Of a stretch of DNA of 64,000 bases, positions 1 to 64,000 are shown in pieces. Location: contig NZ_JQBR01000005.1 in the NCBI RefSeq assembly GCF_001438655.1, positions 62,001 through 126,000 on the forward strand, in the 5' to 3' direction. The stretch's first letter is position 1. Each line of letters opens with the position of its first letter. The notes beneath the pieces are model-generated. The model was not told where the DNA came from, searched no databases, and saw only the letters and a list, made by a program, of their open reading frames with translations. Origin of the DNA: Pediococcus cellicola (GTDB taxonomy: Bacteria; Bacillota; Bacilli; Lactobacillales; Lactobacillaceae). Made by a program: the position numbers and the translations under genes.

Positions 1-2
1 TG

Positions 3-485
3 AATTGGATTTTATATTATTTAGTACCGCTGTTTGCGATGATTCCGGTATTTAAAGAGTTTTTGTTGAAACAAAATGTTTTCGTTTGGATTCGCAAGTC
101 TAATAGTCGATTGCCTGTTGTATTAGTTGGTGGCCTGATTCTGGCTAGTTCGATTTTATATAATTTATATTTTTGGGTTGTTGTTTGGATTCTTAAAATA
201 AAAACAATTTCTGTGCTGTTTATTTTTAGGTTAGGATTAGCAACAATACTTAGTCTGATGGGCATTACTATTTTGATTTTAGTGTTAACCATGCTTTTAC
301 GAGGAATTGTAGGGGAGCTTTTAACAGTAGTTTTGTTTTTAATAGTTTTAGCATTGAAAACAAACTGGGCTATTTTAATTACAACGACTTTAAATTTGAA
401 GTTTGTCAGTGGAATATTAGTAATTTGGCTTGTAATACTTGTTGAATTATTAAATTTAGCATATCGAAAAACGGAGTTGCTATAG
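3..485 (+). CDS. Partial membrane protein, probable ABC-2 type permease (5' end outside window)
   Basis: The frame is open from base 3 of the window, so the gene is cut at its 5' end; a Met codon at 39 is internal. The visible 160 residues are almost entirely hydrophobic, with about five likely membrane helices and short basic loops. It ends 15 bases before a BcrA-type ABC ATPase gene with which it should form an operon, so the inference is a permease subunit of the same exporter or self-immunity transporter. No family motif is visible in the fragment, so the permease role rests on context. Confidence 0.6.
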   Translation, partial: NWILYYLVPLFAMIPVFKEFLLKQNVFVWIRKSNSRLPVVLVGGLILASSILYNLYFWVVVWILKIKTISVLFIFRLGLATILSLMGITILILVLTMLLRGIVGELLTVVLFLIVLALKTNWAILITTTLNLKFVSGILVIWLVILVELLNLAYRKTELL

Positions 486-500
486 GGAGAAGAATTTTAA

Positions 501-1133
501 ATGAGTTATATAAATTTAAAGAATGTTTCAAGAACAATTAAACATAAACGGATTCTACAAAATATAAATCTGAACATTGAAAAAGGAACTATCACAGGCT
601 TTGTAGGACCTAACGGATCTGGGAAAACGATGTTTTTTCGTGCAATTCTAGGGATGATTAAGTTAGATTCTGGTGAAATTGAGATTAATGGAGAGAAGAT
701 AAGTCTGGGATCTAGTCCACAAGTCAATATTGGTACCATTTTGGAAACCCCTGGTTTTATTAATAATTATACGGCACTTGATAATCTCAAATATTTAGCC
801 GCAATTAAAAATGAAATCCAAGAAAAACAGATTTTAGAAGCAATGCAATTGTTTGATATGATTGACCATAAAGATGAAAAGGTTAAGTCGTTTTCATTGG
901 GAATGCGACAGAAATTGGCAATTATTCAAGCTATTATGGAAAATCAAGAATTAATTATTTTAGATGAACCGACTAACGGCTTGGACGAAGCATCTGTGCA
1001 AACTTTTGAGGACAAGTTGCGGGAGTTGAAAAATGAGGACAAAACTATTTTAATTGCCAGTCATGATCGTTTTGTCATTCAAAGTGTTGCTGATCAAGTT
1101 TATCAGGTGAACGAGGGTGAGGTTAGCGTTTAG
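501..1133 (+). CDS. ABC transporter ATP-binding protein, BcrA/lantibiotic-immunity type
   Basis: A 210-residue stand-alone ATPase. Walker A GPNGSGKT lies at residues 36-43, the signature SLGMRQKL near 132-139, Walker B LIILDEP at 151-157 and the switch His in ASHD near 188. The Q-loop region reads TILETPGF; this ETPGF form is usual in the BcrA branch (bacitracin and lantibiotic self-protection). An AG-rich site (GGGAGAAG) precedes the ATG. It follows a hydrophobic partial gene by 15 bases, so together they look like a two-part exporter. The substrate is not shown by the sequence. Confidence 0.88.
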   Translation: MSYINLKNVSRTIKHKRILQNINLNIEKGTITGFVGPNGSGKTMFFRAILGMIKLDSGEIEINGEKISLGSSPQVNIGTILETPGFINNYTALDNLKYLAAIKNEIQEKQILEAMQLFDMIDHKDEKVKSFSLGMRQKLAIIQAIMENQELIILDEPTNGLDEASVQTFEDKLRELKNEDKTILIASHDRFVIQSVADQVYQVNEGEVSV

Positions 1134-1483
1134 AATGTTAATCTATGCTTAATTGGAAAAAACTTTGAATAATGAGGAAAAATATAAATCTGGTTTTCTT
1201 TTTGATTTGATGTTCAGTTCTTGACGATTGGTATAGTACTCACACACTATGTAGATATGAGCATATATTTTGAATATTTTACTCGATATTCTTTAACGTG
1301 TTCAATAGAATTCTTAGAAGGCCGTGGTGTTGTAACAGAGATCATTTACGACTTTTTTGTATTGTGGTAATTGCATAATTAATGGTAAAGGTTTAAAACA
1401 AATTGTTGCTGTATACTTAAAAAATCACAGTATTGTTGTTATACTGGATAACGTACAAAAACAAGAATAGGGAGATCTAGAGA
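1134..1483. other. Intergenic stretch without a recognised gene
   Basis: About 350 AT-rich bases between the ABC ATPase gene and dsdA. I see no open frame with a ribosome binding site and no convincing hairpin terminator. A TATACT at 1440-1445 is a possible -10 element for dsdA but lacks a good -35 partner. Confidence 0.5.
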
Positions 1484-2785
1484 ATGAATGTCGATGCTTT
1501 GATCGAAAAGTACCCAGAAGTAAAAACAATGCAGGAGTTAAAGCCTTTTTTCTGGCGTAACCCTGATTATGGTAAGAAAGCTGATCTTTCAATTGGAATT
1601 GCAGATGTTTTTGATGCTGAAGCACGTTTCCATCGATTTGCACCATACTTTGAAGTAGCTTTTCCAGAGACGGTGGCGACTCATGGAATCCTTGAGTCAC
1701 CATTAATAGACCTTCCATACATGAAGGCTCGCCTAAATAAAAGCTTTACAAATGAAATTGAAGGTGGCTTGTACCTCAAAGCTGATAACTACTTACCAAT
1801 TTCCGGTTCGATTAAGTCTCGTGGTGGAATTTATGAAGTCTTGAAATTTGCTGAAAAAGTGGCCATTCAAGAAGGCGGCTTAATTTATGAGGATAATTAC
1901 GCCGTGTTAGCCAGCAAGAAGTATCACGATCTTTTTGCCAAATATGGAATTGCGGTGGGCTCAACTGGTAATTTAGGCCTTTCAATTGGTATTGTGGCGC
2001 AAAGATTAGGCTTCCGAACCTCAGTTCATATGTCAGCCGATGCTTCACAATGGAAGAAAGATAAGTTACGTTCATTTGGCGTGAATGTCGTCGAGTACAA
2101 CGATAACTTCACACATGCGATTACTGAAGCTCGCAAGTCGGCTGCAGCTGATCCAATGACTTATTTCATTGATGATGAAGGTTCATATGATTTATTCCTT
2201 GGTTATTCGGTTGCTGCATTGCGACTACAAGCCCAATTAAAATCTCAGGGAATTAAAGTTGATAAGGATCACCCTTTGTTTGTATACTTACCAGCTGGTG
2301 TCGGTGGCAGTCCAAGTGGCGTTACCTTTGGTCTAAAGAAGGTTTTAGGCGAAAATGCACATGCTATTTTTGCAGAACCCACACATATCCCTTCTGTTAC
2401 CTTAGGGATGGTTACTGGTTTAAATGATAAAATTTCTGTTTATGATATTGGTATTGACGGTACGACTAAAGCTGATGGGTTGGCTGTTGGTCGCGCATCA
2501 AGAATTGCTGGTAAGAATATGCGGACTTTGTTATTAGGAACGGCAACTTTCAAAGACGAAGATATGATGAAAGATGTTGTTCGTTTGTATGAAACTGAGA
2601 AAATTGGATTGGAACCGTCGGCAGCTGCTGGATTCACAATTATGGATCAGTCGTTAGAAAATCTATCGGCTGATTTCCCAATGAAAAATGCAAATCATAT
2701 TGTTTGGGCAACCGGTGGTAGTATGGTGCCAAAGGAAGATATGGATCGTTATCTTGAAATTGGCCGCGAAGAATTAGCTAAATAA
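1484..2785 (+). CDS. dsdA: D-serine ammonia-lyase (D-serine dehydratase)
   Basis: A 433-residue PLP enzyme of fold type II that converts D-serine to pyruvate and ammonia in the cytoplasm. The PLP lysine is Lys111 in ISGSIKSRGG, and the phosphate-binding glycine loop is AGVGGSPSGV near residue 268. The length matches the DsdA family (about 440). The start has a GGGAGAT site a few bases upstream. It is a single gene closed by two hairpin terminators. No dsdC-like LysR regulator or DsdX permease lies beside it, so control is unknown. Family assignment is secure. Confidence 0.95.
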   Translation: MNVDALIEKYPEVKTMQELKPFFWRNPDYGKKADLSIGIADVFDAEARFHRFAPYFEVAFPETVATHGILESPLIDLPYMKARLNKSFTNEIEGGLYLKADNYLPISGSIKSRGGIYEVLKFAEKVAIQEGGLIYEDNYAVLASKKYHDLFAKYGIAVGSTGNLGLSIGIVAQRLGFRTSVHMSADASQWKKDKLRSFGVNVVEYNDNFTHAITEARKSAAADPMTYFIDDEGSYDLFLGYSVAALRLQAQLKSQGIKVDKDHPLFVYLPAGVGGSPSGVTFGLKKVLGENAHAIFAEPTHIPSVTLGMVTGLNDKISVYDIGIDGTTKADGLAVGRASRIAGKNMRTLLLGTATFKDEDMMKDVVRLYETEKIGLEPSAAAGFTIMDQSLENLSADFPMKNANHIVWATGGSMVPKEDMDRYLEIGREELAK

Positions 2786-2799
2786 TGAATGACAATGAA

Positions 2800-2825
2800 G
2801 ACTAGTTGAAAAACTGGTCTTTTTT
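2800..2825 (+). terminator. Terminator of dsdA
   Basis: The arms GACTAGTT (2800-2807) and AACTGGTC (2812-2819) pair with one G-U, around a GAAA loop, followed by six T. Confidence 0.85.
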
Positions 2826-2877
2826 GATATCATTAATTTTCAGTTCTTATGAACTTCAGTTTGTTAAAGCAATAGCA

Positions 2878-2918
2878 GCAACACGTAGTTACTCAACTAC
2901 GTGTTGCTTATTTTTTTC
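2878..2918 (+). terminator. Second strong hairpin terminator downstream of dsdA
   Basis: A perfect 13-bp stem (2878-2890 with 2895-2907, loop ACTC) followed by a run of T at 2911-2917. It lies between the first dsdA terminator and the small gene at 2955, so it may be a back-up terminator or a leader element of that gene. Confidence 0.8.
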
Positions 2919-2954
2919 CTCTTTTTGATTGATTCTGAAATCAAGGAGGAAAAA

Positions 2955-3191
2955 ATGAAAAAAATTAATGTTATTTTAGTTTTGTTTATATCTTTGCTGG
3001 TGCTATTTTGGAAAGTTCCTAATGCTTATGCGAATAGTCACACTTATACGGTGTCACACACAAAAACATTTTCTTAGAAAGCCTCATACAAAATTGTTGT
3101 TCGTAAGAATCAAATAACTAAAGTGTATGGCGTTCATGTACATGCAATTACAAGTGAAATAATACATGGAAAGCTGAGAGTAACTAGTTAA
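2955..3191 (+). pseudogene. Small secreted protein gene interrupted by an in-frame amber codon
   Basis: A strong AAGGAGGA site at 2943-2950 precedes an ATG that opens a typical signal peptide: basic MKKIN, a long hydrophobic core, then a likely cleavage after NAYA. The frame stops at TAG 3075-3077 after 40 codons, but continues in the same frame for 37 more sense codons (KASYKIVVRKNQITKVYGV...) to TAA at 3189-3191. The continuation looks like normal exported protein sequence, so I read this as a gene of about 78 codons broken by a single stop. The end overlaps the convergent regulator gene by four bases. Family not recognised. Suppression of the stop cannot be excluded. Confidence 0.65.
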
Positions 3192-3691
3192 TCCAAATGT
3201 ATTTCAGTTGATGAGTGGGTAAAAATGTCTGAGAGGAAAAGATAGCAGTTAAATAGGCTAACAAGAAAAACAATCATAGCTATGATATAGATTAAAATAA
3301 AGTATCGGTTGAATTTATTATTTCTAAACATTATATATGGCGGGATAAATACGCCAAAGACTGGAAGAATAGCACTCAAAAGTGTAATTGTAATTAATTC
3401 AAAACTTTCATCATTTGCGTTATACGTTTTTCGATTTATAAATTTTGTAGACTTCTTTTGAGGTTGTTTAGCATCTAATGCAAGCTTTCTTTTAATTTTG
3501 GGACTTTCTGATAATAATTCGTCCAGAGAGATTCCATAAAGTTTACTAAGACTCATTAAGTTGTCAATATCGGGGTATGTTTTGTTAGTTTCCCATCTTG
3601 ACACAGCTTGTCGAGAAACCATAATGGCATTTGCCACATCATCTTGTGAAAGGTGTGCTTGTTCACGATATGCTTTTAATTGTAAAGACAT
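3188..3691 (-). CDS. Membrane-anchored Cro/CI-family transcriptional regulator
   Basis: 167 residues. Residues 5-60 form an HTH_3 domain (QDDVANAIMVSRQAVSRWE is the helix-turn-helix). After a basic linker come two hydrophobic segments (near 100-125 and 130-155), suggesting the DNA-binding domain is tethered to the membrane. An AGGAGT-like site precedes the ATG. A paralogue with the same layout lies at 4078-4599 on the same strand. Targets are not evident. Confidence 0.8.
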   Translation of the reverse strand: MSLQLKAYREQAHLSQDDVANAIMVSRQAVSRWETNKTYPDIDNLMSLSKLYGISLDELLSESPKIKRKLALDAKQPQKKSTKFINRKTYNANDESFELITITLLSAILPVFGVFIPPYIMFRNNKFNRYFILIYIIAMIVFLVSLFNCYLFLSDIFTHSSTEIHLD

Positions 3692-4077
3692 TTTGTTACT
3701 CCTTTCAGATAAGAAATTTGAAACTATTTAAAAGATATATCCAATAAAAGATTAAGTAAATGACAGTGATGAGAAATGAAGGTTCAAGAAAGAATGCAAT
3801 ACGTCATAATGTTAAGTTCGACTTTATTATCTCTTTAGCCAAAAACAAACTAATAAATTATTGGCAGGCATTTTTCTTAGTATCTTGTTTGTGTCATTAA
3901 TTTTTACTGTACTCATAGGTTTCAGGTAAAGCCAGATTGATGTTCAAAGATTTGCATGCTTACATACTAAATAAAAATGACAACAACTATTGAAGTTCAG
4001 AATAATTTTTTTAAGTTGGTGATGTTCTGTTGGTTTATGAATATAGATTTATTAGAAAACTTCATTTTATACTTTTA
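3692..4077. other. Intergenic stretch without a recognised gene
   Basis: 386 AT-rich bases between the two paralogous regulator genes. I find no coding frame with a ribosome binding site and no clear hairpin. It presumably holds the promoter of the gene ending at 3188. Confidence 0.5.
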
Positions 4078-4599
4078 TTATTTAGTTGGATAGACGGTAT
4101 TGGTACCCAGGTTTAGAAAAAGATCTGAAAAAATGACAAAAGAATTAGTAAGACTGACGATGATTGCGATAATGCTAACAAGCATAATGGTTTTGTATAA
4201 ACTATTGTATTTGTTGTTTCGCCATAAGACGTACATGGGGACAAAAATACCCACGGGGGGAATCATGGTACTTATCAAAGAGACGATTAACAAAATAAGC
4301 CCTTCATCGGTATTTTGATAGAGTTTAGTATTAACATTACTAAGCCTTTTTTGTTGTTCGTCAATTTGAGCATCATTTAGGTCCAACTTTTCTTTAAGTT
4401 CCTGTTTTTCCCTGATAAGGTCATCTAACGAGACTTTGTAGACTTCACTTAAATCTATTAGGTTGTCTAGGTCGGGATAAGCACGTTCATTTTCCCATTT
4501 TGAAATTGATTGTCTGGAAATATGTAAAATAGTGGCAACTTCATTTTGTGAATAGCCGCTATTTTCTCTGGCTTGTTTTAATTGTAGTGCAATTGACAT
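4078..4599 (-). CDS. Membrane-anchored Cro/CI-family transcriptional regulator (paralogue)
   Basis: 173 residues from the chosen start. The ATG at 4599 (MSIALQLK) is preferred over one 15 bases upstream because the GGGGGGA site sits between them at correct spacing. HTH_3 domain at about residues 5-60 (SQNEVATILHISRQSISKWE), a charged linker with heptad-like KLDLNDAQIDEQQKRL, and two C-terminal membrane segments. It shares motifs with the neighbour at 3188 (for example FVP or FIP, then WRNNKYN or FRNNKFN), so the two arose by duplication. Confidence 0.8.
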   Translation of the reverse strand: MSIALQLKQARENSGYSQNEVATILHISRQSISKWENERAYPDLDNLIDLSEVYKVSLDDLIREKQELKEKLDLNDAQIDEQQKRLSNVNTKLYQNTDEGLILLIVSLISTMIPPVGIFVPMYVLWRNNKYNSLYKTIMLVSIIAIIVSLTNSFVIFSDLFLNLGTNTVYPTK

Positions 4600-4795
4600 T
4601 GTAAATCCCCCCATTTTTTCTGTTACTATTGAATCTATAACAAAAATACCCTAATGTAAACAACTAGTGTCAGCATGTAAAGCAATGCGTTCTTCCTTTT
4701 TGATGATTTTTTGCGCATAATTTAGATGTTAGCCGATCTTTTGAAATATACAGGTTGCAACTAACAAAAAATAAAAATGAGAAGTGGTTATCTCA

Positions 4796-5071
4796 ATGAG
4801 TGAAGAAAAATCAAATTTCAAGGTGTTAAAATATGTCCTCTATTTTGCGGTATTTTGTCTTATAGCAGGGCCTTGGTTAACAATCTTATGGCAAGAGTTT
4901 GGAATTGGTGTTGGCGGAACCGGAATTTTGGGAATCGGGACATACTTTGAGTTTTTACCAAGATTTCAAGGTAACTTTTTTAAAAGATTATTGGGAGCTT
5001 TATTAACTCTTTTAGTTATGGTAGTAGAGATTGTTTATGCATTTGTAATATTAGCGTTATTCAGAGTTTAA
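4796..5071 (+). CDS. Small membrane protein of unknown function
   Basis: 91 residues from the ATG at 4796; a GTG at 4784 in the same frame is an alternative start. Two hydrophobic segments (near residues 12-32 and 65-90) flank a Gly-rich stretch (GIGVGGTGILGIG). It is followed 17 bases later by another tiny membrane protein gene and then a strong terminator, so the two form a short operon. I do not recognise the family. Confidence 0.6.
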   Translation: MSEEKSNFKVLKYVLYFAVFCLIAGPWLTILWQEFGIGVGGTGILGIGTYFEFLPRFQGNFFKRLLGALLTLLVMVVEIVYAFVILALFRV

Positions 5072-5088
5072 TTCGGGGGATGATTTAG

Positions 5089-5238
5089 ATGGGATTTTGG
5101 GTTTTGCTTGTATCATTTATTGTCATGCTGTTTTGTGCATACTATGCATTTAAAAAATGGCAGGTTAACAAATTGTTGGCAGGAGTATCTGCAATTGTGG
5201 CTGTAGTAGCATTGATTGCAGTGATTTACTTAGTATAA
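5089..5238 (+). CDS. Tiny two-helix membrane protein
   Basis: A 49-residue frame. ATG at 5089 is preceded by CGGGGGATGA, a usable ribosome binding site. Two hydrophobic helices are joined by a basic turn (FKKWQVNK). It ends just before a 16-bp terminator stem. Function unknown. Confidence 0.65.
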   Translation: MGFWVLLVSFIVMLFCAYYAFKKWQVNKLLAGVSAIVAVVALIAVIYLV

Positions 5239-5248
5239 GAAAAAGCAG

Positions 5249-5290
5249 CACGTTCTGAAGTTCAATCTGAACTTCAGAACGTGTTTTGTT
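5249..5290 (+). terminator. Strong terminator of the small membrane protein operon
   Basis: A perfect 16-bp stem (5249-5264 with 5268-5283), three-base loop, followed by TTTTGTT. Confidence 0.85.
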
Positions 5291-5353
5291 ATGGTCAATG
5301 ATTTCAGCGCGTTATACTGAAAGAGAAATAAACAGAAAGAAGAGGCGTTCTAA

Positions 5354-7879
5354 ATGGCAATTCAACATAAAGAAACCATCCCTGACAACATTGAAGTGAT
5401 GGGAGCCCATGTTAACAATTTAAAGAATCTCAACGTGACAATTCCCTTAAACGCATTTGTAGCAATTACGGGCAAATCTGGATCCGGAAAATCTTCGTTG
5501 GCAATGGGGGTCCTTTATGCTGAAGGAGCACGCCGATACTTGAATTCGTTGTCGACATACACCCGCCGTCGCATTAGCCAAGTTGGAAAGGCAAACGTGG
5601 ATGAAGTAAAATATCTGCCCTCTGCTTTGGCGCTGCGCCAACGGCCCACGGTGCCTGGTGTGCGTTCCACAGTGGGTACGATGACAGAAAGCTTAAATGT
5701 TTTACGCCTGATATTTTCCCGGTTGGGATCCCATGTCTGTCCTAATGGGCATCGAGTGCCACCGACATTGGAAGTAGCTGAAAATATGGGTTATGTAGTT
5801 TGCCCAACGTGTGGCGTGAAGTTTATGGCACCTGGCGCTGAAAGCTTTGCCTTTAATTCCGAGGGCGCTTGTCCCACATGTAATGGGATTGGTAAAGTTC
5901 GTCAAATTGTAAAAGAACGTCTCATTCCTGATCAAACCAAAACTTTGCGGGAAGGCGCGGTTGCTTCATGGCGTTTGCCAGGCCGTAACTTTATGATTTA
6001 TGTGGCGGAACAAATTGGCATTCCAATTGACACGCCCTTCAATCAGATGAGCCCCAAAGATCAAGAACAAGTATGGCATGGTGCCAATAAAAAGTACGCA
6101 ATTAATATTCCGTCAAAAACGGGTAAAATTTTTCATATGGATAATGCGCAATTTGAAAATGCGTATGCAGCAGTTGAAGATAGTTTAGCCACCACCGCTA
6201 ATGAACGGGCAATTACCCGGTTAAACCGATTCTATTCCTTTGATGTGTGTCCAACTTGTCATGGTAGTCGATTTAATCCCAAACTATTGGTAACCAAGTT
6301 AGCTGATAAAAATATCGCAGAAGTTTCTAAAATGACTATTACCGAATTAACGCAATTTATTCCAAAAATTGTGCCGTGGTTACCCAAACAGGTGCAGGCA
6401 TTGGGTACTAGTTTGGTCGGTGAATTAAAAGACAGCCTGCAACCAGTCTTAGATTTAGGCTTAGACTATCTCACGTTAGATCGTGCTGGTGATACTTTAT
6501 CGACTGGTGAACTACAGCGAATCCAGCTTGGTCGTACGTTACGAAGTCAAACTACCGGTGTGCTTTATGTACTGGATGAACCGTCAGTCGGCTTACACCC
6601 AGCCAACGTGAGTGGTTTAATCAAGATCTTGCATCAACTTGTGGCACAAGGAAATTCACTAGTCGTTGTCGATCATGATACGCGCATTATTTCAGCGGCC
6701 GACTATGTGATTGAAATTGGTCCCGGAGCTGGCAAAAACGGGGGGACCGTTATTGATCACGGGACAGTTCCTACCATTCAAAAAAGTTCCAATTCACTGA
6801 TTGCCCCATTTTTAAATGGAACGGCTAAGCTTTTAGTTCGTAATCAAGTTCCTAAAGCCCAACTGTTTGATAAGGGTGACATCACGGTTAAGGTCTCTGA
6901 TCGGTACAATCTGCACAATGTGACAGCCCACTTTCCAAAAGGCCGTCTCAGCGTTGTGTCGGGTTATTCAGGGGCTGGAAAAACGACGTTAATTTTGGAT
7001 AGTCTAATTCCGGCCATCAAAGCTGCCATCAAAAAACAGCCGTTACCAAAGCACGTCACACAGTTGGATCGCGCCCATATTCATCGCGTGGTGATGGTTG
7101 ATTCTGTGCCAGTTGGAAAAAATGTGCGTTCAACGGTAGCTACTTATTCTGGTATTTTGGATACTTTACGGGTTCTGTTTGCCAATACAACCGGAGCTAA
7201 ACAAAGAAAATGGACGGCGAGTCATTTTTCATACAATGTGGGTTCAGGTGCTTGCCCAAATTGTAAGGGAACCGGGACAATTTCGCTTGATATTCAATAT
7301 TTACCGGACATGGTAGAAACATGCCCTGTGTGCCATGGCAAACGATATAATGACGAAACTTTAGCGGTAAAGTGGCATGGTTACAGCATTGCCGATATTC
7401 TAGCACTAGATGTGGAACATGCCTTACCTATTTTTAAAGAGGTTCCCGCAATCAGTACTATTCTAGAAAAATTGAATGAAATGGGACTGGGTTACTTAGT
7501 CTTAGGCGAGAGTACACCAATTCTTTCTGGCGGTGAGGCACAACGATTGAAGTTAGTTTCACAAATGGGACGTAAGCAAAGCGGTACCTTATTTGTTTTT
7601 GATGAACCATCTGTGGGGTTGCATCCCTTGGACATTCAAACATTAATTCACGTGTTTGATCGCTTAATTGATCAAGGAGCCACCATTATTATCATTGAAC
7701 ATGACCTTGATGTGATTGCGAATGCCGATTATGTGGTTGATCTTGGGCCTAAAGGCGGTCAATTAGGGGGTCAGATTGTGGCATCCGGGACACCTCGAGA
7801 AGTTGCCAGCACAGTAAAAAGCGAGACGGGTAAGTACTTGAAAGCTCATTTTGAATTATTTAAACCTGTTGCGGGTTAG
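5354..7879 (+). CDS. UvrA2-like excinuclease subunit A paralogue
   Basis: 841 residues, shorter than canonical UvrA (about 940-960), as expected for the UvrA2/drug-resistance class that lacks the UvrB-binding insert. Two ABC modules are visible: Walker A GKSGSGKSS (40-48) and GYSGAGKTT, signatures LSTGELQRIQLG and LSGGEAQRLKL, Walker B VLDEPSVGLHP and VFDEPSVGLHP. Zinc-type Cys pairs are present (CPTCGV, CPTCNG, CPTCHG, CPNCKG, CPVCHG). An AGAGGCG site precedes the ATG. Known relatives bind damaged or drug-bound DNA; a role in nucleotide excision or tolerance of intercalating agents is inferred. Confidence 0.9.
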   Translation: MAIQHKETIPDNIEVMGAHVNNLKNLNVTIPLNAFVAITGKSGSGKSSLAMGVLYAEGARRYLNSLSTYTRRRISQVGKANVDEVKYLPSALALRQRPTVPGVRSTVGTMTESLNVLRLIFSRLGSHVCPNGHRVPPTLEVAENMGYVVCPTCGVKFMAPGAESFAFNSEGACPTCNGIGKVRQIVKERLIPDQTKTLREGAVASWRLPGRNFMIYVAEQIGIPIDTPFNQMSPKDQEQVWHGANKKYAINIPSKTGKIFHMDNAQFENAYAAVEDSLATTANERAITRLNRFYSFDVCPTCHGSRFNPKLLVTKLADKNIAEVSKMTITELTQFIPKIVPWLPKQVQALGTSLVGELKDSLQPVLDLGLDYLTLDRAGDTLSTGELQRIQLGRTLRSQTTGVLYVLDEPSVGLHPANVSGLIKILHQLVAQGNSLVVVDHDTRIISAADYVIEIGPGAGKNGGTVIDHGTVPTIQKSSNSLIAPFLNGTAKLLVRNQVPKAQLFDKGDITVKVSDRYNLHNVTAHFPKGRLSVVSGYSGAGKTTLILDSLIPAIKAAIKKQPLPKHVTQLDRAHIHRVVMVDSVPVGKNVRSTVATYSGILDTLRVLFANTTGAKQRKWTASHFSYNVGSGACPNCKGTGTISLDIQYLPDMVETCPVCHGKRYNDETLAVKWHGYSIADILALDVEHALPIFKEVPAISTILEKLNEMGLGYLVLGESTPILSGGEAQRLKLVSQMGRKQSGTLFVFDEPSVGLHPLDIQTLIHVFDRLIDQGATIIIIEHDLDVIANADYVVDLGPKGGQLGGQIVASGTPREVASTVKSETGKYLKAHFELFKPVAG

Positions 7880-8016
7880 TATTTTGTTAGGCATATAATA
7901 ATTTTATTCTTATGAAAGCTATAACTATACTGGAATTTTCGAGGGAAACATGCTATGCTGAGTTTAAGATGTAGAAAAGGCTTTCATATCTAATATGCTT
8001 ACTGGAGGAATGACCA

Positions 8017-9168
8017 ATGCGAATTAACAGAAATGATTTATACGATTTATTGAGTTCAGAAAATGGTCCCTTTGTCACAATGATTGTGAATAATCCAACT
8101 GACTTAAAAGAAATTCAGCAGACAAAAATTACTTTTAAGAACTTAATGAGAGAAGCTAAGGAACGGCTTACTAAGATGTTTCCTAAGCTGGATCATGAAA
8201 GTTATTTAAGTAAATTAGGAATTTACGGCGAAGATAATAGTTTCTGGTTAAATAACAAAGGACGTTCAACAGCGTTAATAGGCAATATGGATCAAGTAGA
8301 AAGCTTTCAACTTTCAGAAGCTTATTCAAATCAAGTGTCGGTGTCACGTCAACCCAATGTTTTACCCATCATTCAAGAATTGCAAATGAAATTTGAATAC
8401 TTGTTAATTGCATTGAATCAGACTTCATTTGAGCTTTATCGGGGTGATGGTTACGATTTGGAAAAGGTACGCCTAGATGAGGATGCGCCGCGAACTTTGA
8501 AGGAAGCACTTGGTGATAATGAGTTAGTTGGTGGAGAGGTAACTTTCCGGGCCGCATCAAGTCATGGTGGCGATGTTGCGGTGGCTTATCATGGGCATAA
8601 TGAAAAGAGTCAGGAAGTTACAATTGATCAAATTAATTATTATCAAATGGTAGATCAATATGTCACAACAAATTACGCGCATCCCGAGAGTTTGATGACA
8701 ATTGTGTTTGCCTTACCAGAAAATCAGGCGAAATTCCGTCAGGTCTCGAAAAATAAAAATTTGTCACATCACTTAAAAATTGAGGAGTCACCGAATGGCT
8801 TAGGTATTGATCAATTGGAGAATAAGATGCGGCCGGTTGCACATAAGTGGTTTGAGCAGATTATGGATGTGCAAAAGCAGCGGTATGAAACAGCCAAGGA
8901 CAAGAATAAGGCAACGAGCGATATGCGTGAGTTGGTAAGGTGTGCGGTGGCTGGTCAGATTGATACGTTGTTTGTGAGAAGTGATACCACGGTTGTGGGA
9001 ATGATTGATGATGAAGGCAAGTTGGATACGGAGTCGTTGGAGGCTCAGGAAAACAACTTGGTGAATGATGTTGTGGATAAGACGATGCAGAGTGCGGGTC
9101 GCGTCGTGTTATTGGATACAGAAGATATGCCAACCGATAAGGTGGCGGCGGGAATATTAAGGTATTAG
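8017..9168 (+). CDS. Bacterial eRF1-like (baeRF family) protein
   Basis: 383 residues with the layout of bacterial proteins related to archaeal/eukaryotic release factor eRF1: an N-terminal part, a central RNase-H-like segment (LLIALNQTSFELYRGDG) and a C-terminal L7Ae-like part (VRCAVAGQIDTLFVRSD) ending in the family-typical GILRY. Known roles are not settled; ribosome or translation-associated functions are proposed for the family. GGAGGA precedes the ATG. The last third is unusually G-rich on the coding strand (about 35% G over 8881-9120 against about 19% over 8041-8280 by hand count), and a palindromic repeat begins directly after the stop. Confidence 0.8.
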   Translation: MRINRNDLYDLLSSENGPFVTMIVNNPTDLKEIQQTKITFKNLMREAKERLTKMFPKLDHESYLSKLGIYGEDNSFWLNNKGRSTALIGNMDQVESFQLSEAYSNQVSVSRQPNVLPIIQELQMKFEYLLIALNQTSFELYRGDGYDLEKVRLDEDAPRTLKEALGDNELVGGEVTFRAASSHGGDVAVAYHGHNEKSQEVTIDQINYYQMVDQYVTTNYAHPESLMTIVFALPENQAKFRQVSKNKNLSHHLKIEESPNGLGIDQLENKMRPVAHKWFEQIMDVQKQRYETAKDKNKATSDMRELVRCAVAGQIDTLFVRSDTTVVGMIDDEGKLDTESLEAQENNLVNDVVDKTMQSAGRVVLLDTEDMPTDKVAAGILRY

Positions 9169-9171
9169 TGC

Positions 9172-9279
9172 GCGAGACAAAACGGTAAAAGACGGAAATT
9201 AAGCATGATGTATGCGGGATCGTAATCCCGAGGAAATCATGCTTAATTTCCGTCTTTTGTTTTGTCGAGCGGTCCTAAA
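9172..9279 (+). repeat. Palindromic intergenic repeat, copy A (full)
   Basis: A long near-perfect hairpin that starts a few bases after the baeRF stop codon. Outer arms GACAAAAC and GTTTTGTC; then a perfect 23-bp stem (9187-9209 with 9236-9258); then an apical hairpin CGGGAT-CGTA-ATCCCG (9215-9230). A conserved tail CGAGCGGTCCTAAA follows (9266-9279). There is no T run, so it is not a standard terminator. The same architecture with different but still complementary arms occurs at 21966-22075. Confidence 0.85.
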
Positions 9280-9382
9280 GCTCAGCGGAGAAAAGCAGGG
9301 CAAGGAAATGCTGGATGCGGGGAGAATACCCCGCTGGAAGCATGCTTATTTATTTACACTTGTTTTGTCGAGCGGTCCTAAA
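9280..9382 (+). repeat. Palindromic intergenic repeat, copy A' (partial, tandem)
   Basis: Lies directly after copy A. It keeps an apical hairpin (GCGGGG-AGAATA-CCCCGC, 9317-9334) and ends with the same tail as copy A (TTGTTTTGTCGAGCGGTCCT followed by AAA, to 9382), but the 5' arm is degenerate, so only a short stem can form. The apical stem differs from the other copies by a compensated pair (G-C instead of A-T). Confidence 0.75.
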
Positions 9383-9511
9383 AACCGGAATTCTATGTGG
9401 GTGGGATGTTAATGTAGGCCATTTCTTCAAAATCACCATTGCGTTGCTTCTGCAATAGTCAGATAATTGAAAGCAGAAATCGTAATTTAGAAAGTGCTGG
9501 GGGACGAAGGA

Positions 9512-10414
9512 ATGAGCAGGTCAACACGAGGAATTTTATATGCATCCATTGGCGCGATATGTTGGGGCATATCGGGTCCAATTGCACAGCTTTTATTTAC
9601 AAATTACAACCTAAAACTGGGATGGTTAATAAGCTCAAAAATGTTATTTAGTGGTCTCATTTTATTAGTATTTGGGTGGCTACAAACTAAAGAACGGCCA
9701 AAGCTATTTAGAATTTGGCATGATAAAAGGGCGCTAGTTCAGTTGGTGATTTATACTATATTTGGGATGACTGCCATGCAAGCTGTGTATTATAAAGCTG
9801 TAGAAGTTGGAAATGCGGCAACCGCTACAATTCTTCAATTTTTGTCACCAGTATTTATTGTCGTCTTTACTATTTTGCACTATAAGAGAGTGCCGCGGCG
9901 TGGTGATGTTTGGGCAATTATTGCTGCGTTAGTGGGTACGTACTTGTTAATTACAGGTGGCAATCCAACGACACTCACCATTTCTCCCGCAGCTTTATTC
10001 TGGGGTGTGATGACAGGAGTGGCCGCCGCAGCCTATGTTTTATTACCAGCCAAAATTTTAAATCAATACGGATCTTTGTCGGTTTCAGCTTGGTCTATGG
10101 TCATTGGTGCTGTCTTGTTGATGTTTGTGCAACCCATTTGGCGTGATGTACCTAAGTTTGATTTACTAGGATGGGCTGGTTATTTATTCATTGTCATATT
10201 TGGTTCAGTCATTGCCTATTTCATTTATCTGGAAAGCTTGGCTTACATTTCGGCTACGGCTACGGGATTGTTAGATGCTTTTGAACCGTTGGCCGCAACG
10301 ATTTTTTCTGTCATTTTTTTAAATTTGACGTTCGGGTTTGTTGAAACGATTGGGACAGTCCTAATTTTAAGCACGGTCTTTATCTTGGCGCTGGCCAATC
10401 GCCAATCATCGTAA
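9512..10414 (+). CDS. EamA/DMT-family transporter
   Basis: 300 residues from the ATG at 9512, chosen because GGGGGA lies eight bases upstream; a GTG 18 bases earlier is less likely. Ten predicted membrane helices in two repeats of five, as in the drug/metabolite transporter superfamily, with the EamA-like N-terminus (GILYASIGAICWGISGPIAQ) and a second repeat starting near AALFWGVMTGVAAAAYVL. Known members move amino acids, nucleotides or drugs; the substrate here is unknown. It is followed by a moderate hairpin terminator. Confidence 0.88.
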   Translation: MSRSTRGILYASIGAICWGISGPIAQLLFTNYNLKLGWLISSKMLFSGLILLVFGWLQTKERPKLFRIWHDKRALVQLVIYTIFGMTAMQAVYYKAVEVGNAATATILQFLSPVFIVVFTILHYKRVPRRGDVWAIIAALVGTYLLITGGNPTTLTISPAALFWGVMTGVAAAAYVLLPAKILNQYGSLSVSAWSMVIGAVLLMFVQPIWRDVPKFDLLGWAGYLFIVIFGSVIAYFIYLESLAYISATATGLLDAFEPLAATIFSVIFLNLTFGFVETIGTVLILSTVFILALANRQSS

Positions 10415-10428
10415 TATCAATTATTATT

Positions 10429-10467
10429 AGCGCTGTTTATTCTATGAAGGAATAAATGGCTTTTTAA
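10429..10467 (+). terminator. Probable terminator after the EamA gene
   Basis: TTTATTC and GAATAAA arms flanked by AGC and GCT, followed by a T run (10461-10465). The stem has an internal mismatch, so strength is moderate. Confidence 0.5.
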
Positions 10468-10561
10468 TTTGGTCTAAATCTATACGGAACAGTGCGAGAG
10501 TTAAATATAGTTGTTTTACTGAGACAAAGTGCTAATATTTAGATAAATGGAAACGGTTTCT

Positions 10562-11227
10562 ATGAAGGGGATGGCGCCGGTGCAGAATCGATATTTAAAG
10601 TTACTGCTTTATTTTTGTGTTTGGCTAGGTCTAAATGTTTTATGGGAATTACGTGCCATCATCCTTTACACGGGTATTCATTTTCCGTTTTTGTTTATGG
10701 GTGCTGCGGCCTTGTCCTTTGCACCCATCGTAGGGATTACGGTCTTGCTGCTGATGGTTCTGTTTAAAAGCCGCAAATTAAATTTAGCAGCGCTAATCTG
10801 GCTAATTCTAGCGACTGTGGCTGCTAATCCTCCGATTTATCTGCTGTCAGTTAGTCTGTTCAGTGTAGTCACCGTTCTAATTTGTAATGTTTATCTCACG
10901 GTGATTATCTGCAATCGCGACCAACCGCTTAGACACGTCAACAAGATTGCCTGGACTTTTGCCATTATTTTTGTACTTTGTTTAACGTCGCCGGAGTTGA
11001 GTGCAAGGTTTGCAATTAATGGGTACGCAACGGCAAATACGGCTGTAAACACACACCTTAATTTAACAACAGATCATAAAAATCAATTGAAAAACCATGG
11101 TATCACGACCATTGCACCATCCCAACCCAAAATTGAGCTTTCGGGTGTGGGCGATATTAAGATTACCATCACGCGAATCGGAATTCTTTACTTTTCAACA
11201 ATTGGTAATTATAGCTATGATTGGTGA
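10562..11227 (+). CDS. Polytopic membrane protein of unknown function, surface-protein operon
   Basis: About 221 residues from the ATG at 10562 (GGAAA seven bases upstream); ATGs at 10547 and 10571 are alternatives. Four or five hydrophobic helices occupy the first 150 residues, followed by a polar, probably extracellular C-terminal segment (NTAVNTHLNLTTDHKNQ). It is the first of four genes that run to 13709 with gaps of 18-33 bases or overlaps: two membrane proteins, a cell-wall-anchored MucBP protein and a small membrane protein. The context suggests a surface-assembly role, but no family is recognised. Confidence 0.6.
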   Translation: MKGMAPVQNRYLKLLLYFCVWLGLNVLWELRAIILYTGIHFPFLFMGAAALSFAPIVGITVLLLMVLFKSRKLNLAALIWLILATVAANPPIYLLSVSLFSVVTVLICNVYLTVIICNRDQPLRHVNKIAWTFAIIFVLCLTSPELSARFAINGYATANTAVNTHLNLTTDHKNQLKNHGITTIAPSQPKIELSGVGDIKITITRIGILYFSTIGNYSYDW

Positions 11228-11245
11228 AAGAAGGGGGAATGTGGC

Positions 11246-11785
11246 ATGCGTGAAAAATATGATCCTTATCTATCGGCTATCCTATCTTTTTTAGAGTTTC
11301 TTATTTTAGTGATCGGTTGGCAAAAAGTTAGTGGCGTTTGGAATTACTTTACGGCGGATATTATGCATTCGTTTAAAGGAAATTCAGTTATGTATATCAT
11401 TTCTAATCCATTCAATTTTCATGTTGGCACAACTGGGTTGCACGTTACGTACCCATTTGCGGTGGGTTACTGTTTGGTTTTGATTATTCAATACGGCTTA
11501 CTATGGTATGCCTTGCATCAATTCGCAATGGGTATGAAAGCCTATTTTCATTTGCAAAAAGCCGCATTGGCAAAATATTTTAACCGAATTTCGCTTAGTT
11601 TTGTAGGTACTTTAGGGACAGTTTTGATTCTGCAAATTCTAGATTCCGTATTAGCAAAACGAGTACGTCTATTTCAGCCTGATTTTTGGTTGGCAATAGT
11701 TGGAACCTGCTTTTTGATCATTGCCTTTCACTATGTGGGAAGCATCATTACCAACATTAATAGGTTTGCAAAGCACAAAAGTTAG
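11246..11785 (+). CDS. Membrane protein of unknown function, surface-protein operon
   Basis: 179 residues with about four membrane helices: near residues 8-25, 72-92, 110-130 and 145-165. The loop after the first helix is long and probably extracellular. An AAGGGGGAA site lies about nine bases before the ATG, 18 bases after the previous stop. It shares the layout of its upstream neighbour only loosely. Family not recognised. Confidence 0.65.
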   Translation: MREKYDPYLSAILSFLEFLILVIGWQKVSGVWNYFTADIMHSFKGNSVMYIISNPFNFHVGTTGLHVTYPFAVGYCLVLIIQYGLLWYALHQFAMGMKAYFHLQKAALAKYFNRISLSFVGTLGTVLILQILDSVLAKRVRLFQPDFWLAIVGTCFLIIAFHYVGSIITNINRFAKHKS

Positions 11786-11817
11786 ATATTCCGTTTTTTG
11801 AAGGGCGGGTGAGTGTC

Positions 11818-13350
11818 ATGTCAAATCGTCAATTTTATCGAAAAATATGGCTTGTTACGGCATCGCTATTAAGTTTCATGGTATTTTTGGAAGTGCCGAT
11901 TTATGCTCAAAAGAATACGGCAACCGGTGAAATTCCAACTAGTACGGCAGCATCCAATATTTCCAGTGCGTCAGAAGTTCGTCCTAAAATTGTGGTGAAA
12001 TATGTCAATCAAAATAATAAAGCTATTGCCGCAGAAAAAACTGTATCAGGTGCAGTCGGTAGCTCATATGATGCCACAAAATTACAAAAGACGATTAAGG
12101 GTTACCGTTTGAAAGCAAAGCAGAATGTGACAGGTCGATATGCACCTCACCATGCCGCAATCATTTTTAAGTATCAAGGGGTAAAAGTAAAATTAACCAT
12201 TCGTGATATCGATGATTGGAAGAATGATCTTGATGAAGAGCAGGGCGTAAAACGTGCCGTTACAGGCTATTATGGCAATCGGTACAAAATTAGTCCCTTA
12301 AAATCAGATGGAGAAACTTTGATTAGTAATCCGGCAATTTTAACGGGATGGTTTCCATTAAAGTCCAAAATGATTACGTTACATTATACGCAAACGATGA
12401 ACGATGTTGTCTTTAGTTCCGATAAATCCATTACAGTTTCGGAAATCATTTTAGGACGTTTAACAGACGTAATTCAAACCTACCCCAACGGCGAAAAAAT
12501 AGCTGTGATAGTTGGTCGTGATGGGGGGTATCGTGTTGGAACGACACAAAATAAATATAGTATTGTGGGATTTAAACTTTTGAAAACTTTGAAACGCAAC
12601 GAAACGGTGAATGTTGTTTCTGCTAACAAAACACAGACACAAGTTTCGGTATTGTCTAATGGCTATGTACGCTTGAAAAGGCTTATGAGCGGAAACGACT
12701 ATCAAACGGATGGCTCATTAACTAGTCCTAGTGGACACGTTACAAGTATTTTGACAACGGTAAAAGAAGGAATGAAATCCGAGGTTTCTGAAGAAGGACC
12801 GGGTATTCCTCCAACTCAGGTTGTGCAGACCTGGCCTAGTGGTGAAATTCTGACCACATTGTCTATCAACAGTAGCCAATTGCAAGTAACCTTGCAAGAT
12901 CAGGCAAAGCATGTCCTGAGTACCAGAATTATCAAGAAAGCATCTAATGCGGGAACTATTTTTAATTTAGGTCAGGGACGCTACCTTGTATACCAAATTG
13001 ATGCCCAAAAGGCTGTTATGGCTACTTTGATTTCCGGTAATCAGTATAAACGCCAAACTTTTGGAGTTCACGGGGCAGTGAAAGTGAGTCAAGGCCAGCT
13101 GAATTTGACTTCAGCCGCTAAAACGGCATTAAAGAATGGTGATTTAAAGGCCTTTATTAAAGCTATTGCTGACCAAAATGTTAAAAAAATTGGGAACGTA
13201 AAACAGCTTGCGGACAAACCAAAGCGGGCGAAAAAAGCTGCTAACCAAGAATTACCCGCTACTAATGAGAGTCGCATAACGCCACTATTAGGATTCAGTT
13301 TGTTACTGATTCTTATGAGTGTCTACGCGAAATATAAGTGGGTGATGTGA
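11818..13350 (+). CDS. MucBP-domain cell-wall protein with LPxT-type sorting signal
   Basis: About 510 residues. A signal peptide (basic start, hydrophobic core, likely cut after IYA near residue 30) is followed by a MucBP-like unit (IVVKYVNQNNKAIAAEKTVS, ending in AIIFKYQG) and a second related unit (KVKLTIRDIDDW to MITLHYTQ). The C-terminus has LPATN, a hydrophobic helix and a short basic tail, that is, a variant LPxTG sorting signal for sortase anchoring. A GTG at 11809 is an alternative start. Known MucBP proteins bind mucus glycans; adhesion is inferred. It overlaps the next gene by one base. Confidence 0.8.
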   Translation: MSNRQFYRKIWLVTASLLSFMVFLEVPIYAQKNTATGEIPTSTAASNISSASEVRPKIVVKYVNQNNKAIAAEKTVSGAVGSSYDATKLQKTIKGYRLKAKQNVTGRYAPHHAAIIFKYQGVKVKLTIRDIDDWKNDLDEEQGVKRAVTGYYGNRYKISPLKSDGETLISNPAILTGWFPLKSKMITLHYTQTMNDVVFSSDKSITVSEIILGRLTDVIQTYPNGEKIAVIVGRDGGYRVGTTQNKYSIVGFKLLKTLKRNETVNVVSANKTQTQVSVLSNGYVRLKRLMSGNDYQTDGSLTSPSGHVTSILTTVKEGMKSEVSEEGPGIPPTQVVQTWPSGEILTTLSINSSQLQVTLQDQAKHVLSTRIIKKASNAGTIFNLGQGRYLVYQIDAQKAVMATLISGNQYKRQTFGVHGAVKVSQGQLNLTSAAKTALKNGDLKAFIKAIADQNVKKIGNVKQLADKPKRAKKAANQELPATNESRITPLLGFSLLLILMSVYAKYKWVM

Positions 13351-13709
13351 TGTTAAAACAAAATAAAGCATTGACTTATTTATTAAGGTTTATTGCCACA
13401 TTAACCTCACTTTTTACGATTTTTGTGGGTTACTTTGGTTGGGGAATCGATCACATTGATCGATCTGATTGGCATTATTTCCACTTGACTGATATCATGA
13501 TGTACTTAATTGCGTTCCTGTTACTGGTTGCTGTTATCTGGATGTGGTTTCCCAAAAAATGAAAACCGCAAAAAGCAGTGAATGTGGCGGCGTTATTAAG
13601 TGTTGTCCTGGCCTTGGGGTGGCTAGCATTCATGTGGCCACATTTAATGGTACCAATTGTCATTTGTTTTACGGGTTTTGTTTTGGCATATACAGCCAAA
13701 ATACAGTAA
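13350..13709 (+). pseudogene. Small membrane protein gene with in-frame TGA
   Basis: The ATG overlaps the stop of the surface protein gene (TGATG). The frame ends at TGA 13560-13562 after 70 codons (ending MWFPKK), with two membrane helices. The same frame continues past the TGA for 48 further sense codons (KPQKAVNVAALLSVVLALGW...) with two more convincing helices, to TAA at 13707-13709. The simplest reading is a four-helix protein of about 119 codons broken by one stop, perhaps TGG to TGA. A 70-residue product may still be made. Confidence 0.65.
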
Positions 13710-13761
13710 ATTTAAGTAACAGAGTGCATATTTGGTATGATACGCAAACGTAAGCACATGC

Positions 13762-13802
13762 AAAAAGATCTCAGTGGTAAAATTTATCGCTGAGATCTTT
13801 TT
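13762..13802. terminator. Bidirectional terminator between surface operon and treA
   Basis: A perfect 13-bp stem (AAAAAGATCTCAG at 13762-13774, CTGAGATCTTTTT at 13790-13802) with A and T runs on both sides, between convergent genes. Confidence 0.85.
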
Positions 13803-13815
13803 GATTTAAAGGAAC

Positions 13816-15471
13816 TTATTTATTAAGCAAGAAAGCCACTGACTGATAAGGTCTTAAAGTCACTTCTTTTCCAAATGTGGTGGGCTTTTCATAATTTGAA
13901 ATCAAAATACGATTCTTCTCGTTTAACAAATCTTCTGGTAACTGAACCGTGGTTTCTTTACCGTAAAAATTGTTCAAAACAACTAAAGTTTGGTCTTTGT
14001 AATGGCGCAAGTACGCAAAGACTTGAGAATCTTTTTCGAGTAAAGGTTCAAAATCACCCACAGAAATGATGGGCTGTGTCTTGCGAAGATGTATTAATTT
14101 TTGGTAATAAGTAAAAATCTCACCATGTGCAAGTTCTTCAGCAACATTAACTTCGTCTTGATTAGTTGGCATTAGCCAAGGTTTGTGGGGTGAAAAGCCG
14201 GCATACTTTGAATTATCCCATTGCATCGGGGTGCGGCTGTTATCTCGTGATTTAGTTTTGACAATCTCAAAAGCTTCAGCTGGAGTCATTCCGGAGACCA
14301 AGAGTGCCTTATAGGCATTTTTGCTTTCAATATCCACGTAATCAGTCATTGATTGATAATCAGGATCGCTCATACCAATCTCTTCTCCCATGTAAATGTA
14401 GGGCGTTCCCCGTAGTAAATGCATGGTTGTCGCTAACATTTCTGCAGACTTGGCGCGGTAATGTACAGGGTCACCAAACCGATTAATTGCTCGGGGTTGA
14501 TCATGGTTGTTCCAGAAAAGTGCATTCCAACCACCACCTTTAGCCATGCCAAGTTGCCATTCATTTAAAATTTGCTTGAGTTGCATGAAATCAAAAGGCG
14601 CTTTGGTCCATTTTTCACCATTTGCGTAGTCCACCTTTAAGTGGTGGAATGTGAAGACCATGGTTAATTCATGATTAGCCGGGAGTGTATATTGAACACT
14701 GTTAGCAACAGAGGTGGAAGACATTTCGCCGACAGTAATTGACTCTGGATCTTGCCCGAAACTCGCTTGATTCATTTCCTTGAGATAATCTTGGACAATT
14801 GGCGTATCGGTGTACAAGGTCTTGCTAGCGACATTCTTGGGAGCATCTTTCAACTTGGTTTGCTTACCGGTGACGTTAATAACATCAAATCGGAATCCAT
14901 GTACGCCCTTTGCACGCCAAAAATTTATGACCCTATATAGTTCTTTACGAACTTCTGGATTATGCCAATCTAGATCTGCTTGAGTGGGGTCGTAAAGATG
15001 GAGATAATATTTTCCAGTTTGCCCAAATTTTGCCCACGCAGGGCCACCAAATTTAGATGCCCAATTTGTGGGCAAATCACCGTTGGGCTTGGGATCACGA
15101 ATGTAATAATAAGCCTCATATTTTTTGTCGCCAGCTAAAGCTTTTTGAAACCATTTGTGTTGCGTAGAAGTATGGTTTAACACCATATCTAGCATAATAC
15201 CAATATGATGTGCTTTAAGTTTAGTAGCTAGTTCTTCAAAGTCAGCCATGGTTCCAAATTTAGGATCTACTTTGTAGTAATCCGCAATATCATAGCCGTT
15301 ATCATTTTGTGGGGACACAAAAAAAGGATTGAACCAGATCATGTCGATATTTAGCTTTACAATATAAGGAATTTTCTGAATAATTCCGCGTAAATCGCCA
15401 ATCCCATCTCCATCACTATCATAAAAAGATTTCGGATAAATTTGATAGATTACTTTATCTTGAAATGTCAT
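13816..15471 (-). CDS. treA: Trehalose-6-phosphate hydrolase (GH13)
   Basis: 551 residues from the ATG at 15471, chosen for the GGAAGG site eight bases upstream (a GTG at 15480 is too close). GH13 catalytic residues: nucleophile Asp196 in GFRFDVIN, acid/base Glu249 in TVGEMS, and Asp324 in WNNHDQPR. Length and motifs fit the oligo-1,6-glucosidase/TreC branch. It splits trehalose 6-phosphate into glucose and glucose 6-phosphate in the cytoplasm. It is co-directional with treR and divergent from the PTS genes, which decides for trehalose-6-P over isomaltose or sucrose substrates. Confidence 0.9.
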   Translation of the reverse strand: MTFQDKVIYQIYPKSFYDSDGDGIGDLRGIIQKIPYIVKLNIDMIWFNPFFVSPQNDNGYDIADYYKVDPKFGTMADFEELATKLKAHHIGIMLDMVLNHTSTQHKWFQKALAGDKKYEAYYYIRDPKPNGDLPTNWASKFGGPAWAKFGQTGKYYLHLYDPTQADLDWHNPEVRKELYRVINFWRAKGVHGFRFDVINVTGKQTKLKDAPKNVASKTLYTDTPIVQDYLKEMNQASFGQDPESITVGEMSSTSVANSVQYTLPANHELTMVFTFHHLKVDYANGEKWTKAPFDFMQLKQILNEWQLGMAKGGGWNALFWNNHDQPRAINRFGDPVHYRAKSAEMLATTMHLLRGTPYIYMGEEIGMSDPDYQSMTDYVDIESKNAYKALLVSGMTPAEAFEIVKTKSRDNSRTPMQWDNSKYAGFSPHKPWLMPTNQDEVNVAEELAHGEIFTYYQKLIHLRKTQPIISVGDFEPLLEKDSQVFAYLRHYKDQTLVVLNNFYGKETTVQLPEDLLNEKNRILISNYEKPTTFGKEVTLRPYQSVAFLLNK

Positions 15472-15484
15472 TTCATACACCTTC

Positions 15485-16201
15485 CTAACTGATTTTTTGC
15501 CGACGCGCGAAGTCTACAAAATTGAATTTGTCTGGTCGATGGATAGATTCTGTAAATTGAAAAAGGGTTGTATCTTCCAAATAAGTGCGACTGCGGATGA
15601 CAACAACGTCTTCATACTCGTTTAACGCAAGCCATTTTTTCTCTTCCACGCTGGGATGTTCAACCGTAATGGTTTTCGTAGCATAACTAATAGTCAACCC
15701 TAGTTTGTTTTCAAAATAGTCGTATAAAGAATCGGCGGCAACCGCATGTGAAATATGAGGAACCACACTTTTTAATATATAATCACGATCTAAAACAATG
15801 GGATCCTGGTCAATTTTTCTAAGCCTGGCCACATAAGTAGCAGGGAGAGCTTCAGTGGTTTGATAATCGAACTTTTCAACTGGAACGTGCCGATCTTCAA
15901 TGCAGAGGACTTCAGTTTTCGAATGCATATTTAAAGACCGATTCAGCTCTTTGTATGATGTAATTCCGGAAACAGGAAAGTTAAAGCGTTGTAAATTTAA
16001 AACGATCGAACCTTTACCACGAATTTTTTGAATGAAACCGTTGATTAAAAGTTCAGAGAGTGCCTTGCGGATGGTTTCACGTGACGTTCCGTAGAGTTGT
16101 GAAAGTTGTGTTTCGCTAGGCAAATAACTGCCAACGGGGTAGATGCGATGTACAATTTTGTCAGCTATGTCATGATAAATGGCACTGTATTTATTACGCA
16201 T
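15485..16201 (-). CDS. treR: GntR-family trehalose operon repressor
   Basis: 238 residues from the ATG at 16201 (AGGAGG nine bases upstream); upstream in-frame codons are not used. An N-terminal winged HTH (residues 1-69, LPSETQLSQLYGTSRETIRK) is followed by a UTRA ligand-binding domain. The length is typical of TreR. It lies 13 bases upstream of treA. Relatives bind trehalose 6-phosphate; the operators are probably the GTATAGACAAG motifs in the intergenic region. Confidence 0.9.
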   Translation of the reverse strand: MRNKYSAIYHDIADKIVHRIYPVGSYLPSETQLSQLYGTSRETIRKALSELLINGFIQKIRGKGSIVLNLQRFNFPVSGITSYKELNRSLNMHSKTEVLCIEDRHVPVEKFDYQTTEALPATYVARLRKIDQDPIVLDRDYILKSVVPHISHAVAADSLYDYFENKLGLTISYATKTITVEHPSVEEKKWLALNEYEDVVVIRSRTYLEDTTLFQFTESIHRPDKFNFVDFARRQKIS

Positions 16202-16216
16202 GATAGCTCGCCTCCT

Positions 16217-16230
16217 AAAGCGCTTCCATT
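16217..16230 (-). promoter_or_regulatory. cre-like site before treR
   Basis: On the minus strand the sequence TGGAAGCGCTTTAG has the AANCGNTT-type core of CcpA cre sites, but one consensus position differs. It sits between the treR promoter region and its start codon. Confidence 0.5.
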
Positions 16231-16247
16231 TTAACATATTAAAACTA

Positions 16248-16258
16248 GTATAGACAAG
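16248..16258. promoter_or_regulatory. Putative TreR operator, treR side
   Basis: GTATAGACAAG, identical to the 11-mer at 16345-16355 in front of the PTS genes. It overlaps a minus-strand TTGACT-like -35 element. Confidence 0.5.
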
Positions 16259-16334
16259 TCAAAACAAATAATTGGTCTTGTTATTTTTATTTAACCGCGT
16301 AATAAAAGGGTTTAAGAGTAAAAAGCTTAAAAAT

Positions 16335-16364
16335 TTGACAAGATGTATAGACAAGATGTATCAT
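16335..16364 (+). promoter_or_regulatory. Promoter and operator of the trehalose PTS operon
   Basis: TTGACA (16335-16340), 18-base spacer, TATCAT (16359-16364). The spacer holds a tandem 12-base repeat GACAAGATGTAT at 16337-16348 and 16350-16361, with a 13-base period, and the 11-mer GTATAGACAAG shared with the treR side. TreR binding here is inferred. Confidence 0.7.
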
Positions 16365-16377
16365 GATGCTGTTGTTA

Positions 16378-16391
16378 AGAAAGCGCTTTAA
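16378..16391 (+). promoter_or_regulatory. cre site downstream of the PTS promoter
   Basis: AGAAAGCGCTTTAA contains the symmetric core AAAGCGCTTT typical of CcpA sites. It lies about 15 bases downstream of the -10, a position suited to roadblock repression. Confidence 0.65.
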
Positions 16392-16436
16392 AAACTAATT
16401 TAGACTTGAATTGTTATCTGATGGGAGGAGATATCA

Positions 16437-16928
16437 ATGTTTGGATTTGGGAAAAAGAAAAAAGTGGCGGCTGATGATACGATCTACGCACCAGTTACTG
16501 GAACAGTGATTGATTTGAGTGAAGTGAGTGATCCAGTATTTGCTCAAAAAGCAATGGGTGAAGGTCTTGGTGTTAAGCCTAGTGACGGGCATATTGTGAG
16601 TCCAGTTGCTGGAACAGTTACTATGGTAGCCAGTACGAAACATGCGTTAGGGTTTACCATGGCAAATGGGCTAGAGGTCTTGATTCATATGGGTGTTGAT
16701 ACGGTTGATCTGAAAGGTGCTCCGTTTACCATCAATGTAAAAGCCGGCGATATTGTCAATGGTGGGGATCCGATCGCGACGATTGATTTAGATCAGATCA
16801 GAGCTGCCAAGTTGGACGATGTAATCATTGTGGTATTTACGAATTCTGCGGATAAGTTGGATCATCTAAACGTTACAACTGGTGACACACAAGCTAAGGC
16901 AAATATTGGGTCGGTAACGGTTAAGTAA
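16437..16928 (+). CDS. PTS glucose-type EIIA protein, trehalose system
   Basis: 163 residues, the Crr/EIIA-Glc fold as a separate protein. The phosphorylated His is His84 in VLIHMGVDTV, with His69 as its partner. GGGAGGAG precedes the ATG. It is the first gene of the PTS operon, 13 bases ahead of EIIBC. It takes phosphate from HPr and passes it to the EIIB domain. Trehalose specificity is inferred from the flanking treA and treR. Confidence 0.9.
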   Translation: MFGFGKKKKVAADDTIYAPVTGTVIDLSEVSDPVFAQKAMGEGLGVKPSDGHIVSPVAGTVTMVASTKHALGFTMANGLEVLIHMGVDTVDLKGAPFTINVKAGDIVNGGDPIATIDLDQIRAAKLDDVIIVVFTNSADKLDHLNVTTGDTQAKANIGSVTVK

Positions 16929-16941
16929 GGAGGTATTTAAA

Positions 16942-18447
16942 ATGGCAAAAGATTATACACAGCTTGCTTCTGACATTATTAAAAATGTTGGTGGTAAGGA
17001 AAACATTAAAAGTTTGATTCATTGTATTACGCGTTTACGTTTTTATTTAAAGGATGAAAGTATCGCGAAAGATGATGTGATTCAGAATTTGGATGGTGTT
17101 ATCTCTGTTCGCCATGCTCAAGGACAATACCAAGTCGTCATTGGTGCCGCGGTAACTGACGTTTATAATGCTGTGATCGATCAAATTGGTCATGAATATG
17201 AGGATCCAGATGCAACAGAAGCTGCCATTGCAGAAACAGCGGCTGCGGCTAAGGACCCAGACAATCGGAAGTTTACCGAAAAAGTAAAAGATGGTTTTGA
17301 TGCCTTAATTGGTGTGATTACCGGTTCAATGATGCCTGTCATTGGTTTGTTGGCCGCAAGTGGTATCTTAAAAGGATTACTACAAATGGCTGTGTATTTC
17401 CATTGGACAACGATTACTTCTCAAACTTATATCATTATTTCAGCAATGGGTGATGCAGCATTCTATTTCTTGCCAGTAATTGTTGGTTTTACCGCTGCAC
17501 GTCGTTTGAAAGCTGACCCTGTGATCATGGCTATTATTGGTGGTGTATTAATTTATCCTTCATTATTTTCAATTGCCACCGGAACTAAAGTATCAGGACA
17601 TTTATTAGGGATGGCTTTAAACACAAACTTGTTTGGTTTACCGATTCACATGGTTAATTACACCTACACAATTTTCCCAATTATTGCGGGTGCATGGATG
17701 GCACACTACATTGAAATTTGGTTGAAGAAATGGATTCCACAAATTCTCCAAATGATTTTTGTCCCATTGTTTGAAGTGATGATTGTTTCTGCTTTGATTA
17801 TGATTGTGGTTGGGCCAATTATTACTTTGATTAGTACTGGAATTTCAATTGTTTTAGATGCTGTATTGAAGTTCAATTACCCAATTGCCGGATTGTTAAT
17901 CGGTGGTTTCTATCAGATTTTGGTTATTTTCGGACTTCACTGGGCGATTGTACCTTTGATTGCCAATGATATTGCTTCAAAGGGTTACAGTTATTTAAAT
18001 GCGATTGTTTCAATGACAATGGTTGCACAAGGTGCCGCCGTATTGGCGATCTTCCTTAAATCAAAGATTGCATCCATTAAGGAACTTTCAGGTGCTGCTG
18101 CGATTTCAGCGTTTGTTGGAATTACAGAGCCTTCTATTTATGGTATTAACTTGAAGTATGGACGAGCGTTCTTGACTGCTAATATTGGTGCGGCAGCTGG
18201 GGGCTTAGTTACCGGATTGTTGAATGTTAATATGTATGGATTTACGGGTTCAATTATTGGATTTCCATCATTCTTTACACCAGCTCGTTTTGGTGGCGGT
18301 ATCAGTAATGAAATTAACTTTTGGATTGCAACAATTGTGACGCTGGTTGTGGGCTTTGCTTGCACATGGGCATTTGGTTTCAAAGATTCTGATGTCGCAG
18401 ATGCCAAGGAAGTGACACGTCGAAAGACCATCGGTAAAAATGCTTAA
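16942..18447 (+). CDS. PTS EIIBC component, probable trehalose transporter
   Basis: 501 residues. EIIB domain with the phosphorylated Cys28 in HCITRLRF, a linker, and an EIIC membrane domain from about residue 105 to the end (GSMMPVIGLLAASGILKG marks its start). There is no fused EIIA, consistent with the separate gene just upstream. AAGGAGG precedes the ATG. It imports trehalose as trehalose 6-phosphate. A hairpin terminator follows. Confidence 0.9.
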   Translation: MAKDYTQLASDIIKNVGGKENIKSLIHCITRLRFYLKDESIAKDDVIQNLDGVISVRHAQGQYQVVIGAAVTDVYNAVIDQIGHEYEDPDATEAAIAETAAAAKDPDNRKFTEKVKDGFDALIGVITGSMMPVIGLLAASGILKGLLQMAVYFHWTTITSQTYIIISAMGDAAFYFLPVIVGFTAARRLKADPVIMAIIGGVLIYPSLFSIATGTKVSGHLLGMALNTNLFGLPIHMVNYTYTIFPIIAGAWMAHYIEIWLKKWIPQILQMIFVPLFEVMIVSALIMIVVGPIITLISTGISIVLDAVLKFNYPIAGLLIGGFYQILVIFGLHWAIVPLIANDIASKGYSYLNAIVSMTMVAQGAAVLAIFLKSKIASIKELSGAAAISAFVGITEPSIYGINLKYGRAFLTANIGAAAGGLVTGLLNVNMYGFTGSIIGFPSFFTPARFGGGISNEINFWIATIVTLVVGFACTWAFGFKDSDVADAKEVTRRKTIGKNA

Positions 18448-18463
18448 ATTTTTAAAAGTTAGT

Positions 18464-18503
18464 AAACGAATAACCAACGAAATTTATGGTTGTTCGTTTT
18501 TTG
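18464..18503 (+). terminator. Terminator of the trehalose PTS operon
   Basis: The stem 18464-18476 pairs with 18487-18499 (one G-U), followed by a T run. Confidence 0.8.
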
Positions 18504-18527
18504 TTTGCGTATTTTTAGTACAAAGAC

Positions 18528-18556
18528 TTGTTATAAAGTTCGTTTTGGAGTATTAT
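18528..18556 (+). promoter_or_regulatory. Promoter of the T-box/ECF operon
   Basis: TTGTTA (18528-18533), 17-base spacer, TATTAT (18551-18556), just upstream of the T-box leader. Confidence 0.6.
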
Positions 18557-18569
18557 CAAACTTATTCAG

Positions 18570-18810
18570 AATATTAAAGAACGCTGTGAACAGATGAGTA
18601 GGAACAAAGCCGATTTTAAAGAGAGCTAGGATAGTGAAAGCTAGTAATGAGGCAGTGCTGAAGATGGTCTGGGAGCGTTGCGGTGAACTCCAAAAGTGAA
18701 GCTGCAGGTGCGAAGCCTTTATGAATTAAGATAAACGTTTTTCGTTTAAATAAAGGTGGCACCGCGGTGAAACGCCCTTTACTTCAAATTTGAAGTGAGG
18801 GCGTTTTTTT
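18570..18810 (+). ncRNA. T-box leader, specifier reads as Met (AUG)
   Basis: The T-box sequence AAAGGTGGCACCGCGG is at 18752-18767, followed by a terminator (AACGCCCT arm to GGGCGTT, then seven T up to 18810). Stem I features precede it: an apical block (AGCTAGGATAGTGAAAGCTA) and the specifier region GAAG-ATG-GTC-TGGGAG. In known T-boxes the specifier codon is followed by RUC and a GGAG-like block, which points to ATG at 18664-18666, that is methionine. Reading one base earlier would give GAT (Asp), but that breaks the spacing. Uncharged tRNA should stabilise the antiterminator and switch on the ECF genes downstream. Confidence 0.9.
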
Positions 18811-18861
18811 ATGATCTAGGTTACAAAAATTAAAAATATTTTACATAAGGGAGAGAGACTT

Positions 18862-19419
18862 ATGAACCAAAAACAAGGTATTTCAGTAAGAACCGTTGTG
18901 GCAATCGGAATTGGGACCGCAATTTTCTTTGTATTAATGCGTTATATTCCCATTCCAACTGGTGTGCCAAATACGAATATTAACTTAGCCTATGGATTCT
19001 TAGCACTAATGGGAGCTATTTTTGGCCCCATTGCGGGTGGCTTGATTGCTTTTTTGGGACACATGTTTACTGATTTAACCTGGGGTGAACCTTGGTGGAC
19101 ATGGATCATTGCTGATGGCATCTATGGTGTTCTGTTTGGATTAACCAAAAAATCCCTGAATATTGAAAGTGGTGCTTTGTCGAAACGAAAATTAATCCTT
19201 TTTAATGTTTACCAGATTATTATTACGATTTTGGTATGGGGTGTGATTGCGCCAACCGGAGATGTACTTATCTATTCAGAACCAGCTTCTAAAGTTTATC
19301 TACAAGGAATAACTTCAGTGATCTGCAATGCCCTTTCAGTTGGAATTTTGGGAACAATTTTATTAGTGGCTTATGCCAATACCCGTTCTAAGAAAGGTAG
19401 CTTAAAGGAAGAGTCTTAA
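18862..19419 (+). CDS. mtsT: ECF transporter S component, UPF0397/MtsT type
   Basis: 185 residues with about five to six membrane helices and the UPF0397 pattern (SVRTVVAIGIGTAIFFVL, then IPTGVPNTNI, then GEPWWTWIIADG). UPF0397 proteins are substrate-binding S components of energy-coupling factor transporters. The Met-type T-box in front and the dedicated A and T genes behind match the MtsTUV system proposed for methionine or methionine precursors. The substrate assignment is inferred from family and leader, not shown. Confidence 0.82.
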   Translation: MNQKQGISVRTVVAIGIGTAIFFVLMRYIPIPTGVPNTNINLAYGFLALMGAIFGPIAGGLIAFLGHMFTDLTWGEPWWTWIIADGIYGVLFGLTKKSLNIESGALSKRKLILFNVYQIIITILVWGVIAPTGDVLIYSEPASKVYLQGITSVICNALSVGILGTILLVAYANTRSKKGSLKEES

Positions 19420-19423
19420 TTTT

Positions 19424-21133
19424 ATGAAGAAACCAATCATTAGTTTTCAAGATGTTAGTTTTCAGTACCACAGTCAATCTAAGCCCACGCTGCATCATCT
19501 AAATTTTGACATTTATCCTGGTGAAAAGGTTTTGATTGCGGGCCCCTCAGGATCAGGAAAAACCACAATCAGTCGATTAATCAACGGCTTAATTCCGACT
19601 GCCTATCCCGGACAATTGTCTGGTAAAATTTTGATCAATGGCGAACCAGCTGAGAAACAGACCATATTTGACCTTTCATTAAAAGTTGGCACTGTCTTGC
19701 AGGATCCGGATACACAATTTGTAGGATTGACAGTGGCCGAAGACATTGCATTTGCACTGGAAAATGATGATGAGAATCAGCCTGTACTGCAAAAAAAAGC
19801 ACATGAATGGGCGCAGCGATTAAACATTCCGGCCATTTTAAATAATCATCCACAAGAAATCTCGGGTGGTCAAAAGCAACGAGTTGCCATGGCAGGTGTG
19901 TTAGTGGATGAGGGAAAAATTCTCTTATTCGATGAGCCCTTGGCTAGTTTAGATCCAGTGGCTGGCCGTGCTTCCATTGAGTTAATTGATGGGATGCAAA
20001 AACAGGATCATACGACCACAATTATTATTGAACATCGCATTGAAGATGTCTTGTACAAGCCAGTGGATCGGCTTATTTTGGTTGATCAAGGTAAAATTGT
20101 GGCTAACGATACGCCTGAAGCCCTTTTGAAAAGCGGCATTTTGATGAGTTTAGGACTGCGTGAGCCTTTGTATCTGTCTGCTTTGAAGTACGCGGGTGTG
20201 AAACTAGATTCAGTCGAAAATGTAGACAGTATTCAAAAAATTCAGCTTTCCTCTGCCGTTGCTCAGAGTGTGCAAAGCTGGGTTAAACCACAAACGGTAA
20301 CTGCCGCAAAAGCGAAAAAGACCCCGATTCTTAAAATAAAGAACCTGTCTTTTAGCTATGATTCTAGGCCAATTTTACGTCAATTGAACCTCAGTATTCA
20401 GGCCGGTGAAATGGTTAGTTTGGTTGGCAAAAATGGGGTAGGTAAAACAACACTGAGTAATATTATTACCGGCTTTTTGCATCAGAATTCCGGTAGTTTG
20501 GATTTAAATGGTGAAAGTATTGATGATGCCTCCATAAAAGAACGGGCGGACCACATTGGGTATGTCCTTCAGGATCCCAATATGATGATTTCGAAAAATA
20601 CCGTTTCAGAAGAAGTTGCTTTAGGACTAACACTCCGTGGTGTCAATTCGGATGAGATTGACGCTAAAGTAGCCAAAACATTGAAGGTTTGTGGGCTATA
20701 TGCCTTTCGTCACTGGCCAATTTCGGCTTTAAGTTATGGACAGAAAAAAAGAGTTACCATTGCGGCAATTTTGGTCTTAGATCCGGAACTTTTGATTTTA
20801 GACGAACCAACAGCAGGTCAGGATTGGCGTCATTATACAGAGATGATGTCTTTTATTCGTGATTTAAACCAGCAATACGGAATTACTGTTATTTTTATTA
20901 CGCATGATATGCATTTAATGATGGAATATACAGATCGTGTGGTTGTTTTAAATGATGGTGCCATTGCCTATGATGATCAACCGATGAAATTGTTTGCCAA
21001 TTTAGATTTGCTAAAACAGGCCTCATTAGTTGAAACCAGTTTATTTACGCTCGCACAACGAGTTAATGTAGCTCCGGAGAGGTTAATTGCAAGCTTTATT
21101 GCTCAAGAGAAGGTGGGGCGTGCACATGAATAA
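19424..21133 (+). CDS. mtsU: ECF transporter ATPase, two fused ABC domains
   Basis: 569 residues made of two ABC ATPase modules. Module 1: Walker A GPSGSGKTT near 41, signature ISGGQKQRVAMAG, Walker B ILLFDEPLASLD. Module 2: Walker A GKNGVGKTT near 330, signature LSYGQKKRVTIAA, Walker B LLILDEPTAGQD. This is the fused EcfA-A' form. It overlaps the next gene by eight bases. It energises uptake by the S component through EcfT. Confidence 0.9.
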   Translation: MKKPIISFQDVSFQYHSQSKPTLHHLNFDIYPGEKVLIAGPSGSGKTTISRLINGLIPTAYPGQLSGKILINGEPAEKQTIFDLSLKVGTVLQDPDTQFVGLTVAEDIAFALENDDENQPVLQKKAHEWAQRLNIPAILNNHPQEISGGQKQRVAMAGVLVDEGKILLFDEPLASLDPVAGRASIELIDGMQKQDHTTTIIIEHRIEDVLYKPVDRLILVDQGKIVANDTPEALLKSGILMSLGLREPLYLSALKYAGVKLDSVENVDSIQKIQLSSAVAQSVQSWVKPQTVTAAKAKKTPILKIKNLSFSYDSRPILRQLNLSIQAGEMVSLVGKNGVGKTTLSNIITGFLHQNSGSLDLNGESIDDASIKERADHIGYVLQDPNMMISKNTVSEEVALGLTLRGVNSDEIDAKVAKTLKVCGLYAFRHWPISALSYGQKKRVTIAAILVLDPELLILDEPTAGQDWRHYTEMMSFIRDLNQQYGITVIFITHDMHLMMEYTDRVVVLNDGAIAYDDQPMKLFANLDLLKQASLVETSLFTLAQRVNVAPERLIASFIAQEKVGRAHE

Positions 21134-21959
21134 CAATGTCTTAATTGGGTATAAAAAACGAGATAACTTTGTAGATCGTTTGACAGGAACTACAAAATTA
21201 ATTGGTTTGATTGCACTTTCGGTCATTGGCATGGTCAGTTTTGACACGCGCTTTTTATTGGTTTTGACCGTGGGTTCACTAGTGCTGTTTCGGCTTTCTG
21301 GAATCAGATTTCGAGAAGTTTCGTTTGTTTTAAGTTTTATTACGGCGTTTTCAGTACTGAATCTGGCTGCAGTCTATATATTTGGACCGCAGTATGGTGT
21401 GCATTTATATGGGTCGGCACATGTCATTTGGCAGGGAATTGGTCCCTATAATTTAACGTGGGAGCAGCTCTTTTATGAATTTAATTTGTTTTTGAAATAT
21501 ATTTTTACAATTCCGTTGGCGTTGATATTTTTGATGACGACGAATCCAAGTGAGTTTTCATCAAGCTTGAACCGTATTGGAATTTCGTATCGCATTAGTT
21601 ATGCGGTGTCATTAGCGTTGCGCTATATTCCGGATGTGCAAAAGGATTATCGGCAGATTAGCAAGGCACAGCAGGCACGTGGCAATGAAATTTCGAAAAA
21701 AGGAAAATTGACGCATCGGGTGAAGGCGGCAGCACAGATTTTGTTGCCGTTGATTTTCACGAGTTTGGATCGGATAGAAACGATAAGTCAGGCGATGGAG
21801 TTGCGTCGGTTTGGTAAATTGAAGAAGCGAAGTTGGTACGCGCAGCGGCCGATGAAGAAAAATGACTTTGTGGCCTTGTTGGGAGTTGCGGTAGTGGTGT
21901 TGGTAGGTATTTATCTATTTAGGGTGAATGGCGGAAGGTTTTATGATCCGTTTAACTAA
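21126..21959 (+). CDS. mtsV: ECF transporter transmembrane component (EcfT)
   Basis: 277 residues from the ATG at 21126, preceded by AGGTGGGG within the end of mtsU. EcfT hallmarks: about five helices and the cytoplasmic coupling segments with conserved short motifs (QQARG near 183, then MELRRFG near 240). The final 240 bases of the gene are G-rich on the coding strand (about 34% G by hand count over 21661-21900), and a palindromic repeat starts six bases after the stop, as at the end of the baeRF gene. Confidence 0.88.
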   Translation: MNNNVLIGYKKRDNFVDRLTGTTKLIGLIALSVIGMVSFDTRFLLVLTVGSLVLFRLSGIRFREVSFVLSFITAFSVLNLAAVYIFGPQYGVHLYGSAHVIWQGIGPYNLTWEQLFYEFNLFLKYIFTIPLALIFLMTTNPSEFSSSLNRIGISYRISYAVSLALRYIPDVQKDYRQISKAQQARGNEISKKGKLTHRVKAAAQILLPLIFTSLDRIETISQAMELRRFGKLKKRSWYAQRPMKKNDFVALLGVAVVVLVGIYLFRVNGGRFYDPFN

Positions 21960-21965
21960 ATAAAG

Positions 21966-22075
21966 TGAGCGAGGCAAAGCGGTAAAAGGCGGTAGATAAG
22001 TGTGATGTATGCGGGATCGTAATCCCGCAGGAATCATACTTATCTGCCGCCTTTTGCTTTGCCGAGCTGTCCTAG
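21966..22075 (+). repeat. Palindromic intergenic repeat, copy B (full)
   Basis: Same architecture as copy A at 9172. Outer arms GGCAAAGC and GCTTTGCC (copy A: GACAAAAC and GTTTTGTC), a 23-bp inner stem with two G-U pairs, apical hairpin GCGGGAT-CGTA-ATCCCGC, and tail CGAGCTGTCCTAGA. Arm sequences differ from copy A at many positions, yet pairing is kept, which is covariation. Confidence 0.85.
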
Positions 22076-22165
22076 ACTAGGTAAGTGGTGGTGATGTATG
22101 CGGGATCGTAATCCCGCAGGAATCATGCTTATCTACCGCCTTTTGCTTTGCCGAGCTGTCCTAGA
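22076..22165 (+). repeat. Palindromic intergenic repeat, copy B' (partial, tandem)
   Basis: Directly follows copy B. The apical hairpin, the 3' arm and the tail (GCTTTGCCGAGCTGTCCTAG) are intact, but the 5' arm is shortened and diverged (GGTAAGTGGTGGTGAT), so the outer stem cannot close. The same full-plus-partial tandem order occurs at 9172-9382. Confidence 0.75.
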
Positions 22166-22320
22166 CATATATTTTTTAAGGGCCGAAACTAGTGAATCAG
22201 AAATAATTTTTATCTTTTTAATTTTCTTTGTTTACATTTGGCCTCTTCAAACGTTATTAGTATATGTAAGCCGTCGCGACACTTACGAAAAACTAATTTA
22301 AAAAAATGGAGGAAATCAAA

Positions 22321-22527
22321 ATGGAAAAATCCTGGTTAAAAACTGCTGTTTCAATCACAATGACGGGTGAAGGTCATGAGAAAGGTCTCAAACGCAGCTT
22401 CGCAAATATGCCTGAAGTTGTCAGTGATGACCAAATCAAAGGACTTGGCAATGTGCTTGAAGCCGTTTCAAACGACACATTTGATTTTGCTACTGTAACC
22501 ACAACGGAAAAAATTATTAATAACTAA
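22321..22527 (+). CDS. DUF1659-like small protein
   Basis: 68 residues from the ATG at 22321; the earlier ATG at 22306 overlaps the GGAGGA binding site and is rejected. The pattern (WLKTAVSITMTGEG, then KRSFANMPEVVSDDQIKGLG) resembles DUF1659 proteins, whose genes usually sit next to DUF2922 genes as here. Function unknown in the family. No membrane segment or signal peptide. The pair ends at a strong terminator. Confidence 0.75.
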   Translation: MEKSWLKTAVSITMTGEGHEKGLKRSFANMPEVVSDDQIKGLGNVLEAVSNDTFDFATVTTTEKIINN

Positions 22528-22591
22528 ATTAAAATAAAATAAAAATCTCACTCAATTTACGACTATGTATATAAAATTAGGAGGATACATG

Positions 22592-22825
22592 ATGAAACAA
22601 TTAGATATGGAATTTTTGAGCAGTCTTGGTAAGGTACGCCACGTTAAGTTAAAGTACGTTAACGAAGGTTTAGATGCTACAGCGGTACGAGCTGCTATGG
22701 CCCAATTAGCAGGCTTGAAATTGTTTGTAAAAGACGAAGAAGAATTGTACGCAAAGCCACAGGCCGCAAAATATATTGAAACAATTGATACACCCTTATT
22801 TGATGATGAGGCTGTAGAAGCCTAA
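22592..22825 (+). CDS. DUF2922-like small protein
   Basis: 77 residues from the ATG at 22592, seven bases after AGGAGG (an adjacent ATG at 22589 is the alternative). The pattern VRHVKLKYVNEGLDATAVRA followed by MAQLAGLKLF matches DUF2922. It is paired with the DUF1659-like gene 64 bases upstream. Function unknown. A decayed relative of this gene lies at 24460-24586, on the far side of the MFS gene. Confidence 0.75.
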   Translation: MKQLDMEFLSSLGKVRHVKLKYVNEGLDATAVRAAMAQLAGLKLFVKDEEELYAKPQAAKYIETIDTPLFDDEAVEA

Positions 22826-22866
22826 TAATAGGGTAACGAAACAACAAAATTCAACTTGTCATAAAC

Positions 22867-22906
22867 AAAGGGGTTCTGAAAAATTAATTTTTCAGAACCC
22901 CTTTTT
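22867..22906. terminator. Terminator of the DUF1659/DUF2922 pair
   Basis: A 19-bp perfect palindrome from 22867 to 22904 with T after it and A before it, so it can act in both directions. Confidence 0.85.
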
Positions 22907-23056
22907 GGGTACAAAATGGTCATACATAACAAAGGTGTCTCATAATAATTTTTTCAAAATTGATTAAAAATCGGAATATGAAGTTAATATTCCTTTAAAT
23001 AACCAAAGACTAGAAGTTTCATTCTAGTTGTATAAGGAAATCGACCAAATATGTTT

Positions 23057-24286
23057 CTAATTATAATTTTTGTCATATTTGGCCAATTCCTTGTTAAAGT
23101 AAGGGCTAAAGACTGCTAAAGCCGCAAATAACATAATGCTTCCAAAAATAACTATAATAGTTGGTAGTGTGTAAAGCCTAGATATTGGAGCACTTAAGGC
23201 AGCAGCAATCGGATTTGCTAAAGAAAAAATGGTGAGTACTGCACCGATAATGAGACCAATAGTATCATTGTTGGCCGACATTTGAATTATTGAGAAATAA
23301 ATGACTGAAGAAATACTGTTGAATATACCATATCCAATCCACAAAATAGATACAAAAAAGACATTAATTATTGAGGGCCTAACCCATGCGTTAATCCCAA
23401 GCAAGATTAACATCATTGATTGCCCAACAAGTAATGTAGGATAAAATACGCCGGTTTTAAGTCGGCCATGATATTTTGAAAAGGCTGCGGCACCTAAAAT
23501 ACCGCCAATTGTAAATGAAATATCAATGATATTGTAGACGATCTTGTATTGGTTAAATATATCAACACTATATTTAGGCATGAGTAACCAAATAGACCAA
23601 AAACAGAAATTGGAAATTAAAGCAATTGGAATCATAAGACTTATTAAGCGATTATGAACAATTAGTAACAGGCCGTGTTTAAAATCGCTCATTGTCTTTC
23701 CGAAGCTTAGACTATGTTCTTGAATGGGAGTAGCATCTGATGGAACATGCAAAATTGTGAGATACGAAATTAAGACAGATAAACCAAGACCAAATAATGC
23801 CCAAATCGGCTTTTTCCACAGTACAAACAAGACGGAAAGGCCGGATGAACTCACAGACGCAAGTTGGTTAGCTAGAGAAACCCATGAATTTGCTTTAAAA
23901 AGCTCTTTTTTATTCTCCACAAGTACCGGTGCAATTGACTCACTTAGTGGTGTGTAAACTATGCTAAGTAAGGAGTTGGCAATTACAACAAGAAACAGTG
24001 TTTTTAAATTACTGTGAAATAAATATAATAACGACAGACCAATCACAACAAGTAAGCAACGAATTAAAATAATTGCACGAAGTAACTTTACTTTGCTTTG
24101 CTGATCAACAATGTAGCCTCCGATGAATGATAGTAACATTGCAGCCATTGAAATTGTACCGAGAATGGAAACTAAGGATTGATTTTTTGTAGTTTCGTAA
24201 ATGTACCAATAAGCATATGTAGTAAAAGCACCTATAGAAAGACTATCGAAAAAATCACTGATGACGACACGTCTAATTTTTTTCAT
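23057..24286 (-). CDS. MFS transporter
   Basis: 409 residues from the ATG at 24286 (MKKIRRVVISDF); the longer frame upstream lacks a binding site and reads poorly. Twelve hydrophobic helices; the loop between helices 2 and 3 (GGYIVDQQSKVKLLR) is the MFS motif A equivalent. AT-rich, with a weak ribosome site (TAGGCG). It stands alone between an intact DUF2922 gene and a decayed DUF2922 copy, which suggests insertion or rearrangement. Probable export function; substrate unknown. Confidence 0.8.
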   Translation of the reverse strand: MKKIRRVVISDFFDSLSIGAFTTYAYWYIYETTKNQSLVSILGTISMAAMLLSFIGGYIVDQQSKVKLLRAIILIRCLLVVIGLSLLYLFHSNLKTLFLVVIANSLLSIVYTPLSESIAPVLVENKKELFKANSWVSLANQLASVSSSGLSVLFVLWKKPIWALFGLGLSVLISYLTILHVPSDATPIQEHSLSFGKTMSDFKHGLLLIVHNRLISLMIPIALISNFCFWSIWLLMPKYSVDIFNQYKIVYNIIDISFTIGGILGAAAFSKYHGRLKTGVFYPTLLVGQSMMLILLGINAWVRPSIINVFFVSILWIGYGIFNSISSVIYFSIIQMSANNDTIGLIIGAVLTIFSLANPIAAALSAPISRLYTLPTIIVIFGSIMLFAALAVFSPYFNKELAKYDKNYN

Positions 24287-24459
24287 AAAGATCACGCCTA
24301 TCTTAAATCGGATTGCTGAAAAAGATTCAAGGAGCATTGGAACCCTTTTGAACCTTTTTTGCGTATGTATTGACATAATTAATGAGTACCATAAAAATAT
24401 CGTACAACACCAAAAATGAAAAATCAATTAAAAGATTAAAATAAAATTGGAGCGAAACG

Positions 24460-24586
24460 ATGGAAGTTTTACAAAATAGTTGAACTAATTTAGGTTACAG
24501 AGGAATTACAAGCAAAGCCACAAATCGCTAATGATGTCGAAACAATAAATACACCATTATTTGATGGTGAGGTTGTAGAAACTTAA
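24460..24586 (+). pseudogene. Decayed DUF2922 gene fragment
   Basis: From 24494 the frame reads VTEELQAKPQIANDVETINT and PLFDGEVVET before TAA at 24584-24586. This aligns residue by residue with the end of the intact DUF2922 gene (EEELYAKPQAAKYIETIDT, PLFDDEAVEA). The start ATGGAAGTTTTA at 24460 resembles the intact MEFL region, but a TGA follows and the middle third of the gene is missing. A remnant with internal deletion. Confidence 0.75.
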
Positions 24587-24593
24587 TAACAAA

Positions 24594-24636
24594 ATAAGGT
24601 AGACAACCGACAGTGTTAGTCGTTTGTCTACCTTAT
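24594..24636. terminator. Bidirectional terminator
   Basis: The arms ATAAGGTAGACAA and TTTGTCTACCTTAT plus inner CGAC and GTCG form a long stem between the DUF2922 remnant and the convergent GNAT gene. Confidence 0.75.
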
Positions 24637-24656
24637 TGTATATATGAAACTTTTAA

Positions 24657-25193
24657 TCAAAACCATTCAGAACGTAAAATACCATGTTTCACGGAATCAT
24701 AGTATTTTCCTTGCCAGTACCGAACCTGACGAATTTTGCCCTCTAAATGAAGACCAATTTTCTTGCTAAGATTGATCATTCGTAAATTTCCAGACCAAGT
24801 TGTTAAACCGATGTGAGGCAAATCAATGACTTCGTCAAAAAGATGTGTGATCCATAACTTTAGTGCTCGCTGCCCAATATGTTGTCCCCAAAGGTCTGTT
24901 CGGTAAACTGTGATTCCGACGTCTAGCCATCGTTTTAATGAACCATCATCATAATAGGCAAATAAGGCTCCTACTAGTTCATCATTGAAAGTGATGATCC
25001 AGCGATACTTATTGCTTAGCCATTCTTTGGGCCCGATGGTGGTTAAAAATGCTTGCTTAGTAGGTAAAACATCATGAAAATATGGGCCATTCCATTTGGT
25101 CCATTCAGCATGTGAGTCGCTAAAGGCTAATTGCCATAAGGCTTCTAATTCAGATGTGTGTAGCGGTCTAATTTCTAAATTATTTTGTTGCAT
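24657..25193 (-). CDS. GNAT-family N-acetyltransferase
   Basis: 178 residues from the ATG at 25193 (MQQNNLEIRPL); the upstream in-frame ATG at 25229 has no binding site. GNAT features: N-terminal LEIRPLHTSELEAL, acetyl-CoA loop near GITVYRTDLWGQHIGQRAL and the later IGLHLEGKIRQVRYWQGKYY, the pattern of the RimJ/RimL-like branch. It transfers an acetyl group to an amine; the substrate is unknown. Single gene, terminated by the hairpin at 24594-24636. Confidence 0.85.
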   Translation of the reverse strand: MQQNNLEIRPLHTSELEALWQLAFSDSHAEWTKWNGPYFHDVLPTKQAFLTTIGPKEWLSNKYRWIITFNDELVGALFAYYDDGSLKRWLDVGITVYRTDLWGQHIGQRALKLWITHLFDEVIDLPHIGLTTWSGNLRMINLSKKIGLHLEGKIRQVRYWQGKYYDSVKHGILRSEWF

Positions 25194-25413
25194 AGTGTTG
25201 TGAACTCCATTAAGTTTATTTTTTATCATACGCCAGTTGAATCAAGTTTAAATTAAAAAAGTGTTTTTTTACGCCAATTTTCAAAATTAGTGGTATAACA
25301 AAGTTGTTGGGGGTATTTCAATTCTGAGACGATCAACACATTAATTTAAACAGTACTTGGTGGCTGTTTTAATTAGTGGGCTTCACCCAAAAATATAATT
25401 GGAGGTTTTTGAT

Positions 25414-25635
25414 ATGGCAGCAACAGCTTATGTAGAAAAAACCGCGCTTTTAGACACGGCAACCAAAGATATTTTTGATTGGAGTGACGATGCTACACCA
25501 TTGCGTGATGCAATGTGGGACAAAGTCATGGAAAGCAATAACCATAATACAGATAAGACATCTGAACAAGCAGCAAAGTGGGAAGATATGAATGATTCCG
25601 ACTTAAAAGCAGCTGCTGAAAAGCTATTGAAGTAA
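25414..25635 (+). CDS. Small acidic protein of unknown function
   Basis: 73 residues from the ATG at 25414, eight bases after TTGGAGG; the earlier ATG at 25399 overlaps that site. Acidic, hydrophilic, no signal peptide or helix long enough for a membrane. The C-terminal part (KWEDMNDSDLKAAAEKLLK) looks helical. A strong hairpin terminator follows, so it is a complete single-gene unit. Family not recognised. Confidence 0.65.
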   Translation: MAATAYVEKTALLDTATKDIFDWSDDATPLRDAMWDKVMESNNHNTDKTSEQAAKWEDMNDSDLKAAAEKLLK

Positions 25636-25661
25636 AATTAAATCAGGTAATTAAAAAAAGT

Positions 25662-25690
25662 GACTGGAAGCAAAACTTCCAGTCTCTTTC
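25662..25690 (+). terminator. Terminator after the small acidic protein gene
   Basis: GACTGGAAG and CTTCCAGTC arms, loop CAAAA, then TCTTTCT. Confidence 0.75.
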
Positions 25691-25765
25691 TGTCTCTGCA
25701 CTTTAATAGTCGAAATCGGGGAAAAAGCTATGACTCGAAGTCAAAATACCTTTTTCCTACTTTCT

Positions 25766-26962
25766 TTATTTTTTGATCAAATACGTGATCGCAATTGAAA
25801 AACAACTTGCCAATAACAGAATACCAATGCTGAAAAAGGCTAAATTGAAATGTAACCATGTAATTAAAACACCCACAACAGGGAAAAGACCAATCATCAC
25901 AAGACTGAATATCATACTCATCACACTTAGCAAGGTTGCTCGGGCGTTTGAGGGCAGTTGTTGCTGTAGAAAATCATTGAAAATGGGCTCAACTATTGCA
26001 GTAACCAAATTAATAAGAATAAAACAGCCGGTTAGAACGACTATGTTGGCGTATAAAGTCGCTAATAGTCCGATATCCATGAGTATGACGAGACTGGTAA
26101 TGATGGCTTGCTTAGACCAGTACTTTTCTAGATTTGGTGAAAATTTGGCACCCAAAATATTAAAAATGGAAGCAAGTACAATAACGGTACTAATTTGCCA
26201 ACCAGAAAAATGGTAATGAGTCATCAGTGTTTGAAAATAGAAAAAGTAAGTTGTGCCAATGGCTTGATAACAAGCTAAGAAGAGCATCAAAGCCGCAATG
26301 AGATGATGTGTATTTAAAAAACGCCAACTTGTCGACACAATATCTGCAAAACTGGTGGTAGGTTCATTGTTTGAAGCAGGCTGGGTATCTTGTGGTTCCC
26401 GCATACGTAAAATCGCAATAATGGCCAAAAAAGAAGTTAAAATATAAATAACATAGGTTAACGCAAAGTGCCAGTGAACGAAGAAACCGGCAATGATAAG
26501 ACCCAACATGTCTGCTAATTCATAAATGGCGTTTAAGTTAGCTGTGATTTTTAAATATGATTTTTCCAAGTGAGCCGATTTTAATGTTTCAAAAATCAAG
26601 GCCTCGTTTGTTCCTGAATTTAGGTTGTAAGAAAAGGCCTGAATGATAAAGGCTAAGGCAAACCACCAAAATCCAGAGCCAGACAAAAAGAGCAATCCAG
26701 AGATGATGGCCATTATGCGGCCCATGATGAGGACTGTTTTGTAGGCAAAGCGATCAGCCAAAGTGCCAGATGGCACTTCGAATAAAAGACTGGCAATATG
26801 AAAGATACTTTCAAGCAAGCCAACTTGAATGAGGCTCATGCCATGTTGCGTTAAATAAATGACCCAGAGGCTGGTAATACTAAAAAAAGCCCAAAAGCTG
26901 TAATGATAATTAGCGTGGATCGTGCGTTTTATTGAGAAATCGTGATTAATTTTTGTTTCCAT
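25766..26962 (-). CDS. MFS transporter, probable drug exporter
   Basis: 398 residues with twelve helices. The motif A equivalent FEVPSGTLADRFAYKTVLIMGR lies between helices 2 and 3, as in several drug and macrolide exporters. AGGAGT is six bases before the ATG. On its 5' side, in the same orientation, are a 52-residue ORF (27045-27203) and a minus-strand terminator (26993-27026), a layout used by leader-controlled resistance genes. The substrate is unknown. Confidence 0.85.
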   Translation of the reverse strand: METKINHDFSIKRTIHANYHYSFWAFFSITSLWVIYLTQHGMSLIQVGLLESIFHIASLLFEVPSGTLADRFAYKTVLIMGRIMAIISGLLFLSGSGFWWFALAFIIQAFSYNLNSGTNEALIFETLKSAHLEKSYLKITANLNAIYELADMLGLIIAGFFVHWHFALTYVIYILTSFLAIIAILRMREPQDTQPASNNEPTTSFADIVSTSWRFLNTHHLIAALMLFLACYQAIGTTYFFYFQTLMTHYHFSGWQISTVIVLASIFNILGAKFSPNLEKYWSKQAIITSLVILMDIGLLATLYANIVVLTGCFILINLVTAIVEPIFNDFLQQQLPSNARATLLSVMSMIFSLVMIGLFPVVGVLITWLHFNLAFFSIGILLLASCFSIAITYLIKK

Positions 26963-26992
26963 GGTTCACTCCTAAGGTTTGAGCGCGACCAT

Positions 26993-27026
26993 CAAAAAAA
27001 GCGGGCCAAAGAGGCGACCCGCTTTT
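26993..27026 (-). terminator. Minus-strand terminator between leader ORF and MFS gene
   Basis: On the minus strand AAAAGCGGG pairs with CCCGCTTTT (27026-27018 with 27005-26997), followed by a run of seven T. It lies only about 30 bases before the MFS start codon, so it would block the MFS gene unless read through. Confidence 0.8.
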
Positions 27027-27044
27027 GAAGTTCAATTGTGGCTG

Positions 27045-27203
27045 TTATGAAGCACGCATTTGGGTGGTCGCAAAGTTATGAAATTGAGGGTTAAAAATGG
27101 ACAGACTGGTCCCGTTAGCCTTCAAAATGTATGCTTCCGCACAAATAATCCCTGCAAAATTGAGGTAGTCAGCTGTATGTTTAGCTATTGAAATTACTGA
27201 CAT
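27045..27203 (-). CDS. 52-residue leader-like small protein upstream of MFS exporter
   Basis: ATG at 27203 with AAAGGAGC seven bases upstream, stop at 27045; the product begins MSVISIAKHTADYLNFAGII and ends FATTQMRAS. It has no signal peptide. It is followed by a minus-strand terminator and then the MFS gene, so it may be a regulatory leader peptide (compare BmrB of B. subtilis, about the same length, which senses ribosome-targeting drugs). It could equally be a small functional protein. The GCGACC near its end can pair with GGTCGC of the terminator arm. Confidence 0.6.
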   Translation of the reverse strand: MSVISIAKHTADYLNFAGIICAEAYILKANGTSLSIFNPQFHNFATTQMRAS

Positions 27204-27386
27204 TGGGCGTGCTCCTTTCGTATAATGATGCTATAAGCTTAGCATAAGAGATTTTTCCTTACAAGATACTTTTAAAATAAATGTATAAAAAACAACGTGA
27301 AAGACAAATTATAAAATTATCGGTATACTAGAATTTAAAGTGCATTTTTGGATGATAAAACGTTGATTTTATGAGGAAAGTTTAAA

Positions 27387-28508
27387 ATGATTAAATGGTC
27401 AGATGAAAAAACTAAAGCCTTTCAAAAGGCATTATTGACTTGGTATGATACCAATAAACGTGATTTACCATGGCGAAAGGATCATGAACCTTATCACATT
27501 TGGGTTTCAGAAATTATGTTGCAGCAAACGCAGGTCAACACGGTGATCCCCTATTATGAACGATTCATGCGTCTTTTTCCTTCAGTTAATGCATTAGCAA
27601 ATGCGCCTGAATCTCAACTCTTAAAGGCTTGGGAAGGACTAGGTTATTATTCACGTGTCCGTAACATGCAACGTGCAGCCCAACAACTGGTGCAAGACTA
27701 TGCAGGAAGATGGCCACACAGTAAAGCTGAATTGCAAGAGTTAGTGGGCATTGGGCCTTACACAGCGGGTGCTATTGCCAGTATTGCTTTTCAGCAACCT
27801 GAGCCGGCAGTGGACGGGAATGCTTTTCGTGTTTTTTCTCAATTACTGGAAATTGATGCTGATATTACTAAGCCGCAAACTAGAGCCTTATTTGAAAAAG
27901 TTATCCGTCAGATTATTCCTATAGATCGACCGGGCGACTTCAATCAAGCCATTATGGATCTGGGAGCCAGCTACATGACACCCAAAAATTCAGACAATGC
28001 CCATTCACCAGTTAGGGCTTTTAATCAAGCATATTTAGACGATCGCTTGAACGAATTTCCAGTTCGCTCTAAGCGACAAAAGCCGGTCGACAAACATTAT
28101 TTTGCCTTGGTGATTCGCACGCCAGCTGGTTTTTTGTTCCAACAACGGGCCAGCAATGCATTATTGGCAAAACTTTGGATGTTTCCACTCATTGACATAG
28201 ATTCACTTCAAGAAGCTAATCCTGATCTTGATGAAAGTGGCCTTTTGCAAATGGCAGGAAAACAATTTTTCGAAGATACTGAACTTCAGATTGAACTTCA
28301 ATATCTTGATGTACCAGCTGTGAGCCACACTTTTACCCATCAGAAATGGCATCTTACACTTGTCAGTGCGGATCTGAAAAGCAAACCAGATTTAAGCCAT
28401 TTTTCTGGTAAAGTTGTTTCTGAAGATGAATTTGAACAATTGGCTTTACCCACCGTGCAAAAAAAGTTATGGGCCGCCTTTCAAACGAGACAGATTAAGT
28501 TATTTTAG
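27387..28508 (+). CDS. mutY: A/G-specific adenine glycosylase, cluster-less form
   Basis: 373 residues. Glycosylase domain with Glu42 in SEIMLQQTQV, helix-hairpin-helix LVGIGPYTAGAI (119-130) and catalytic Asp143 in PAVDGNAFR; C-terminal Nudix-like domain (HYFALVIRTPAGFLFQQRAS) that recognises 8-oxoG. The four cysteines that bind the 4Fe-4S cluster, expected after the IMDLGA block near residue 189, are absent (the sequence reads SYMTPKNSDNAHSPVRAF). It removes A paired with 8-oxoG. GAGGAAAG precedes the ATG. Confidence 0.93.
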   Translation: MIKWSDEKTKAFQKALLTWYDTNKRDLPWRKDHEPYHIWVSEIMLQQTQVNTVIPYYERFMRLFPSVNALANAPESQLLKAWEGLGYYSRVRNMQRAAQQLVQDYAGRWPHSKAELQELVGIGPYTAGAIASIAFQQPEPAVDGNAFRVFSQLLEIDADITKPQTRALFEKVIRQIIPIDRPGDFNQAIMDLGASYMTPKNSDNAHSPVRAFNQAYLDDRLNEFPVRSKRQKPVDKHYFALVIRTPAGFLFQQRASNALLAKLWMFPLIDIDSLQEANPDLDESGLLQMAGKQFFEDTELQIELQYLDVPAVSHTFTHQKWHLTLVSADLKSKPDLSHFSGKVVSEDEFEQLALPTVQKKLWAAFQTRQIKLF

Positions 28509-28525
28509 ACAAGAGGTCGGAGTAA

Positions 28526-29215
28526 ATGAAAACACTTATCGTGGTGGCTCATCCTAAATTGGTTGAGTCTGGGACTCAACAATTTCTAAAAATGAGTCTT
28601 AAAACTAGTCAAGATGTCACATGGCATGTCTTAGAAAAAAATTCAATTTCGTTAAATGTTGCGGCTGAACAAAAACTTCTGCAAAGTCACGATCGCATCA
28701 TTTTTCAATTTCCGCTTTATTGGTATAGTGCCCCAGCACTTTTGAAGCATTGGGAAGATGAGGTTTTGACACGCAATTTTGTCTATGGCGCTGGGCAATC
28801 ACTGCAAGGAAAAGAATTAGGAATTGTGGTTTCAACCGGTGATGCCAAACAAGGCTTTAGCGCTGGAGGCTCAGAAAATTATACACTTTCAGAGTTGCTA
28901 AAACCGTATCAAGCATTAGCACTTAAGGCGGGCATGAAATACTTATCCCCATTTTCCATTTTTCAATTTGCTTATTTAACGGAACCAGAAAAGCAACGAT
29001 TATTAGTGAACTATCAACAATATGTCACGAATCCGAATTTCAATACCTTTCATGGTCGTGAATTATGGTTAGAACAACAGTTAGAACAAAAAGCGGCTGC
29101 TTCGACAAAGCCGCAACAACTGCAACAAATTTTGGCGGTAATTCGTGATAATCGTGAAAATTTAGAAGAACTAAAATGGACCTTAGGAATGATTAAGGAT
29201 GACGAGGATGAGTGA
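28526..29215 (+). CDS. Flavodoxin-like NAD(P)H oxidoreductase
   Basis: 229 residues of the Flavodoxin_2 (KefF/MdaB-like) family: N-terminal strand MKTLIVVAHPKLVESG, then the conserved FQFPLYWYSAPALLKHWED and the GIVVSTGD strand. FMN- or FAD-dependent quinone or drug reduction is the usual activity. A helical C-terminal extension (residues 170-229) is Gln/Glu-rich. It starts 17 bases after mutY and is followed directly by a small ORF, so the three probably form one operon. Confidence 0.85.
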   Translation: MKTLIVVAHPKLVESGTQQFLKMSLKTSQDVTWHVLEKNSISLNVAAEQKLLQSHDRIIFQFPLYWYSAPALLKHWEDEVLTRNFVYGAGQSLQGKELGIVVSTGDAKQGFSAGGSENYTLSELLKPYQALALKAGMKYLSPFSIFQFAYLTEPEKQRLLVNYQQYVTNPNFNTFHGRELWLEQQLEQKAAASTKPQQLQQILAVIRDNRENLEELKWTLGMIKDDEDE

Positions 29216-29216
29216 A

Positions 29217-29393
29217 ATGGATACGAATCAATGGGTCAAACAACAACTCACGACTTTAGCAACAACCAGCAAGCATTATGAAGATCGTGCACTTTATGTC
29301 GCTCTTTTAGATCTGGTTACCGAACAACAAAAGCGGCTAGTACAAAGTCAAGGTGAAGTAGACGGACGAACTTGGAATCCAAGTAAGTGGTAA
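29217..29393 (+). CDS. Small conserved-looking protein
   Basis: 58 residues from the ATG at 29217, nine bases after GAGG; ATGs at 29199 and 29208 in the same frame overlap the upstream gene and are alternatives. The product is helical and polar (KHYEDRALYVALLDLVTEQQ) and ends GRTWNPSKW. No membrane segment. It is the last gene of the mutY operon. Family not recognised. Confidence 0.6.
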   Translation: MDTNQWVKQQLTTLATTSKHYEDRALYVALLDLVTEQQKRLVQSQGEVDGRTWNPSKW

Positions 29394-29417
29394 ATTTCGA
29401 AAAAATTAAATTGCATC

Positions 29418-29445
29418 TTGATTAAAAGAATTAAAATGGTATGAT
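29418..29445 (+). promoter_or_regulatory. Promoter of the aromatic leader/araT unit
   Basis: TTGATT (29418-29423), 16-base spacer, TATGAT (29440-29445) with TG one base before the -10 (extended -10). Expected start near 29452, ahead of the leader peptide. Confidence 0.7.
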
Positions 29446-29479
29446 AAAAACACGTCTTAAATTCAAAGGAGTTTTGATT

Positions 29480-29545
29480 ATGAAAATTAAACAACCAACT
29501 CAATTGAATAATTGTCGTTATTACTTTTGGTTTTTCCGCGTGTGA
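29480..29545 (+). CDS. Aromatic-rich leader peptide upstream of araT
   Basis: A 21-codon ORF with AAAGGAG at 29465-29471. The first half is ordinary; the second half is CRYYFWFFRV, with six aromatic codons in a row (TAT TAC TTT TGG TTT TTC, 29519-29536). It is followed by alternative hairpins and a terminator, then an aromatic aminotransferase gene. This is the classical layout of ribosome-mediated attenuation responding to charged Tyr, Phe or Trp tRNA. The function is inferred; the frame, binding site and codon run are seen. Confidence 0.8.
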   Translation: MKIKQPTQLNNCRYYFWFFRV

Positions 29546-29617
29546 TTTGTGGAGAGCCAAAAGTGTTTTAGAGTGAACTAAAACCGGCCGCACAGATCAC
29601 GTTAAATGACTGTGCGG
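29523..29617 (+). promoter_or_regulatory. Alternative stems of the araT leader
   Basis: Three pairings are visible. ACTTTTGG (29523-29530, within the Tyr-Phe-Trp codons) pairs with CCAAAAGT (29557-29564). CCGCACAG (29588-29595) pairs with CTGTGCGG (29610-29617). GTGATTTGTG (29542-29551, around the leader stop) pairs with CACAGATCAC (29591-29600), ten pairs with one G-U, and would open the second stem. The switching order has not been computed. Confidence 0.6.
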
Positions 29618-29639
29618 GGGATATAAAAGGACTACTGAA

Positions 29640-29682
29640 AACCCCTTTTCAGTCATTGATGATGACTGGAAGGGGTTTTTAT
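29640..29682 (+). terminator. Attenuator terminator before araT
   Basis: A stem of about 15 pairs: CAGTCAT with ATGACTG, then CCCC with GGGG (29640-29656 with 29662-29677, one bulge), followed by a T run. It ends only about 10 bases before the araT ribosome site. AAAAGG (29625-29630) can pair with CCTTTT (29644-29649) as a competing antiterminator. Confidence 0.8.
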
Positions 29683-29700
29683 ATTTTAGGAGGAATTGAT

Positions 29701-30888
29701 ATGAGTAAGTTGATCGGGCACATGAAACAAGAATTATCCGCACTAAAGCCATCGGATATTTTGGCGTTTAATCAAGAAATTGCGGAAATTCCAGATATCG
29801 TTAAATTAACATTAGGTGAACCAGACTTTAATACACCCGACCATGTTAAAGAAGCTGCCATTCGCAGTATCAAAAATAATGAAAGTCACTACACGAACTC
29901 GCGAGGCACACTGGGCCTTCGTAAAGCGGCGGCTAACTTCTTGAGCCAAAAATATGGGTTATCTTATCAACCGGAATCGCAGATCTTAGTGACCACCGGA
30001 GCAACAGAAGCAATTTATGCGTCTCTGACAGCGATATTGAATGCTGGTGATACGGTTATTATTCCTACACCAATTTTTCCGCTTTATATTCCTGTCACCA
30101 TGCTAAATGGTGCTAACCCAATTTTTATTGATACTTCGGACGATGGCTTTATTTTGTCTCCGGAAAAATTGAGTGCAGCCATAGAAGCAAATAAAGAGAC
30201 GATAAAAGCCGTTGTGCTTAACTTTCCCAATAATCCTACCGGCGTAACTTATAAAAAAGATGATCTTGAAAAACTTGCTGCAGTCATCGCCAAATACAAT
30301 ATTTTCGTAATTAGTGATGAAATCTATAGTGAGTTAACTTACGAAGGGACTCATGTTTCCATGGGAAGTATTCTGCCAGAACAAACGTTGGTTCTAAATG
30401 GTGTATCTAAATCACATGCGATGACAGGATGGCGAATCGGCCTATTGTGTGGGCCGGCAGACGTGATTACTCAGATCGGCAAAGTCCATCAATTTGCGAT
30501 TACTTCCGCAACAACGAATGCGCAGGCTGCCGCGCAAGAAGCTTTTGAAAATGGAATGGATGATGGTCAACAAATGCGGGCTGTTTATCAAACGCGACGT
30601 GACTTGCTACTGGAAGGCTTAGCCAAAGCTGGTTTTACTTGTGCGAGTCCCAACGGTGCGTTTTACCTATTTGCTAAGATTCCAGACACATTGAATCAAG
30701 ATAGTTGGGCATTTTGTTATGATTTGGCCAAAAAAGCTAAAGTAGCGGTGATTCCAGGCGCTTCCTTTGGCCCTGGCGGCGAAGGGTATGTGCGAATCAG
30801 TTATGCTGCCAGCACGGAAGATCTAACCCAAGCAATTAAACGTATCCAAGCATATGCGAAACACGCATTAACAACGGTAAGTAAGTAA
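29701..30888 (+). CDS. araT: Aromatic amino acid aminotransferase (class I/II, AraT-like)
   Basis: 395 residues from the ATG at 29701, preceded by AGGAGG; an upstream in-frame ATG lies inside the terminator. PLP lysine Lys237 in NGVSKSHAMTGWRIG, Asp206 in ISDEIY, NFPNNPTG at 174-181. The N-terminal block (IPDIVKLTLGEPDFNTP) closely follows lactococcal AraT. It transaminates Phe, Tyr, Trp (and often Met or Leu), the first step to aroma compounds. The aromatic leader peptide in front supports this specificity. Confidence 0.85.
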   Translation: MSKLIGHMKQELSALKPSDILAFNQEIAEIPDIVKLTLGEPDFNTPDHVKEAAIRSIKNNESHYTNSRGTLGLRKAAANFLSQKYGLSYQPESQILVTTGATEAIYASLTAILNAGDTVIIPTPIFPLYIPVTMLNGANPIFIDTSDDGFILSPEKLSAAIEANKETIKAVVLNFPNNPTGVTYKKDDLEKLAAVIAKYNIFVISDEIYSELTYEGTHVSMGSILPEQTLVLNGVSKSHAMTGWRIGLLCGPADVITQIGKVHQFAITSATTNAQAAAQEAFENGMDDGQQMRAVYQTRRDLLLEGLAKAGFTCASPNGAFYLFAKIPDTLNQDSWAFCYDLAKKAKVAVIPGASFGPGGEGYVRISYAASTEDLTQAIKRIQAYAKHALTTVSK

Positions 30889-30908
30889 AAAATAGAGGAG
30901 TGGTCTAA

Positions 30909-31970
30909 ATGTCAAAAACAAAAAACAAACCATCAGTGAGTAAAGAAGTCGTTATGAATACTTTGAACGGGCTATCAATTGGTATCATCGTAGCACTCGT
31001 TCCCAGTGCCTTATTGAATCAGCTACTTACAGCTCTTTTACCGGTTTTTCCGGCCGGTCAAACGATTATGATGATGACCAATGCGGCAATGACATTGTTA
31101 CCAGCAGTTAGTGCTGTATGTGTAGGTATGCTGGCAAAATTTTCACCTATTCAAACCACGTCAATTGCATTGGCTGCTGTTATGGGTGCGGGTAGTTTTA
31201 AAGTAGGAGCTACCGGATTTAACGTGAGTGGCACGGGAGATGTGATTAACATTGCCCTTACAATTATGATTGGTTATGTGCTAATTTTATTATTGGGAAA
31301 ACGTTTGAAAGCTTATACAATCTTGTTGATTCCCACACTTGTGCTGGTGATTGCTGGTGGAATTGGGACTTTGACGCTAGGACCTGTAAGCGGAATTACT
31401 AAGCTTCTTGGTATTGGGGTCATGCAACTTACTAGTTTACAGCCAGTAGTCATGGGTATTTTATTAGGAATTGTCTTTGCACTTTTGATTATTTCTCCAA
31501 TTTCGTCAGTTGGGATAGCCGCCGCCATCAGTATTCATGGAGTGGCAGCCGGATCAGCAAATCTAGGAATTGTGGCAGCAGGTTTTGCTTTAGCAATTTA
31601 TGGCTGGAAAGTGAACTCTCTTGGCACTTCCTTAGCACATTTTCTTGGTTCACCAAAAATGCAGATGGCAAACATTATGTCACGGCCAAAATTAGTGCTG
31701 CCAATTATCATTAATGCGGGGATCCTAGGAGGGCTTGGTGCTGTATTGAATATTCAAGGCACCACAATGAGTGCAGGTTTTGGATTTTCAGGTTTGATTG
31801 GCCCGATTGCAGCACTAAACGGATTGGGAGGCGTCACAGTTAGCTCACTCATTCTCGTTACACTCATGTTCCTGATTTTGCCAATCAGTCTTGGTTTAGT
31901 AAGTGATTATGTGTTCGCGACTAGATTGCATTTTTACGACAATAGCGATTTCGAATTGAATTATGCCTAA
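30909..31970 (+). CDS. PTS_EIIC_2-family membrane protein
   Basis: 353 residues with about ten helices. The sequence (SKEVVMNTLNGLSIGIIVAL near the start, AAAISIHGVAAGSANLGIVA in the middle) fits the EIIC-like family Pfam PTS_EIIC_2, sometimes annotated as putative toxin regulator (PfoR-like). It has no EIIA or EIIB partner nearby, so sugar transport is doubtful. It starts 20 bases after araT (AGAGGAG site) and shares its leader control; a transport role linked to aromatic amino acids or keto acids is a speculation from context. Confidence 0.75.
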   Translation: MSKTKNKPSVSKEVVMNTLNGLSIGIIVALVPSALLNQLLTALLPVFPAGQTIMMMTNAAMTLLPAVSAVCVGMLAKFSPIQTTSIALAAVMGAGSFKVGATGFNVSGTGDVINIALTIMIGYVLILLLGKRLKAYTILLIPTLVLVIAGGIGTLTLGPVSGITKLLGIGVMQLTSLQPVVMGILLGIVFALLIISPISSVGIAAAISIHGVAAGSANLGIVAAGFALAIYGWKVNSLGTSLAHFLGSPKMQMANIMSRPKLVLPIIINAGILGGLGAVLNIQGTTMSAGFGFSGLIGPIAALNGLGGVTVSSLILVTLMFLILPISLGLVSDYVFATRLHFYDNSDFELNYA

Positions 31971-32002
31971 ATCATGAGATTAAAATAAAATTAAAAAATG
32001 TG

Positions 32003-32030
32003 TTGACTTCTAATTTTGCTTGGTTATAAT
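32003..32030 (+). promoter_or_regulatory. Promoter of the branched-chain leader/OppA unit
   Basis: TTGACT (32003-32008), 16-base spacer, TATAAT (32025-32030). Expected start near 32037. Confidence 0.75.
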
Positions 32031-32062
32031 AGGGTTTATTAAATCAAAGGAGATGAAGTCAC

Positions 32063-32158
32063 ATGCCACGTACACTTAACGCTAAAAACTTAATTAGTTT
32101 AGTCATTATTAGCTTAATTATTAAAGTGCACGGTGCTGTGACTTTAACCTTTAGCTAA
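32063..32158 (+). CDS. Branched-chain-rich leader peptide upstream of an OppA-like gene
   Basis: A 31-codon ORF with AAAGGAGATG at 32046-32055. Residues 10-20 read LISLVIISLII, nine of eleven codons for Leu, Ile or Val, followed by KVHGAV. This resembles the enterobacterial ilv leader (VISLVVISVVV) in composition and order. The codons for VHG contain GCACGGTG (32128-32135), exactly complementary to CACCGTGC (32195-32202) in the rising arm of the terminator. Ribosome-mediated attenuation by Leu/Ile/Val supply is the inference. Confidence 0.85.
   Translation: MPRTLNAKNLISLVIISLIIKVHGAVTLTFS
32123..32145 (+). promoter_or_regulatory. Protector-type hairpin in the branched-chain leader
   Basis: AAAGT and CAC on one side pair with GTG and ACTTT on the other, with one bulged G. 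The stem contains the GCACGGTG element, so it would hide it from the terminator arm. Its exact role depends on where the ribosome stalls. Confidence 0.5.
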
Positions 32159-32174
32159 TAATTTTTAGTGGCCT

Positions 32175-32246
32175 AAAGAGGATGAAAAGTTACCCACCGT
32201 GCTTTCGTAAGAAAGATATGGTGGGTATTTTTTATCCTCTTTTTTT
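32175..32246 (+). terminator. Attenuator terminator before the OppA-like gene
   Basis: A very long hairpin: AAAGAGGAT (32175-32183) with ATCCTCTTT (32234-32242), then GAAAAGT opposite the T stretch, then TACCCACC (32191-32198) with GGTGGGTA (32220-32227) and an inner CTTTC/GAAAG stem. Ends in a T run to 32246. There are 80 bases between its end and the OppA start codon. Confidence 0.85.
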
Positions 32247-32326
32247 ATAAATCTGCGCAGATGAAAAGGCTAACTTCAAGTCATAGGTTTCTTAATTTAC
32301 AAACTAAGTTTAAGGGGATTTGAAAT

Positions 32327-33961
32327 ATGCAAAATAAGTGGAAAAAGCTAGGCACGGCGACACTTCTTTTATCAGTATTATTGGCGGGCTGCGGAAGCGC
32401 AAAAAGTTCTGAAGCAAAAAATGAAAGTTTTAGTGTGATGGAGCAAACAGATTTGCTAACAATTGACAGTTCGCAAATTACCGATTTGACATCATTTAAC
32501 ATGGTTAACAATGTTCAAGAAGGCCTTTATCGTGTGGCAAAAGGAAATAAACCCGTTGCGGGATTAGCAGAAAAAGTTGTGAAACCCACCAATAATGGTA
32601 AAACGTATACGTTTAAGTTACGTAAAGGGTTGAAGTGGAGCAATGGAGATCCGTTAACAGCACAAGATTTTGTTTACTCGTGGCGACGTACTGTCAATCC
32701 AAAGACCAAAGCGGGATATGCTTACATTATGCAAAACGTTAAGAATGCCTCGGCAATTTCTGCAGGAAAGATGCAACCAAGCAAATTAGGTGTTAAGGCA
32801 CTGGATAAACGGACCCTTCAAGTTAATTTGACACATGCCACACCTTACTTTAAGTATTTGATGGCATTCGGAACTTTCTTCCCACAAAATCAAAAGGCTG
32901 TGGAAAAATATGGGTCTAAGTATGGCACGGCCAGCAAATACATGGTCTACAGTGGACCATTTAAGATGGTTGGCTGGAATGGCACCAATATGAGCTGGAA
33001 GCTCGAAAAAAATAATCGGTACTGGGACAAGAAAAATGTTGCTGTAAGCAAGATCCCAGTTAAGGTTGTAAAAGACCCCAATACGGCTTTGAATTTATAT
33101 CAATCAGGAAAGCTTGACGATGCTTTGCTATCAGGAGAACAGGCCAATCAAGAAAAAAGTAATAAGGCTTTTGTAAAGTATGAACAAGGTCAAACTGGCT
33201 ACCTTGCTATGAGTTTTACAAAAGGTAAGGCCACTGCAAATGTGAACGTACGTAAGGCGCTCTCTTTAGTGATTAACCGTAAGACTTTGACGAGCAAGGT
33301 TCTTGCTGACGGCTCCACTCCTGCAAAAGGATTCTTACCATCTGCATTTGTGACAAATCCAAAGACGGGGACAGACTTTACAAAAGATGCGAGTTACCCA
33401 GAAGCTGTGGCACATGATGTTTCTAAAGCGAAAACATACTGGCAAAAAGGTTTGAAGCAAACGGGTAAGACAAAGATGAACTTCGAATTGGTAGTTAGTG
33501 ATGATGATTCACAAAAGAAGTTAGGTGAAGCCGTTCAAAGCGCTGTAGAACAAAGCCTGCCAGGAGCGACGGTGACCGTTCGATCCTTGCCTACTAAAGG
33601 CGCGCAAAGTGCACAGTTGGGCGGCAAGTTTGATATGACAATTGTGCGTTGGATTGGTGATTACACAGATCCATTAACATTTGCCCAATTGGAAACAACT
33701 GGCAACACGTATAACTATGGAAGATTCTCCAATAAGACCTATGATAAATTGGTTGCGGCCACTAACGGGAAAGATGCCAATAACGAACAAAAACGTTATG
33801 AAGATTTTGTTAAGGCTGAAAAATTGTTGATGCAACAAGAAGCGGTAGTTCCTTTGTATCAAGCAGTTCAAACACAACTAGTTAATCCTAAAGTTAAAGG
33901 GATTGTCTATCATCCAACTGGTGCTCCTTATGATTATAAGTGGACCCATGTTGAAAAATAA
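32327..33961 (+). CDS. oppA: Oligopeptide ABC transporter substrate-binding lipoprotein
   Basis: 544 residues of the SBP_bac_5 family. Lipobox LLAGC with the lipidated Cys22, then a Ser-rich linker. Family patterns: EGLYRVAKGNKPVAGLAEKV, LRKGLKWSNGDPLTAQDFVYSW and RKALSLVINRKTL. It binds peptides outside the membrane and hands them to an Opp permease, but no oppBCDF genes are adjacent, so it must use a permease encoded elsewhere. AAGGGGAT precedes the ATG. A branched-chain leader and terminator lie in front. A second paralogue is at 37514. Confidence 0.9.
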   Translation: MQNKWKKLGTATLLLSVLLAGCGSAKSSEAKNESFSVMEQTDLLTIDSSQITDLTSFNMVNNVQEGLYRVAKGNKPVAGLAEKVVKPTNNGKTYTFKLRKGLKWSNGDPLTAQDFVYSWRRTVNPKTKAGYAYIMQNVKNASAISAGKMQPSKLGVKALDKRTLQVNLTHATPYFKYLMAFGTFFPQNQKAVEKYGSKYGTASKYMVYSGPFKMVGWNGTNMSWKLEKNNRYWDKKNVAVSKIPVKVVKDPNTALNLYQSGKLDDALLSGEQANQEKSNKAFVKYEQGQTGYLAMSFTKGKATANVNVRKALSLVINRKTLTSKVLADGSTPAKGFLPSAFVTNPKTGTDFTKDASYPEAVAHDVSKAKTYWQKGLKQTGKTKMNFELVVSDDDSQKKLGEAVQSAVEQSLPGATVTVRSLPTKGAQSAQLGGKFDMTIVRWIGDYTDPLTFAQLETTGNTYNYGRFSNKTYDKLVAATNGKDANNEQKRYEDFVKAEKLLMQQEAVVPLYQAVQTQLVNPKVKGIVYHPTGAPYDYKWTHVEK

Positions 33962-33971
33962 ATGAAATTTG

Positions 33972-34010
33972 AAATTAGATTGGACTTATCATCATCCGAT
34001 CTAATTTTTT
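33972..34010 (+). terminator. Terminator of the OppA-like gene
   Basis: A 13-bp stem (33972-33984 with 33995-34007, one G-U) and a T run. Confidence 0.8.
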
Positions 34011-34117
34011 GTCTTAAATACCGTCCGGTGGGCAACTGATCTCAATTAGTTGCATGCTCATGGCACCGCATTTATAATGACCGTGAAAACGATATCGTAA
34101 AATGGTGAGGTGAGCAG

Positions 34118-34486
34118 ATGCTTGATGTATGGGGTTCCTTGAAAAATGTTCAGCAAACGGTGCAGGCACATTTGGCGTGGATTAAAGCTCGAAAATCCTT
34201 CGAGCGTGTTTTTGCGGTGGATTTTGAAATGGCTTATAGTGATTTTCGAGTCGTCCAAATGGCCCTACAATTGGCAGGTGAAATGGCTCTTTTAAAACGA
34301 TATACGACAGCCTATAGTGCAATTTACAATTACGAACATGCTTATGTACAAGGTGGGCTGGAAGAATTTAATCGGCAATATGGCGAGAAACTTGCTGATT
34401 ATGAGCAGACGGTTGTGACTTTAGAACAAATTATAAAAGAAATTGGCGCTCTTTTACCAGAAGATGATGCATCAAATCTGGTCTAG
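34118..34486 (+). CDS. Hypothetical helical protein
   Basis: 122 residues, mostly helical with no membrane segment or signal peptide. Notable stretches are HLAWIKARKSFERVFAVDFE and YSAIYNYEHAYVQGGLEEFN. A GAGGTGA site lies six bases before the ATG. It is followed 12 bases later by a small frameshifted gene, so the two appear to be an operon. Family not recognised; function not inferred. Confidence 0.65.
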   Translation: MLDVWGSLKNVQQTVQAHLAWIKARKSFERVFAVDFEMAYSDFRVVQMALQLAGEMALLKRYTTAYSAIYNYEHAYVQGGLEEFNRQYGEKLADYEQTVVTLEQIIKEIGALLPEDDASNLV

Positions 34487-34498
34487 GAGAAATGAGGC

Positions 34499-34755
34499 AT
34501 GCAAGAAATTTATTCTACAATTGAAACGGTGCGGTCGGGAGTCATTGATCCTAATGCACAAGTGATTGCGACTGTGCAGTGGCGAACCGTTTTGTTATTT
34601 GGAGAAGTGGGCCTTGAGGAAATTAGACAAAATTTGGCCCGAGCTTTGCCAAGCGCGAGTTCTTACGTCGTCAGTTTCCTAAGGGGCCGTATGCGTTGAT
34701 TGGACCAGTTGAAATTGAAGGCGGTCAGCTCTATTGGTTGGCCACTTATTGGTAA
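34499..34755 (+). pseudogene. Small gene split by a -1 frame change
   Basis: AGGAGA nine bases before the ATG. The first frame (MQEIYSTIETVRSGVIDPNA..., 66 codons) runs to TGA at 34697-34699. The -1 frame is open from 34627 to TAA at 34753-34755 and gives a sensible continuation (AKREFLRRQFPKGPYALIGP, then VEIEGGQLYWLATYW). A heptamer A-AAT-TTG with the X-XXY-YYZ pattern of slippery sites is at 34630-34636, at the very start of the overlap. Either a one-base deletion broke the gene or a -1 frameshift is programmed. Family not recognised. Confidence 0.6.
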
Positions 34756-34821
34756 GTTGAAGTTCATCGTGTCTTCTTTATAAGCGAAGGCCGTATTATG
34801 GGTTTCGAAGCTTAGTACCTA

Positions 34822-34861
34822 AAAATGAGGTTGCGGAAGATAGTTTCCGCAACCTCATTTT
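34822..34861. terminator. Bidirectional terminator
   Basis: A perfect 17-bp stem (34822-34838 with 34845-34861) with A and T flanks, between convergent genes. Confidence 0.85.
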
Positions 34862-34895
34862 CAAATTTAAGAATTAAAGTGTGAGTTGTATGAGC

Positions 34896-36311
34896 TTAAA
34901 GATTTTTATCCATGTTAAAAGTGAGTTTGGAAAGGGTTAAACCTTCCGTCAACAGATGGTAGAACAGGGACATGGTACGTTTCTTCATGGCTGCAACTGT
35001 TTCGTGGTTGGCGTTAGTCAAATACTCTGTAAGTTTTTCGCCAGAATAATTAGCGGCCTTTTTGTCAATTTCGGCCACACGACCACGTAAGCTTTCTTGA
35101 GAAGCAGTTAAGTAGTCAATATCTTCTTGGATGAATTTACTGTAATGACCTTCAACGACAGAAGATAAGGCACGATACATCCAGTAAGCATCATCCAAGT
35201 TCATCGTTTCAGCAGTGTGACTATAACTTGGGTCTGTATCTGTGGCGTTGTTATAGAACGGCACATATGGACTAAAGGCAGGCACACCAAAGTTTAACCA
35301 GAAAATAGCGGATAGTTCTTCAGGAACATTATTACGGATCTGGAGAACATGTGAATTCTGAGTCCGGTTCATTGAAATTGGGCGGAACTTCAAACGGTCT
35401 TTGTCATCTGCGTGACCAAATGGATCGTAAGGCGTTTCGTTGTAGTGGGAACTTAGGATGTAACCGACATCTTCAACAGAAATTTTGTGTTCTGTATGGC
35501 AAATGAAAGGTAATTCAGCTGATTGAGGATCCTGTTCAATTTCTGGATTCAAGTAATGTTGACCAAACCAAACCCGCGGTGTGTTGTAGTGACGGTCTTT
35601 TTCAGTTGAAGTCCCGAAAATATGACGGAAATTCCAGCCTGTTTTGTCAGGGTTTAAGTGATTTGTTTCCACAAACTCTTGAATACCTTCTGACCACATA
35701 AAGTTGTCAGGATCATTGAAGTCGATCTGTTGAATAGCTACTTGATTTGCAGCAACCGCGTAGGCATCATCGGGGATGCGTTGTGCCACCCAGTGATGAC
35801 CGGTTACAATTTCCATGTACCAAACATCATTTTTATCACTGAAAATAACGCCATTACCTTCGGGTGAACCATATTTGGCAATTAACTTACCTAAATAAGT
35901 GACACCGTCTTTGGCAGAGTCAATGTAAGGTAAAACCATGGTTGGCATGCTGTCTTCAGCTAAACCATTGGCAACTAAGGGATCATAAGCCAGAGCCTTA
36001 GGATTTCCATAGACACTTTCGGTGGCACTCATAGCCACGTTTTTTTCATTGAAGCCACTTTCGTCATAGATACCGTCTTTGTCAGGGTTGATGTTAGGAA
36101 CGGCACTGTGACGATAGCCCTTACTTGGTAATTTGGCCGTGAAGCCATTTTGTGACGAAGTGATAGTCTCGTTAACGTCGCTTTCAGCGGGATGCATATA
36201 AAAACGGTGGGGTGCAATTGGTAAAAATGTGTCATCATTGCGGGCAACCATGGTTGAACCGTCAATGGAGGCATTTTTGCCGACTAAAACTGTGGTACAA
36301 GCTTTTTCCAT
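34896..36311 (-). CDS. pepD: C69-family dipeptidase (PepD-like)
   Basis: 471 residues of the N-terminal nucleophile family C69. The catalytic Cys is in the N-terminal ACTTVLVGKNAS, which must be exposed by trimming the few preceding residues. Conserved blocks IDGSTMVARNDD and NRTQNSHVLQIRN follow. It hydrolyses dipeptides in the cytoplasm. The ATG at 36311 is chosen; a TTG just before it is possible since GGGAG lies 12 bases from the ATG. A close paralogue is at 59484. Confidence 0.9.
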   Translation of the reverse strand: MEKACTTVLVGKNASIDGSTMVARNDDTFLPIAPHRFYMHPAESDVNETITSSQNGFTAKLPSKGYRHSAVPNINPDKDGIYDESGFNEKNVAMSATESVYGNPKALAYDPLVANGLAEDSMPTMVLPYIDSAKDGVTYLGKLIAKYGSPEGNGVIFSDKNDVWYMEIVTGHHWVAQRIPDDAYAVAANQVAIQQIDFNDPDNFMWSEGIQEFVETNHLNPDKTGWNFRHIFGTSTEKDRHYNTPRVWFGQHYLNPEIEQDPQSAELPFICHTEHKISVEDVGYILSSHYNETPYDPFGHADDKDRLKFRPISMNRTQNSHVLQIRNNVPEELSAIFWLNFGVPAFSPYVPFYNNATDTDPSYSHTAETMNLDDAYWMYRALSSVVEGHYSKFIQEDIDYLTASQESLRGRVAEIDKKAANYSGEKLTEYLTNANHETVAAMKKRTMSLFYHLLTEGLTLSKLTFNMDKNL

Positions 36312-36540
36312 CAATGTAAAAAACTCCCTTTATATTATATTTGTTAAACCTATTCTAACTCAAAAGTTATGTGCGTGCATGAATGAGAAGTTAAAGAGAA
36401 ATGGAAAACGTTTCAGATAAATTAAAGCGCTATCATATTGCAACACGAAAAATAAAGTTGCTAGTTTGGTATAAAAACTTTTTTGTTTGCTTTATCTGCC
36501 AGTTTATAAGAGGATAGACGTTAAAGAATGGAGTGATCAC

Positions 36541-36672
36541 ATGTTTGATTTTTCACACTTGCTGCTAGGGTTTAATCATGTGCCCTTTCCCCGGACGACC
36601 GCTAAAATCATAGCGCTAATTATTATTCTAGTAGCCAGTTATTTATATAATTGGTGGCAAAATCGCCGATGA
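36541..36672 (+). CDS. 43-residue single-helix membrane protein
   Basis: ATG at 36541 with GGAG eight bases upstream. A polar N-terminus (MFDFSHLLLGFNHVPFPRTT) is followed by one strong membrane helix (AKIIALIIILVASYLYNWW) and a basic end QNRR. Its stop overlaps the start of the next gene (ATGA), so translation is coupled to the DNA glycosylase gene. Function unknown. Confidence 0.7.
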   Translation: MFDFSHLLLGFNHVPFPRTTAKIIALIIILVASYLYNWWQNRR

Positions 36673-37343
36673 CAGCTGCAAAAATTAGTTTAAATGAGCT
36701 ATATACTATTATGAATGCCAACATGGGACCCCAAACGTGGTTACAGCCGGGAACCGATTGGGCAGAATCACCTTGGGAAGTAATCTACGGGGCAATTTTG
36801 GTTCAAAACACGAACTGGCAGAACGTGGCACCAAGTTTATTGAAATTAAAGGCGAAAACCAATTTTGATCCGCAAAAAGTTGAACACTTGAGCCTAGCCG
36901 AACTTACCGAATTAATTCGAACAAGTGGGTTTTACACCCGAAAAACGCAAACTATTTTCAATGTTTGTCACTGGCTTGAAAAATATCAATTTGACCTTGC
37001 ACAATTGAAGCAGCGTTCGCAAACGGCTTTGCGCCAGGAACTGATCAGCTTGAAGGGCATTGGCAATGAAACAGCTGATTATATTCTTATGTATGTGCTC
37101 GATAAACCTAATTTTATGGTCGATGCGTATTCGCGACGCTTGTTTAGTTGGTTAGGTTGTCAGCTCCCTAGTGATTATTTGCAGGCACAAGCCTTAATTG
37201 AAAAGCAAGTAAGTTTTGACCTAAAAAAATGGCAAGACTTTCATGCCTTGATTGTGAACTATGGCAAAACTGTTAAGGGGAAAAAAGCCTTTACGCAAAG
37301 CTTCCTTGGTAAGTATCAAAATAGATTGAAACTGAATAAGTAA
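36669..37343 (+). CDS. Endonuclease III-like DNA glycosylase, MagIII type
   Basis: 224 residues of the HhH-GPD superfamily, starting at the ATGA overlap with the upstream small gene. The helix-hairpin-helix is LKGIGNETADYIL and the catalytic Asp is in FMVDAYSRRLF. The Lys used by endonuclease III lyase (in GxGxKTA) is replaced (GIGNETA), and there is no C-terminal iron-sulfur Cys cluster; both fit the 3-methyladenine glycosylase MagIII branch. It removes alkylated bases. A hairpin terminator follows. Confidence 0.82.
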   Translation: MTAAKISLNELYTIMNANMGPQTWLQPGTDWAESPWEVIYGAILVQNTNWQNVAPSLLKLKAKTNFDPQKVEHLSLAELTELIRTSGFYTRKTQTIFNVCHWLEKYQFDLAQLKQRSQTALRQELISLKGIGNETADYILMYVLDKPNFMVDAYSRRLFSWLGCQLPSDYLQAQALIEKQVSFDLKKWQDFHALIVNYGKTVKGKKAFTQSFLGKYQNRLKLNK

Positions 37344-37347
37344 TTGT

Positions 37348-37395
37348 AAATATCCACAAATGATGAGTAAAAATCATTATTTGTGGATATTTTTG
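37348..37395 (+). terminator. Terminator after the glycosylase gene
   Basis: AAATATCCACAAA pairs with TTTGTGGATATTT, extended by TGAT/ATCA, then T residues. Confidence 0.8.
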
Positions 37396-37416
37396 TATAA
37401 ATAATTAAAAATAAAT

Positions 37417-37444
37417 TTGACTTTCAAGAAAAAGATGATAATAT
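37417..37444 (+). promoter_or_regulatory. Promoter of the second OppA-like gene
   Basis: TTGACT (37417-37422), 16-base spacer, TAATAT (37439-37444). Unlike the first OppA-like gene there is no leader ORF between promoter and gene. Confidence 0.65.
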
Positions 37445-37513
37445 ACAGTTATTGTATATTTATTCCTTTTTAAATCAAAATAATGAATATAAATACTTTA
37501 GAGGAGCTATCAT

Positions 37514-39127
37514 ATGAAAAAGAAAATTTTTGTATTAGGTGCGGTTTTATTTTCGGGAATGTTATTTTCGGGTTGTTCATCAAGCAAAGCAGACAGTGAT
37601 ATAGAGACAATCAACGTCACTTTGGCCGGTAATCCAGCCACCGCCGATCCTAATAAAGGCGGCGATACCAATAGCGGGAGTTTATTTGCACAAACGGATG
37701 AAGGTTTATACAAATTAGATAAAAATCAAAAAATTGTCGCCGGTGTGGCTACTAAAGTGGTGAAGCCGACTAACGATGGTAAAACCTATACGTTCACGAT
37801 TAAAAAGACTGCTAAATGGTCTAATGGTAAAAAAATTACGGCTCAAGATTTTGTTACTTCGTTTCAACGCCAAGTTGATCCTGACACAAAATCGCAGGTG
37901 GCGAATTTGCTGACTTACGTGAAAAATTACCAGGCTGTCCAAGATGGTAAGGTGAAACCTTCAGCTTTAGGAGTGAAGGCATTAAGTAAACAAACATTGC
38001 AAATTCAATTGTCTAAGCCAGAACCTTATTTAAAAACGGTTTTAGCTACATCACTTTATCCAGTTTATAGTGCTTATGTTCAAAAGTATGGTTCTAGTTA
38101 TGGCACTTCATCTACGAAGATCGTTTCTAGCGGTGCCTATAAATTAGTTGATTGGAACGCAACTAAAGATACTTGGACATATGTTAAGAATCCTTATTAT
38201 TGGAATGCCAAACAAGTTAAATTAAGTAAAGTGAACGTCCAAGTGGTGAAAGATGATACAACCGCAGTTAACTTGTTTAAAGGGAATAAGGTTCAAGAAA
38301 CGGCAATCTCAGGTCAAACCGTTAGTCAATTTGCTGATTCAAAAAACTTAAGTACACAAATGATTTCACGAATGGCCTTTCTGGAGTTTAATTACAAGCA
38401 TTCGGCTACCAGCAATGAAAATTTATCCAAGGCTATTAGTTTAATTTTGAATCGAAAAACAATGACTTCCAAAGTTTTAGCGGATGGATCAATTCCAGCG
38501 CTAAACATGGTACCTAAGGGCGATTCAACGGATGAAAAGAATGGTAAAGATTTTGCAGGTGAAGTGGGTAATTTACTTTCTTACAATGTGACAGAAGCAC
38601 AAAAGAATTGGAAGCTCGCTCAAAAACAGTTGGGCAAAAAGAAGATAACTTTAGCAATGCTGGTTGATAATACCTCAACTGACAAACAAGTGGGTCAATA
38701 TATTCAAGGACAAGCTGAGAAGTACTTGAAAGGCCTCACTATTGAGATTAAACCAATGCCACATGCCCAGCACATTGGTGTGGCATCCAACGGTAATTAT
38801 GATATCAATCTAGATGGTTGGACGGGTGATAATCAAGATCCAGAAGAGTTCTTACAACTTGGTAACGGCCAAGATCCAGTGAACTTCACAAAGTGGGCTG
38901 ATAAACATTACACCAAATTAATGAATGAAATTGATGACACTAATAATCACACCACTAGTGAACGTTGGGCACTCATGCAAGAAGCCGACAAATATCTGAT
39001 GGCCAAACAAGGAATTGTGCCGTTGTATCAATCAACGGCCACACACTTAGTTAGCAAGGATGTTAAGGGCCTCACATATTCGAATCAGTCTGGAAAAGCG
39101 TTGTATCAATATGCATCTGTAAAATAA
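37514..39127 (+). CDS. Oligopeptide ABC transporter substrate-binding lipoprotein (paralogue)
   Basis: 537 residues, SBP_bac_5 family. Lipobox MLFSGC with Cys21 and a Ser-rich linker. The same family patterns as the paralogue at 32327 occur (TIKKTAKWSNGKKITAQDFV, NRKTMTSKVLADGSIPA), and the two share long stretches of similar sequence. AGAGGAG is seven bases before the ATG. It is cotranscribed with an M20 peptidase 14 bases downstream, which suggests uptake and processing of a particular peptide or N-acylated amino acid. No permease genes nearby. Confidence 0.9.
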   Translation: MKKKIFVLGAVLFSGMLFSGCSSSKADSDIETINVTLAGNPATADPNKGGDTNSGSLFAQTDEGLYKLDKNQKIVAGVATKVVKPTNDGKTYTFTIKKTAKWSNGKKITAQDFVTSFQRQVDPDTKSQVANLLTYVKNYQAVQDGKVKPSALGVKALSKQTLQIQLSKPEPYLKTVLATSLYPVYSAYVQKYGSSYGTSSTKIVSSGAYKLVDWNATKDTWTYVKNPYYWNAKQVKLSKVNVQVVKDDTTAVNLFKGNKVQETAISGQTVSQFADSKNLSTQMISRMAFLEFNYKHSATSNENLSKAISLILNRKTMTSKVLADGSIPALNMVPKGDSTDEKNGKDFAGEVGNLLSYNVTEAQKNWKLAQKQLGKKKITLAMLVDNTSTDKQVGQYIQGQAEKYLKGLTIEIKPMPHAQHIGVASNGNYDINLDGWTGDNQDPEEFLQLGNGQDPVNFTKWADKHYTKLMNEIDDTNNHTTSERWALMQEADKYLMAKQGIVPLYQSTATHLVSKDVKGLTYSNQSGKALYQYASVK

Positions 39128-39141
39128 AGGAGAAAGCGTTT

Positions 39142-40314
39142 ATGACAAATAATGAAAAAATTAGCATTTTACAAAATTTAATTAAAATTGAATCCGTGAA
39201 TGATCATGAAGCACAAGTTGCGGATTATATCAGCTCTTTATTTGAACCATACGCAGATCAAGTTGAAGTTCAAAAAGTTCCTTTTTCTAAAGGACGAACG
39301 AACCTTGTGATCACCATGGGCAATCCGAATGGAAAGCACCTTGGCTTCAGTGGTCATATGGATGTTGTGGATCCAGGAAATGTGGATGAATGGCAACACG
39401 ATCCCTTTTCTGGAGATGTTGATTTAAATGCAGGTAAAATATTTGGTCGTGGTGCCTCTGATATGAAAAGTGGGTTAGCGGCAGCGGTTATCGTGATGTT
39501 AACACTATTGGAAAAAGGAACTGAAATTGAAGGTCAAATTAAGTTGCTAGCTACGGTAGGTGAGGAAACTGGCGAATACGGCGCGCATGTACTCACCCAG
39601 GACGGTTATGCGGATGATTTAGACGGGTTAATCATCACGGAACCTCACATGGATGGTATTATCACAAGTTGCAAAGGGGTCATTGATTATCAGGTGACCT
39701 CCACCGGCGTACCTGCCCATAGTTCTCGTCCGGATATGGGAGTCAATGCGATCGACAATTTGATTCAATTCTACTTAGCAGCCAAAAAATTGATGGCACA
39801 GCACACTGAAGTGAATGCCACCCTGGGTCAAATGACGCATAGTGTTGATATTATTAGTGGTGGTAAGCAGGTGAACAGTGTGCCAGACTATGCCATGCTG
39901 AAAGGAAATATTCGGTCCATTCCGGAATATTCAAACGAGGAGATTTTTTCGGATCTACAAAAGATTGTCGATGATTTGAATGCACAGGATACTAAAATGA
40001 AGCTAAAAATTAAATTCATTTATCCAGAGGTACCCATCGTGAATGGTGAAAATGAATTAACTAAATTGGCACAAGAAATCAGTCCCAAATATTTTGATAA
40101 AACATTGCCTGTTGAGAGTTCTTCTGGGGCAAATGATGGGTCTGAATTTAGACAAGCTGAAAAACAGTTCCCAATTATTCTGGTTGGACCTGGCAATAAT
40201 TCTTCACATGGATATGATGAGTACGTGGCGATTGATCAGTACCTGACGAGCATCGATTATTTAACGGATGTTGCCGAACAATTTGTGGGTGTACATGTGG
40301 TAACAAAAATTTAG
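39142..40314 (+). CDS. M20-family metallopeptidase (ArgE/DapE-like)
   Basis: 390 residues. Zinc ligands and catalytic residues are visible: His72 and Asp74 in SGHMDVV, Asp107 in GRGASDMKSG, and the Glu pair in VGEETGEYG (141-142); a dimerisation domain sits in the middle (SRPDMGVNAIDNLI). The family includes acetylornithine deacetylase, succinyl-diaminopimelate desuccinylase and dipeptidases; the substrate cannot be told. AAAGGAG precedes the ATG. The stop lies two bases from the stop of the convergent tetR-like gene, with no terminator between. Confidence 0.85.
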   Translation: MTNNEKISILQNLIKIESVNDHEAQVADYISSLFEPYADQVEVQKVPFSKGRTNLVITMGNPNGKHLGFSGHMDVVDPGNVDEWQHDPFSGDVDLNAGKIFGRGASDMKSGLAAAVIVMLTLLEKGTEIEGQIKLLATVGEETGEYGAHVLTQDGYADDLDGLIITEPHMDGIITSCKGVIDYQVTSTGVPAHSSRPDMGVNAIDNLIQFYLAAKKLMAQHTEVNATLGQMTHSVDIISGGKQVNSVPDYAMLKGNIRSIPEYSNEEIFSDLQKIVDDLNAQDTKMKLKIKFIYPEVPIVNGENELTKLAQEISPKYFDKTLPVESSSGANDGSEFRQAEKQFPIILVGPGNNSSHGYDEYVAIDQYLTSIDYLTDVAEQFVGVHVVTKI

Positions 40315-40316
40315 GA

Positions 40317-40976
40317 TTAATGCGATTGGTCGCTGACAAGACCTTTTATAATTAACTTCAAGCCAACTTCAAATTGCTGTTTTGCAGATTGAGAATGGTG
40401 TTCCTGAATGGCATTTTGTATGTGTGCAAGTTTTTCCTCATGGGTAATTTGAGGAACTTTCGTCACTTGTTTTTGTAAATAGGAAGTCTGCTTGTTTGTG
40501 ACGTTATTTTGTAACTGATATTCTCTTGAAAGATGAATAACCAGTCCGGTTAAAAAGAAATTAATGGTGGCCATGGCTTCACTACTTTGTTGTTCACTAA
40601 ACCCAGCAGTTACTAGGATGCTGATCGTATGATTCATTAAAGATAGACGAATTTTAGATGAGGGAACAGTCGCAAGCATAAGCTCCGCAGCATGGGGATG
40701 AGCGACGTAAACTGAAAAGATGGTGTTGAATAATTGTGTGAGTTGTTGTTGCCAAGCAAGACGGGAATCTGGAAAAGTAATTTGAGCAGCAATTTCATCG
40801 GCCATCGCTTGTAGAAGAGCTTGTTTATTTTCAAAATGCCAATAGATGGTCGACACATCCACTGGGAGTGTGGCTGCCACTTTACGCATTGAAAACGCAT
40901 CCAAAGTTTGGCATTTAGCTAAAGTTTCCAGGGATGCTTGAATGATTTGGGAATGTGAAATTTTAGCTTTAGGCAT
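40317..40976 (-). CDS. TetR-family transcriptional regulator
   Basis: 219 residues. N-terminal TetR DNA-binding domain (residues 5-50, MRKVAATLPVDVSTIYWHFENK), then a helical ligand/dimer domain. It is divergent from a two-gene ABC exporter, and a perfect 21-base palindrome lies between that exporter's -35 and -10, so it is probably the repressor of the exporter genes. AAGGAAGG-like site upstream of the ATG. Confidence 0.88.
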   Translation of the reverse strand: MPKAKISHSQIIQASLETLAKCQTLDAFSMRKVAATLPVDVSTIYWHFENKQALLQAMADEIAAQITFPDSRLAWQQQLTQLFNTIFSVYVAHPHAAELMLATVPSSKIRLSLMNHTISILVTAGFSEQQSSEAMATINFFLTGLVIHLSREYQLQNNVTNKQTSYLQKQVTKVPQITHEEKLAHIQNAIQEHHSQSAKQQFEVGLKLIIKGLVSDQSH

Positions 40977-41089
40977 GAGGAGACCTTCCTTAATTTTTAT
41001 TTTTAAAAACTATTAAAACACTAATTTGAAATGATGTCTTGTTTTCTGTTAAGTAAAGAGGCGTTTTTTCCAAATTGGTGCTTTTTTAG

Positions 41090-41118
41090 TTGACTTATCC
41101 AACAGTGTTGGATAAATT
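41090..41118 (+). promoter_or_regulatory. Promoter with TetR-type operator
   Basis: TTGACT (41090-41095), 17-base spacer, TAAATT (41113-41118). A perfect palindrome TTATCCAACA-G-TGTTGGATAA (41095-41115) fills the spacer. Binding by the neighbouring TetR protein is inferred. Confidence 0.8.
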
Positions 41119-41164
41119 AGTATAGTTGTTATGATAGCACGGATGAAAGAACGGAGGAGTGCTT

Positions 41165-42880
41165 TTGAAAATTTTGAAAGAACATGCCAGAAAATACTGG
41201 TTAGACATTTTGTTAGCCATGGTGACGGTAGTTGTGATGGCAGGTTCGACGCTGTGGCAGCCCAAATTGCTTCAAAATGTGATCACTGCCATTTTACAAA
41301 ATCAAAGTCATAAGATCACCACCTTAGGCATTTATTTAATTGTGATTGCGGTAATTGGTTTACTAGCTGGAATTCTTAACACGATTCTATCGGCAAAGGT
41401 TGCCCAGTCTATGAGTGCAGATATTCGTGAAACAGTTTTTCGTAAAATTGAAACTTTTTCGTTTGGCAATATCGAAAAATTTCAGGCCGGTAATCTTGTT
41501 GTCCGTTTGACCAACGATGTTAATCAAATTCAAAATTTGATTATGACTGCTCTGCAATCACTTTTGAGAGTCCCTATTTTATTTGTGGGAGCCTTCATCT
41601 TGGCAATTAACACGATTCATCAATTATGGTGGATTATTCTTGTCCTAGTCTTACTAGTAGTTGGCATTTCAGCGGCGACATTTGGAAAAATGGGCCGTCA
41701 TTTCGGCTTGATGCAGGGGTTAATCGATCGTGTAAACGAGTTGGCAAAAGAAAATTTAGTAGGTGTACGCGTTGTCAAATCGTTTAATCAAGAAAAGAAC
41801 GAAGAAAAACGATTTAATGAAGTTTCGGACCAATTAAACGAACAAAATATTTTTGTTGGCACACTTTTTTCAGTCCTAATTCCAGCTTTTACCTTGGTTG
41901 GAAATTTAGCAGTTGTAACGGCTATCTATTTTGTCGGCGATTTGGCAAAAAGCGATCCAGGAAGTGTGGCTGCTATCGCGTCGTTTGTGAATTACTTAAT
42001 GCAAGTTATGTTTGCCATTATTATTGGTGGCATGATGATGACATTCAGCGCACGTGCGATGGTTTCACTTCAGCGGATTCGTGAAGTGTTGGATACCCAA
42101 CCTGAAATTACGTATCCAGAAGTCCCAGAACAAGAACTAGATGGGTCGGTTTCGTTTGAAAATGTTTCTTTTAGTTATGAGGGTGAAAATACACCAACGT
42201 TAAAGGACATTAATTTTAAGGCAGATGCTGGTGAGATGATTGGAATTGTGGGGGCAACCGGTTCGGGGAAGTCTACCCTTGCACAACTCATACCACGATT
42301 GTTTGATCCACAAACAGGTGTGGTTAAAGTGGGTGGCGTTGATTTAAAACAAGTAAATGAGAAGTCCTTGCGTAAAGCCGTAGCATTTGTGTTACAGCGC
42401 GCAATTTTATTTTCGGGGACCATTGGCGATAATTTAAAACAAGGGAAAAAAGATGCCACTGAACACGATATGAATCGTGCGAGCCGCATTGCCCAGGCAG
42501 CCGAATTTATTGATCGGTTGCCAGAACGATATGAGGCTTCAGTTGAAGAACGGTCGGCTAATTTTTCGGGTGGACAGAAACAAAGGTTATCCATTACACG
42601 TGGGGTAATTGGACAGCCGAAAATATTAATCATGGATGATTCCACATCTGCTTTGGATGCACATTCTGAAAAGCTAGTTCAAGAAGCGTTGAATCACGAA
42701 TTGAAGGGAACCACGACCTTTATTATTGCAGAGAAAATTGCTTCCGTCCTTCATGCAGACCGGATTTTGGTTATGGATGATGGTCAACTGGTTGGGGAAG
42801 GGACACATGCCCAATTGGTGAAAAGTAATCGGATTTATCAAGAAATTTATGCCACTCAAAAGGGGAAGGAGGCTATCTAA
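41165..42880 (+). CDS. Heterodimeric ABC exporter subunit with degenerate ATP site (LmrC-like)
   Basis: 571 residues from the TTG at 41165, seven bases after GGAGG; a GTG at 41159 is too close. Six-helix export domain, then an ABC domain: Walker [10 protein letters not shown], signature [10 protein letters not shown]. Two changes mark a degenerate site: Walker B ends in [10 protein letters not shown] (Asp for catalytic Glu) and the switch His is replaced (IIAEKIAS instead of IIAHRIAS). Such subunits pair with a complete partner, here the next gene, as in LmrCD and BmrCD multidrug exporters. Confidence 0.88.
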
Positions 42881-44650
42881 ATGCGTGAAATTGGTAAAGC
42901 AATAAAATTTTTCTATCACTACATGAAACGTTATAAAATTGGCTTTACGGTCACTATTTTAGCCATTATTGCCTCAACCTACTTTCAAGTTAAAGCGCCA
43001 GTCTATATGGGGAGGGCTATTACTGAACTGGCAAATTATGTGGTTGGCTTGAGTCGTGGGGTGAGTGACAAAGGTTCTTTTATGCAAGCCATTTGGATGC
43101 TGTTACTTTTCTATGTGCTGACGGTTGTGGGAATGTTTATTTCTAACATTGTGGTTACCTATATTTCCGGAAATTCTACTAATCGTATGCGTCGCGGTTT
43201 GTTTGGTAAATTACAGCGTATGACTATTAAGTTTTTTGACTCCCATCAAGACGGTGATATTTTAAGTCGTTTTACAAGTGATTTAGATAATATTTCAAAC
43301 GCACTTAACCAGGCTTTAGGCGAAATTTTAATGAATATTGCCATGATGATAGGAATTATTATAATGATGTTTCATGAAAATGTGGCTTTGGCCTGGGTAA
43401 CCGTTGCGTCAACACCGATTGCTGTGCTTATTGCAATTGTATTGATTTCAAAGACGCGTAAGTATGTCGATTTACAACAGGATGAAGTCGGCAAATTAAA
43501 TGGCTATATCAATGAACAGATTAGTGGACAAAAAGTGGTCATCACTAACGGTCTGCAAGGTGAAGCAATTAAAGGTTTTTTGCCCCACAATGAAAAAGTC
43601 CGTAAGGCAACTTTTAAGGGCCAAGTTTATTCGGGAATGCTGTTTCCAGTGATGAATGGTCTTTCCTTGGTGAATACGGCCATTGTGATCTTCTTTGGAG
43701 GCTGGTTAGCTCTTAATGGCGATATGGCACGTACCACAGCTCTGGGATTGGTTGTCGTATTTGTTCAGTACTCACAACAGTTCTATCAACCTATTTCGCA
43801 AATATCTTCTCTGTACAGTATGTTTCAGGTGGCTATTACTGGTGCCAGACGCCTTAACGAAACCTTTGATGAACCGGATGAAATTAATCCTAAAGCTGGT
43901 AAGCAACTTTCAGGATTAAAACAGGGGGTAGCACTCAAGCATGTTCATTTTGGTTATCAGCAAGATAACGAAATTTTACATGATGTGTCTATGAATGTTG
44001 AAAAAGGTCGTATGGTGGCACTGGTTGGGCCAACTGGATCCGGAAAAACCACCATCATGAATTTGCTAAATCGATTCTATGATGTGGATAAAGGAGCTGT
44101 GACGTTTGACGGTGTGGATGTGCGTGATATTGACCTTAAAAGCTTACGAGAACACGTTGGGATTGTTTTACAAGACAGTGTGATTTTTTCGGGAACCATT
44201 CGAGATAACATTAGTTTTGGAAAGCCAGAAGCAACGGACGAAGAAATTTATGCTGCAGCTAAGCAGGCGAATATTCATGATTTCATTATGGGACTTGAAA
44301 AAGGATACAAAACGCAGGTATCTGATGAGAATTCAGTGTTTTCCACTGGACAAAAGCAATTGATCAGTATTGCGAGAACAATTTTGACCAACCCAACTTT
44401 GCTTATTTTGGATGAGGCCACTTCTAATGTGGATACGGTCACGGAGGCAAAAATTCAAAAGGCAATGGACAATGTGATTCAGGGGCGGACGAGCTTTGTA
44501 ATTGCACATCGATTAAAAACAATTTTGAGTGCGGATAAGATTGTGGTTTTGAAAGATGGCAAAGTGATTGAACAAGGCAGCCATGAACAGTTGTTGGAAG
44601 AAAAGGGTTTTTATTCAGAGCTTTATCATAGCCAATTTGTATTTGAATAA
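42881..44650 (+). CDS. Heterodimeric ABC exporter subunit (LmrD-like)
   Basis: 589 residues, ATG immediately after the stop of the upstream partner, AAGGAGG eight bases before. Six-helix export domain and a canonical ABC domain: Walker [10 protein letters not shown], Walker [13 protein letters not shown] with Glu, switch His in VIAHRLKT. The signature is modified ([10 protein letters not shown]), which places the degenerate composite site with the partner's Walker motifs, the usual arrangement in heterodimers. A strong terminator follows. Multidrug export under TetR control is inferred. Confidence 0.9.
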
Positions 44651-44673
44651 CAGTATTTTAAATAATAAGTTCG

Positions 44674-44718
44674 AAAAACGAGCCACAGAAACACTGTTTT
44701 CTGTGGCTCGTTTTTTTG
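44674..44718 (+). terminator. Terminator of the ABC exporter operon
   Basis: A long stem AAAAACGAGCCACAGAAA with TTTTCTGTGGCTCGTTTTT and a T run. Confidence 0.88.
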
Positions 44719-44728
44719 TAAATAAAAG

Positions 44729-44758
44729 TTGACTTTAAAGAACGTATGTTCGTATAAT
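44729..44758 (+). promoter_or_regulatory. LexA-box promoter of the Y-family polymerase operon
   Basis: TTGACT (44729-44734), 18-base spacer, TATAAT (44753-44758). The spacer holds AGAACGTATGTTCG (44739-44752), which matches the Gram-positive LexA/DinR box CGAACRNRYGTTYG at all but the first base. SOS induction of the operon is expected. Confidence 0.88.
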
Positions 44759-44780
44759 GGGGTGTGAAGAGGTGATGACG

Positions 44781-46079
44781 ATGAATTATGAACAGGAGCC
44801 TCATGGTGTTTACTTCATGATTGATAATAAATCTTTTTATGCCAGTGTGGAATCGGTTGCCCGTGGGGATGATCCCTTACAGTCCGTAATGGTTGTTATG
44901 TCAGAAGCCGAGAATACTAACGGGGGACTTATTTTGGCTGCATCTCCACGAGCCAAAAAGATTTTTGGAATCTCAAATGTTTCTCGCTGTCGAGACTTAC
45001 CTCATGACACACGGTTAAAGGTTGTTCCGCCACGAATGAATTTGTATATCAAAAAGAATTTAGCCATTAATGAGATTTTTACTGAATTTGTAGCCGATGA
45101 AGACTGCTACCCTTACTCGATTGATGAGTCAATTTTGGATATGTCAAAATCTTGGCGTCTTTTTGGAAATACACCTTTAGAAGTCGCTCGGCGGATGCAA
45201 AAAACGGTTCATGATCGTTTGGGGTTGTGGACCACGATTGGAATCGGTGAGAATCCAGTTCAGGCTAAGCTGGCACTGGATTTATTTGCCAAACATGATA
45301 CCGATTTAATGGGTGAATTAACCTATCAATCATTTCCAGAAAAAATATGGCCCATTACTAATTTAACCTCTGTTTGGAGCATTGGACATCGGACGGCTGC
45401 CCATCTAAATCGGGTGGGTATTCATAGTATGGACGATTTAGCTCATTCTGATCCTTATGAATTGAAAGCGGAATTTGGCATTATTGGCACGCAACTTCTC
45501 GCACTAGCCTGGGGAATCGATCACAGTCAGTTACCTAATTTGATTACACCGCATGATAAAAGCTGGGGAAATTCTCAAGTTTTGCCTCGAGATTATATGG
45601 TACAACGTGAAATTGAGACGGTAATTAAAGAAATTGGGAACCAGGTGGCGTCACGAATGCGCCATCACCATCAACAAGCTGGGTGTGTTAGTCTCATGAT
45701 TGGTTTTTCTTACGCAAGTTCCTCTGAGGATGGACGTAGCGGCTTTGCACATTCCATGCGCATTGATACAACGGATAACCCAGACCGTATCAACCAATAT
45801 TTACTTTATTTATTTCGTAAAACTTGGGATGGTGAAGGGATTCGTAACATTGCGGTGGGACTATCACATTTATCAGTTAGTGATGGCCTGCAACTTAATT
45901 TGTTTATGGATCCTCATACTCAAATCAAACAAAATTTGATGATTCGGGTCCTTGATAAAATTCACGATCAATTTGGCACAACGGCACTGATTCCGGCAAG
46001 TAGTCTGCTGCATGGGGCCACGATGTTGGAACGTTCTGCCTTAGTTGGTGGGCACAATGGAGGGAATAGTTTTGATTGA
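44781..46079 (+). CDS. umuC: Y-family DNA polymerase (UmuC/ImpB-like)
   Basis: 432 residues from the ATG at 44781, six bases after AGAGGTG; an upstream in-frame ATG overlaps the promoter -10. Catalytic acidic residues: Asp15 in MIDNKSFYASVE and Asp115-Glu116 in YSIDESILDM. A helix-hairpin-helix thumb region and little-finger domain follow. It is a translesion polymerase of the Gram-positive UmuC/UvrX branch. It overlaps the next small gene. The LexA box shows SOS control. Confidence 0.9.
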   Translation: MNYEQEPHGVYFMIDNKSFYASVESVARGDDPLQSVMVVMSEAENTNGGLILAASPRAKKIFGISNVSRCRDLPHDTRLKVVPPRMNLYIKKNLAINEIFTEFVADEDCYPYSIDESILDMSKSWRLFGNTPLEVARRMQKTVHDRLGLWTTIGIGENPVQAKLALDLFAKHDTDLMGELTYQSFPEKIWPITNLTSVWSIGHRTAAHLNRVGIHSMDDLAHSDPYELKAEFGIIGTQLLALAWGIDHSQLPNLITPHDKSWGNSQVLPRDYMVQREIETVIKEIGNQVASRMRHHHQQAGCVSLMIGFSYASSSEDGRSGFAHSMRIDTTDNPDRINQYLLYLFRKTWDGEGIRNIAVGLSHLSVSDGLQLNLFMDPHTQIKQNLMIRVLDKIHDQFGTTALIPASSLLHGATMLERSALVGGHNGGNSFD

Positions 46080-46389
46080 AACAAGTGAACAGGCTGCAAA
46101 ATTAATTTTAGAACGCTTAGAAAAGGACTTCTTACGTAAGTCACGGACAATTTATCAAATGCTGGTTGTGCGAGATCGCTTCGATGAAGCATACAACTTT
46201 TTTTTAGAAATTAAACCTAAAAATGATCGAGAAAAATCAGTCCCCTTGCACACGCTAGCAAGTTTTGATCTCTCCTATTTGGAAGATGTCGTCCGTATTA
46301 TACAGAAACAAACGCAGATTACGATTCGATTCAAGGACTTTGGTGAACTTGTCTGGCCACAAGCACAGACGAGAATTAGTAAGGGGTAA
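46072..46389 (+). CDS. Small protein accompanying the Y-family polymerase
   Basis: 105 residues from a TTG at 46072, seven bases after GGAGGG; the TTG lies inside the end of the polymerase gene (TTGATTGA). Helical and charged, no membrane segment. It is the middle gene of the SOS operon. Small proteins of unknown role often sit between umuC-like and YolD-like genes in lactic acid bacteria; I cannot name the family firmly. Confidence 0.65.
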   Translation: MIETSEQAAKLILERLEKDFLRKSRTIYQMLVVRDRFDEAYNFFLEIKPKNDREKSVPLHTLASFDLSYLEDVVRIIQKQTQITIRFKDFGELVWPQAQTRISKG

Positions 46390-46395
46390 AGCATT

Positions 46396-46722
46396 ATGAT
46401 CATTAAACGTGTGGATGAGTCGGTGACTGAACGCTTTTTTAAAAATGATTATCATGATCGTGGCATGTTAAAGTGGGGTGGCTTCTTTTTATCTGATCAT
46501 ACGAGTGCCATTCAAAAAATGAAGCGTGATAAGGTTCCTGAAACAATTCGTGCGGAACAGTCTCTAGAACGAGTAGCTGGCTTTCAGGAGGAAACCATTA
46601 TTTTTATTGATAAAGAAGGTCGGCCTCAAATGGTTAACGTCAATGAGATTCGTAACGTGCAGTTGGTCGCGGCACCTGTGGACTGGCATCATGTGACAAA
46701 AAAATCGGTATCCCAGGATTGA
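46396..46722 (+). CDS. YolD-like protein of the SOS operon
   Basis: 108 residues. The block DYHDRGMLKWGGFFLSDHT matches the RG-KW pattern of YolD-like proteins, which in Bacillus and lactic acid bacteria partner with UvrX/UmuC polymerases and are thought to act like UmuD. It starts six bases after its upstream neighbour; AAGGGG precedes the ATG. The end of the gene lies inside the transcription terminator. Confidence 0.75.
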   Translation: MIIKRVDESVTERFFKNDYHDRGMLKWGGFFLSDHTSAIQKMKRDKVPETIRAEQSLERVAGFQEETIIFIDKEGRPQMVNVNEIRNVQLVAAPVDWHHVTKKSVSQD

Positions 46723-46745
46723 AATATCCAAGCATACCGATTTTT
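46700..46745. terminator. Bidirectional terminator between SOS operon and rlmD
   Basis: AAAAATCGGTAT (46700-46711) pairs with ATACCGATTTTT (46734-46745). The stop codon of the YolD-like gene is in the loop. Confidence 0.8.
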
Positions 46746-46758
46746 GAAATTTTAAGGT

Positions 46759-48201
46759 TTAATGACGACGCGTAAACTTCACGACTGCTTCACAACGCGC
46801 AGTTTGCGGGAACATATCAATGGATTGAATATAATCCACGATGTAGGACTTAGTAAGTTGTGTGAGATCGCGAGCCAAAGTAGAAGGATTGCAAGAAATG
46901 TATACAAAACGCTCAGGCTTGCTAGTTAGGATAGTTTGAATTAAAACATCATCTAAACCGGTTCTTGGAGGATCGACCACTAAAGCATCGGGACGAAAAC
47001 CTTCAGCCATCCATTGGGGAAGTACTTCTTCTGCACGTCCCACCTGGTATTTAGCATTGGTAATACCGTTTAATTTGGCATTTTCATTAGCGTCGGTGAT
47101 TGATTCAGGAATAATATCCATTCCTCGAACTTCCTTAGCTTTATTGGCCAGTGAAAGGCCAATGGTACCCACGCCAGAATAGGCATCTACAAGATTAGTG
47201 TTCGCAGAGAGCTCAAGGGCCTTTCGGGCTTCATCATACAATTTTACCGTTTGATAAGGATTAAGCTGGTAAAAAGCACGCGCAGACAAATTAAAGGTCA
47301 ACTCACCTAATTTGTCTTGAATAAATGATTTGCCTGCTAGTAGAGTAGTTTCGTCTCCCCAAACGAGAGAGGTTTTACCCTTGTTGACGTTCTGCATGTA
47401 GGAAACAATTTCTGGGAATTCTTTTTGAAGGTCAGCGATCAATTCACGTTTGTGCGGTAATTTAGCTGAATTAGTAATGAAGACCAATTGAACTTCATTA
47501 GTGGCAACGGCAACCCGAACAACCACGGTTTTAATAATCCCCGAACCTTGTTTTTCGTTATAAATGGGAACTTGATAAGTTTCAAGCAGGGCAACCACCC
47601 GACGCATTACTTTCATGGTGAGGGGATGTTGCACACTGCAGGTTGGTAAATCCACAAGATCATGGCTATTTTCTTTATATAAACCAGCAGCGACCTTACC
47701 GTCTAATTCACGAACTTGGAACTGTGCTTTGTTTCGATATTCATAAGGATTTTCCATGCCAATGGTGGGAAGCAGCTTGTAGTACTTGTAGCCTGAAGGA
47801 CGATACTTTTCAAGAGCTTGACGGACCACATCTCGTTTGAATTCAAGTTGTCCGGCATAGGAAAGGTGCTCTAATTCAAAGCCCCCTACTTCATCCGCAT
47901 AAGCATCTCTAGGTGTGACGCGATCAGGACTCTTTTTACGGATGGTATGTAATTTTGCAATCATATACCGGGGATGAATCTCGGTGACAGTAGCGGTGAC
48001 GACTTCATTTGGTAAGGCGCCCTTTACAAAACAAATGGTGTGTTTAAAATAGCCAATACCTTCACCGTTAATGCCCAACCGTTTAATGGTGAGCGGAATG
48101 CGTTGTCCAATGGGAATGGTGGCCTGAACGGAAGTCGGACGAGATTTGGTCTGAGTTGGTTTAGCCTGAAAATGTGCGTGACGATTTTGATTATTATTCA
48201 T
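46759..48201 (-). CDS. rlmD: 23S rRNA (uracil-C5)-methyltransferase, RlmD/TrmA family
   Basis: 480 residues. N-terminal TRAM domain (RIPLTIKRLGINGEGIGYFK), a middle domain, then a SAM-binding fold with VDAYSGVGTIGLSLA, VDPPRTGLDD and the catalytic Cys in YISCNPSTLARDL. The order and length fit the RumA/RlmD-like enzymes of Firmicutes. No N-terminal iron-sulfur Cys set is seen. AAGGACG is six bases before the ATG. It methylates a uracil in rRNA or tRNA; the exact site cannot be told. Confidence 0.9.
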   Translation of the reverse strand: MNNNQNRHAHFQAKPTQTKSRPTSVQATIPIGQRIPLTIKRLGINGEGIGYFKHTICFVKGALPNEVVTATVTEIHPRYMIAKLHTIRKKSPDRVTPRDAYADEVGGFELEHLSYAGQLEFKRDVVRQALEKYRPSGYKYYKLLPTIGMENPYEYRNKAQFQVRELDGKVAAGLYKENSHDLVDLPTCSVQHPLTMKVMRRVVALLETYQVPIYNEKQGSGIIKTVVVRVAVATNEVQLVFITNSAKLPHKRELIADLQKEFPEIVSYMQNVNKGKTSLVWGDETTLLAGKSFIQDKLGELTFNLSARAFYQLNPYQTVKLYDEARKALELSANTNLVDAYSGVGTIGLSLANKAKEVRGMDIIPESITDANENAKLNGITNAKYQVGRAEEVLPQWMAEGFRPDALVVDPPRTGLDDVLIQTILTSKPERFVYISCNPSTLARDLTQLTKSYIVDYIQSIDMFPQTARCEAVVKFTRRH

Positions 48202-48234
48202 GGTGCGTCCTTTCTGTGCTTAAAAACATATCGT

Positions 48235-48711
48235 TTATTCAACGCGTTTAATTGATTGACCATCATAGTCTTGGTAGTAAAGTTCTGAAACGTCATAACT
48301 TTTAAAAATTTGTAAAAGATCAAAAAAGTCATCAACTGCTTGACTTTGCTTGACCTGATAGGGGTTCTGCCAGAAAACATCGCCCTCAATTGAGGCATGC
48401 AAAGTACCTTTGAACTGGTTGGTGCGAAAAAGAAAAACGACATAACGAACCGGTGTATCCTGAACAGTCATCATGAATTGTTTGACACCAATTAATTGCG
48501 GATTTTCTATGTGAAGATGACTTTCTTCATAAACCTCACGGATGGCAGACTCAACAAAGGATTCTCCGGGATTCACATGACCACCCGGAAAAGTAATGCC
48601 TGCCCAATTTTGATTGAGACGATTTTCAAGTAAGACTTCTTTAGTATCGGCATTTTCTACCATGACTAAATTAGTTAAAATAGTTTTTTCTGGTAAATGT
48701 TTTTGTGGCAT
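48235..48711 (-). CDS. Nudix hydrolase, MutT-like
   Basis: 158 residues from the ATG at 48711 (MPQKHLPEKT), eight bases after TTGGAGG; the longer frame upstream has no site. The Nudix box runs over residues 43-65 (GGHVNPGESFVESAIREVYE followed by ESHL) with the REVYEE core intact. Members hydrolyse 8-oxo-dGTP or other nucleoside diphosphate derivatives. It is 33 bases upstream of rlmD on the same strand and probably cotranscribed with it. Confidence 0.88.
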   Translation of the reverse strand: MPQKHLPEKTILTNLVMVENADTKEVLLENRLNQNWAGITFPGGHVNPGESFVESAIREVYEESHLHIENPQLIGVKQFMMTVQDTPVRYVVFLFRTNQFKGTLHASIEGDVFWQNPYQVKQSQAVDDFFDLLQIFKSYDVSELYYQDYDGQSIKRVE

Positions 48712-48852
48712 GTTTGTTAGCCTCCAAGTAATAACCTTATGGTCTATCATAACAGAAATGGGGCATAAAAATTAAATTTTAGTCAGTCTAACTTGTGTAA
48801 TTTTAATAGAAATTGCGTATGATATGGGTGTAACCCTTAGGAGGCGTTAATA

Positions 48853-49737
48853 TTGAAGAAAATTGGCTTTATTGGTACTGGTGTGATGGGTACCGGAATT
48901 ATCAAGAATATGTTAAAAGCCGGCTATGCAGTGACGGTGTTCAACCGTACCAAAGCACATGCAGATGCAGTCCTACAGGCTGGTGGCGTTTGGGTAAATA
49001 CTGCAAAACAGGTTGCGGAAAATAGTGACATTGTGTTTACGATGGTTGGGTTCCCACAAGATGTTGAATCCGTTTATTTTGGAGAAACGGGCGTTTTTGC
49101 GGGTACAAAGGCTGGAAAGATTGTGGTCGATATGACTACTAGCACACCCACACTGGCCAAAAAAATTGCGGCGTATGGGCAATCTCATCAGATTCAGGTT
49201 CTAGATGCTCCCGTTTCTGGCGGTGATATTGGAGCCCAAAAAGGGACGCTTACGATTATGGTCGGTGGTGATCAAGCTGCTTATCAGCAGTTAACACCGA
49301 TTTTTGATGTAATTGGACAACAGACTAACTACTTTGGTCAAGCTGGGGCTGGGCAACATGCTAAAATGGCCAATCAGATCATGATTGCCGGCACAATGAC
49401 TGGAATGAGCGAAATGTTGGTTTATGCAAAGGCAGCCGGGCTAGACCTGTCCAAGGTCTTACAAACTTTGGAAAGTGGTGGTGCTGATAACTGGAGCATG
49501 GAAAATTATGCGCCACGCATTTTAAAGGATGATTATACGCCAGGATTCTTTGCCAAACATTTCTTAAAGGATTTGCGTATTGCGCTGAATGAGGCCGACA
49601 AAATGCACTTAAACTTACCAGCAACTGATGCCGCACGTAACTTATATGCACGTTTAGTAGACGAAAAACATTTAGGTAACGATGGAACTCAGGCCCTAGT
49701 AAAACTCTGGTGGCCAGAAGGCAAATTACCAAATTAA
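48853..49737 (+). CDS. 3-hydroxyisobutyrate dehydrogenase-family oxidoreductase
   Basis: 294 residues from a TTG start, preceded by AGGAGG at correct spacing. N-terminal dinucleotide fold GFIGTGVMGTGI, substrate motif DAPVSGGDIGAQKGTL, and the catalytic Lys171 in GAGQHAKMANQI. Relatives reduce or oxidise beta-hydroxy acids (3-hydroxyisobutyrate, tartronate semialdehyde, 6-phosphogluconate-like). The substrate is not shown. It is followed 66 bases later by an MFS exporter. Confidence 0.9.
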   Translation: MKKIGFIGTGVMGTGIIKNMLKAGYAVTVFNRTKAHADAVLQAGGVWVNTAKQVAENSDIVFTMVGFPQDVESVYFGETGVFAGTKAGKIVVDMTTSTPTLAKKIAAYGQSHQIQVLDAPVSGGDIGAQKGTLTIMVGGDQAAYQQLTPIFDVIGQQTNYFGQAGAGQHAKMANQIMIAGTMTGMSEMLVYAKAAGLDLSKVLQTLESGGADNWSMENYAPRILKDDYTPGFFAKHFLKDLRIALNEADKMHLNLPATDAARNLYARLVDEKHLGNDGTQALVKLWWPEGKLPN

Positions 49738-49803
49738 TTTGGTTTTTAGGATTAAATTGGTTACACTATGTCTTGAAGTTATTTCAAAACAGAGGTGGAA
49801 ACC

Positions 49804-51018
49804 ATGGAAAACAACATGACAAAGAACCGGAAGCTTTGGTTAACCTTTTTCCTCGGTTTAATCAGCGCGACCGGTCCTTTATCTCTAGATATGTACTTAC
49901 CGGCCTTACCAAGCATGCAAATCACATTTCACACCCAAACCTCTGTTATTCAAATGAGTCTGACATTTTGTCTAATTGGGTTGGCAGTGGGACAGCTCCT
50001 TGTGGGCCCACTAAGTGATCATTATGGCAGACGTTTACCACTTTCAATTGGTTTTGCCGTTTTTGCGCTTACCTCAGTGTGGATTATGATGGTGCACTCG
50101 ATTGTTTTATTTCTTATCCTGCGTTTTATTCAAGGGTTAGCAGGCTCGGCTGGGCAGGTATTATCGCGTGCCGTGGCTCGTGATTTATTTTCAGGAAAAG
50201 CGTTAACCAAATTTTTCGCGATGCTGATGGCAGTTAACGGGGTTTTCCCGATTATATCACCAATTATTGGTGGGTTTTTGTTGAAATTTATGAGTTGGCG
50301 AGGCATTTTTGCTGTTTTAGCCGTGATTGGTGTGCTCGTCGTAGTTGGCATTTGGTTAACTTTGGCAGAAACTTTACCGAAAGCGTCTAGAAGTGACCAA
50401 AGCTTATTTCAAGGGTTTGCCGCAATGGCTACCCTGTTCACTAAACGCGATTTCATTTTGATTGCTTTAATTCAAGGACTCGTTTTTGGTGCCCTATTTA
50501 GTTATATTTCGGCATCTTCTTTTGTTTTTCAAAACTTCTTCCATTTATCAGCACAACAGTTTAGTCTTTTATACGCCCTAAATGGGTTGGGGATTATTGT
50601 TGGCAATAATATTCCTGCTTACTTACCCGCAAGATGGACCAGTTTTCAGATTTTAGGAACAGCCTTGCTGGCTGGTACTGGGGCAGCGTTGGTCATGGTT
50701 GTCAGTTTATTCATGGCCCCACAAATGTGGCTAGTGGCGGTACCTCTATTTGTTGTAGTGGTTTGCATTGGAATCGTAAACACCATTGCCACCTCAATAG
50801 CAATGAATAGTCAAAATAAAAACTCCGGGAGTGCTTCAGCGGTTCTTGGTTTAACGATGAACATCATTGGCGGAATCTTTACGCCTCTTGCTGGTGCCTT
50901 AGGGGCAAGTAGTTATGCACCTATGGCCGCCTTAATTTTAATTAGTGAACTGAGTGGGCTGGGCTTGTTTGCTTTCGTATCTAAAACAACGAAATTTCAT
51001 CAAACACATGGTGCATAG
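49804..51018 (+). CDS. Bcr/CflA-type multidrug MFS exporter
   Basis: 404 residues from the ATG at 49804 (AGAGGTGG upstream); a GTG nine bases earlier is less likely. Twelve helices. Early block GLISATGPLSLDMYLPALPSM and motif A VGPLSDHYGRRLPL are typical of the Bcr/CflA subfamily (DHA1). Expected to expel drugs by proton antiport. Substrate unknown. Confidence 0.9.
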   Translation: MENNMTKNRKLWLTFFLGLISATGPLSLDMYLPALPSMQITFHTQTSVIQMSLTFCLIGLAVGQLLVGPLSDHYGRRLPLSIGFAVFALTSVWIMMVHSIVLFLILRFIQGLAGSAGQVLSRAVARDLFSGKALTKFFAMLMAVNGVFPIISPIIGGFLLKFMSWRGIFAVLAVIGVLVVVGIWLTLAETLPKASRSDQSLFQGFAAMATLFTKRDFILIALIQGLVFGALFSYISASSFVFQNFFHLSAQQFSLLYALNGLGIIVGNNIPAYLPARWTSFQILGTALLAGTGAALVMVVSLFMAPQMWLVAVPLFVVVVCIGIVNTIATSIAMNSQNKNSGSASAVLGLTMNIIGGIFTPLAGALGASSYAPMAALILISELSGLGLFAFVSKTTKFHQTHGA

Positions 51019-51094
51019 TACTTTAACAACTTAATTTTAACTTCAAAATTAGGAACGATTGTAGTACAATTAAGTTAAAAATGAGGTGGAAATT

Positions 51095-51631
51095 TTGGCA
51101 AAAGATATCAAAGCAGAGGAATACATAACAGGTTCAGAGGTTGTTCACAAAATTGAGCGTATTGGCAGCTTAGCAACTTTAGGTAACTGGGCCAAAGAAA
51201 TGGAACGAATGGGTCATAAGTTTCAACATGATGGTCGTGGTCGTCGCATTTATTCTGACGATGACATGAAGCTTCTCAAGCAGATGAACGATTTATTAGG
51301 TGATCGCAATACTTTGAAGCAGGCTGTGGATGTGACCTTAGGGGTTACGGATAAGGATGCCGCTGAAAAAGAAAAAGCTGCTGATGGAAAACAAACACCA
51401 GCTGTTTTAGATAAAAAAATGTTGCAGGCACAAAATAAGGATTTATCTGAGATTAAAGAAATGTTGGCACAATTAGTTAAACAAAACCAACAATATCATG
51501 AAGAAAATGTGCAGTTACAAGCCCAAGTAACTGAATTAACTGAAATGACTAAAAAAAATGAACAACTATTACAAGAACCACCTAAGAAAAAATCATGGTG
51601 GCACCGTCATTTCGGATCAGATGAAGACTAA
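51095..51631 (+). CDS. MerR-like HTH protein with coiled coil
   Basis: 178 residues from a TTG at 51095, six bases after GAGGTGG. N-terminal winged-helix of MerR type (YITGSEVVHKIERIGSLATL, then GRGRRIYSDDDMKLLKQMND), a linker, then a coiled coil at about 115-165 (EIKEMLAQLVKQNQQYHEEN) and a basic Trp-rich tail (KKKSWWHRHF). The layout resembles plasmid-partition or RacA-like DNA-binding proteins. Targets are unknown. A terminator follows. Confidence 0.75.
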   Translation: MAKDIKAEEYITGSEVVHKIERIGSLATLGNWAKEMERMGHKFQHDGRGRRIYSDDDMKLLKQMNDLLGDRNTLKQAVDVTLGVTDKDAAEKEKAADGKQTPAVLDKKMLQAQNKDLSEIKEMLAQLVKQNQQYHEENVQLQAQVTELTEMTKKNEQLLQEPPKKKSWWHRHFGSDED

Positions 51632-51677
51632 AACGCTTTTTTAATTAGAAAAGTTATACAAAGTGACTCAATTTAAA

Positions 51678-51725
51678 AAAATAGGACTGAAATCTTTCTG
51701 CACACAGAGATTTCAGTCCTATTTT
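51678..51725. terminator. Bidirectional terminator
   Basis: An 18-bp perfect stem (51678-51695 with 51708-51725) with A and T flanks between convergent genes. Confidence 0.85.
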
Positions 51726-51784
51726 AAATTAAACATCTTAAAAATCATGTTGTGCATTTTTGGCAGCATATGATTTTTTCTAAA

Positions 51785-53566
51785 TTAACCTTGTTGAAAA
51801 GATTTTGCCTGTAAATTATATAGATCAGCATAATATTTATTTTCTGCCATCAGAATATTATGAGGGGCAAAGCCCACAATTTCGCCATTTTTTAAAACTA
51901 ATACCTTATCTGCCAGTTTAACAGCTGATAGACGATGAGTTATGAAAAAAACGGTTTTATTTTTGGTCATTTTAATAAAACTTTGATAGATTTCAAATTC
52001 GCTACGTGGATCCAATGAGGCGGTTGGCTCATCTAAAACTAAAATACTAGAATTTGCCATAAAAGCCCTTGAGATTGCCACTTTTTGCCATTGCCCACCT
52101 GATAAATCAATTCCTTCAGTAAATTGTTTTCCTAACATAGTATTTAATTCCATTTTCTTGTTAACGAATGACTCGAAAAAGCCACCATCTTTCATTGCAG
52201 TAATAATGCGTTGTTTGTTATGAATCTGTTGTGGATTTCCTAGCCCAATTGATTCACCGATTGGTAAATAAAATTTAGAATAGTCTTGAAAAACAGCTCC
52301 AAATTTTTCGCGATAGGCATTGATATCAAATTGTGAAATTTTTGTATTGTTTAAAGTGATCATGCCTTGTTGGGGATCATAGAAACGCATAAGTAATTTT
52401 ATTAAGGTAGATTTTCCAGAGCCGTTTTCACCAACTATGGCAATTCTTTCGCCCACTTTAACCTTAAAAGTAATATGTTTTAAAGCAAAATCCTGCTGGC
52501 CTGGATATTGAAACGAAACGTTATTATAAGAAATATTATTTATTTCACTAGGAAATGGCAATGAACCAGAATAGTCATTTTTTTCTGTTATGTGCATGAA
52601 ATCAAAATACTTTTGCATGTATAACAGAGTGTCGTATAACAAGCTTGAATTTTCAATGAATGCATAAACGCTGCTTGAGGTTGCTGTTAGTGATGAGATA
52701 AAAACTAAGAAGCCACCTGTTGACACTTTACCTTGTTGAATAACCATGATCATCCAGATCAAACTAGCGATACTAAGAATGACGCTAATTGCCAAGAATC
52801 CAAGTGATATCCACATTTGTTTAAGACGTACATTTTTCATTCGGGCATGCATGCCTTTATAAACTGATGTATAAGCATTGATGAAAAAATCAAACATACC
52901 GAACAGACGAACTTCTTTAGCATCTTTAGCAGTTAGTAAGGCCTCACTATAATACTGAATTTTTCGCGCATCCGGACTGCGTGTCACCATGGTTTCAAAA
53001 GAATCTTGCTGAATACGATAACTGACGAGACTCTGTGGAATTATGGCCAAGAGTAAAATTATGGCAATCCAAAAATTATATCTTGCAAGTAATACCATCA
53101 TCGAGATAACCGTAATTAGTTCACGAAACATACTAATACCAAAAACGATTAAATTGACGGGACGCCATGATGCTTCGGAACTAACCAATTGCAAGTTATC
53201 ATAAAAATCTGAATTTTCGAATAAATTTAATCCCTTAATTGTCTTTGACTTTTGCATTAATTGTGTGTTGACAAAAGCAATCAACTTATCGGTTAAAATT
53301 CCTTGTAGTGAAGTATTAACCGGTATTGCCGCAGAAGAAATGAAGAAGATTAAGCCCCACTCAATTATAAGATAAACTGATACTTGATTGTGCAATAATT
53401 CGTCTAGCATTACTTGTGCGATTTTAATCAAGACAGCTGGAGCTAAAGCCTGTATAGGTACTAAAAAAAGTAGTACTGAACTGATACCCTTTGAAGATTT
53501 CCAAAACAACTTAAAACTACGAACGTATAAGAAAATATAGTTCTTAAAATTTGCGAGAATTTTCAA
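51785..53566 (-). CDS. ABC exporter with fused membrane and ATPase domains, peptide-exporter-like
   Basis: 593 residues from a TTG at 53566 (AGGTGA upstream). Export domain with about five to six helices in residues 20-330, then the ABC domain: Walker A GENGSGKST, signature LSGGQWQKVAIS, Walker B ILVLDEPTASLD, His in FITHRLS. The GQWQK signature is common in exporters of modified peptides. It starts 21 bases after a 21-residue peptide gene in the same operon, and an Rgg/MutR-type regulator lies nearby, so peptide export is inferred. No N-terminal C39 peptidase. Confidence 0.82.
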   Translation of the reverse strand: MKILANFKNYIFLYVRSFKLFWKSSKGISSVLLFLVPIQALAPAVLIKIAQVMLDELLHNQVSVYLIIEWGLIFFISSAAIPVNTSLQGILTDKLIAFVNTQLMQKSKTIKGLNLFENSDFYDNLQLVSSEASWRPVNLIVFGISMFRELITVISMMVLLARYNFWIAIILLLAIIPQSLVSYRIQQDSFETMVTRSPDARKIQYYSEALLTAKDAKEVRLFGMFDFFINAYTSVYKGMHARMKNVRLKQMWISLGFLAISVILSIASLIWMIMVIQQGKVSTGGFLVFISSLTATSSSVYAFIENSSLLYDTLLYMQKYFDFMHITEKNDYSGSLPFPSEINNISYNNVSFQYPGQQDFALKHITFKVKVGERIAIVGENGSGKSTLIKLLMRFYDPQQGMITLNNTKISQFDINAYREKFGAVFQDYSKFYLPIGESIGLGNPQQIHNKQRIITAMKDGGFFESFVNKKMELNTMLGKQFTEGIDLSGGQWQKVAISRAFMANSSILVLDEPTASLDPRSEFEIYQSFIKMTKNKTVFFITHRLSAVKLADKVLVLKNGEIVGFAPHNILMAENKYYADLYNLQAKSFQQG

Positions 53567-53587
53567 AAAATCACCTGCTAATTATTT

Positions 53588-53653
53588 TCATTTAATATGG
53601 GGAACCCACTCACTATATAAATTTGAAATTCCTGCATTTACGAATACATTCAT
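53588..53653 (-). CDS. 21-residue peptide gene upstream of ABC exporter
   Basis: ATG at 53653 with GGAGGGA five bases upstream, one of the best binding sites in the window. The product starts MNVFVNAGISNLYSEW and ends VPHIK. A promoter is 70-90 bases upstream and the exporter gene follows by 21 bases. It could be a peptide pheromone, a small modified-peptide precursor or a leader peptide. No known family is recognised. The start, stop and signals are seen; the role is inferred. Confidence 0.65.
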   Translation of the reverse strand: MNVFVNAGISNLYSEWVPHIK

Positions 53654-53719
53654 AACTATCCCTCCAATTATTTTGGTATCGTAATTAAGATTCATTAATG
53701 CAAACCTTAATTAAACACC

Positions 53720-53747
53720 ATTTTAATCATTTTATAATCAAAGTCAA
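53720..53747 (-). promoter_or_regulatory. Promoter of the peptide/exporter operon
   Basis: On the minus strand TTGACT (53747-53742), 16-base spacer, TAAAAT (53725-53720). It gives a 5' leader of about 60 bases before the peptide ATG. Confidence 0.7.
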
Positions 53748-53789
53748 TATTATTTTAATGGAAAAATAACGAAAAATCATTTTTTTAAA

Positions 53790-53827
53790 ATGCAAAAAAA
53801 GACTAAGAGAAATTTTCTCTTAGTCTT
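53790..53827 (-). terminator. Minus-strand terminator with no recognised gene upstream
   Basis: A 13-14-bp stem (AAGACTAAGAGAAA with TTTCTCTTAGTCTT) followed on the minus strand by seven T. No minus-strand gene is visible between here and 54280, so either a gene has decayed or it insulates the peptide promoter. Confidence 0.7.
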
Positions 53828-54280
53828 CTGATAGTTCACTACTACGACACTTTTGTGTTCAAATAATTAGAATTAAAAAAATTATTTTAAACAGTTTCTT
53901 AGGGCTTAATGATTTAAAATATAGTTTTCAAATTGGAATATATAAAGTTTCTATCAATCATTGTGTCAGAAATATGAATTTCAAAATAAAATGGACAGTG
54001 AAAAATATGGATCCAATTAGTGCATGAATTAATGATAAAACGAACTTTTTAAGTTGCGAAAATTTAAAAAATAATTTTATTCTATTTTAAATATTTATAA
54101 AACGCAGTATGATGAAATGAGATTCAATGATGTCAGTGGTATGGTAGATAAGTTTGAGCAGAGATAAGCAGGCACAATAACCGAGTTTAATGTAATTGTT
54201 ATGACGGCTTCTTCCTTAATACTATTTAAATATATAGTGTCATATATAGACAAAAATTAATACTTTTTAGAGGTACTCTA
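53828..54280. other. AT-rich intergenic stretch before the Rgg-type gene
   Basis: About 450 bases, very AT-rich, with no frame that has a ribosome binding site on either strand. A near-palindrome TATATAGTGTCATATATA is at 54231-54248, some 30 bases before the regulator start, and may be a promoter or operator element. Confidence 0.45.
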
Positions 54281-55132
54281 ATGATAGACGGAAATAAAAT
54301 CAAAATAACACGAAAAAGGTTGCATCTTTCACAACAAAAATTGGCTGCCGGAATCACAACACAAGGTACAATTAGTTCTTTGGAAAGAAATTCTACCTCT
54401 CCAGGGAGTACTATACTGGTTAAGTTACTAAATAGACTAAATTTAACACTTGCAGATGTCGTGTCAGAGAATGATCCAGTACGAGTGGATACTCTTTTAA
54501 AAAAGGCTGATAAGTTAAGTATGAATTATCAGTATGCTAAAGTGATTGAAGTTTTAAAAAAAATAAAGAATTTAACAGAACCTGAACAAAAAAAGCACTA
54601 TCAATTTCTCTACACCGATGCAAAAATGTGGTTAGAAAAAAAGTATGACGATGCAATATTTGGATTTAATCAGATGTTACAGTTGCCACAAAATGATCTT
54701 GATATTTATACGGTTCTTGCAACTTGTGAACTAGGGGTAGCCTATGATATGAAAAAGGAGCCTGCAAAAGCAAGCTTTTATTTTGAAAAAACAGCTGATT
54801 TATTTAAAAAGATTTCAGTGGAAGCATACATTTTTTGGAATCTGCTTATTTCTGATAACCTAGCTATGTATTATTCAAATACCAATCAGAATGACAAATG
54901 TTTAGAGATTATTGATCAAGCATTAGAAGCAGCAAAAATTAGTGCCACTTCGTATTTTGTGGATTCTTTCTATTATTTGTACGGGGAAATCAAGATGCAA
55001 GATGGCGAAACGCAAGATGCATATAGATATATGATATATGCACGATCTTTTGCAAATTTCTCAGATAATAGGTTGGTTGCTGAAAAGGCGGAGAAATTTT
55101 TGACCTCACATGGTATTAATATAAATATTTAA
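54281..55132 (+). CDS. Rgg/MutR-type regulator with TPR-like C-terminal domain
   Basis: 283 residues. N-terminal XRE HTH (KITRKRLHLSQQKLAAGITTQGTI) and a long helical C-terminal domain of TPR-like repeats (for example YAKVIEVLKKIKNLTEPEQK), the plan of peptide-sensing RRNPP/Rgg-like regulators. AGAGGT precedes the ATG. It is divergent from the peptide/exporter operon at 51785-53653, so a peptide from that operon may be its ligand; this is inference. A second regulator of the same type is at 63422. Confidence 0.8.
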   Translation: MIDGNKIKITRKRLHLSQQKLAAGITTQGTISSLERNSTSPGSTILVKLLNRLNLTLADVVSENDPVRVDTLLKKADKLSMNYQYAKVIEVLKKIKNLTEPEQKKHYQFLYTDAKMWLEKKYDDAIFGFNQMLQLPQNDLDIYTVLATCELGVAYDMKKEPAKASFYFEKTADLFKKISVEAYIFWNLLISDNLAMYYSNTNQNDKCLEIIDQALEAAKISATSYFVDSFYYLYGEIKMQDGETQDAYRYMIYARSFANFSDNRLVAEKAEKFLTSHGININI

Positions 55133-55174
55133 TATATGCAGATAAAAATAGTTGGAAAAAATTGCAAATTAAAA

Positions 55175-55205
55175 AAAAAAACTTTGAGCAAGCGTTCAAA
55201 GTTTT
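55175..55205. terminator. Terminator between regulator and glycosyltransferase genes
   Basis: AAAACTTTGA (55178-55187) pairs with TCAAAGTTTT (55196-55205), with A and T runs on both sides, so it can serve both convergent genes. Confidence 0.75.
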
Positions 55206-55206
55206 C

Positions 55207-56142
55207 TTATTTTTTTTCATTAATGACATAAAGTGGACGATGTTTGCTTTCTGAGTAAATACGCCCGATATAGTTACCAAGAATACCTAAGCAGAAGAGC
55301 TGAATTCCGCCAATAAAGAGAATTATGGCTGCCAAGGATGGCCAACCCGTAGTCGGATCACCAAAAAAGATAGTTCTAAAAATAATGAAGATAATTGCTA
55401 ACACTGAGATAACGCAGGCAAAAATTCCCACGAAACTGGCAATTGCTAAGGGAGCTGTTGAAAAATCAATAATAGCTTCCAAGGAGTATTCAAATAATTG
55501 CCACAGTGACCAGGATGTATGACCGGCAACGCGTTCGCGATTTTCGAAGTCTAAGTACTTTGTTTTAAATCCTACCCAACTGAAAATGCCCTTAGAAAAA
55601 CGATTAACCTCTGGCATGTTGAGAACGGTATTAACCACTTTTCGGGTCATGACTCGATAGTCCCGCGCATTGGGAATAATTTCAACTTTAGAAATTTTGT
55701 TGATGAATTTATAAAACATGTTGGATAGCCATGAACGGAAAACGGGTTCACCTTCACGACCAGCACGCCGTGTGCCAATAGTTTCATATTCTCCAGTGCT
55801 GAGCTCTTTTAACATTTGAGGCAATAACTCCGGTGGATCCTGAAGATCGACATCCATCAAGCCGACAATCTCACCAGTGGCAGCCTGTAAACCGGCATAG
55901 ATGGCCGATTCCTTGCCAAAATTACGTGAAAATGAAACGTAATGAGCAACATCTGGATACTGTTTGTTTAGTTTTTTTAGTTCATTTAAGGTTGCATCTG
56001 AAGAGCCATCATCAATAAACCATAGCTCTAAAGCGTAGTTTTGCATTTCTGGTTTTTGAAAAATTTTGGTCATGGCTTTGAAGTAAATTGGTACAGATTC
56101 TTGTTCGTTAAAACACGGGACAATCATTGATACAGTTTGCAT
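55207..56142 (-). CDS. GT2 membrane glycosyltransferase, GtrB/YkoT type
   Basis: 311 residues. GT-A domain with MIVPCFNEQESVPIYF at the start, ELWFIDDGSSD, and the DxD-type MDVDLQDPPELL; two C-terminal membrane helices (near 230-255 and 265-290). Such enzymes move a sugar from a nucleotide donor to undecaprenyl phosphate at the inner face of the membrane for later wall or teichoic acid decoration. GGAGGAG is eight bases before the ATG. Single gene, so the partner flippase and transferase must be elsewhere. Confidence 0.9.
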   Translation of the reverse strand: MQTVSMIVPCFNEQESVPIYFKAMTKIFQKPEMQNYALELWFIDDGSSDATLNELKKLNKQYPDVAHYVSFSRNFGKESAIYAGLQAATGEIVGLMDVDLQDPPELLPQMLKELSTGEYETIGTRRAGREGEPVFRSWLSNMFYKFINKISKVEIIPNARDYRVMTRKVVNTVLNMPEVNRFSKGIFSWVGFKTKYLDFENRERVAGHTSWSLWQLFEYSLEAIIDFSTAPLAIASFVGIFACVISVLAIIFIIFRTIFFGDPTTGWPSLAAIILFIGGIQLFCLGILGNYIGRIYSESKHRPLYVINEKK

Positions 56143-56274
56143 TGTTAGACACTCCTCCCACTACTTATTTCAAATTATAACATTTAGCCGGCAAAGTAAG
56201 TATAAACCTTTCTAATTTATATCGATTCTAAGCTATAATGACACTAAATAGATCGCCGAACGGGAGATGATCAT

Positions 56275-56925
56275 ATGGAAACGATTTTACAGCTTAAAAA
56301 TGTGGGGTATCGAGTGCAAGAAAACCAAATTCTAAATGGCATTTCGTTGGTAGTAAATTCCCAGGAATATCTTACGATTACAGGGCCTTCTGGAAGTGGG
56401 AAAAGCACGTTGCTAAGAATCATAGCGTCATTACTTACGGCTAGTGAGGGTGAAATCTTGTTTCAAGGAAAAAATATCGCCAATTTAGATCCTATTCAAT
56501 ATCGACGGCAGGTATCCTATTGTTTTCAGCAGCCAATGCTATTTGGTAAAACGGTGGCAGATAATTTAGATTTTCCTTTTCAAATCCGGCAAACAACGCC
56601 AGATATTGCCAAACAAAAAGCCGCACTAAAAGTTGTCGGACTGCCCGAAACTTATTTGACAAAACGGATCACGGAACTTTCTGGTGGTGAGAAACAGCGT
56701 GTTGCTATGATTCGCAATATTATGTATGTCCCAGATGTTTTGTTGTTAGACGAGGTCACAGTGGGGCTGGATGAAGAAAACAAGCGCATCGTTAATGAAT
56801 TAATTGAGCATTTTCACAAGGATCACCACGTCACAATTTTATCAATTACGCACGATGCTGCAGAATTGAATCAAGCAAGCCGCTTATTGACCATCACAAA
56901 GGGCAGACTGGAGGAAGCAAAATGA
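56275..56925 (+). CDS. fetA: ABC ATPase, FetA-like
   Basis: 216 residues. Walker A GPSGSGKST, signature LSGGEKQRVAMIR, Walker B VLLLDEVTVGLD, His in SITHD. GGGAGATGA precedes the ATG. It overlaps the next gene (ATGA), a FetB/UPF0014-type permease. In E. coli FetAB lowers iron stress, probably by iron export; the same role is inferred here. Confidence 0.88.
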   Translation: METILQLKNVGYRVQENQILNGISLVVNSQEYLTITGPSGSGKSTLLRIIASLLTASEGEILFQGKNIANLDPIQYRRQVSYCFQQPMLFGKTVADNLDFPFQIRQTTPDIAKQKAALKVVGLPETYLTKRITELSGGEKQRVAMIRNIMYVPDVLLLDEVTVGLDEENKRIVNELIEHFHKDHHVTILSITHDAAELNQASRLLTITKGRLEEAK

Positions 56926-57695
56926 ATCTTGATGTAAATAATTGGTCCTTAACGTTGGCATTTTTACTAGTCATGATTGCTTTATGGATTGGCTATCGGG
57001 AAAAATTAGGAATTGACCGTGAAATTATCATTGGTGTCATCCGGGCAGTCATCCAGTTGTTTGTTGTGGGTTACTTGTTGAAATACATTTTTAGAGTGAA
57101 CAATGTGATTTTGACCCTTACGATGTTACTCATTATCATTTTTAATGCATCGTGGAATGCCCAAAAGCGAAGTAATGGGATGTCTAATGCCCTAACCATT
57201 TCCTTCATTGCCATTCTCACCAGTACAGGAATTACGTTAGGCGTTTTAATTTTATCAGGTGCCATTAAACTCATTCCATCGCAAGTGATTCCCATTTCAG
57301 GGATGATTGCAAGTAATTCCATGGTGGCGATTGGTCTGTGCTACCGAAGTATGAATACGCAGTTTCGTGACCAACGACAAAGCGTCTTGGAGCGTCTGGC
57401 ATTAGGCGGGACGATCCGTGATGCGTCGATTGGTATTTTACGTGAAAGTATCAAAACGGGGATGTCACCTACGATTGATTCCGCGAAAACAGTTGGGATT
57501 GTGAGCTTACCCGGAATGATGTCTGGCCTTATTTTTGCAGGGGTGGATCCTGTGCATGCGATTAAATACCAAATTATGGTGACATTTATGTTACTTTCGG
57601 CTACAAGTGTGGGCTCAGTGATGGCTTGTTATCTTGCGTATCGGAGTTTTTATAATGAACGTAAGCAGTTGAAGGATCTGGCCGGTGATGATTAA
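56922..57695 (+). CDS. fetB: FetB/UPF0014-type ABC permease
   Basis: 257 residues with about seven helices. The UPF0014 block is visible: IGVIRAVIQLFVVGYLLKYI near residues 35-54, then IPISGMIASNSMVAIGLCYR and GGTIRDASIGILRESIKTGM. It overlaps fetA by four bases, so translation is coupled. Probable metal (iron) exporter partner of FetA. Confidence 0.9.
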   Translation: MNLDVNNWSLTLAFLLVMIALWIGYREKLGIDREIIIGVIRAVIQLFVVGYLLKYIFRVNNVILTLTMLLIIIFNASWNAQKRSNGMSNALTISFIAILTSTGITLGVLILSGAIKLIPSQVIPISGMIASNSMVAIGLCYRSMNTQFRDQRQSVLERLALGGTIRDASIGILRESIKTGMSPTIDSAKTVGIVSLPGMMSGLIFAGVDPVHAIKYQIMVTFMLLSATSVGSVMACYLAYRSFYNERKQLKDLAGDD

Positions 57696-57769
57696 TAATA
57701 AATCAATGAGAGGCAAATTAGTGATACGTAAAAACGCTCACTCGCCTCACATGAACCGCTTACAATTGT

Positions 57770-57800
57770 CCAGTATAATTAGATAAATAGATTATACTGG
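57770..57800 (+). promoter_or_regulatory. Perfect inverted repeat over the 5' leader of the permease gene
   Basis: CCAGTATAAT (57770-57779) and ATTATACTGG (57791-57800), exactly complementary, 11 bases apart. The second arm touches the GGGGAG ribosome site (57799-57804) and the first contains a TATAAT. It may be a regulator operator or an RNA hairpin that covers the ribosome site. Confidence 0.6.
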
Positions 57801-57813
57801 GGAGATGGTTAAA

Positions 57814-59253
57814 TTGGGAGACACGAGTACAAGCACAAAACAATTTCGTTGGTTTACGATTGCTTTAATCGCGTTTAACACTGTTTGGGGATTTAACAAC
57901 GTCGTGAATAATTACGCACAACAAGGTGCATCTGTGATTACATCATGGATTATTATTCTGATTATTTACTTCATCCCTTACACATTGATGGTTGGCCAGT
58001 TGGGATCCACCTTCAAGAAAAGTGGTGGTGGTGTAAGCTCTTGGATTGATGAGACTTCAACACGAGGGTTAGCTTACTTTGCCGCTTGGACTTACTGGGT
58101 GGTTCATGTGCCCTATCTCGCACAAAAGCCACAAAATGTTTTGATTGCCATTAGTTGGGCGTTTACCGGAGCCGGTACCTATTTTAGTCATTTTTCAACA
58201 GCTATTTTTTCGATTTTATGTTTGATTGTTTTTCTATTTTTCATGTGGGTGGCTTCTAAAGGAATTACGACGCTAGGGATCATCGCGACATTGGCTGGCT
58301 TAGCAACTTTTGTAATGTCAATTCTGTTCATTTTCTTAGCGATTGCAGCGCCACATTTACCAAATGTGACGGCAGCTACGCCAAATCTAACAAGTGTGAA
58401 AACTTATGTGCCTAACTTTAACTTTGGGTATTTTACCACGCTATCCATGTTGGTTCTAGCTGTGGGAGGATCAGAAAAAATTGCGCCTTATGTAAATAAA
58501 ACGCGTAATGCCTCAAGAGAATTTCCACTGGGAATGATTGTTTTAGCCGTGTTAGTGGGCATTTGTGCCATTGTGGGTTCAATCGGAATGGCAATTATTT
58601 TTAACAGTAATGCCATTCCCAAGGACTTAATGATGAATGGGGCTTACAGTGCCTTTCAGCGCTTGGGCCAGTATTATCATATTGGGAATACGCTGATGAT
58701 TACTTATGGTCTGACCAATTCAATTGGACAGATTGCAGCCCTAATCGTTTCAATTGATGCGCCACTGCGAATTTTGTTGTCAGGACACAATGATCAGTAT
58801 GTGCCAAAGTCATTGATGAAATTGAACAAACATGGTGTTTTCATTAACGGGTACAAGATGACCGGCGTTTTAGTAGGAATTTTGATTATGGTACCTGCAA
58901 TTGGGATTAAGAACATTCAAGAATTGTATAACTGGTTGTTGAATTTAAATTCAATTGTGATGCCACTACGATACCTGTGGGTGTTTGTGGCCTTCATGTT
59001 GCTGAGCCGGCATATGAATAAATTCCATTCAGATTATAGATTTGTGAAAAATAAGACCATTGGTTGGCTATTAGGTTTTTGGTGCTTTATATTTACAGCG
59101 TTTGTGTGTGTATTGGGCATGGTGCCAAAAATTAGTTTCTCGGACAATCCACATAGTTGGTTTTTGCAGTTGGGGTTGAATATTGTGACACCAATCGTGT
59201 TGATTGCGTTAGGGTTGATTATGCCGATGATTGCAAGAAGAAATAAAAAATAA
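57814..59253 (+). CDS. APC-superfamily amino acid permease, YjeM type
   Basis: 479 residues from a TTG at 57814, nine bases after GGGGAG; the ATG at 57805 is too close to that site. About twelve to thirteen helices. The opening (ALIAFNTVWGFNNVVNNYAQ and the GGGVSSWIDETS block) follows the YjeM branch of glutamate/GABA-type transporters. It imports or exchanges an amino acid; the substrate is unknown. Single gene with a weak terminator at 59381. Confidence 0.85.
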   Translation: MGDTSTSTKQFRWFTIALIAFNTVWGFNNVVNNYAQQGASVITSWIIILIIYFIPYTLMVGQLGSTFKKSGGGVSSWIDETSTRGLAYFAAWTYWVVHVPYLAQKPQNVLIAISWAFTGAGTYFSHFSTAIFSILCLIVFLFFMWVASKGITTLGIIATLAGLATFVMSILFIFLAIAAPHLPNVTAATPNLTSVKTYVPNFNFGYFTTLSMLVLAVGGSEKIAPYVNKTRNASREFPLGMIVLAVLVGICAIVGSIGMAIIFNSNAIPKDLMMNGAYSAFQRLGQYYHIGNTLMITYGLTNSIGQIAALIVSIDAPLRILLSGHNDQYVPKSLMKLNKHGVFINGYKMTGVLVGILIMVPAIGIKNIQELYNWLLNLNSIVMPLRYLWVFVAFMLLSRHMNKFHSDYRFVKNKTIGWLLGFWCFIFTAFVCVLGMVPKISFSDNPHSWFLQLGLNIVTPIVLIALGLIMPMIARRNKK

Positions 59254-59380
59254 AGCGTGTTTCAAGAAGTATTTAGCTTTTGAGCATCGCCTAGGAGAGG
59301 GAATGATTCAGGCTGGGAATTGTTTCCTTCTTGCTTTAAAATTTTAACCGATATTTTTCATCAAAAAGTAATTCAAGAAC

Positions 59381-59408
59381 AAGACGGAGAAAATTCTCCG
59401 CCTTTTTT
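59381..59408 (+). terminator. Terminator after the YjeM-type permease gene
   Basis: AAGACGGAGAA pairs with TTCTCCGCCTT (one mismatch), followed by a T run. Confidence 0.7.
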
Positions 59409-59483
59409 GAATCAATTAATTTTAAAAACCGATTTTTCTGGTAGAATGGGCGTAATAAGACCAGAAAGAGAGACGATTACAAT

Positions 59484-60914
59484 ATGAATAAAGTCACCAG
59501 CATGTGTACCTCAGTTTTAGTCGGTAAAAAAGCCAGTTTGGATGGTTCGACAATGATTGCCCGTAATGAAGACCGCTATCTACCAATCCATCCCAAACGA
59601 TTCTATATGCATCCCGCTGTGCACGAAGCCAATCGTGTTTTAAAATCACAGTTAAATAAATTCGAAGCACCTTTACCAGAAAATGGGTATCGTTATACCG
59701 CAACACCTGATGCAGATCCCAATCAATTGCACGAAGGCGTCAACGACGAAAGTGGCATTAACGAGAAAAATGTGGCGGTTAGCGCAACTGAAAGCACTTA
59801 TGGAAATGAACGCACTTTAGCCTATGATCCTTTAGTGGAAGATGGACTGGGTGAAGATTCTTTGGAAACAATGGTTCTCCCATATGTAGATTCGGCCAAA
59901 GCGGGTGTTAAACGTTTAGGAGATTTAATCACAAAATATGGGTCAAATGCCGGCAACAGTGTGTTGTTTAGTGACAAAGACGATGTTTGGTACATGGAAA
60001 TTGTGACGGGACACTACTGGGTAGCGCAACGGATTCCTGATGATGCGTACGCAGTTGCGGCTAATGAGGTGGCCATTCAACAAGTTGACTTTGATGACGC
60101 AGCTAACTTCATGTGGGCTGATGGCATTCAAGAATTTGTTGCCAAACACCACTTGAACGTGGATAAAACAGGATGGAATTTCCGTCATATTTTTGGGACA
60201 TTTAACGAAAAAGACCGACACTACAACACACCACGAGTTTGGTACGCTCAGAAGTACTTGAATCCAGAAATTGAACAGGATCCTGAATCTGGGGAGCTTC
60301 CATTTATCTGTCACACCACGCACAAAATTTCAGTCGAAGATGTTGAATTCATTTTAGGATCCCATTATAATGAAACACCATTTGATCCGTTAGCACCTGG
60401 TGAAAATGCGGATAAATACCGTTATCGTGCTATTTCATTAAATAGAACCCAAAACTCACATGTGTTGCAGATTCGTAATGATGTGCCGACAGCGCAAGCG
60501 GCTGTTTACTGGTTAAACTTTGGTGTGCCGGCCTTTAGTCCATATGTGCCATTTTATAATAATGCTACGGACACGGATGACAGTTACAAAGATACTTCAA
60601 TGAAGTTCAATTTTAGTGATGCATACTGGATGTATCGTATACTGTCAATGATGGTGGAAAGTCATTATCCCCAATTTGTACAAAGCGACCGCGACTATTT
60701 GACCGCACTTCGTGAAACGCAACGTCGTCATTTAGAAAATACCGACAAAGAAGCAAGCAAACTTTCTGGAACAGCTTTGACAGACTATTTGACTGACCAG
60801 AATAAGGTTTTGGTTGCAGAAATGCGAAAACAAACCGTTGATTTTATTGGGAGTTTGGTTGTACAAGGCGCAGGTTTGTCTAAATTGACCTTCAATATGG
60901 ATAAAAATCTCTAA
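59484..60914 (+). CDS. pepD: C69-family dipeptidase (PepD-like, paralogue)
   Basis: 476 residues. The catalytic Cys is in MCTSVLVGKKASLDGSTMIA near residue 8, after a short removable leader; ATG codons at 59484 and 59502 are both possible starts. Conserved blocks LNRTQNSHVLQIRND and WVAQRIPDDAYAVAAN occur as in the paralogue at 34896, with which it shares most of its length. Cytoplasmic hydrolysis of dipeptides. Its promoter probably includes the TAGAAT near 59441. Confidence 0.9.
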   Translation: MNKVTSMCTSVLVGKKASLDGSTMIARNEDRYLPIHPKRFYMHPAVHEANRVLKSQLNKFEAPLPENGYRYTATPDADPNQLHEGVNDESGINEKNVAVSATESTYGNERTLAYDPLVEDGLGEDSLETMVLPYVDSAKAGVKRLGDLITKYGSNAGNSVLFSDKDDVWYMEIVTGHYWVAQRIPDDAYAVAANEVAIQQVDFDDAANFMWADGIQEFVAKHHLNVDKTGWNFRHIFGTFNEKDRHYNTPRVWYAQKYLNPEIEQDPESGELPFICHTTHKISVEDVEFILGSHYNETPFDPLAPGENADKYRYRAISLNRTQNSHVLQIRNDVPTAQAAVYWLNFGVPAFSPYVPFYNNATDTDDSYKDTSMKFNFSDAYWMYRILSMMVESHYPQFVQSDRDYLTALRETQRRHLENTDKEASKLSGTALTDYLTDQNKVLVAEMRKQTVDFIGSLVVQGAGLSKLTFNMDKNL

Positions 60915-61012
60915 TTTATTAGACTTGCGGGGTAACTATCAAAGATTCAAATGAGTTATCAATACGAATTCAATCTGTTAAACTTGTGAAACAAGATAGT
61001 GGGGGTAAATCC

Positions 61013-61408
61013 ATGCTAAAGATTAAAATTACTGATTCTGCTATAGCTTTACTGAAAAGAAAAAATATTGCCGACAAAATCCTGTTGTTGGTTACGGATG
61101 ATGGTGGCGGTAAGTATTCCTTACAGGGTGGCGCCTGCAGCATTGGTGCCAAATTTTCAATAGTGGCATTGGATGAAATTGATCCAGACTATCCACTTAA
61201 CATTGAAAATGATTTTGAACTTCAGTTATATACTTCAGATTATGATACCCGATTTTTACGACCGGGATTAACGTTGACTGTTAAAAATTCACGCATAACC
61301 TTAAAAGATAATACAGGTTTATTAGACAGCAATGTACGCATCGCAAACGGCCAAGATATTTTGGCGGCTTTTGAAAAAGGCATTATGATGAATGGCGAAA
61401 GTTGCTAA
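61013..61408 (+). CDS. HesB/IscA-like (Fe-S_biosyn) protein
   Basis: 131 residues from the ATG at 61013, preceded by GTGGGGG. The N-terminus MLKIKITDSAIALLKRK and the segment LLLVTDDGGGKYSLQGGAC resemble the HesB/IscA-like proteins that lactobacilli carry. A-type carrier cysteines are not all present: one Cys in GGACS and a C-terminal Cys in NGESC are seen. Iron or cluster handling is possible but not certain. Single gene. Confidence 0.7.
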   Translation: MLKIKITDSAIALLKRKNIADKILLLVTDDGGGKYSLQGGACSIGAKFSIVALDEIDPDYPLNIENDFELQLYTSDYDTRFLRPGLTLTVKNSRITLKDNTGLLDSNVRIANGQDILAAFEKGIMMNGESC

Positions 61409-61424
61409 AAGTCTGAACGAAAAT

Positions 61425-61468
61425 AAAAAACTGACTGATTTCTATTTTTAGAAACCAGCCAGTTTTTT
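61425..61468. terminator. Terminator between the HesB-like gene and ABC exporter
   Basis: 20-base arms around TTTT. On the plus strand two A-C mismatches occur; on the minus strand the same positions become G-U pairs, so the hairpin fits the minus-strand exporter transcript best. Confidence 0.75.
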
Positions 61469-61483
61469 AAATTCAAAAGATTT

Positions 61484-63085
61484 TTACATTTTGATGATGT
61501 CGTCAAATAATTTCATGTTTTCTTGGTGTAGTGTATGACTAACCATAATTACCGTTAAGTTCGTATTGGTAAGTAAGTCGGCCTCAATTTTGGCCGCTGT
61601 CTTGGCATCGACAGATGAAGTGCTTTCGTCCATGAGGATAATCTTAATATTGTGACGCAATAAACCGCGAGCTAACGCCAATCGTTGCTTTTGACCACCA
61701 GACAGATTCACGCCATCTTCGCCAACGTGGGTTTCCAAAAACTTTCCAGCTTCCTTCAAAGAGGAGATTAAGTTTGTTTCTAACAAAACCTGTGACAAAG
61801 AATCTTCTGGGAAATGATCTAATAGCTGCAAATTCTGCCGAACTGTTGTATTTAGTAAACGGGGCTGTTGATCCAAATAAAGAATCCTGCTTAAGATTGT
61901 TTGTTGGGAAAGTTCTTGATAATGCTTACCAAATAAAGATAATGTCCCGGTGTAGTGAGTATGATAACCAGCAATTAGTTTTAATAGTGTTGATTTTCCA
62001 GTGCCACTGGCACCCAGAATTAAATATTTTTTCTTAGCCAGAAAGGTATAGGAAAAATTCTGAATAATCGGTTTATCTTGGTATTTAAACGAAACGTTTG
62101 TTGCTTGAATGGCTGTTTCACTTGATTTAATAGCTGTTGATTTTGGTGTACGAGATTCATCAGAAGCTAAAAGACGATCATATTTACTGAACAGCGGTTT
62201 TACACCGCGCATGCTACCTAGATAAGTACTCATATTACCTAAGTTATTAAAAACATTGCCAGCCAAAGCACCCACGGCCATTAAAGTTCCAATCTTAACG
62301 AACCCATGTAACGCCAAGAACCCACTCAAACCGATTAATAAAACCTGTGACAAAACGTTACCAGTGAAGCCAATAACTTGAACGATTGATTGCGTTTTAG
62401 TGAGATGAACGTTGGCTTTTTTTAAATCTAGAGAAGCTTGTCTGACATGTTTGGAAACCATCGGAAGTGCAAATAGGGCATACAAAAAATTAAATCCTGA
62501 TAGAACATCTTCTACTTGAGAAACAAACTGTTCATTTTCTTTGGTTAGAACCTCATTGGATTTTTGCAGCCGATGATCCATGATTTTGGGTGCCAGAATA
62601 ATGATGAACGCCATGACGATTGCGGTTACGGTTAGACTCCAATGATAAGCGGTTAAAGTAATTAGCGCGAAAATGACGCCAAATATGCTCTCAATTACGA
62701 TAAATAAACTTTGTAAACCACTTTCATTAATAATAGTAATGTCGTTGTTTAACCAAGCAACATAGGCACCCGTATTTTTACTGTGAAACGTTTCATAGGA
62801 CAATTTTTCGATTTTTTGAGTGATATGATGACGAATTGAAATATCGATGTCTTGAATAACAACTTGAGTGTAATTAATAACTAGATAAGTAAAAGAAATG
62901 ACGCCTAGCCACATCAATAATAAGAAAATAATTTGATAAAAAAAGTTTTTCAAGTTATGAGCGACCAAGGCGTTTAGAGAATTCGCATTAAAAACTGAGG
63001 CTAAAACAGTAAAAAATTCAGTAACTGCCATGAGAAAAATAAGTAAGGTCACTTGTTGCCAATTTCTTTTTAGATATTTATTCAT
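61484..63085 (-). CDS. ABC exporter with fused domains, peptide-exporter-like
   Basis: 533 residues. Five to six helices in residues 10-290, then the ABC domain: Walker A GASGTGKST, signature [12 protein letters not shown], Walker B IILMDESTSSVD, His in VSHTL. The ATG overlaps the stop (ATGA) of an upstream decayed ATP-grasp gene, so they were one operon. ATP-grasp plus ABC exporter plus a nearby MutR-type regulator is a typical set for a modified-peptide (graspetide-like) locus; the present substrate is unknown. No C39 peptidase domain. Confidence 0.82.
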   Translation of the reverse strand: MNKYLKRNWQQVTLLIFLMAVTEFFTVLASVFNANSLNALVAHNLKNFFYQIIFLLLMWLGVISFTYLVINYTQVVIQDIDISIRHHITQKIEKLSYETFHSKNTGAYVAWLNNDITIINESGLQSLFIVIESIFGVIFALITLTAYHWSLTVTAIVMAFIIILAPKIMDHRLQKSNEVLTKENEQFVSQVEDVLSGFNFLYALFALPMVSKHVRQASLDLKKANVHLTKTQSIVQVIGFTGNVLSQVLLIGLSGFLALHGFVKIGTLMAVGALAGNVFNNLGNMSTYLGSMRGVKPLFSKYDRLLASDESRTPKSTAIKSSETAIQATNVSFKYQDKPIIQNFSYTFLAKKKYLILGASGTGKSTLLKLIAGYHTHYTGTLSLFGKHYQELSQQTILSRILYLDQQPRLLNTTVRQNLQLLDHFPEDSLSQVLLETNLISSLKEAGKFLETHVGEDGVNLSGGQKQRLALARGLLRHNIKIILMDESTSSVDAKTAAKIEADLLTNTNLTVIMVSHTLHQENMKLFDDIIKM

Positions 63086-63282
63086 TTTGGTTCCTCTTTT
63101 GAATTCGCTGGCAAATTTATAATTGTATGTAAGGCTAAATCAGTAAGTTTATCGTTAGTCAAAGCTTCAATCCAATTCCAATCGCCATTTGGATTTACTT
63201 CTAAAAATACCAGCTATTTTGGACTTTTAAAAAATTACATTGGAATTTCAACTTTCTACCAGTCAAATATAATTGGACTCAA
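63082..63282 (-). pseudogene. Decayed ATP-grasp peptide-maturase gene (C-terminal remnant)
   Basis: The last 43 codons read LVFLEVNPNGDWNWIEALTN and continue to a TGA that overlaps the exporter ATG. FLEVNPNG-W-WIE is the hallmark C-terminal block of MvdD-like ATP-grasp ribosomal peptide maturases (metal-binding Glu and Asn). The same frame runs back to a TTG at 63282 behind a strong GAGGAGG site, reading MSPIIFDW, KVEIPM, FFKSPK, with stops at three points. Most of the enzyme (normally about 300 residues) is missing, so this is an internally deleted, stop-bearing remnant. Confidence 0.75.
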
Positions 63283-63313
63283 AAAGTATAGCCTCCTCAT
63301 TTTTTTGATTTTT

Positions 63314-63340
63314 AATCAATGAAAATGTAAAACATTGATT
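63314..63340. promoter_or_regulatory. Inverted repeat in the regulator/exporter intergenic region
   Basis: AATCAATG (63314-63321) and CATTGATT (63333-63340), perfect, 11 bases apart, between the divergent exporter operon and MutR-type gene. A candidate regulator operator. Confidence 0.5.
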
Positions 63341-63421
63341 GAATTTATTTTATATCAAAATAAGTTTTTGCCTACAAAAGTGTGATAGAATGTACCACAA
63401 AAAATGAGAGGATGATTAAAA

Positions 63422-64000
63422 ATGGGAGAGCAAAGCAAATTAATAAGAAAGTTACGTAAAGAACGGCATCTTTCACAAAATTTTTTAGCGGAAGGTGTCA
63501 CTACTAGAGAAGCGGTATCTAAATTTGAAACACGTGGGACAGAGATCTCGGCGCAAACTTTGTTTGCCTTTTTAAATAAAATGAATATTGAACCGGAGGA
63601 ATATGTTTTTTTGTTACATAGTAAGAATACTTTTAAACAAAAAATAAATCAGATGGGTAAATCATTAGTGCAAAGTGACAAGCATGAACAGCAAAGTTAT
63701 ATAAACAAACTTAATCAGTATTATTTTGAAACTAATGATCCTTTTTATAAGTTAATCTCGTGCCAGTATCAATTACTCTTTAATTCCGAAAAGCTTAAAG
63801 ATTCTGAAAAATTCAAAAATTGTGAAAAAGTAATTAAAGACTATCTTAATCAAGTTGAAAATTGGGGCAGATTTGAACTTGCCCTATATAGCAATGTTCT
63901 GTTTATTTTTGATTCTGATTTAATTTTAGCGACACAAAAAAATGTAATTAGCAAAATGAAAATTTATAAATCGAATGCTTATTACAAGTACGGTATTACC
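63422..64000 (+). CDS. Rgg/MutR-type regulator, 3' end outside window
   Basis: 193 residues are visible. N-terminal XRE HTH (IRKLRKERHLSQNFLAEGVT, then REAVSKFETRGTEISAQTLF) in the form typical of Rgg/MutR proteins, followed by a helical domain with many Asn and Lys residues, probably TPR-like. Extended -10 element TGATAGAAT near 63383-63391. It is divergent from the exporter and ATP-grasp remnant and likely controls them. The gene continues past the window end. Confidence 0.82.
   Translation, partial: MGEQSKLIRKLRKERHLSQNFLAEGVTTREAVSKFETRGTEISAQTLFAFLNKMNIEPEEYVFLLHSKNTFKQKINQMGKSLVQSDKHEQQSYINKLNQYYFETNDPFYKLISCQYQLLFNSEKLKDSEKFKNCEKVIKDYLNQVENWGRFELALYSNVLFIFDSDLILATQKNVISKMKIYKSNAYYKYGIT

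Follow-up and report, generated by a model that had tools for sequence, protein, structure and literature searches.

A putative leader-peptide attenuator rich in branched-chain codons upstream of an oppA-like gene in Pediococcus cellicola

Why a gene for a peptide-binding protein should be preceded by a short open reading frame crowded with Leu, Ile and Val codons, and by a long transcription terminator, is the question raised by a locus on the forward strand of the window, the 64,000-nucleotide stretch of the Pediococcus cellicola genome analyzed here. The answer that we favor, with a probability of about 0.86, is that this leader acts as a ribosome-mediated transcription attenuator of the trp/ilv type upstream of oppA. 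Its richness in Leu/Ile/Val codons would, very probably, let Pediococcus respond to a shortage of these amino acids by inducing a peptide-binding protein for uptake.

Architecture of the leader locus

The locus begins with a promoter (TTGACT-16-TATAAT, 32003-32030, a match to 11 of the 12 consensus positions), which is followed by a Shine-Dalgarno (SD) sequence, AGGAG, and a leader ORF of 31 codons, MPRTLNAKNLISLVIISLIIKVHGAVTLTFS (32063-32158), extending from the ATG at 32063 to the TAA stop codon at 32156-32158. Codons 10-20 (32090-32122) encode LISLVIISLII, with Leu, Ile or Val at nine of eleven positions, and represent the candidate regulatory run. Downstream lie an intrinsic terminator with T runs (3:4, 32178-32246; stem approximately 32178-32240, hairpin -38.9 kcal/mol, T runs at 32228-32233 and 32240-32246) and the proposed regulated gene (32327-33961), which encodes a lipoprotein-like, SBP_bac_5 oligopeptide-binding protein of 544 amino acids with PrgZ among its best matches in solved structures. 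The promoter, the ORF with its run and the terminator with its T run had all been named in a preliminary description of this DNA and are read directly in the sequence; the ‘binding site’ that it left undefined is taken here to be the SD. The elements that attenuation requires are present: a short, SD-preceded ORF with regulatory codons, a terminator between this ORF and oppA, an antiterminator that excludes the terminator by sharing its region 3, and a protector helix that excludes the antiterminator.

Considered alone, the promoter is not significant (one found by the scan versus 2.1 in shuffled sequences), and a simple terminator scan listed none at the locus; the TATAAT box and most of TTGACT are retained in all eight leaders known from the genus. 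The predicted fold of the 225-base leader is -74.6, whereas shuffled sequences average -42.1 (z -7.2, with 0 of 200 shuffles as low), and at least nine Leu/Ile/Val codons in eleven are found in 2 of the 65 ORFs in the window that have an ATG start, 12-60 codons and an SD-like tetramer. The second of these, at 2955, has by eye the look of a signal peptide.

The genome of the window contains a second leader, MTQFAQTILSILVIISLLIKVHSSVTSIS (C21), upstream of a second oppA, and leaders are found in 5 of 12 Pediococcus genomes, giving a total of eight that fall into two types, a and b; the sequence LVIIS is retained in every one. A DNA search of 100 relatives gave matches in eight genomes, five being the leader-bearing Pediococcus and the remaining three (G012, G046 and G082) having matches of 25-36 bases. 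Each of the five leader-bearing genomes has 9-12 oppA matches; the oppA of one congeneric genome (G011) is 91% identical to that of the window, and a locus search with the OppA protein gave two loci, one of them useful. The genus-wide oppA survey comprised 67 hits, from which three partial rows of G010 were dropped to leave 64 listed, with 60 upstream regions taken (the four left out being two in the window and two of G002). In six of these 60 regions an SD-preceded ORF starts with ATG and includes a stretch in which 8 or more of 11 codons are Leu/Ile/Val; every one of the six belongs to type a or b. A further region (L068) has a comparable ORF with a GTG start, and a T-box at gathering score is present in none of the 60. 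The window also contains a second oppA-like gene (37514-39127), and none of the eight best Leu/Ile/Val ORFs (at least 6 of 11) lies within 900 bases upstream of it.

Three mutually exclusive helices and the proposed switch

Comparative analysis shows that three predicted helices, 1:2, 2:3 and 3:4, are mutually exclusive and are kept across paralogues, species and genera. Region 1 (32048-32066) consists of the SD and the start codon and forms the 5' strand of helix 1:2; region 2 (32128-32152) can pair either with region 1, as protector, or with region 3, as antiterminator; and region 3 (32187-32202) is both the rising arm of the terminator and the 3' strand of the antiterminator. RNAalifold recovered the terminator and helix 1:2, with its SD and start codon, from the eight Pediococcus leaders, while the antiterminator 2:3 was written by hand and then scored on the same alignment. 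It comprises 15 pairs (32128-32135 with 32195-32202, and 32138-32144 with 32187-32193), and thus extends beyond the 8-base complementarity originally noticed, which is itself perfect (GCACGGTG, 32128-32135, against CACCGTGC, 32195-32202). A local hairpin at 32123-32145 had been suggested as the mask of these bases; the conserved masking partner is instead the SD/AUG region at 32048-32066.

Within the genus, 96.7% of the cells of helix 2:3 are paired, as compared with 27-44% when the partners are slid by 1-3 columns; the corresponding values are 96.3% versus 31-50% for the 17 pairs of helix 1:2 and 96.0% versus 46-60% for the terminator. Two-sided changes occur at two pairs of 2:3, three of 1:2 and nine of 3:4. 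When the percentage paired was compared with that of shuffled controls, the support was strong for 3:4 (0 of 500 shuffles as high) and modest for 1:2 (4 of 500) and 2:3 (17 of 500). A candidate third helix, between GCTAATAAT (32154-32162, over and after the stop codon) and its complement ATTATTAGC (32105-32113), is 94.4% paired across the eight leaders and was rejected because its conservation is not accompanied by covariation, every one of 500 shuffles scoring as high. The attenuation logic of ilv/leu type that the preliminary description proposed is therefore supported by the codon run and by exclusive helices that are kept in relatives, and the comparison with relatives that it called for, far from refuting it, found both LVIIS and the 2:3 pairing conserved.

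In the proposed mechanism, the ribosome would stall when too little tRNA charged with Leu, Val or Ile is available, its A site lying somewhere from codon 10 to approximately codon 18. Region 2 would then be free to pair with region 3, so that the terminator would come too late and oppA would be transcribed. With amino acids plentiful, a ribosome at the stop codon would cover most of region 2 and 3:4 would terminate; without translation, helix 1:2 would form and 3:4 would terminate as well. Because the output is a peptide-binding lipoprotein, a branched-chain auxotroph starved in this way would be expected to raise its peptide uptake.

The RNA was folded for successive ribosome positions with an assumed footprint; the part folded was the unoccupied stretch downstream of the ribosome as far as 32206, and helices across the ribosome were disallowed. 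The probability of 2:3 is then 0.98 for A-site positions from codon 8 to codon 18, 0.77 at codon 19, 0.46 at codon 20, at most 0.13 from codon 22 and 0 at the stop codon; the L-V-I-I codons 13-16 fall inside this permissive range. In the absence of a ribosome, RNA that stops short of arm 4 or inside it, at 32206 or 32215, forms mainly helix 1:2 (0.77 and 0.90, respectively), and region 3 is consequently left to the terminator. When a helix across the ribosome is allowed, the probability of 1:2 is 0.68-0.78 if the A site is at one of codons 12-16, and that of 2:3 is still approximately 0.5 when the ribosome has come to the last codons; since 1:2 thus competes around the stalled ribosome, the mechanism has to assume either that sterics prevent this or that a second ribosome behind the first occupies the SD. 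In full-length RNA at equilibrium, 3:4 wins (0.997) in all eight ribosome positions tried, which implies that the switch would have to be kinetic, with 2:3 holding kinetically. A kinetic hold of the antiterminator is a feature of other attenuators.

A leader family in the Lactobacillaceae

Beyond Pediococcus the same architecture is found in other letters. In total, 51 distinct leaders were read in five genera of the Lactobacillaceae, most with the core L-V-I-I, and their targets are ilvB-ilvC, ilvE, PF13303 membrane proteins, an M20 peptidase, a BASS-type carrier and oppA, these names deriving from family searches on one to three examples per class and, for the rest, from N-terminal likeness. 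An oppA search of 151 family genomes (E up to 1e-150) provided 14 loci outside Pediococcus that were read upstream; a leader is present in one (L136, genus g30, MSCINNKAIYLSVIQIISLVIISPHDVLSNVSAF) and T-boxes in two (L124 and L137), eight of the 14 having been run against Rfam. As a DNA query, the L136 leader matched 26 places in 14 of 14 g30 genomes, and the 26 leaders read there precede oppA (8), ilvE (11), PF13303 (3) and M20 peptidase (4) genes. The ilvB-ilvC class comprises 10 leaders in g30, g22 and g29 (for example MSSYNDQLAVRTLKNVISLIILVIIIMRECDLMPGLV). The earlier expectation of leaders that switch peptide uptake and not biosynthesis accordingly holds for Pediococcus only, the family in other genera standing before ilvB-ilvC. 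Many of the g30 and g22 leaders (L140-L161) are followed, as judged by eye, by a second, tandem terminator-like hairpin with a similar rising arm.

A covariance model (R2) of 21 of the 26 g30 leaders, which includes no Pediococcus sequence, has a helix 1:2 of 15 pairs with 97.5% of cells paired and 37 two-sided cells, a number that none of 500 shuffles reached, and recovers the leader of the window at E 0.0018. It matched 25 of 397 family genomes, in 24 of which (genera g1, g5, g22, g29 and g30) a leader was read; the match in G182 (L189) is attributed to chance. Among 395 genomes of the order, nothing outside the family held up, with three of the four hits being known family leaders and the fourth (G482, L213) a chance match. 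A second model, R1, matched 12 of the 397 family genomes, five of them the leader-bearing Pediococcus and seven weakly; inspection of six weak hits (L021-L025 and L027) shows no leader, and the seventh, L026, has a Leu/Ile/Val leader. Both large model searches used stricter filters, with which weak matches are lost, so that the distribution given here is a lower bound. In the plasmid collection there was no match to the leader of the window, and an ilvE leader queried together with its gene gave 10 records with matches that begin inside the gene.

The pairing tends to be specific to each leader, as illustrated by exchange of partners between target classes. The mean 1:2 duplex of the 51 leaders is -23.0 kcal/mol with their own partner and -14.4 with region 2 of another class, and the mean 2:3 duplex is -27.6 versus -21.2. 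Leaders in the best 5% of swaps number 40 of 51 for 1:2 and 30 of 51 for 2:3 (11 and 21 of 51 lie outside), and those below all swaps number 29 and 9 of 51, respectively. For the leader of the window, 0 of 47 foreign partners match its own 2:3 and 5 of 47 its own 1:2. The 2:3 helix of L210 is not better than with swapped partners (22 of 50 match it). Two Leu/Ile/Val leaders, L026 and L204, stand upstream of BASS-family carriers and have weak helices 1:2 and 2:3: eight of 49 swaps match 1:2 in each, 34 and 26 of 49 match 2:3, and neither helix is better than with swapped partners. The best NCBIfam model for the L026 carrier is the ketopantoate/pantoate transporter PanS, below cut-off.

An 11-base block over the codons Val-Ile-Ile, AGTCATTATTA (32101-32111), is exact in 42 of the 51 leaders, a count biased upward because the leaders were found by similarity; in the window it occurs once against 0.05 expected, and its GTC is, of the Val codons, the rarest in the window's long ORFs (15%). 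Kept to its wobble positions, beyond the need of codon choice, the block may act beyond its codons, and both this conservation and the rarity of GTC would suit a leader that senses translation speed in general, through ribosome inhibitors or nascent-peptide arrest at LVIIS, and not uncharged tRNA. We consider such a sensor improbable, since the nine leaders that lack the exact block remain rich in Leu/Ile/Val (6 to 11 of 11), the targets are ilvB-ilvC, ilvE, peptidase and oppA genes as opposed to resistance genes, and the count itself is subject to the bias just mentioned. The prospect that the ORF encodes a secreted, hydrophobic signal peptide bound by the OppA-like protein in the style of enterococcal pheromones, with an incidental terminator, is slighter still. 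The run is hydrophobic, PrgZ is among the structure matches of OppA, and we take the run to resemble pheromones; however, ilvB-ilvC, ilvE and peptidase genes are preceded by the same core, the end of the ORF is built into two alternative helices, and the N-terminal halves are not conserved.

The history of the oppA genes bears on a third reading. Among 54 OppA proteins placed in a tree, the 15 with a leader form three groups (3 changes). The Pediococcus type a proteins are sister to L124, the nearest oppA found outside the genus, which has a T-box whose specifier reads in the alignment as AUC (Ile); the type b proteins are sister to L137, a long branch, whose T-box (85.5 bits, below the gathering score) has a specifier read as CAC (His), so that the type b clade is not in every case linked to branched-chain amino acids. 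The g30 oppA genes form a separate lineage (the L136 protein is 45% identical to that of the window), and the leader thus stands on at least two separate oppA lineages. That sister oppA genes carry either a T-box or a leader peptide suggests exchange of the two, and it could also be taken to mean that the present leader derives from a T-box by degeneration or is an RNA of another kind that senses tRNA or a ligand. We consider this very improbable: no T-box (RF00230) is found at the leader locus at gathering score or among Rfam matches up to E 10, the only matches at 31900-32400 being sub-gathering ones of unrelated types (E up to 10), and the conserved ORF and SD form part of the helices. T-boxes are otherwise observed at L136 (739-979, minus strand), near the leader-bearing oppA and in the opposite direction, with a specifier read as AUC, and within the window at 18577-18782 (95 bits), upstream of genes (18862-21959) that look by eye, from their ORF translations, like those of an ECF transporter. 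The specifier of the latter reads as AUG (Met), which suggests a methionine transporter downstream.

Directly before the leader lies a gene for a PF13303 (PTS_EIIC_2) membrane protein (30909-31970) that ends 32 bases upstream of the leader promoter. Its proximity would allow the hairpin to be merely the terminator of this gene, and the ORF chance, an explanation that is ruled out by the conservation of promoter, ORF, helices and terminator in the paralogue and six other leaders of the genus, and that has a promoter intervening between gene and hairpin. PF13303 genes elsewhere are found behind a leader (L154, L205, L206 and L210) or second after ilvE (L208 and L212), and the window protein is 28% identical to that of L212 over 238 residues; judged from these positions, PF13303 is a candidate carrier of branched-chain amino or oxo acids.

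Physiological context and comparison with known systems

Ribosome-mediated attenuation of a peptide-uptake gene agrees with what is found of branched-chain metabolism in the genus. No ilvC was detected in any of 12 Pediococcus genomes (one being 76% complete; control 14 of 14), and no CodY above cut-off in any of 19 genomes; the same search did detect CodY in the B. subtilis and L. lactis controls, and G114 has a single sub-threshold match. Peptide uptake is therefore a plausible branched-chain supply for these bacteria, and as they must import what they cannot make, a starvation-induced peptide-binding protein would be sensible.

More broadly, and at odds only a little better than even, the dispersed L-V-I-I attenuators may constitute a branched-chain regulon of CodY-less Lactobacillaceae that comprises ilvB-ilvC, ilvE, oppA, M20 peptidase and PF13303 genes, the last as carriers of branched-chain amino or oxo acids; Pediococcus would have lost the biosynthetic branch with the switch surviving on peptide uptake, and AGTCATTATTA may act beyond its codons. 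In Lactococcus and Bacillus, proteolytic components are adjusted to branched-chain amino acids via CodY, which to our knowledge is missing in lactobacilli. For lactobacilli a possible unidentified regulatory protein or mechanism has been considered and a putative regulator, YebC, studied (PMC5561223), and for L. helveticus a protein, BCARR, has been proposed (PMC3795697). A leader-peptide regulon would be a different, RNA-level candidate answer to branched-chain sensing in at least five genera, and because it names its target genes it is testable with simple reporters. It would place a biosynthetic attenuator family on uptake genes in an auxotroph, with T-box and leader peptide on sister genes, and gives the PF13303 genes a functional hint.

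The enterobacterial ilvL and leuL leaders combine a run of Leu/Ile/Val codons with alternative hairpins. The Pediococcus leader resembles them, by description, in both respects and differs in that its helix 1:2 includes the leader's own SD and start codon. With the T-box leaders of sister oppA genes (L124 and L137) it shares an RNA leader and terminator, whereas those are of a type that senses tRNA directly and have no leader ORF. The statement in the preliminary description that Firmicutes normally use T-boxes for this purpose was too strong, as Listeria and Staphylococcus are documented to have ilv attenuators that depend on the ribosome (PMC5864092 and PMC5794164, which also cite ilv attenuation predictions in Lactococcus and Streptococcus). 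In Listeria monocytogenes, Rli60, the ilv-leu leader, is a ribosome-mediated attenuator with a 13-residue peptide that acts on biosynthesis together with CodY; its likeness to the present leader, by anatomy, consists of branched-chain codons in a short peptide, 2:3 and 3:4 helices and a Gram-positive host (PMC5864092). The Pediococcus leader, in contrast to Rli60, encodes 31 residues, precedes the gene of a peptide-binding protein, has a paralogue in the same genome and occurs where no CodY was found. The Staphylococcus aureus ilvD leader likewise has a Leu/Ile-containing peptide and a terminator in place of a T-box, and it serves one biosynthetic operon and concerns mainly Leu (PMC5794164); the present leader has a Leu, Val and Ile core, and its relatives stand on uptake, transamination and peptidase genes. 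His leader peptides replace T-boxes in Firmicutes according to a survey (PMC2965389), and His attenuators are reported from several Gram-positive groups in a later study (PMC9413887). Among the titles listed from the openly licensed literature, none concerns this family, attenuation by a leader peptide in Pediococcus or the control of opp genes by such a peptide. The kind of attenuator is therefore a known one, and what is new, as far as checked, are its targets, its distribution over multiple genes and a protector helix that incorporates the SD of the leader itself.
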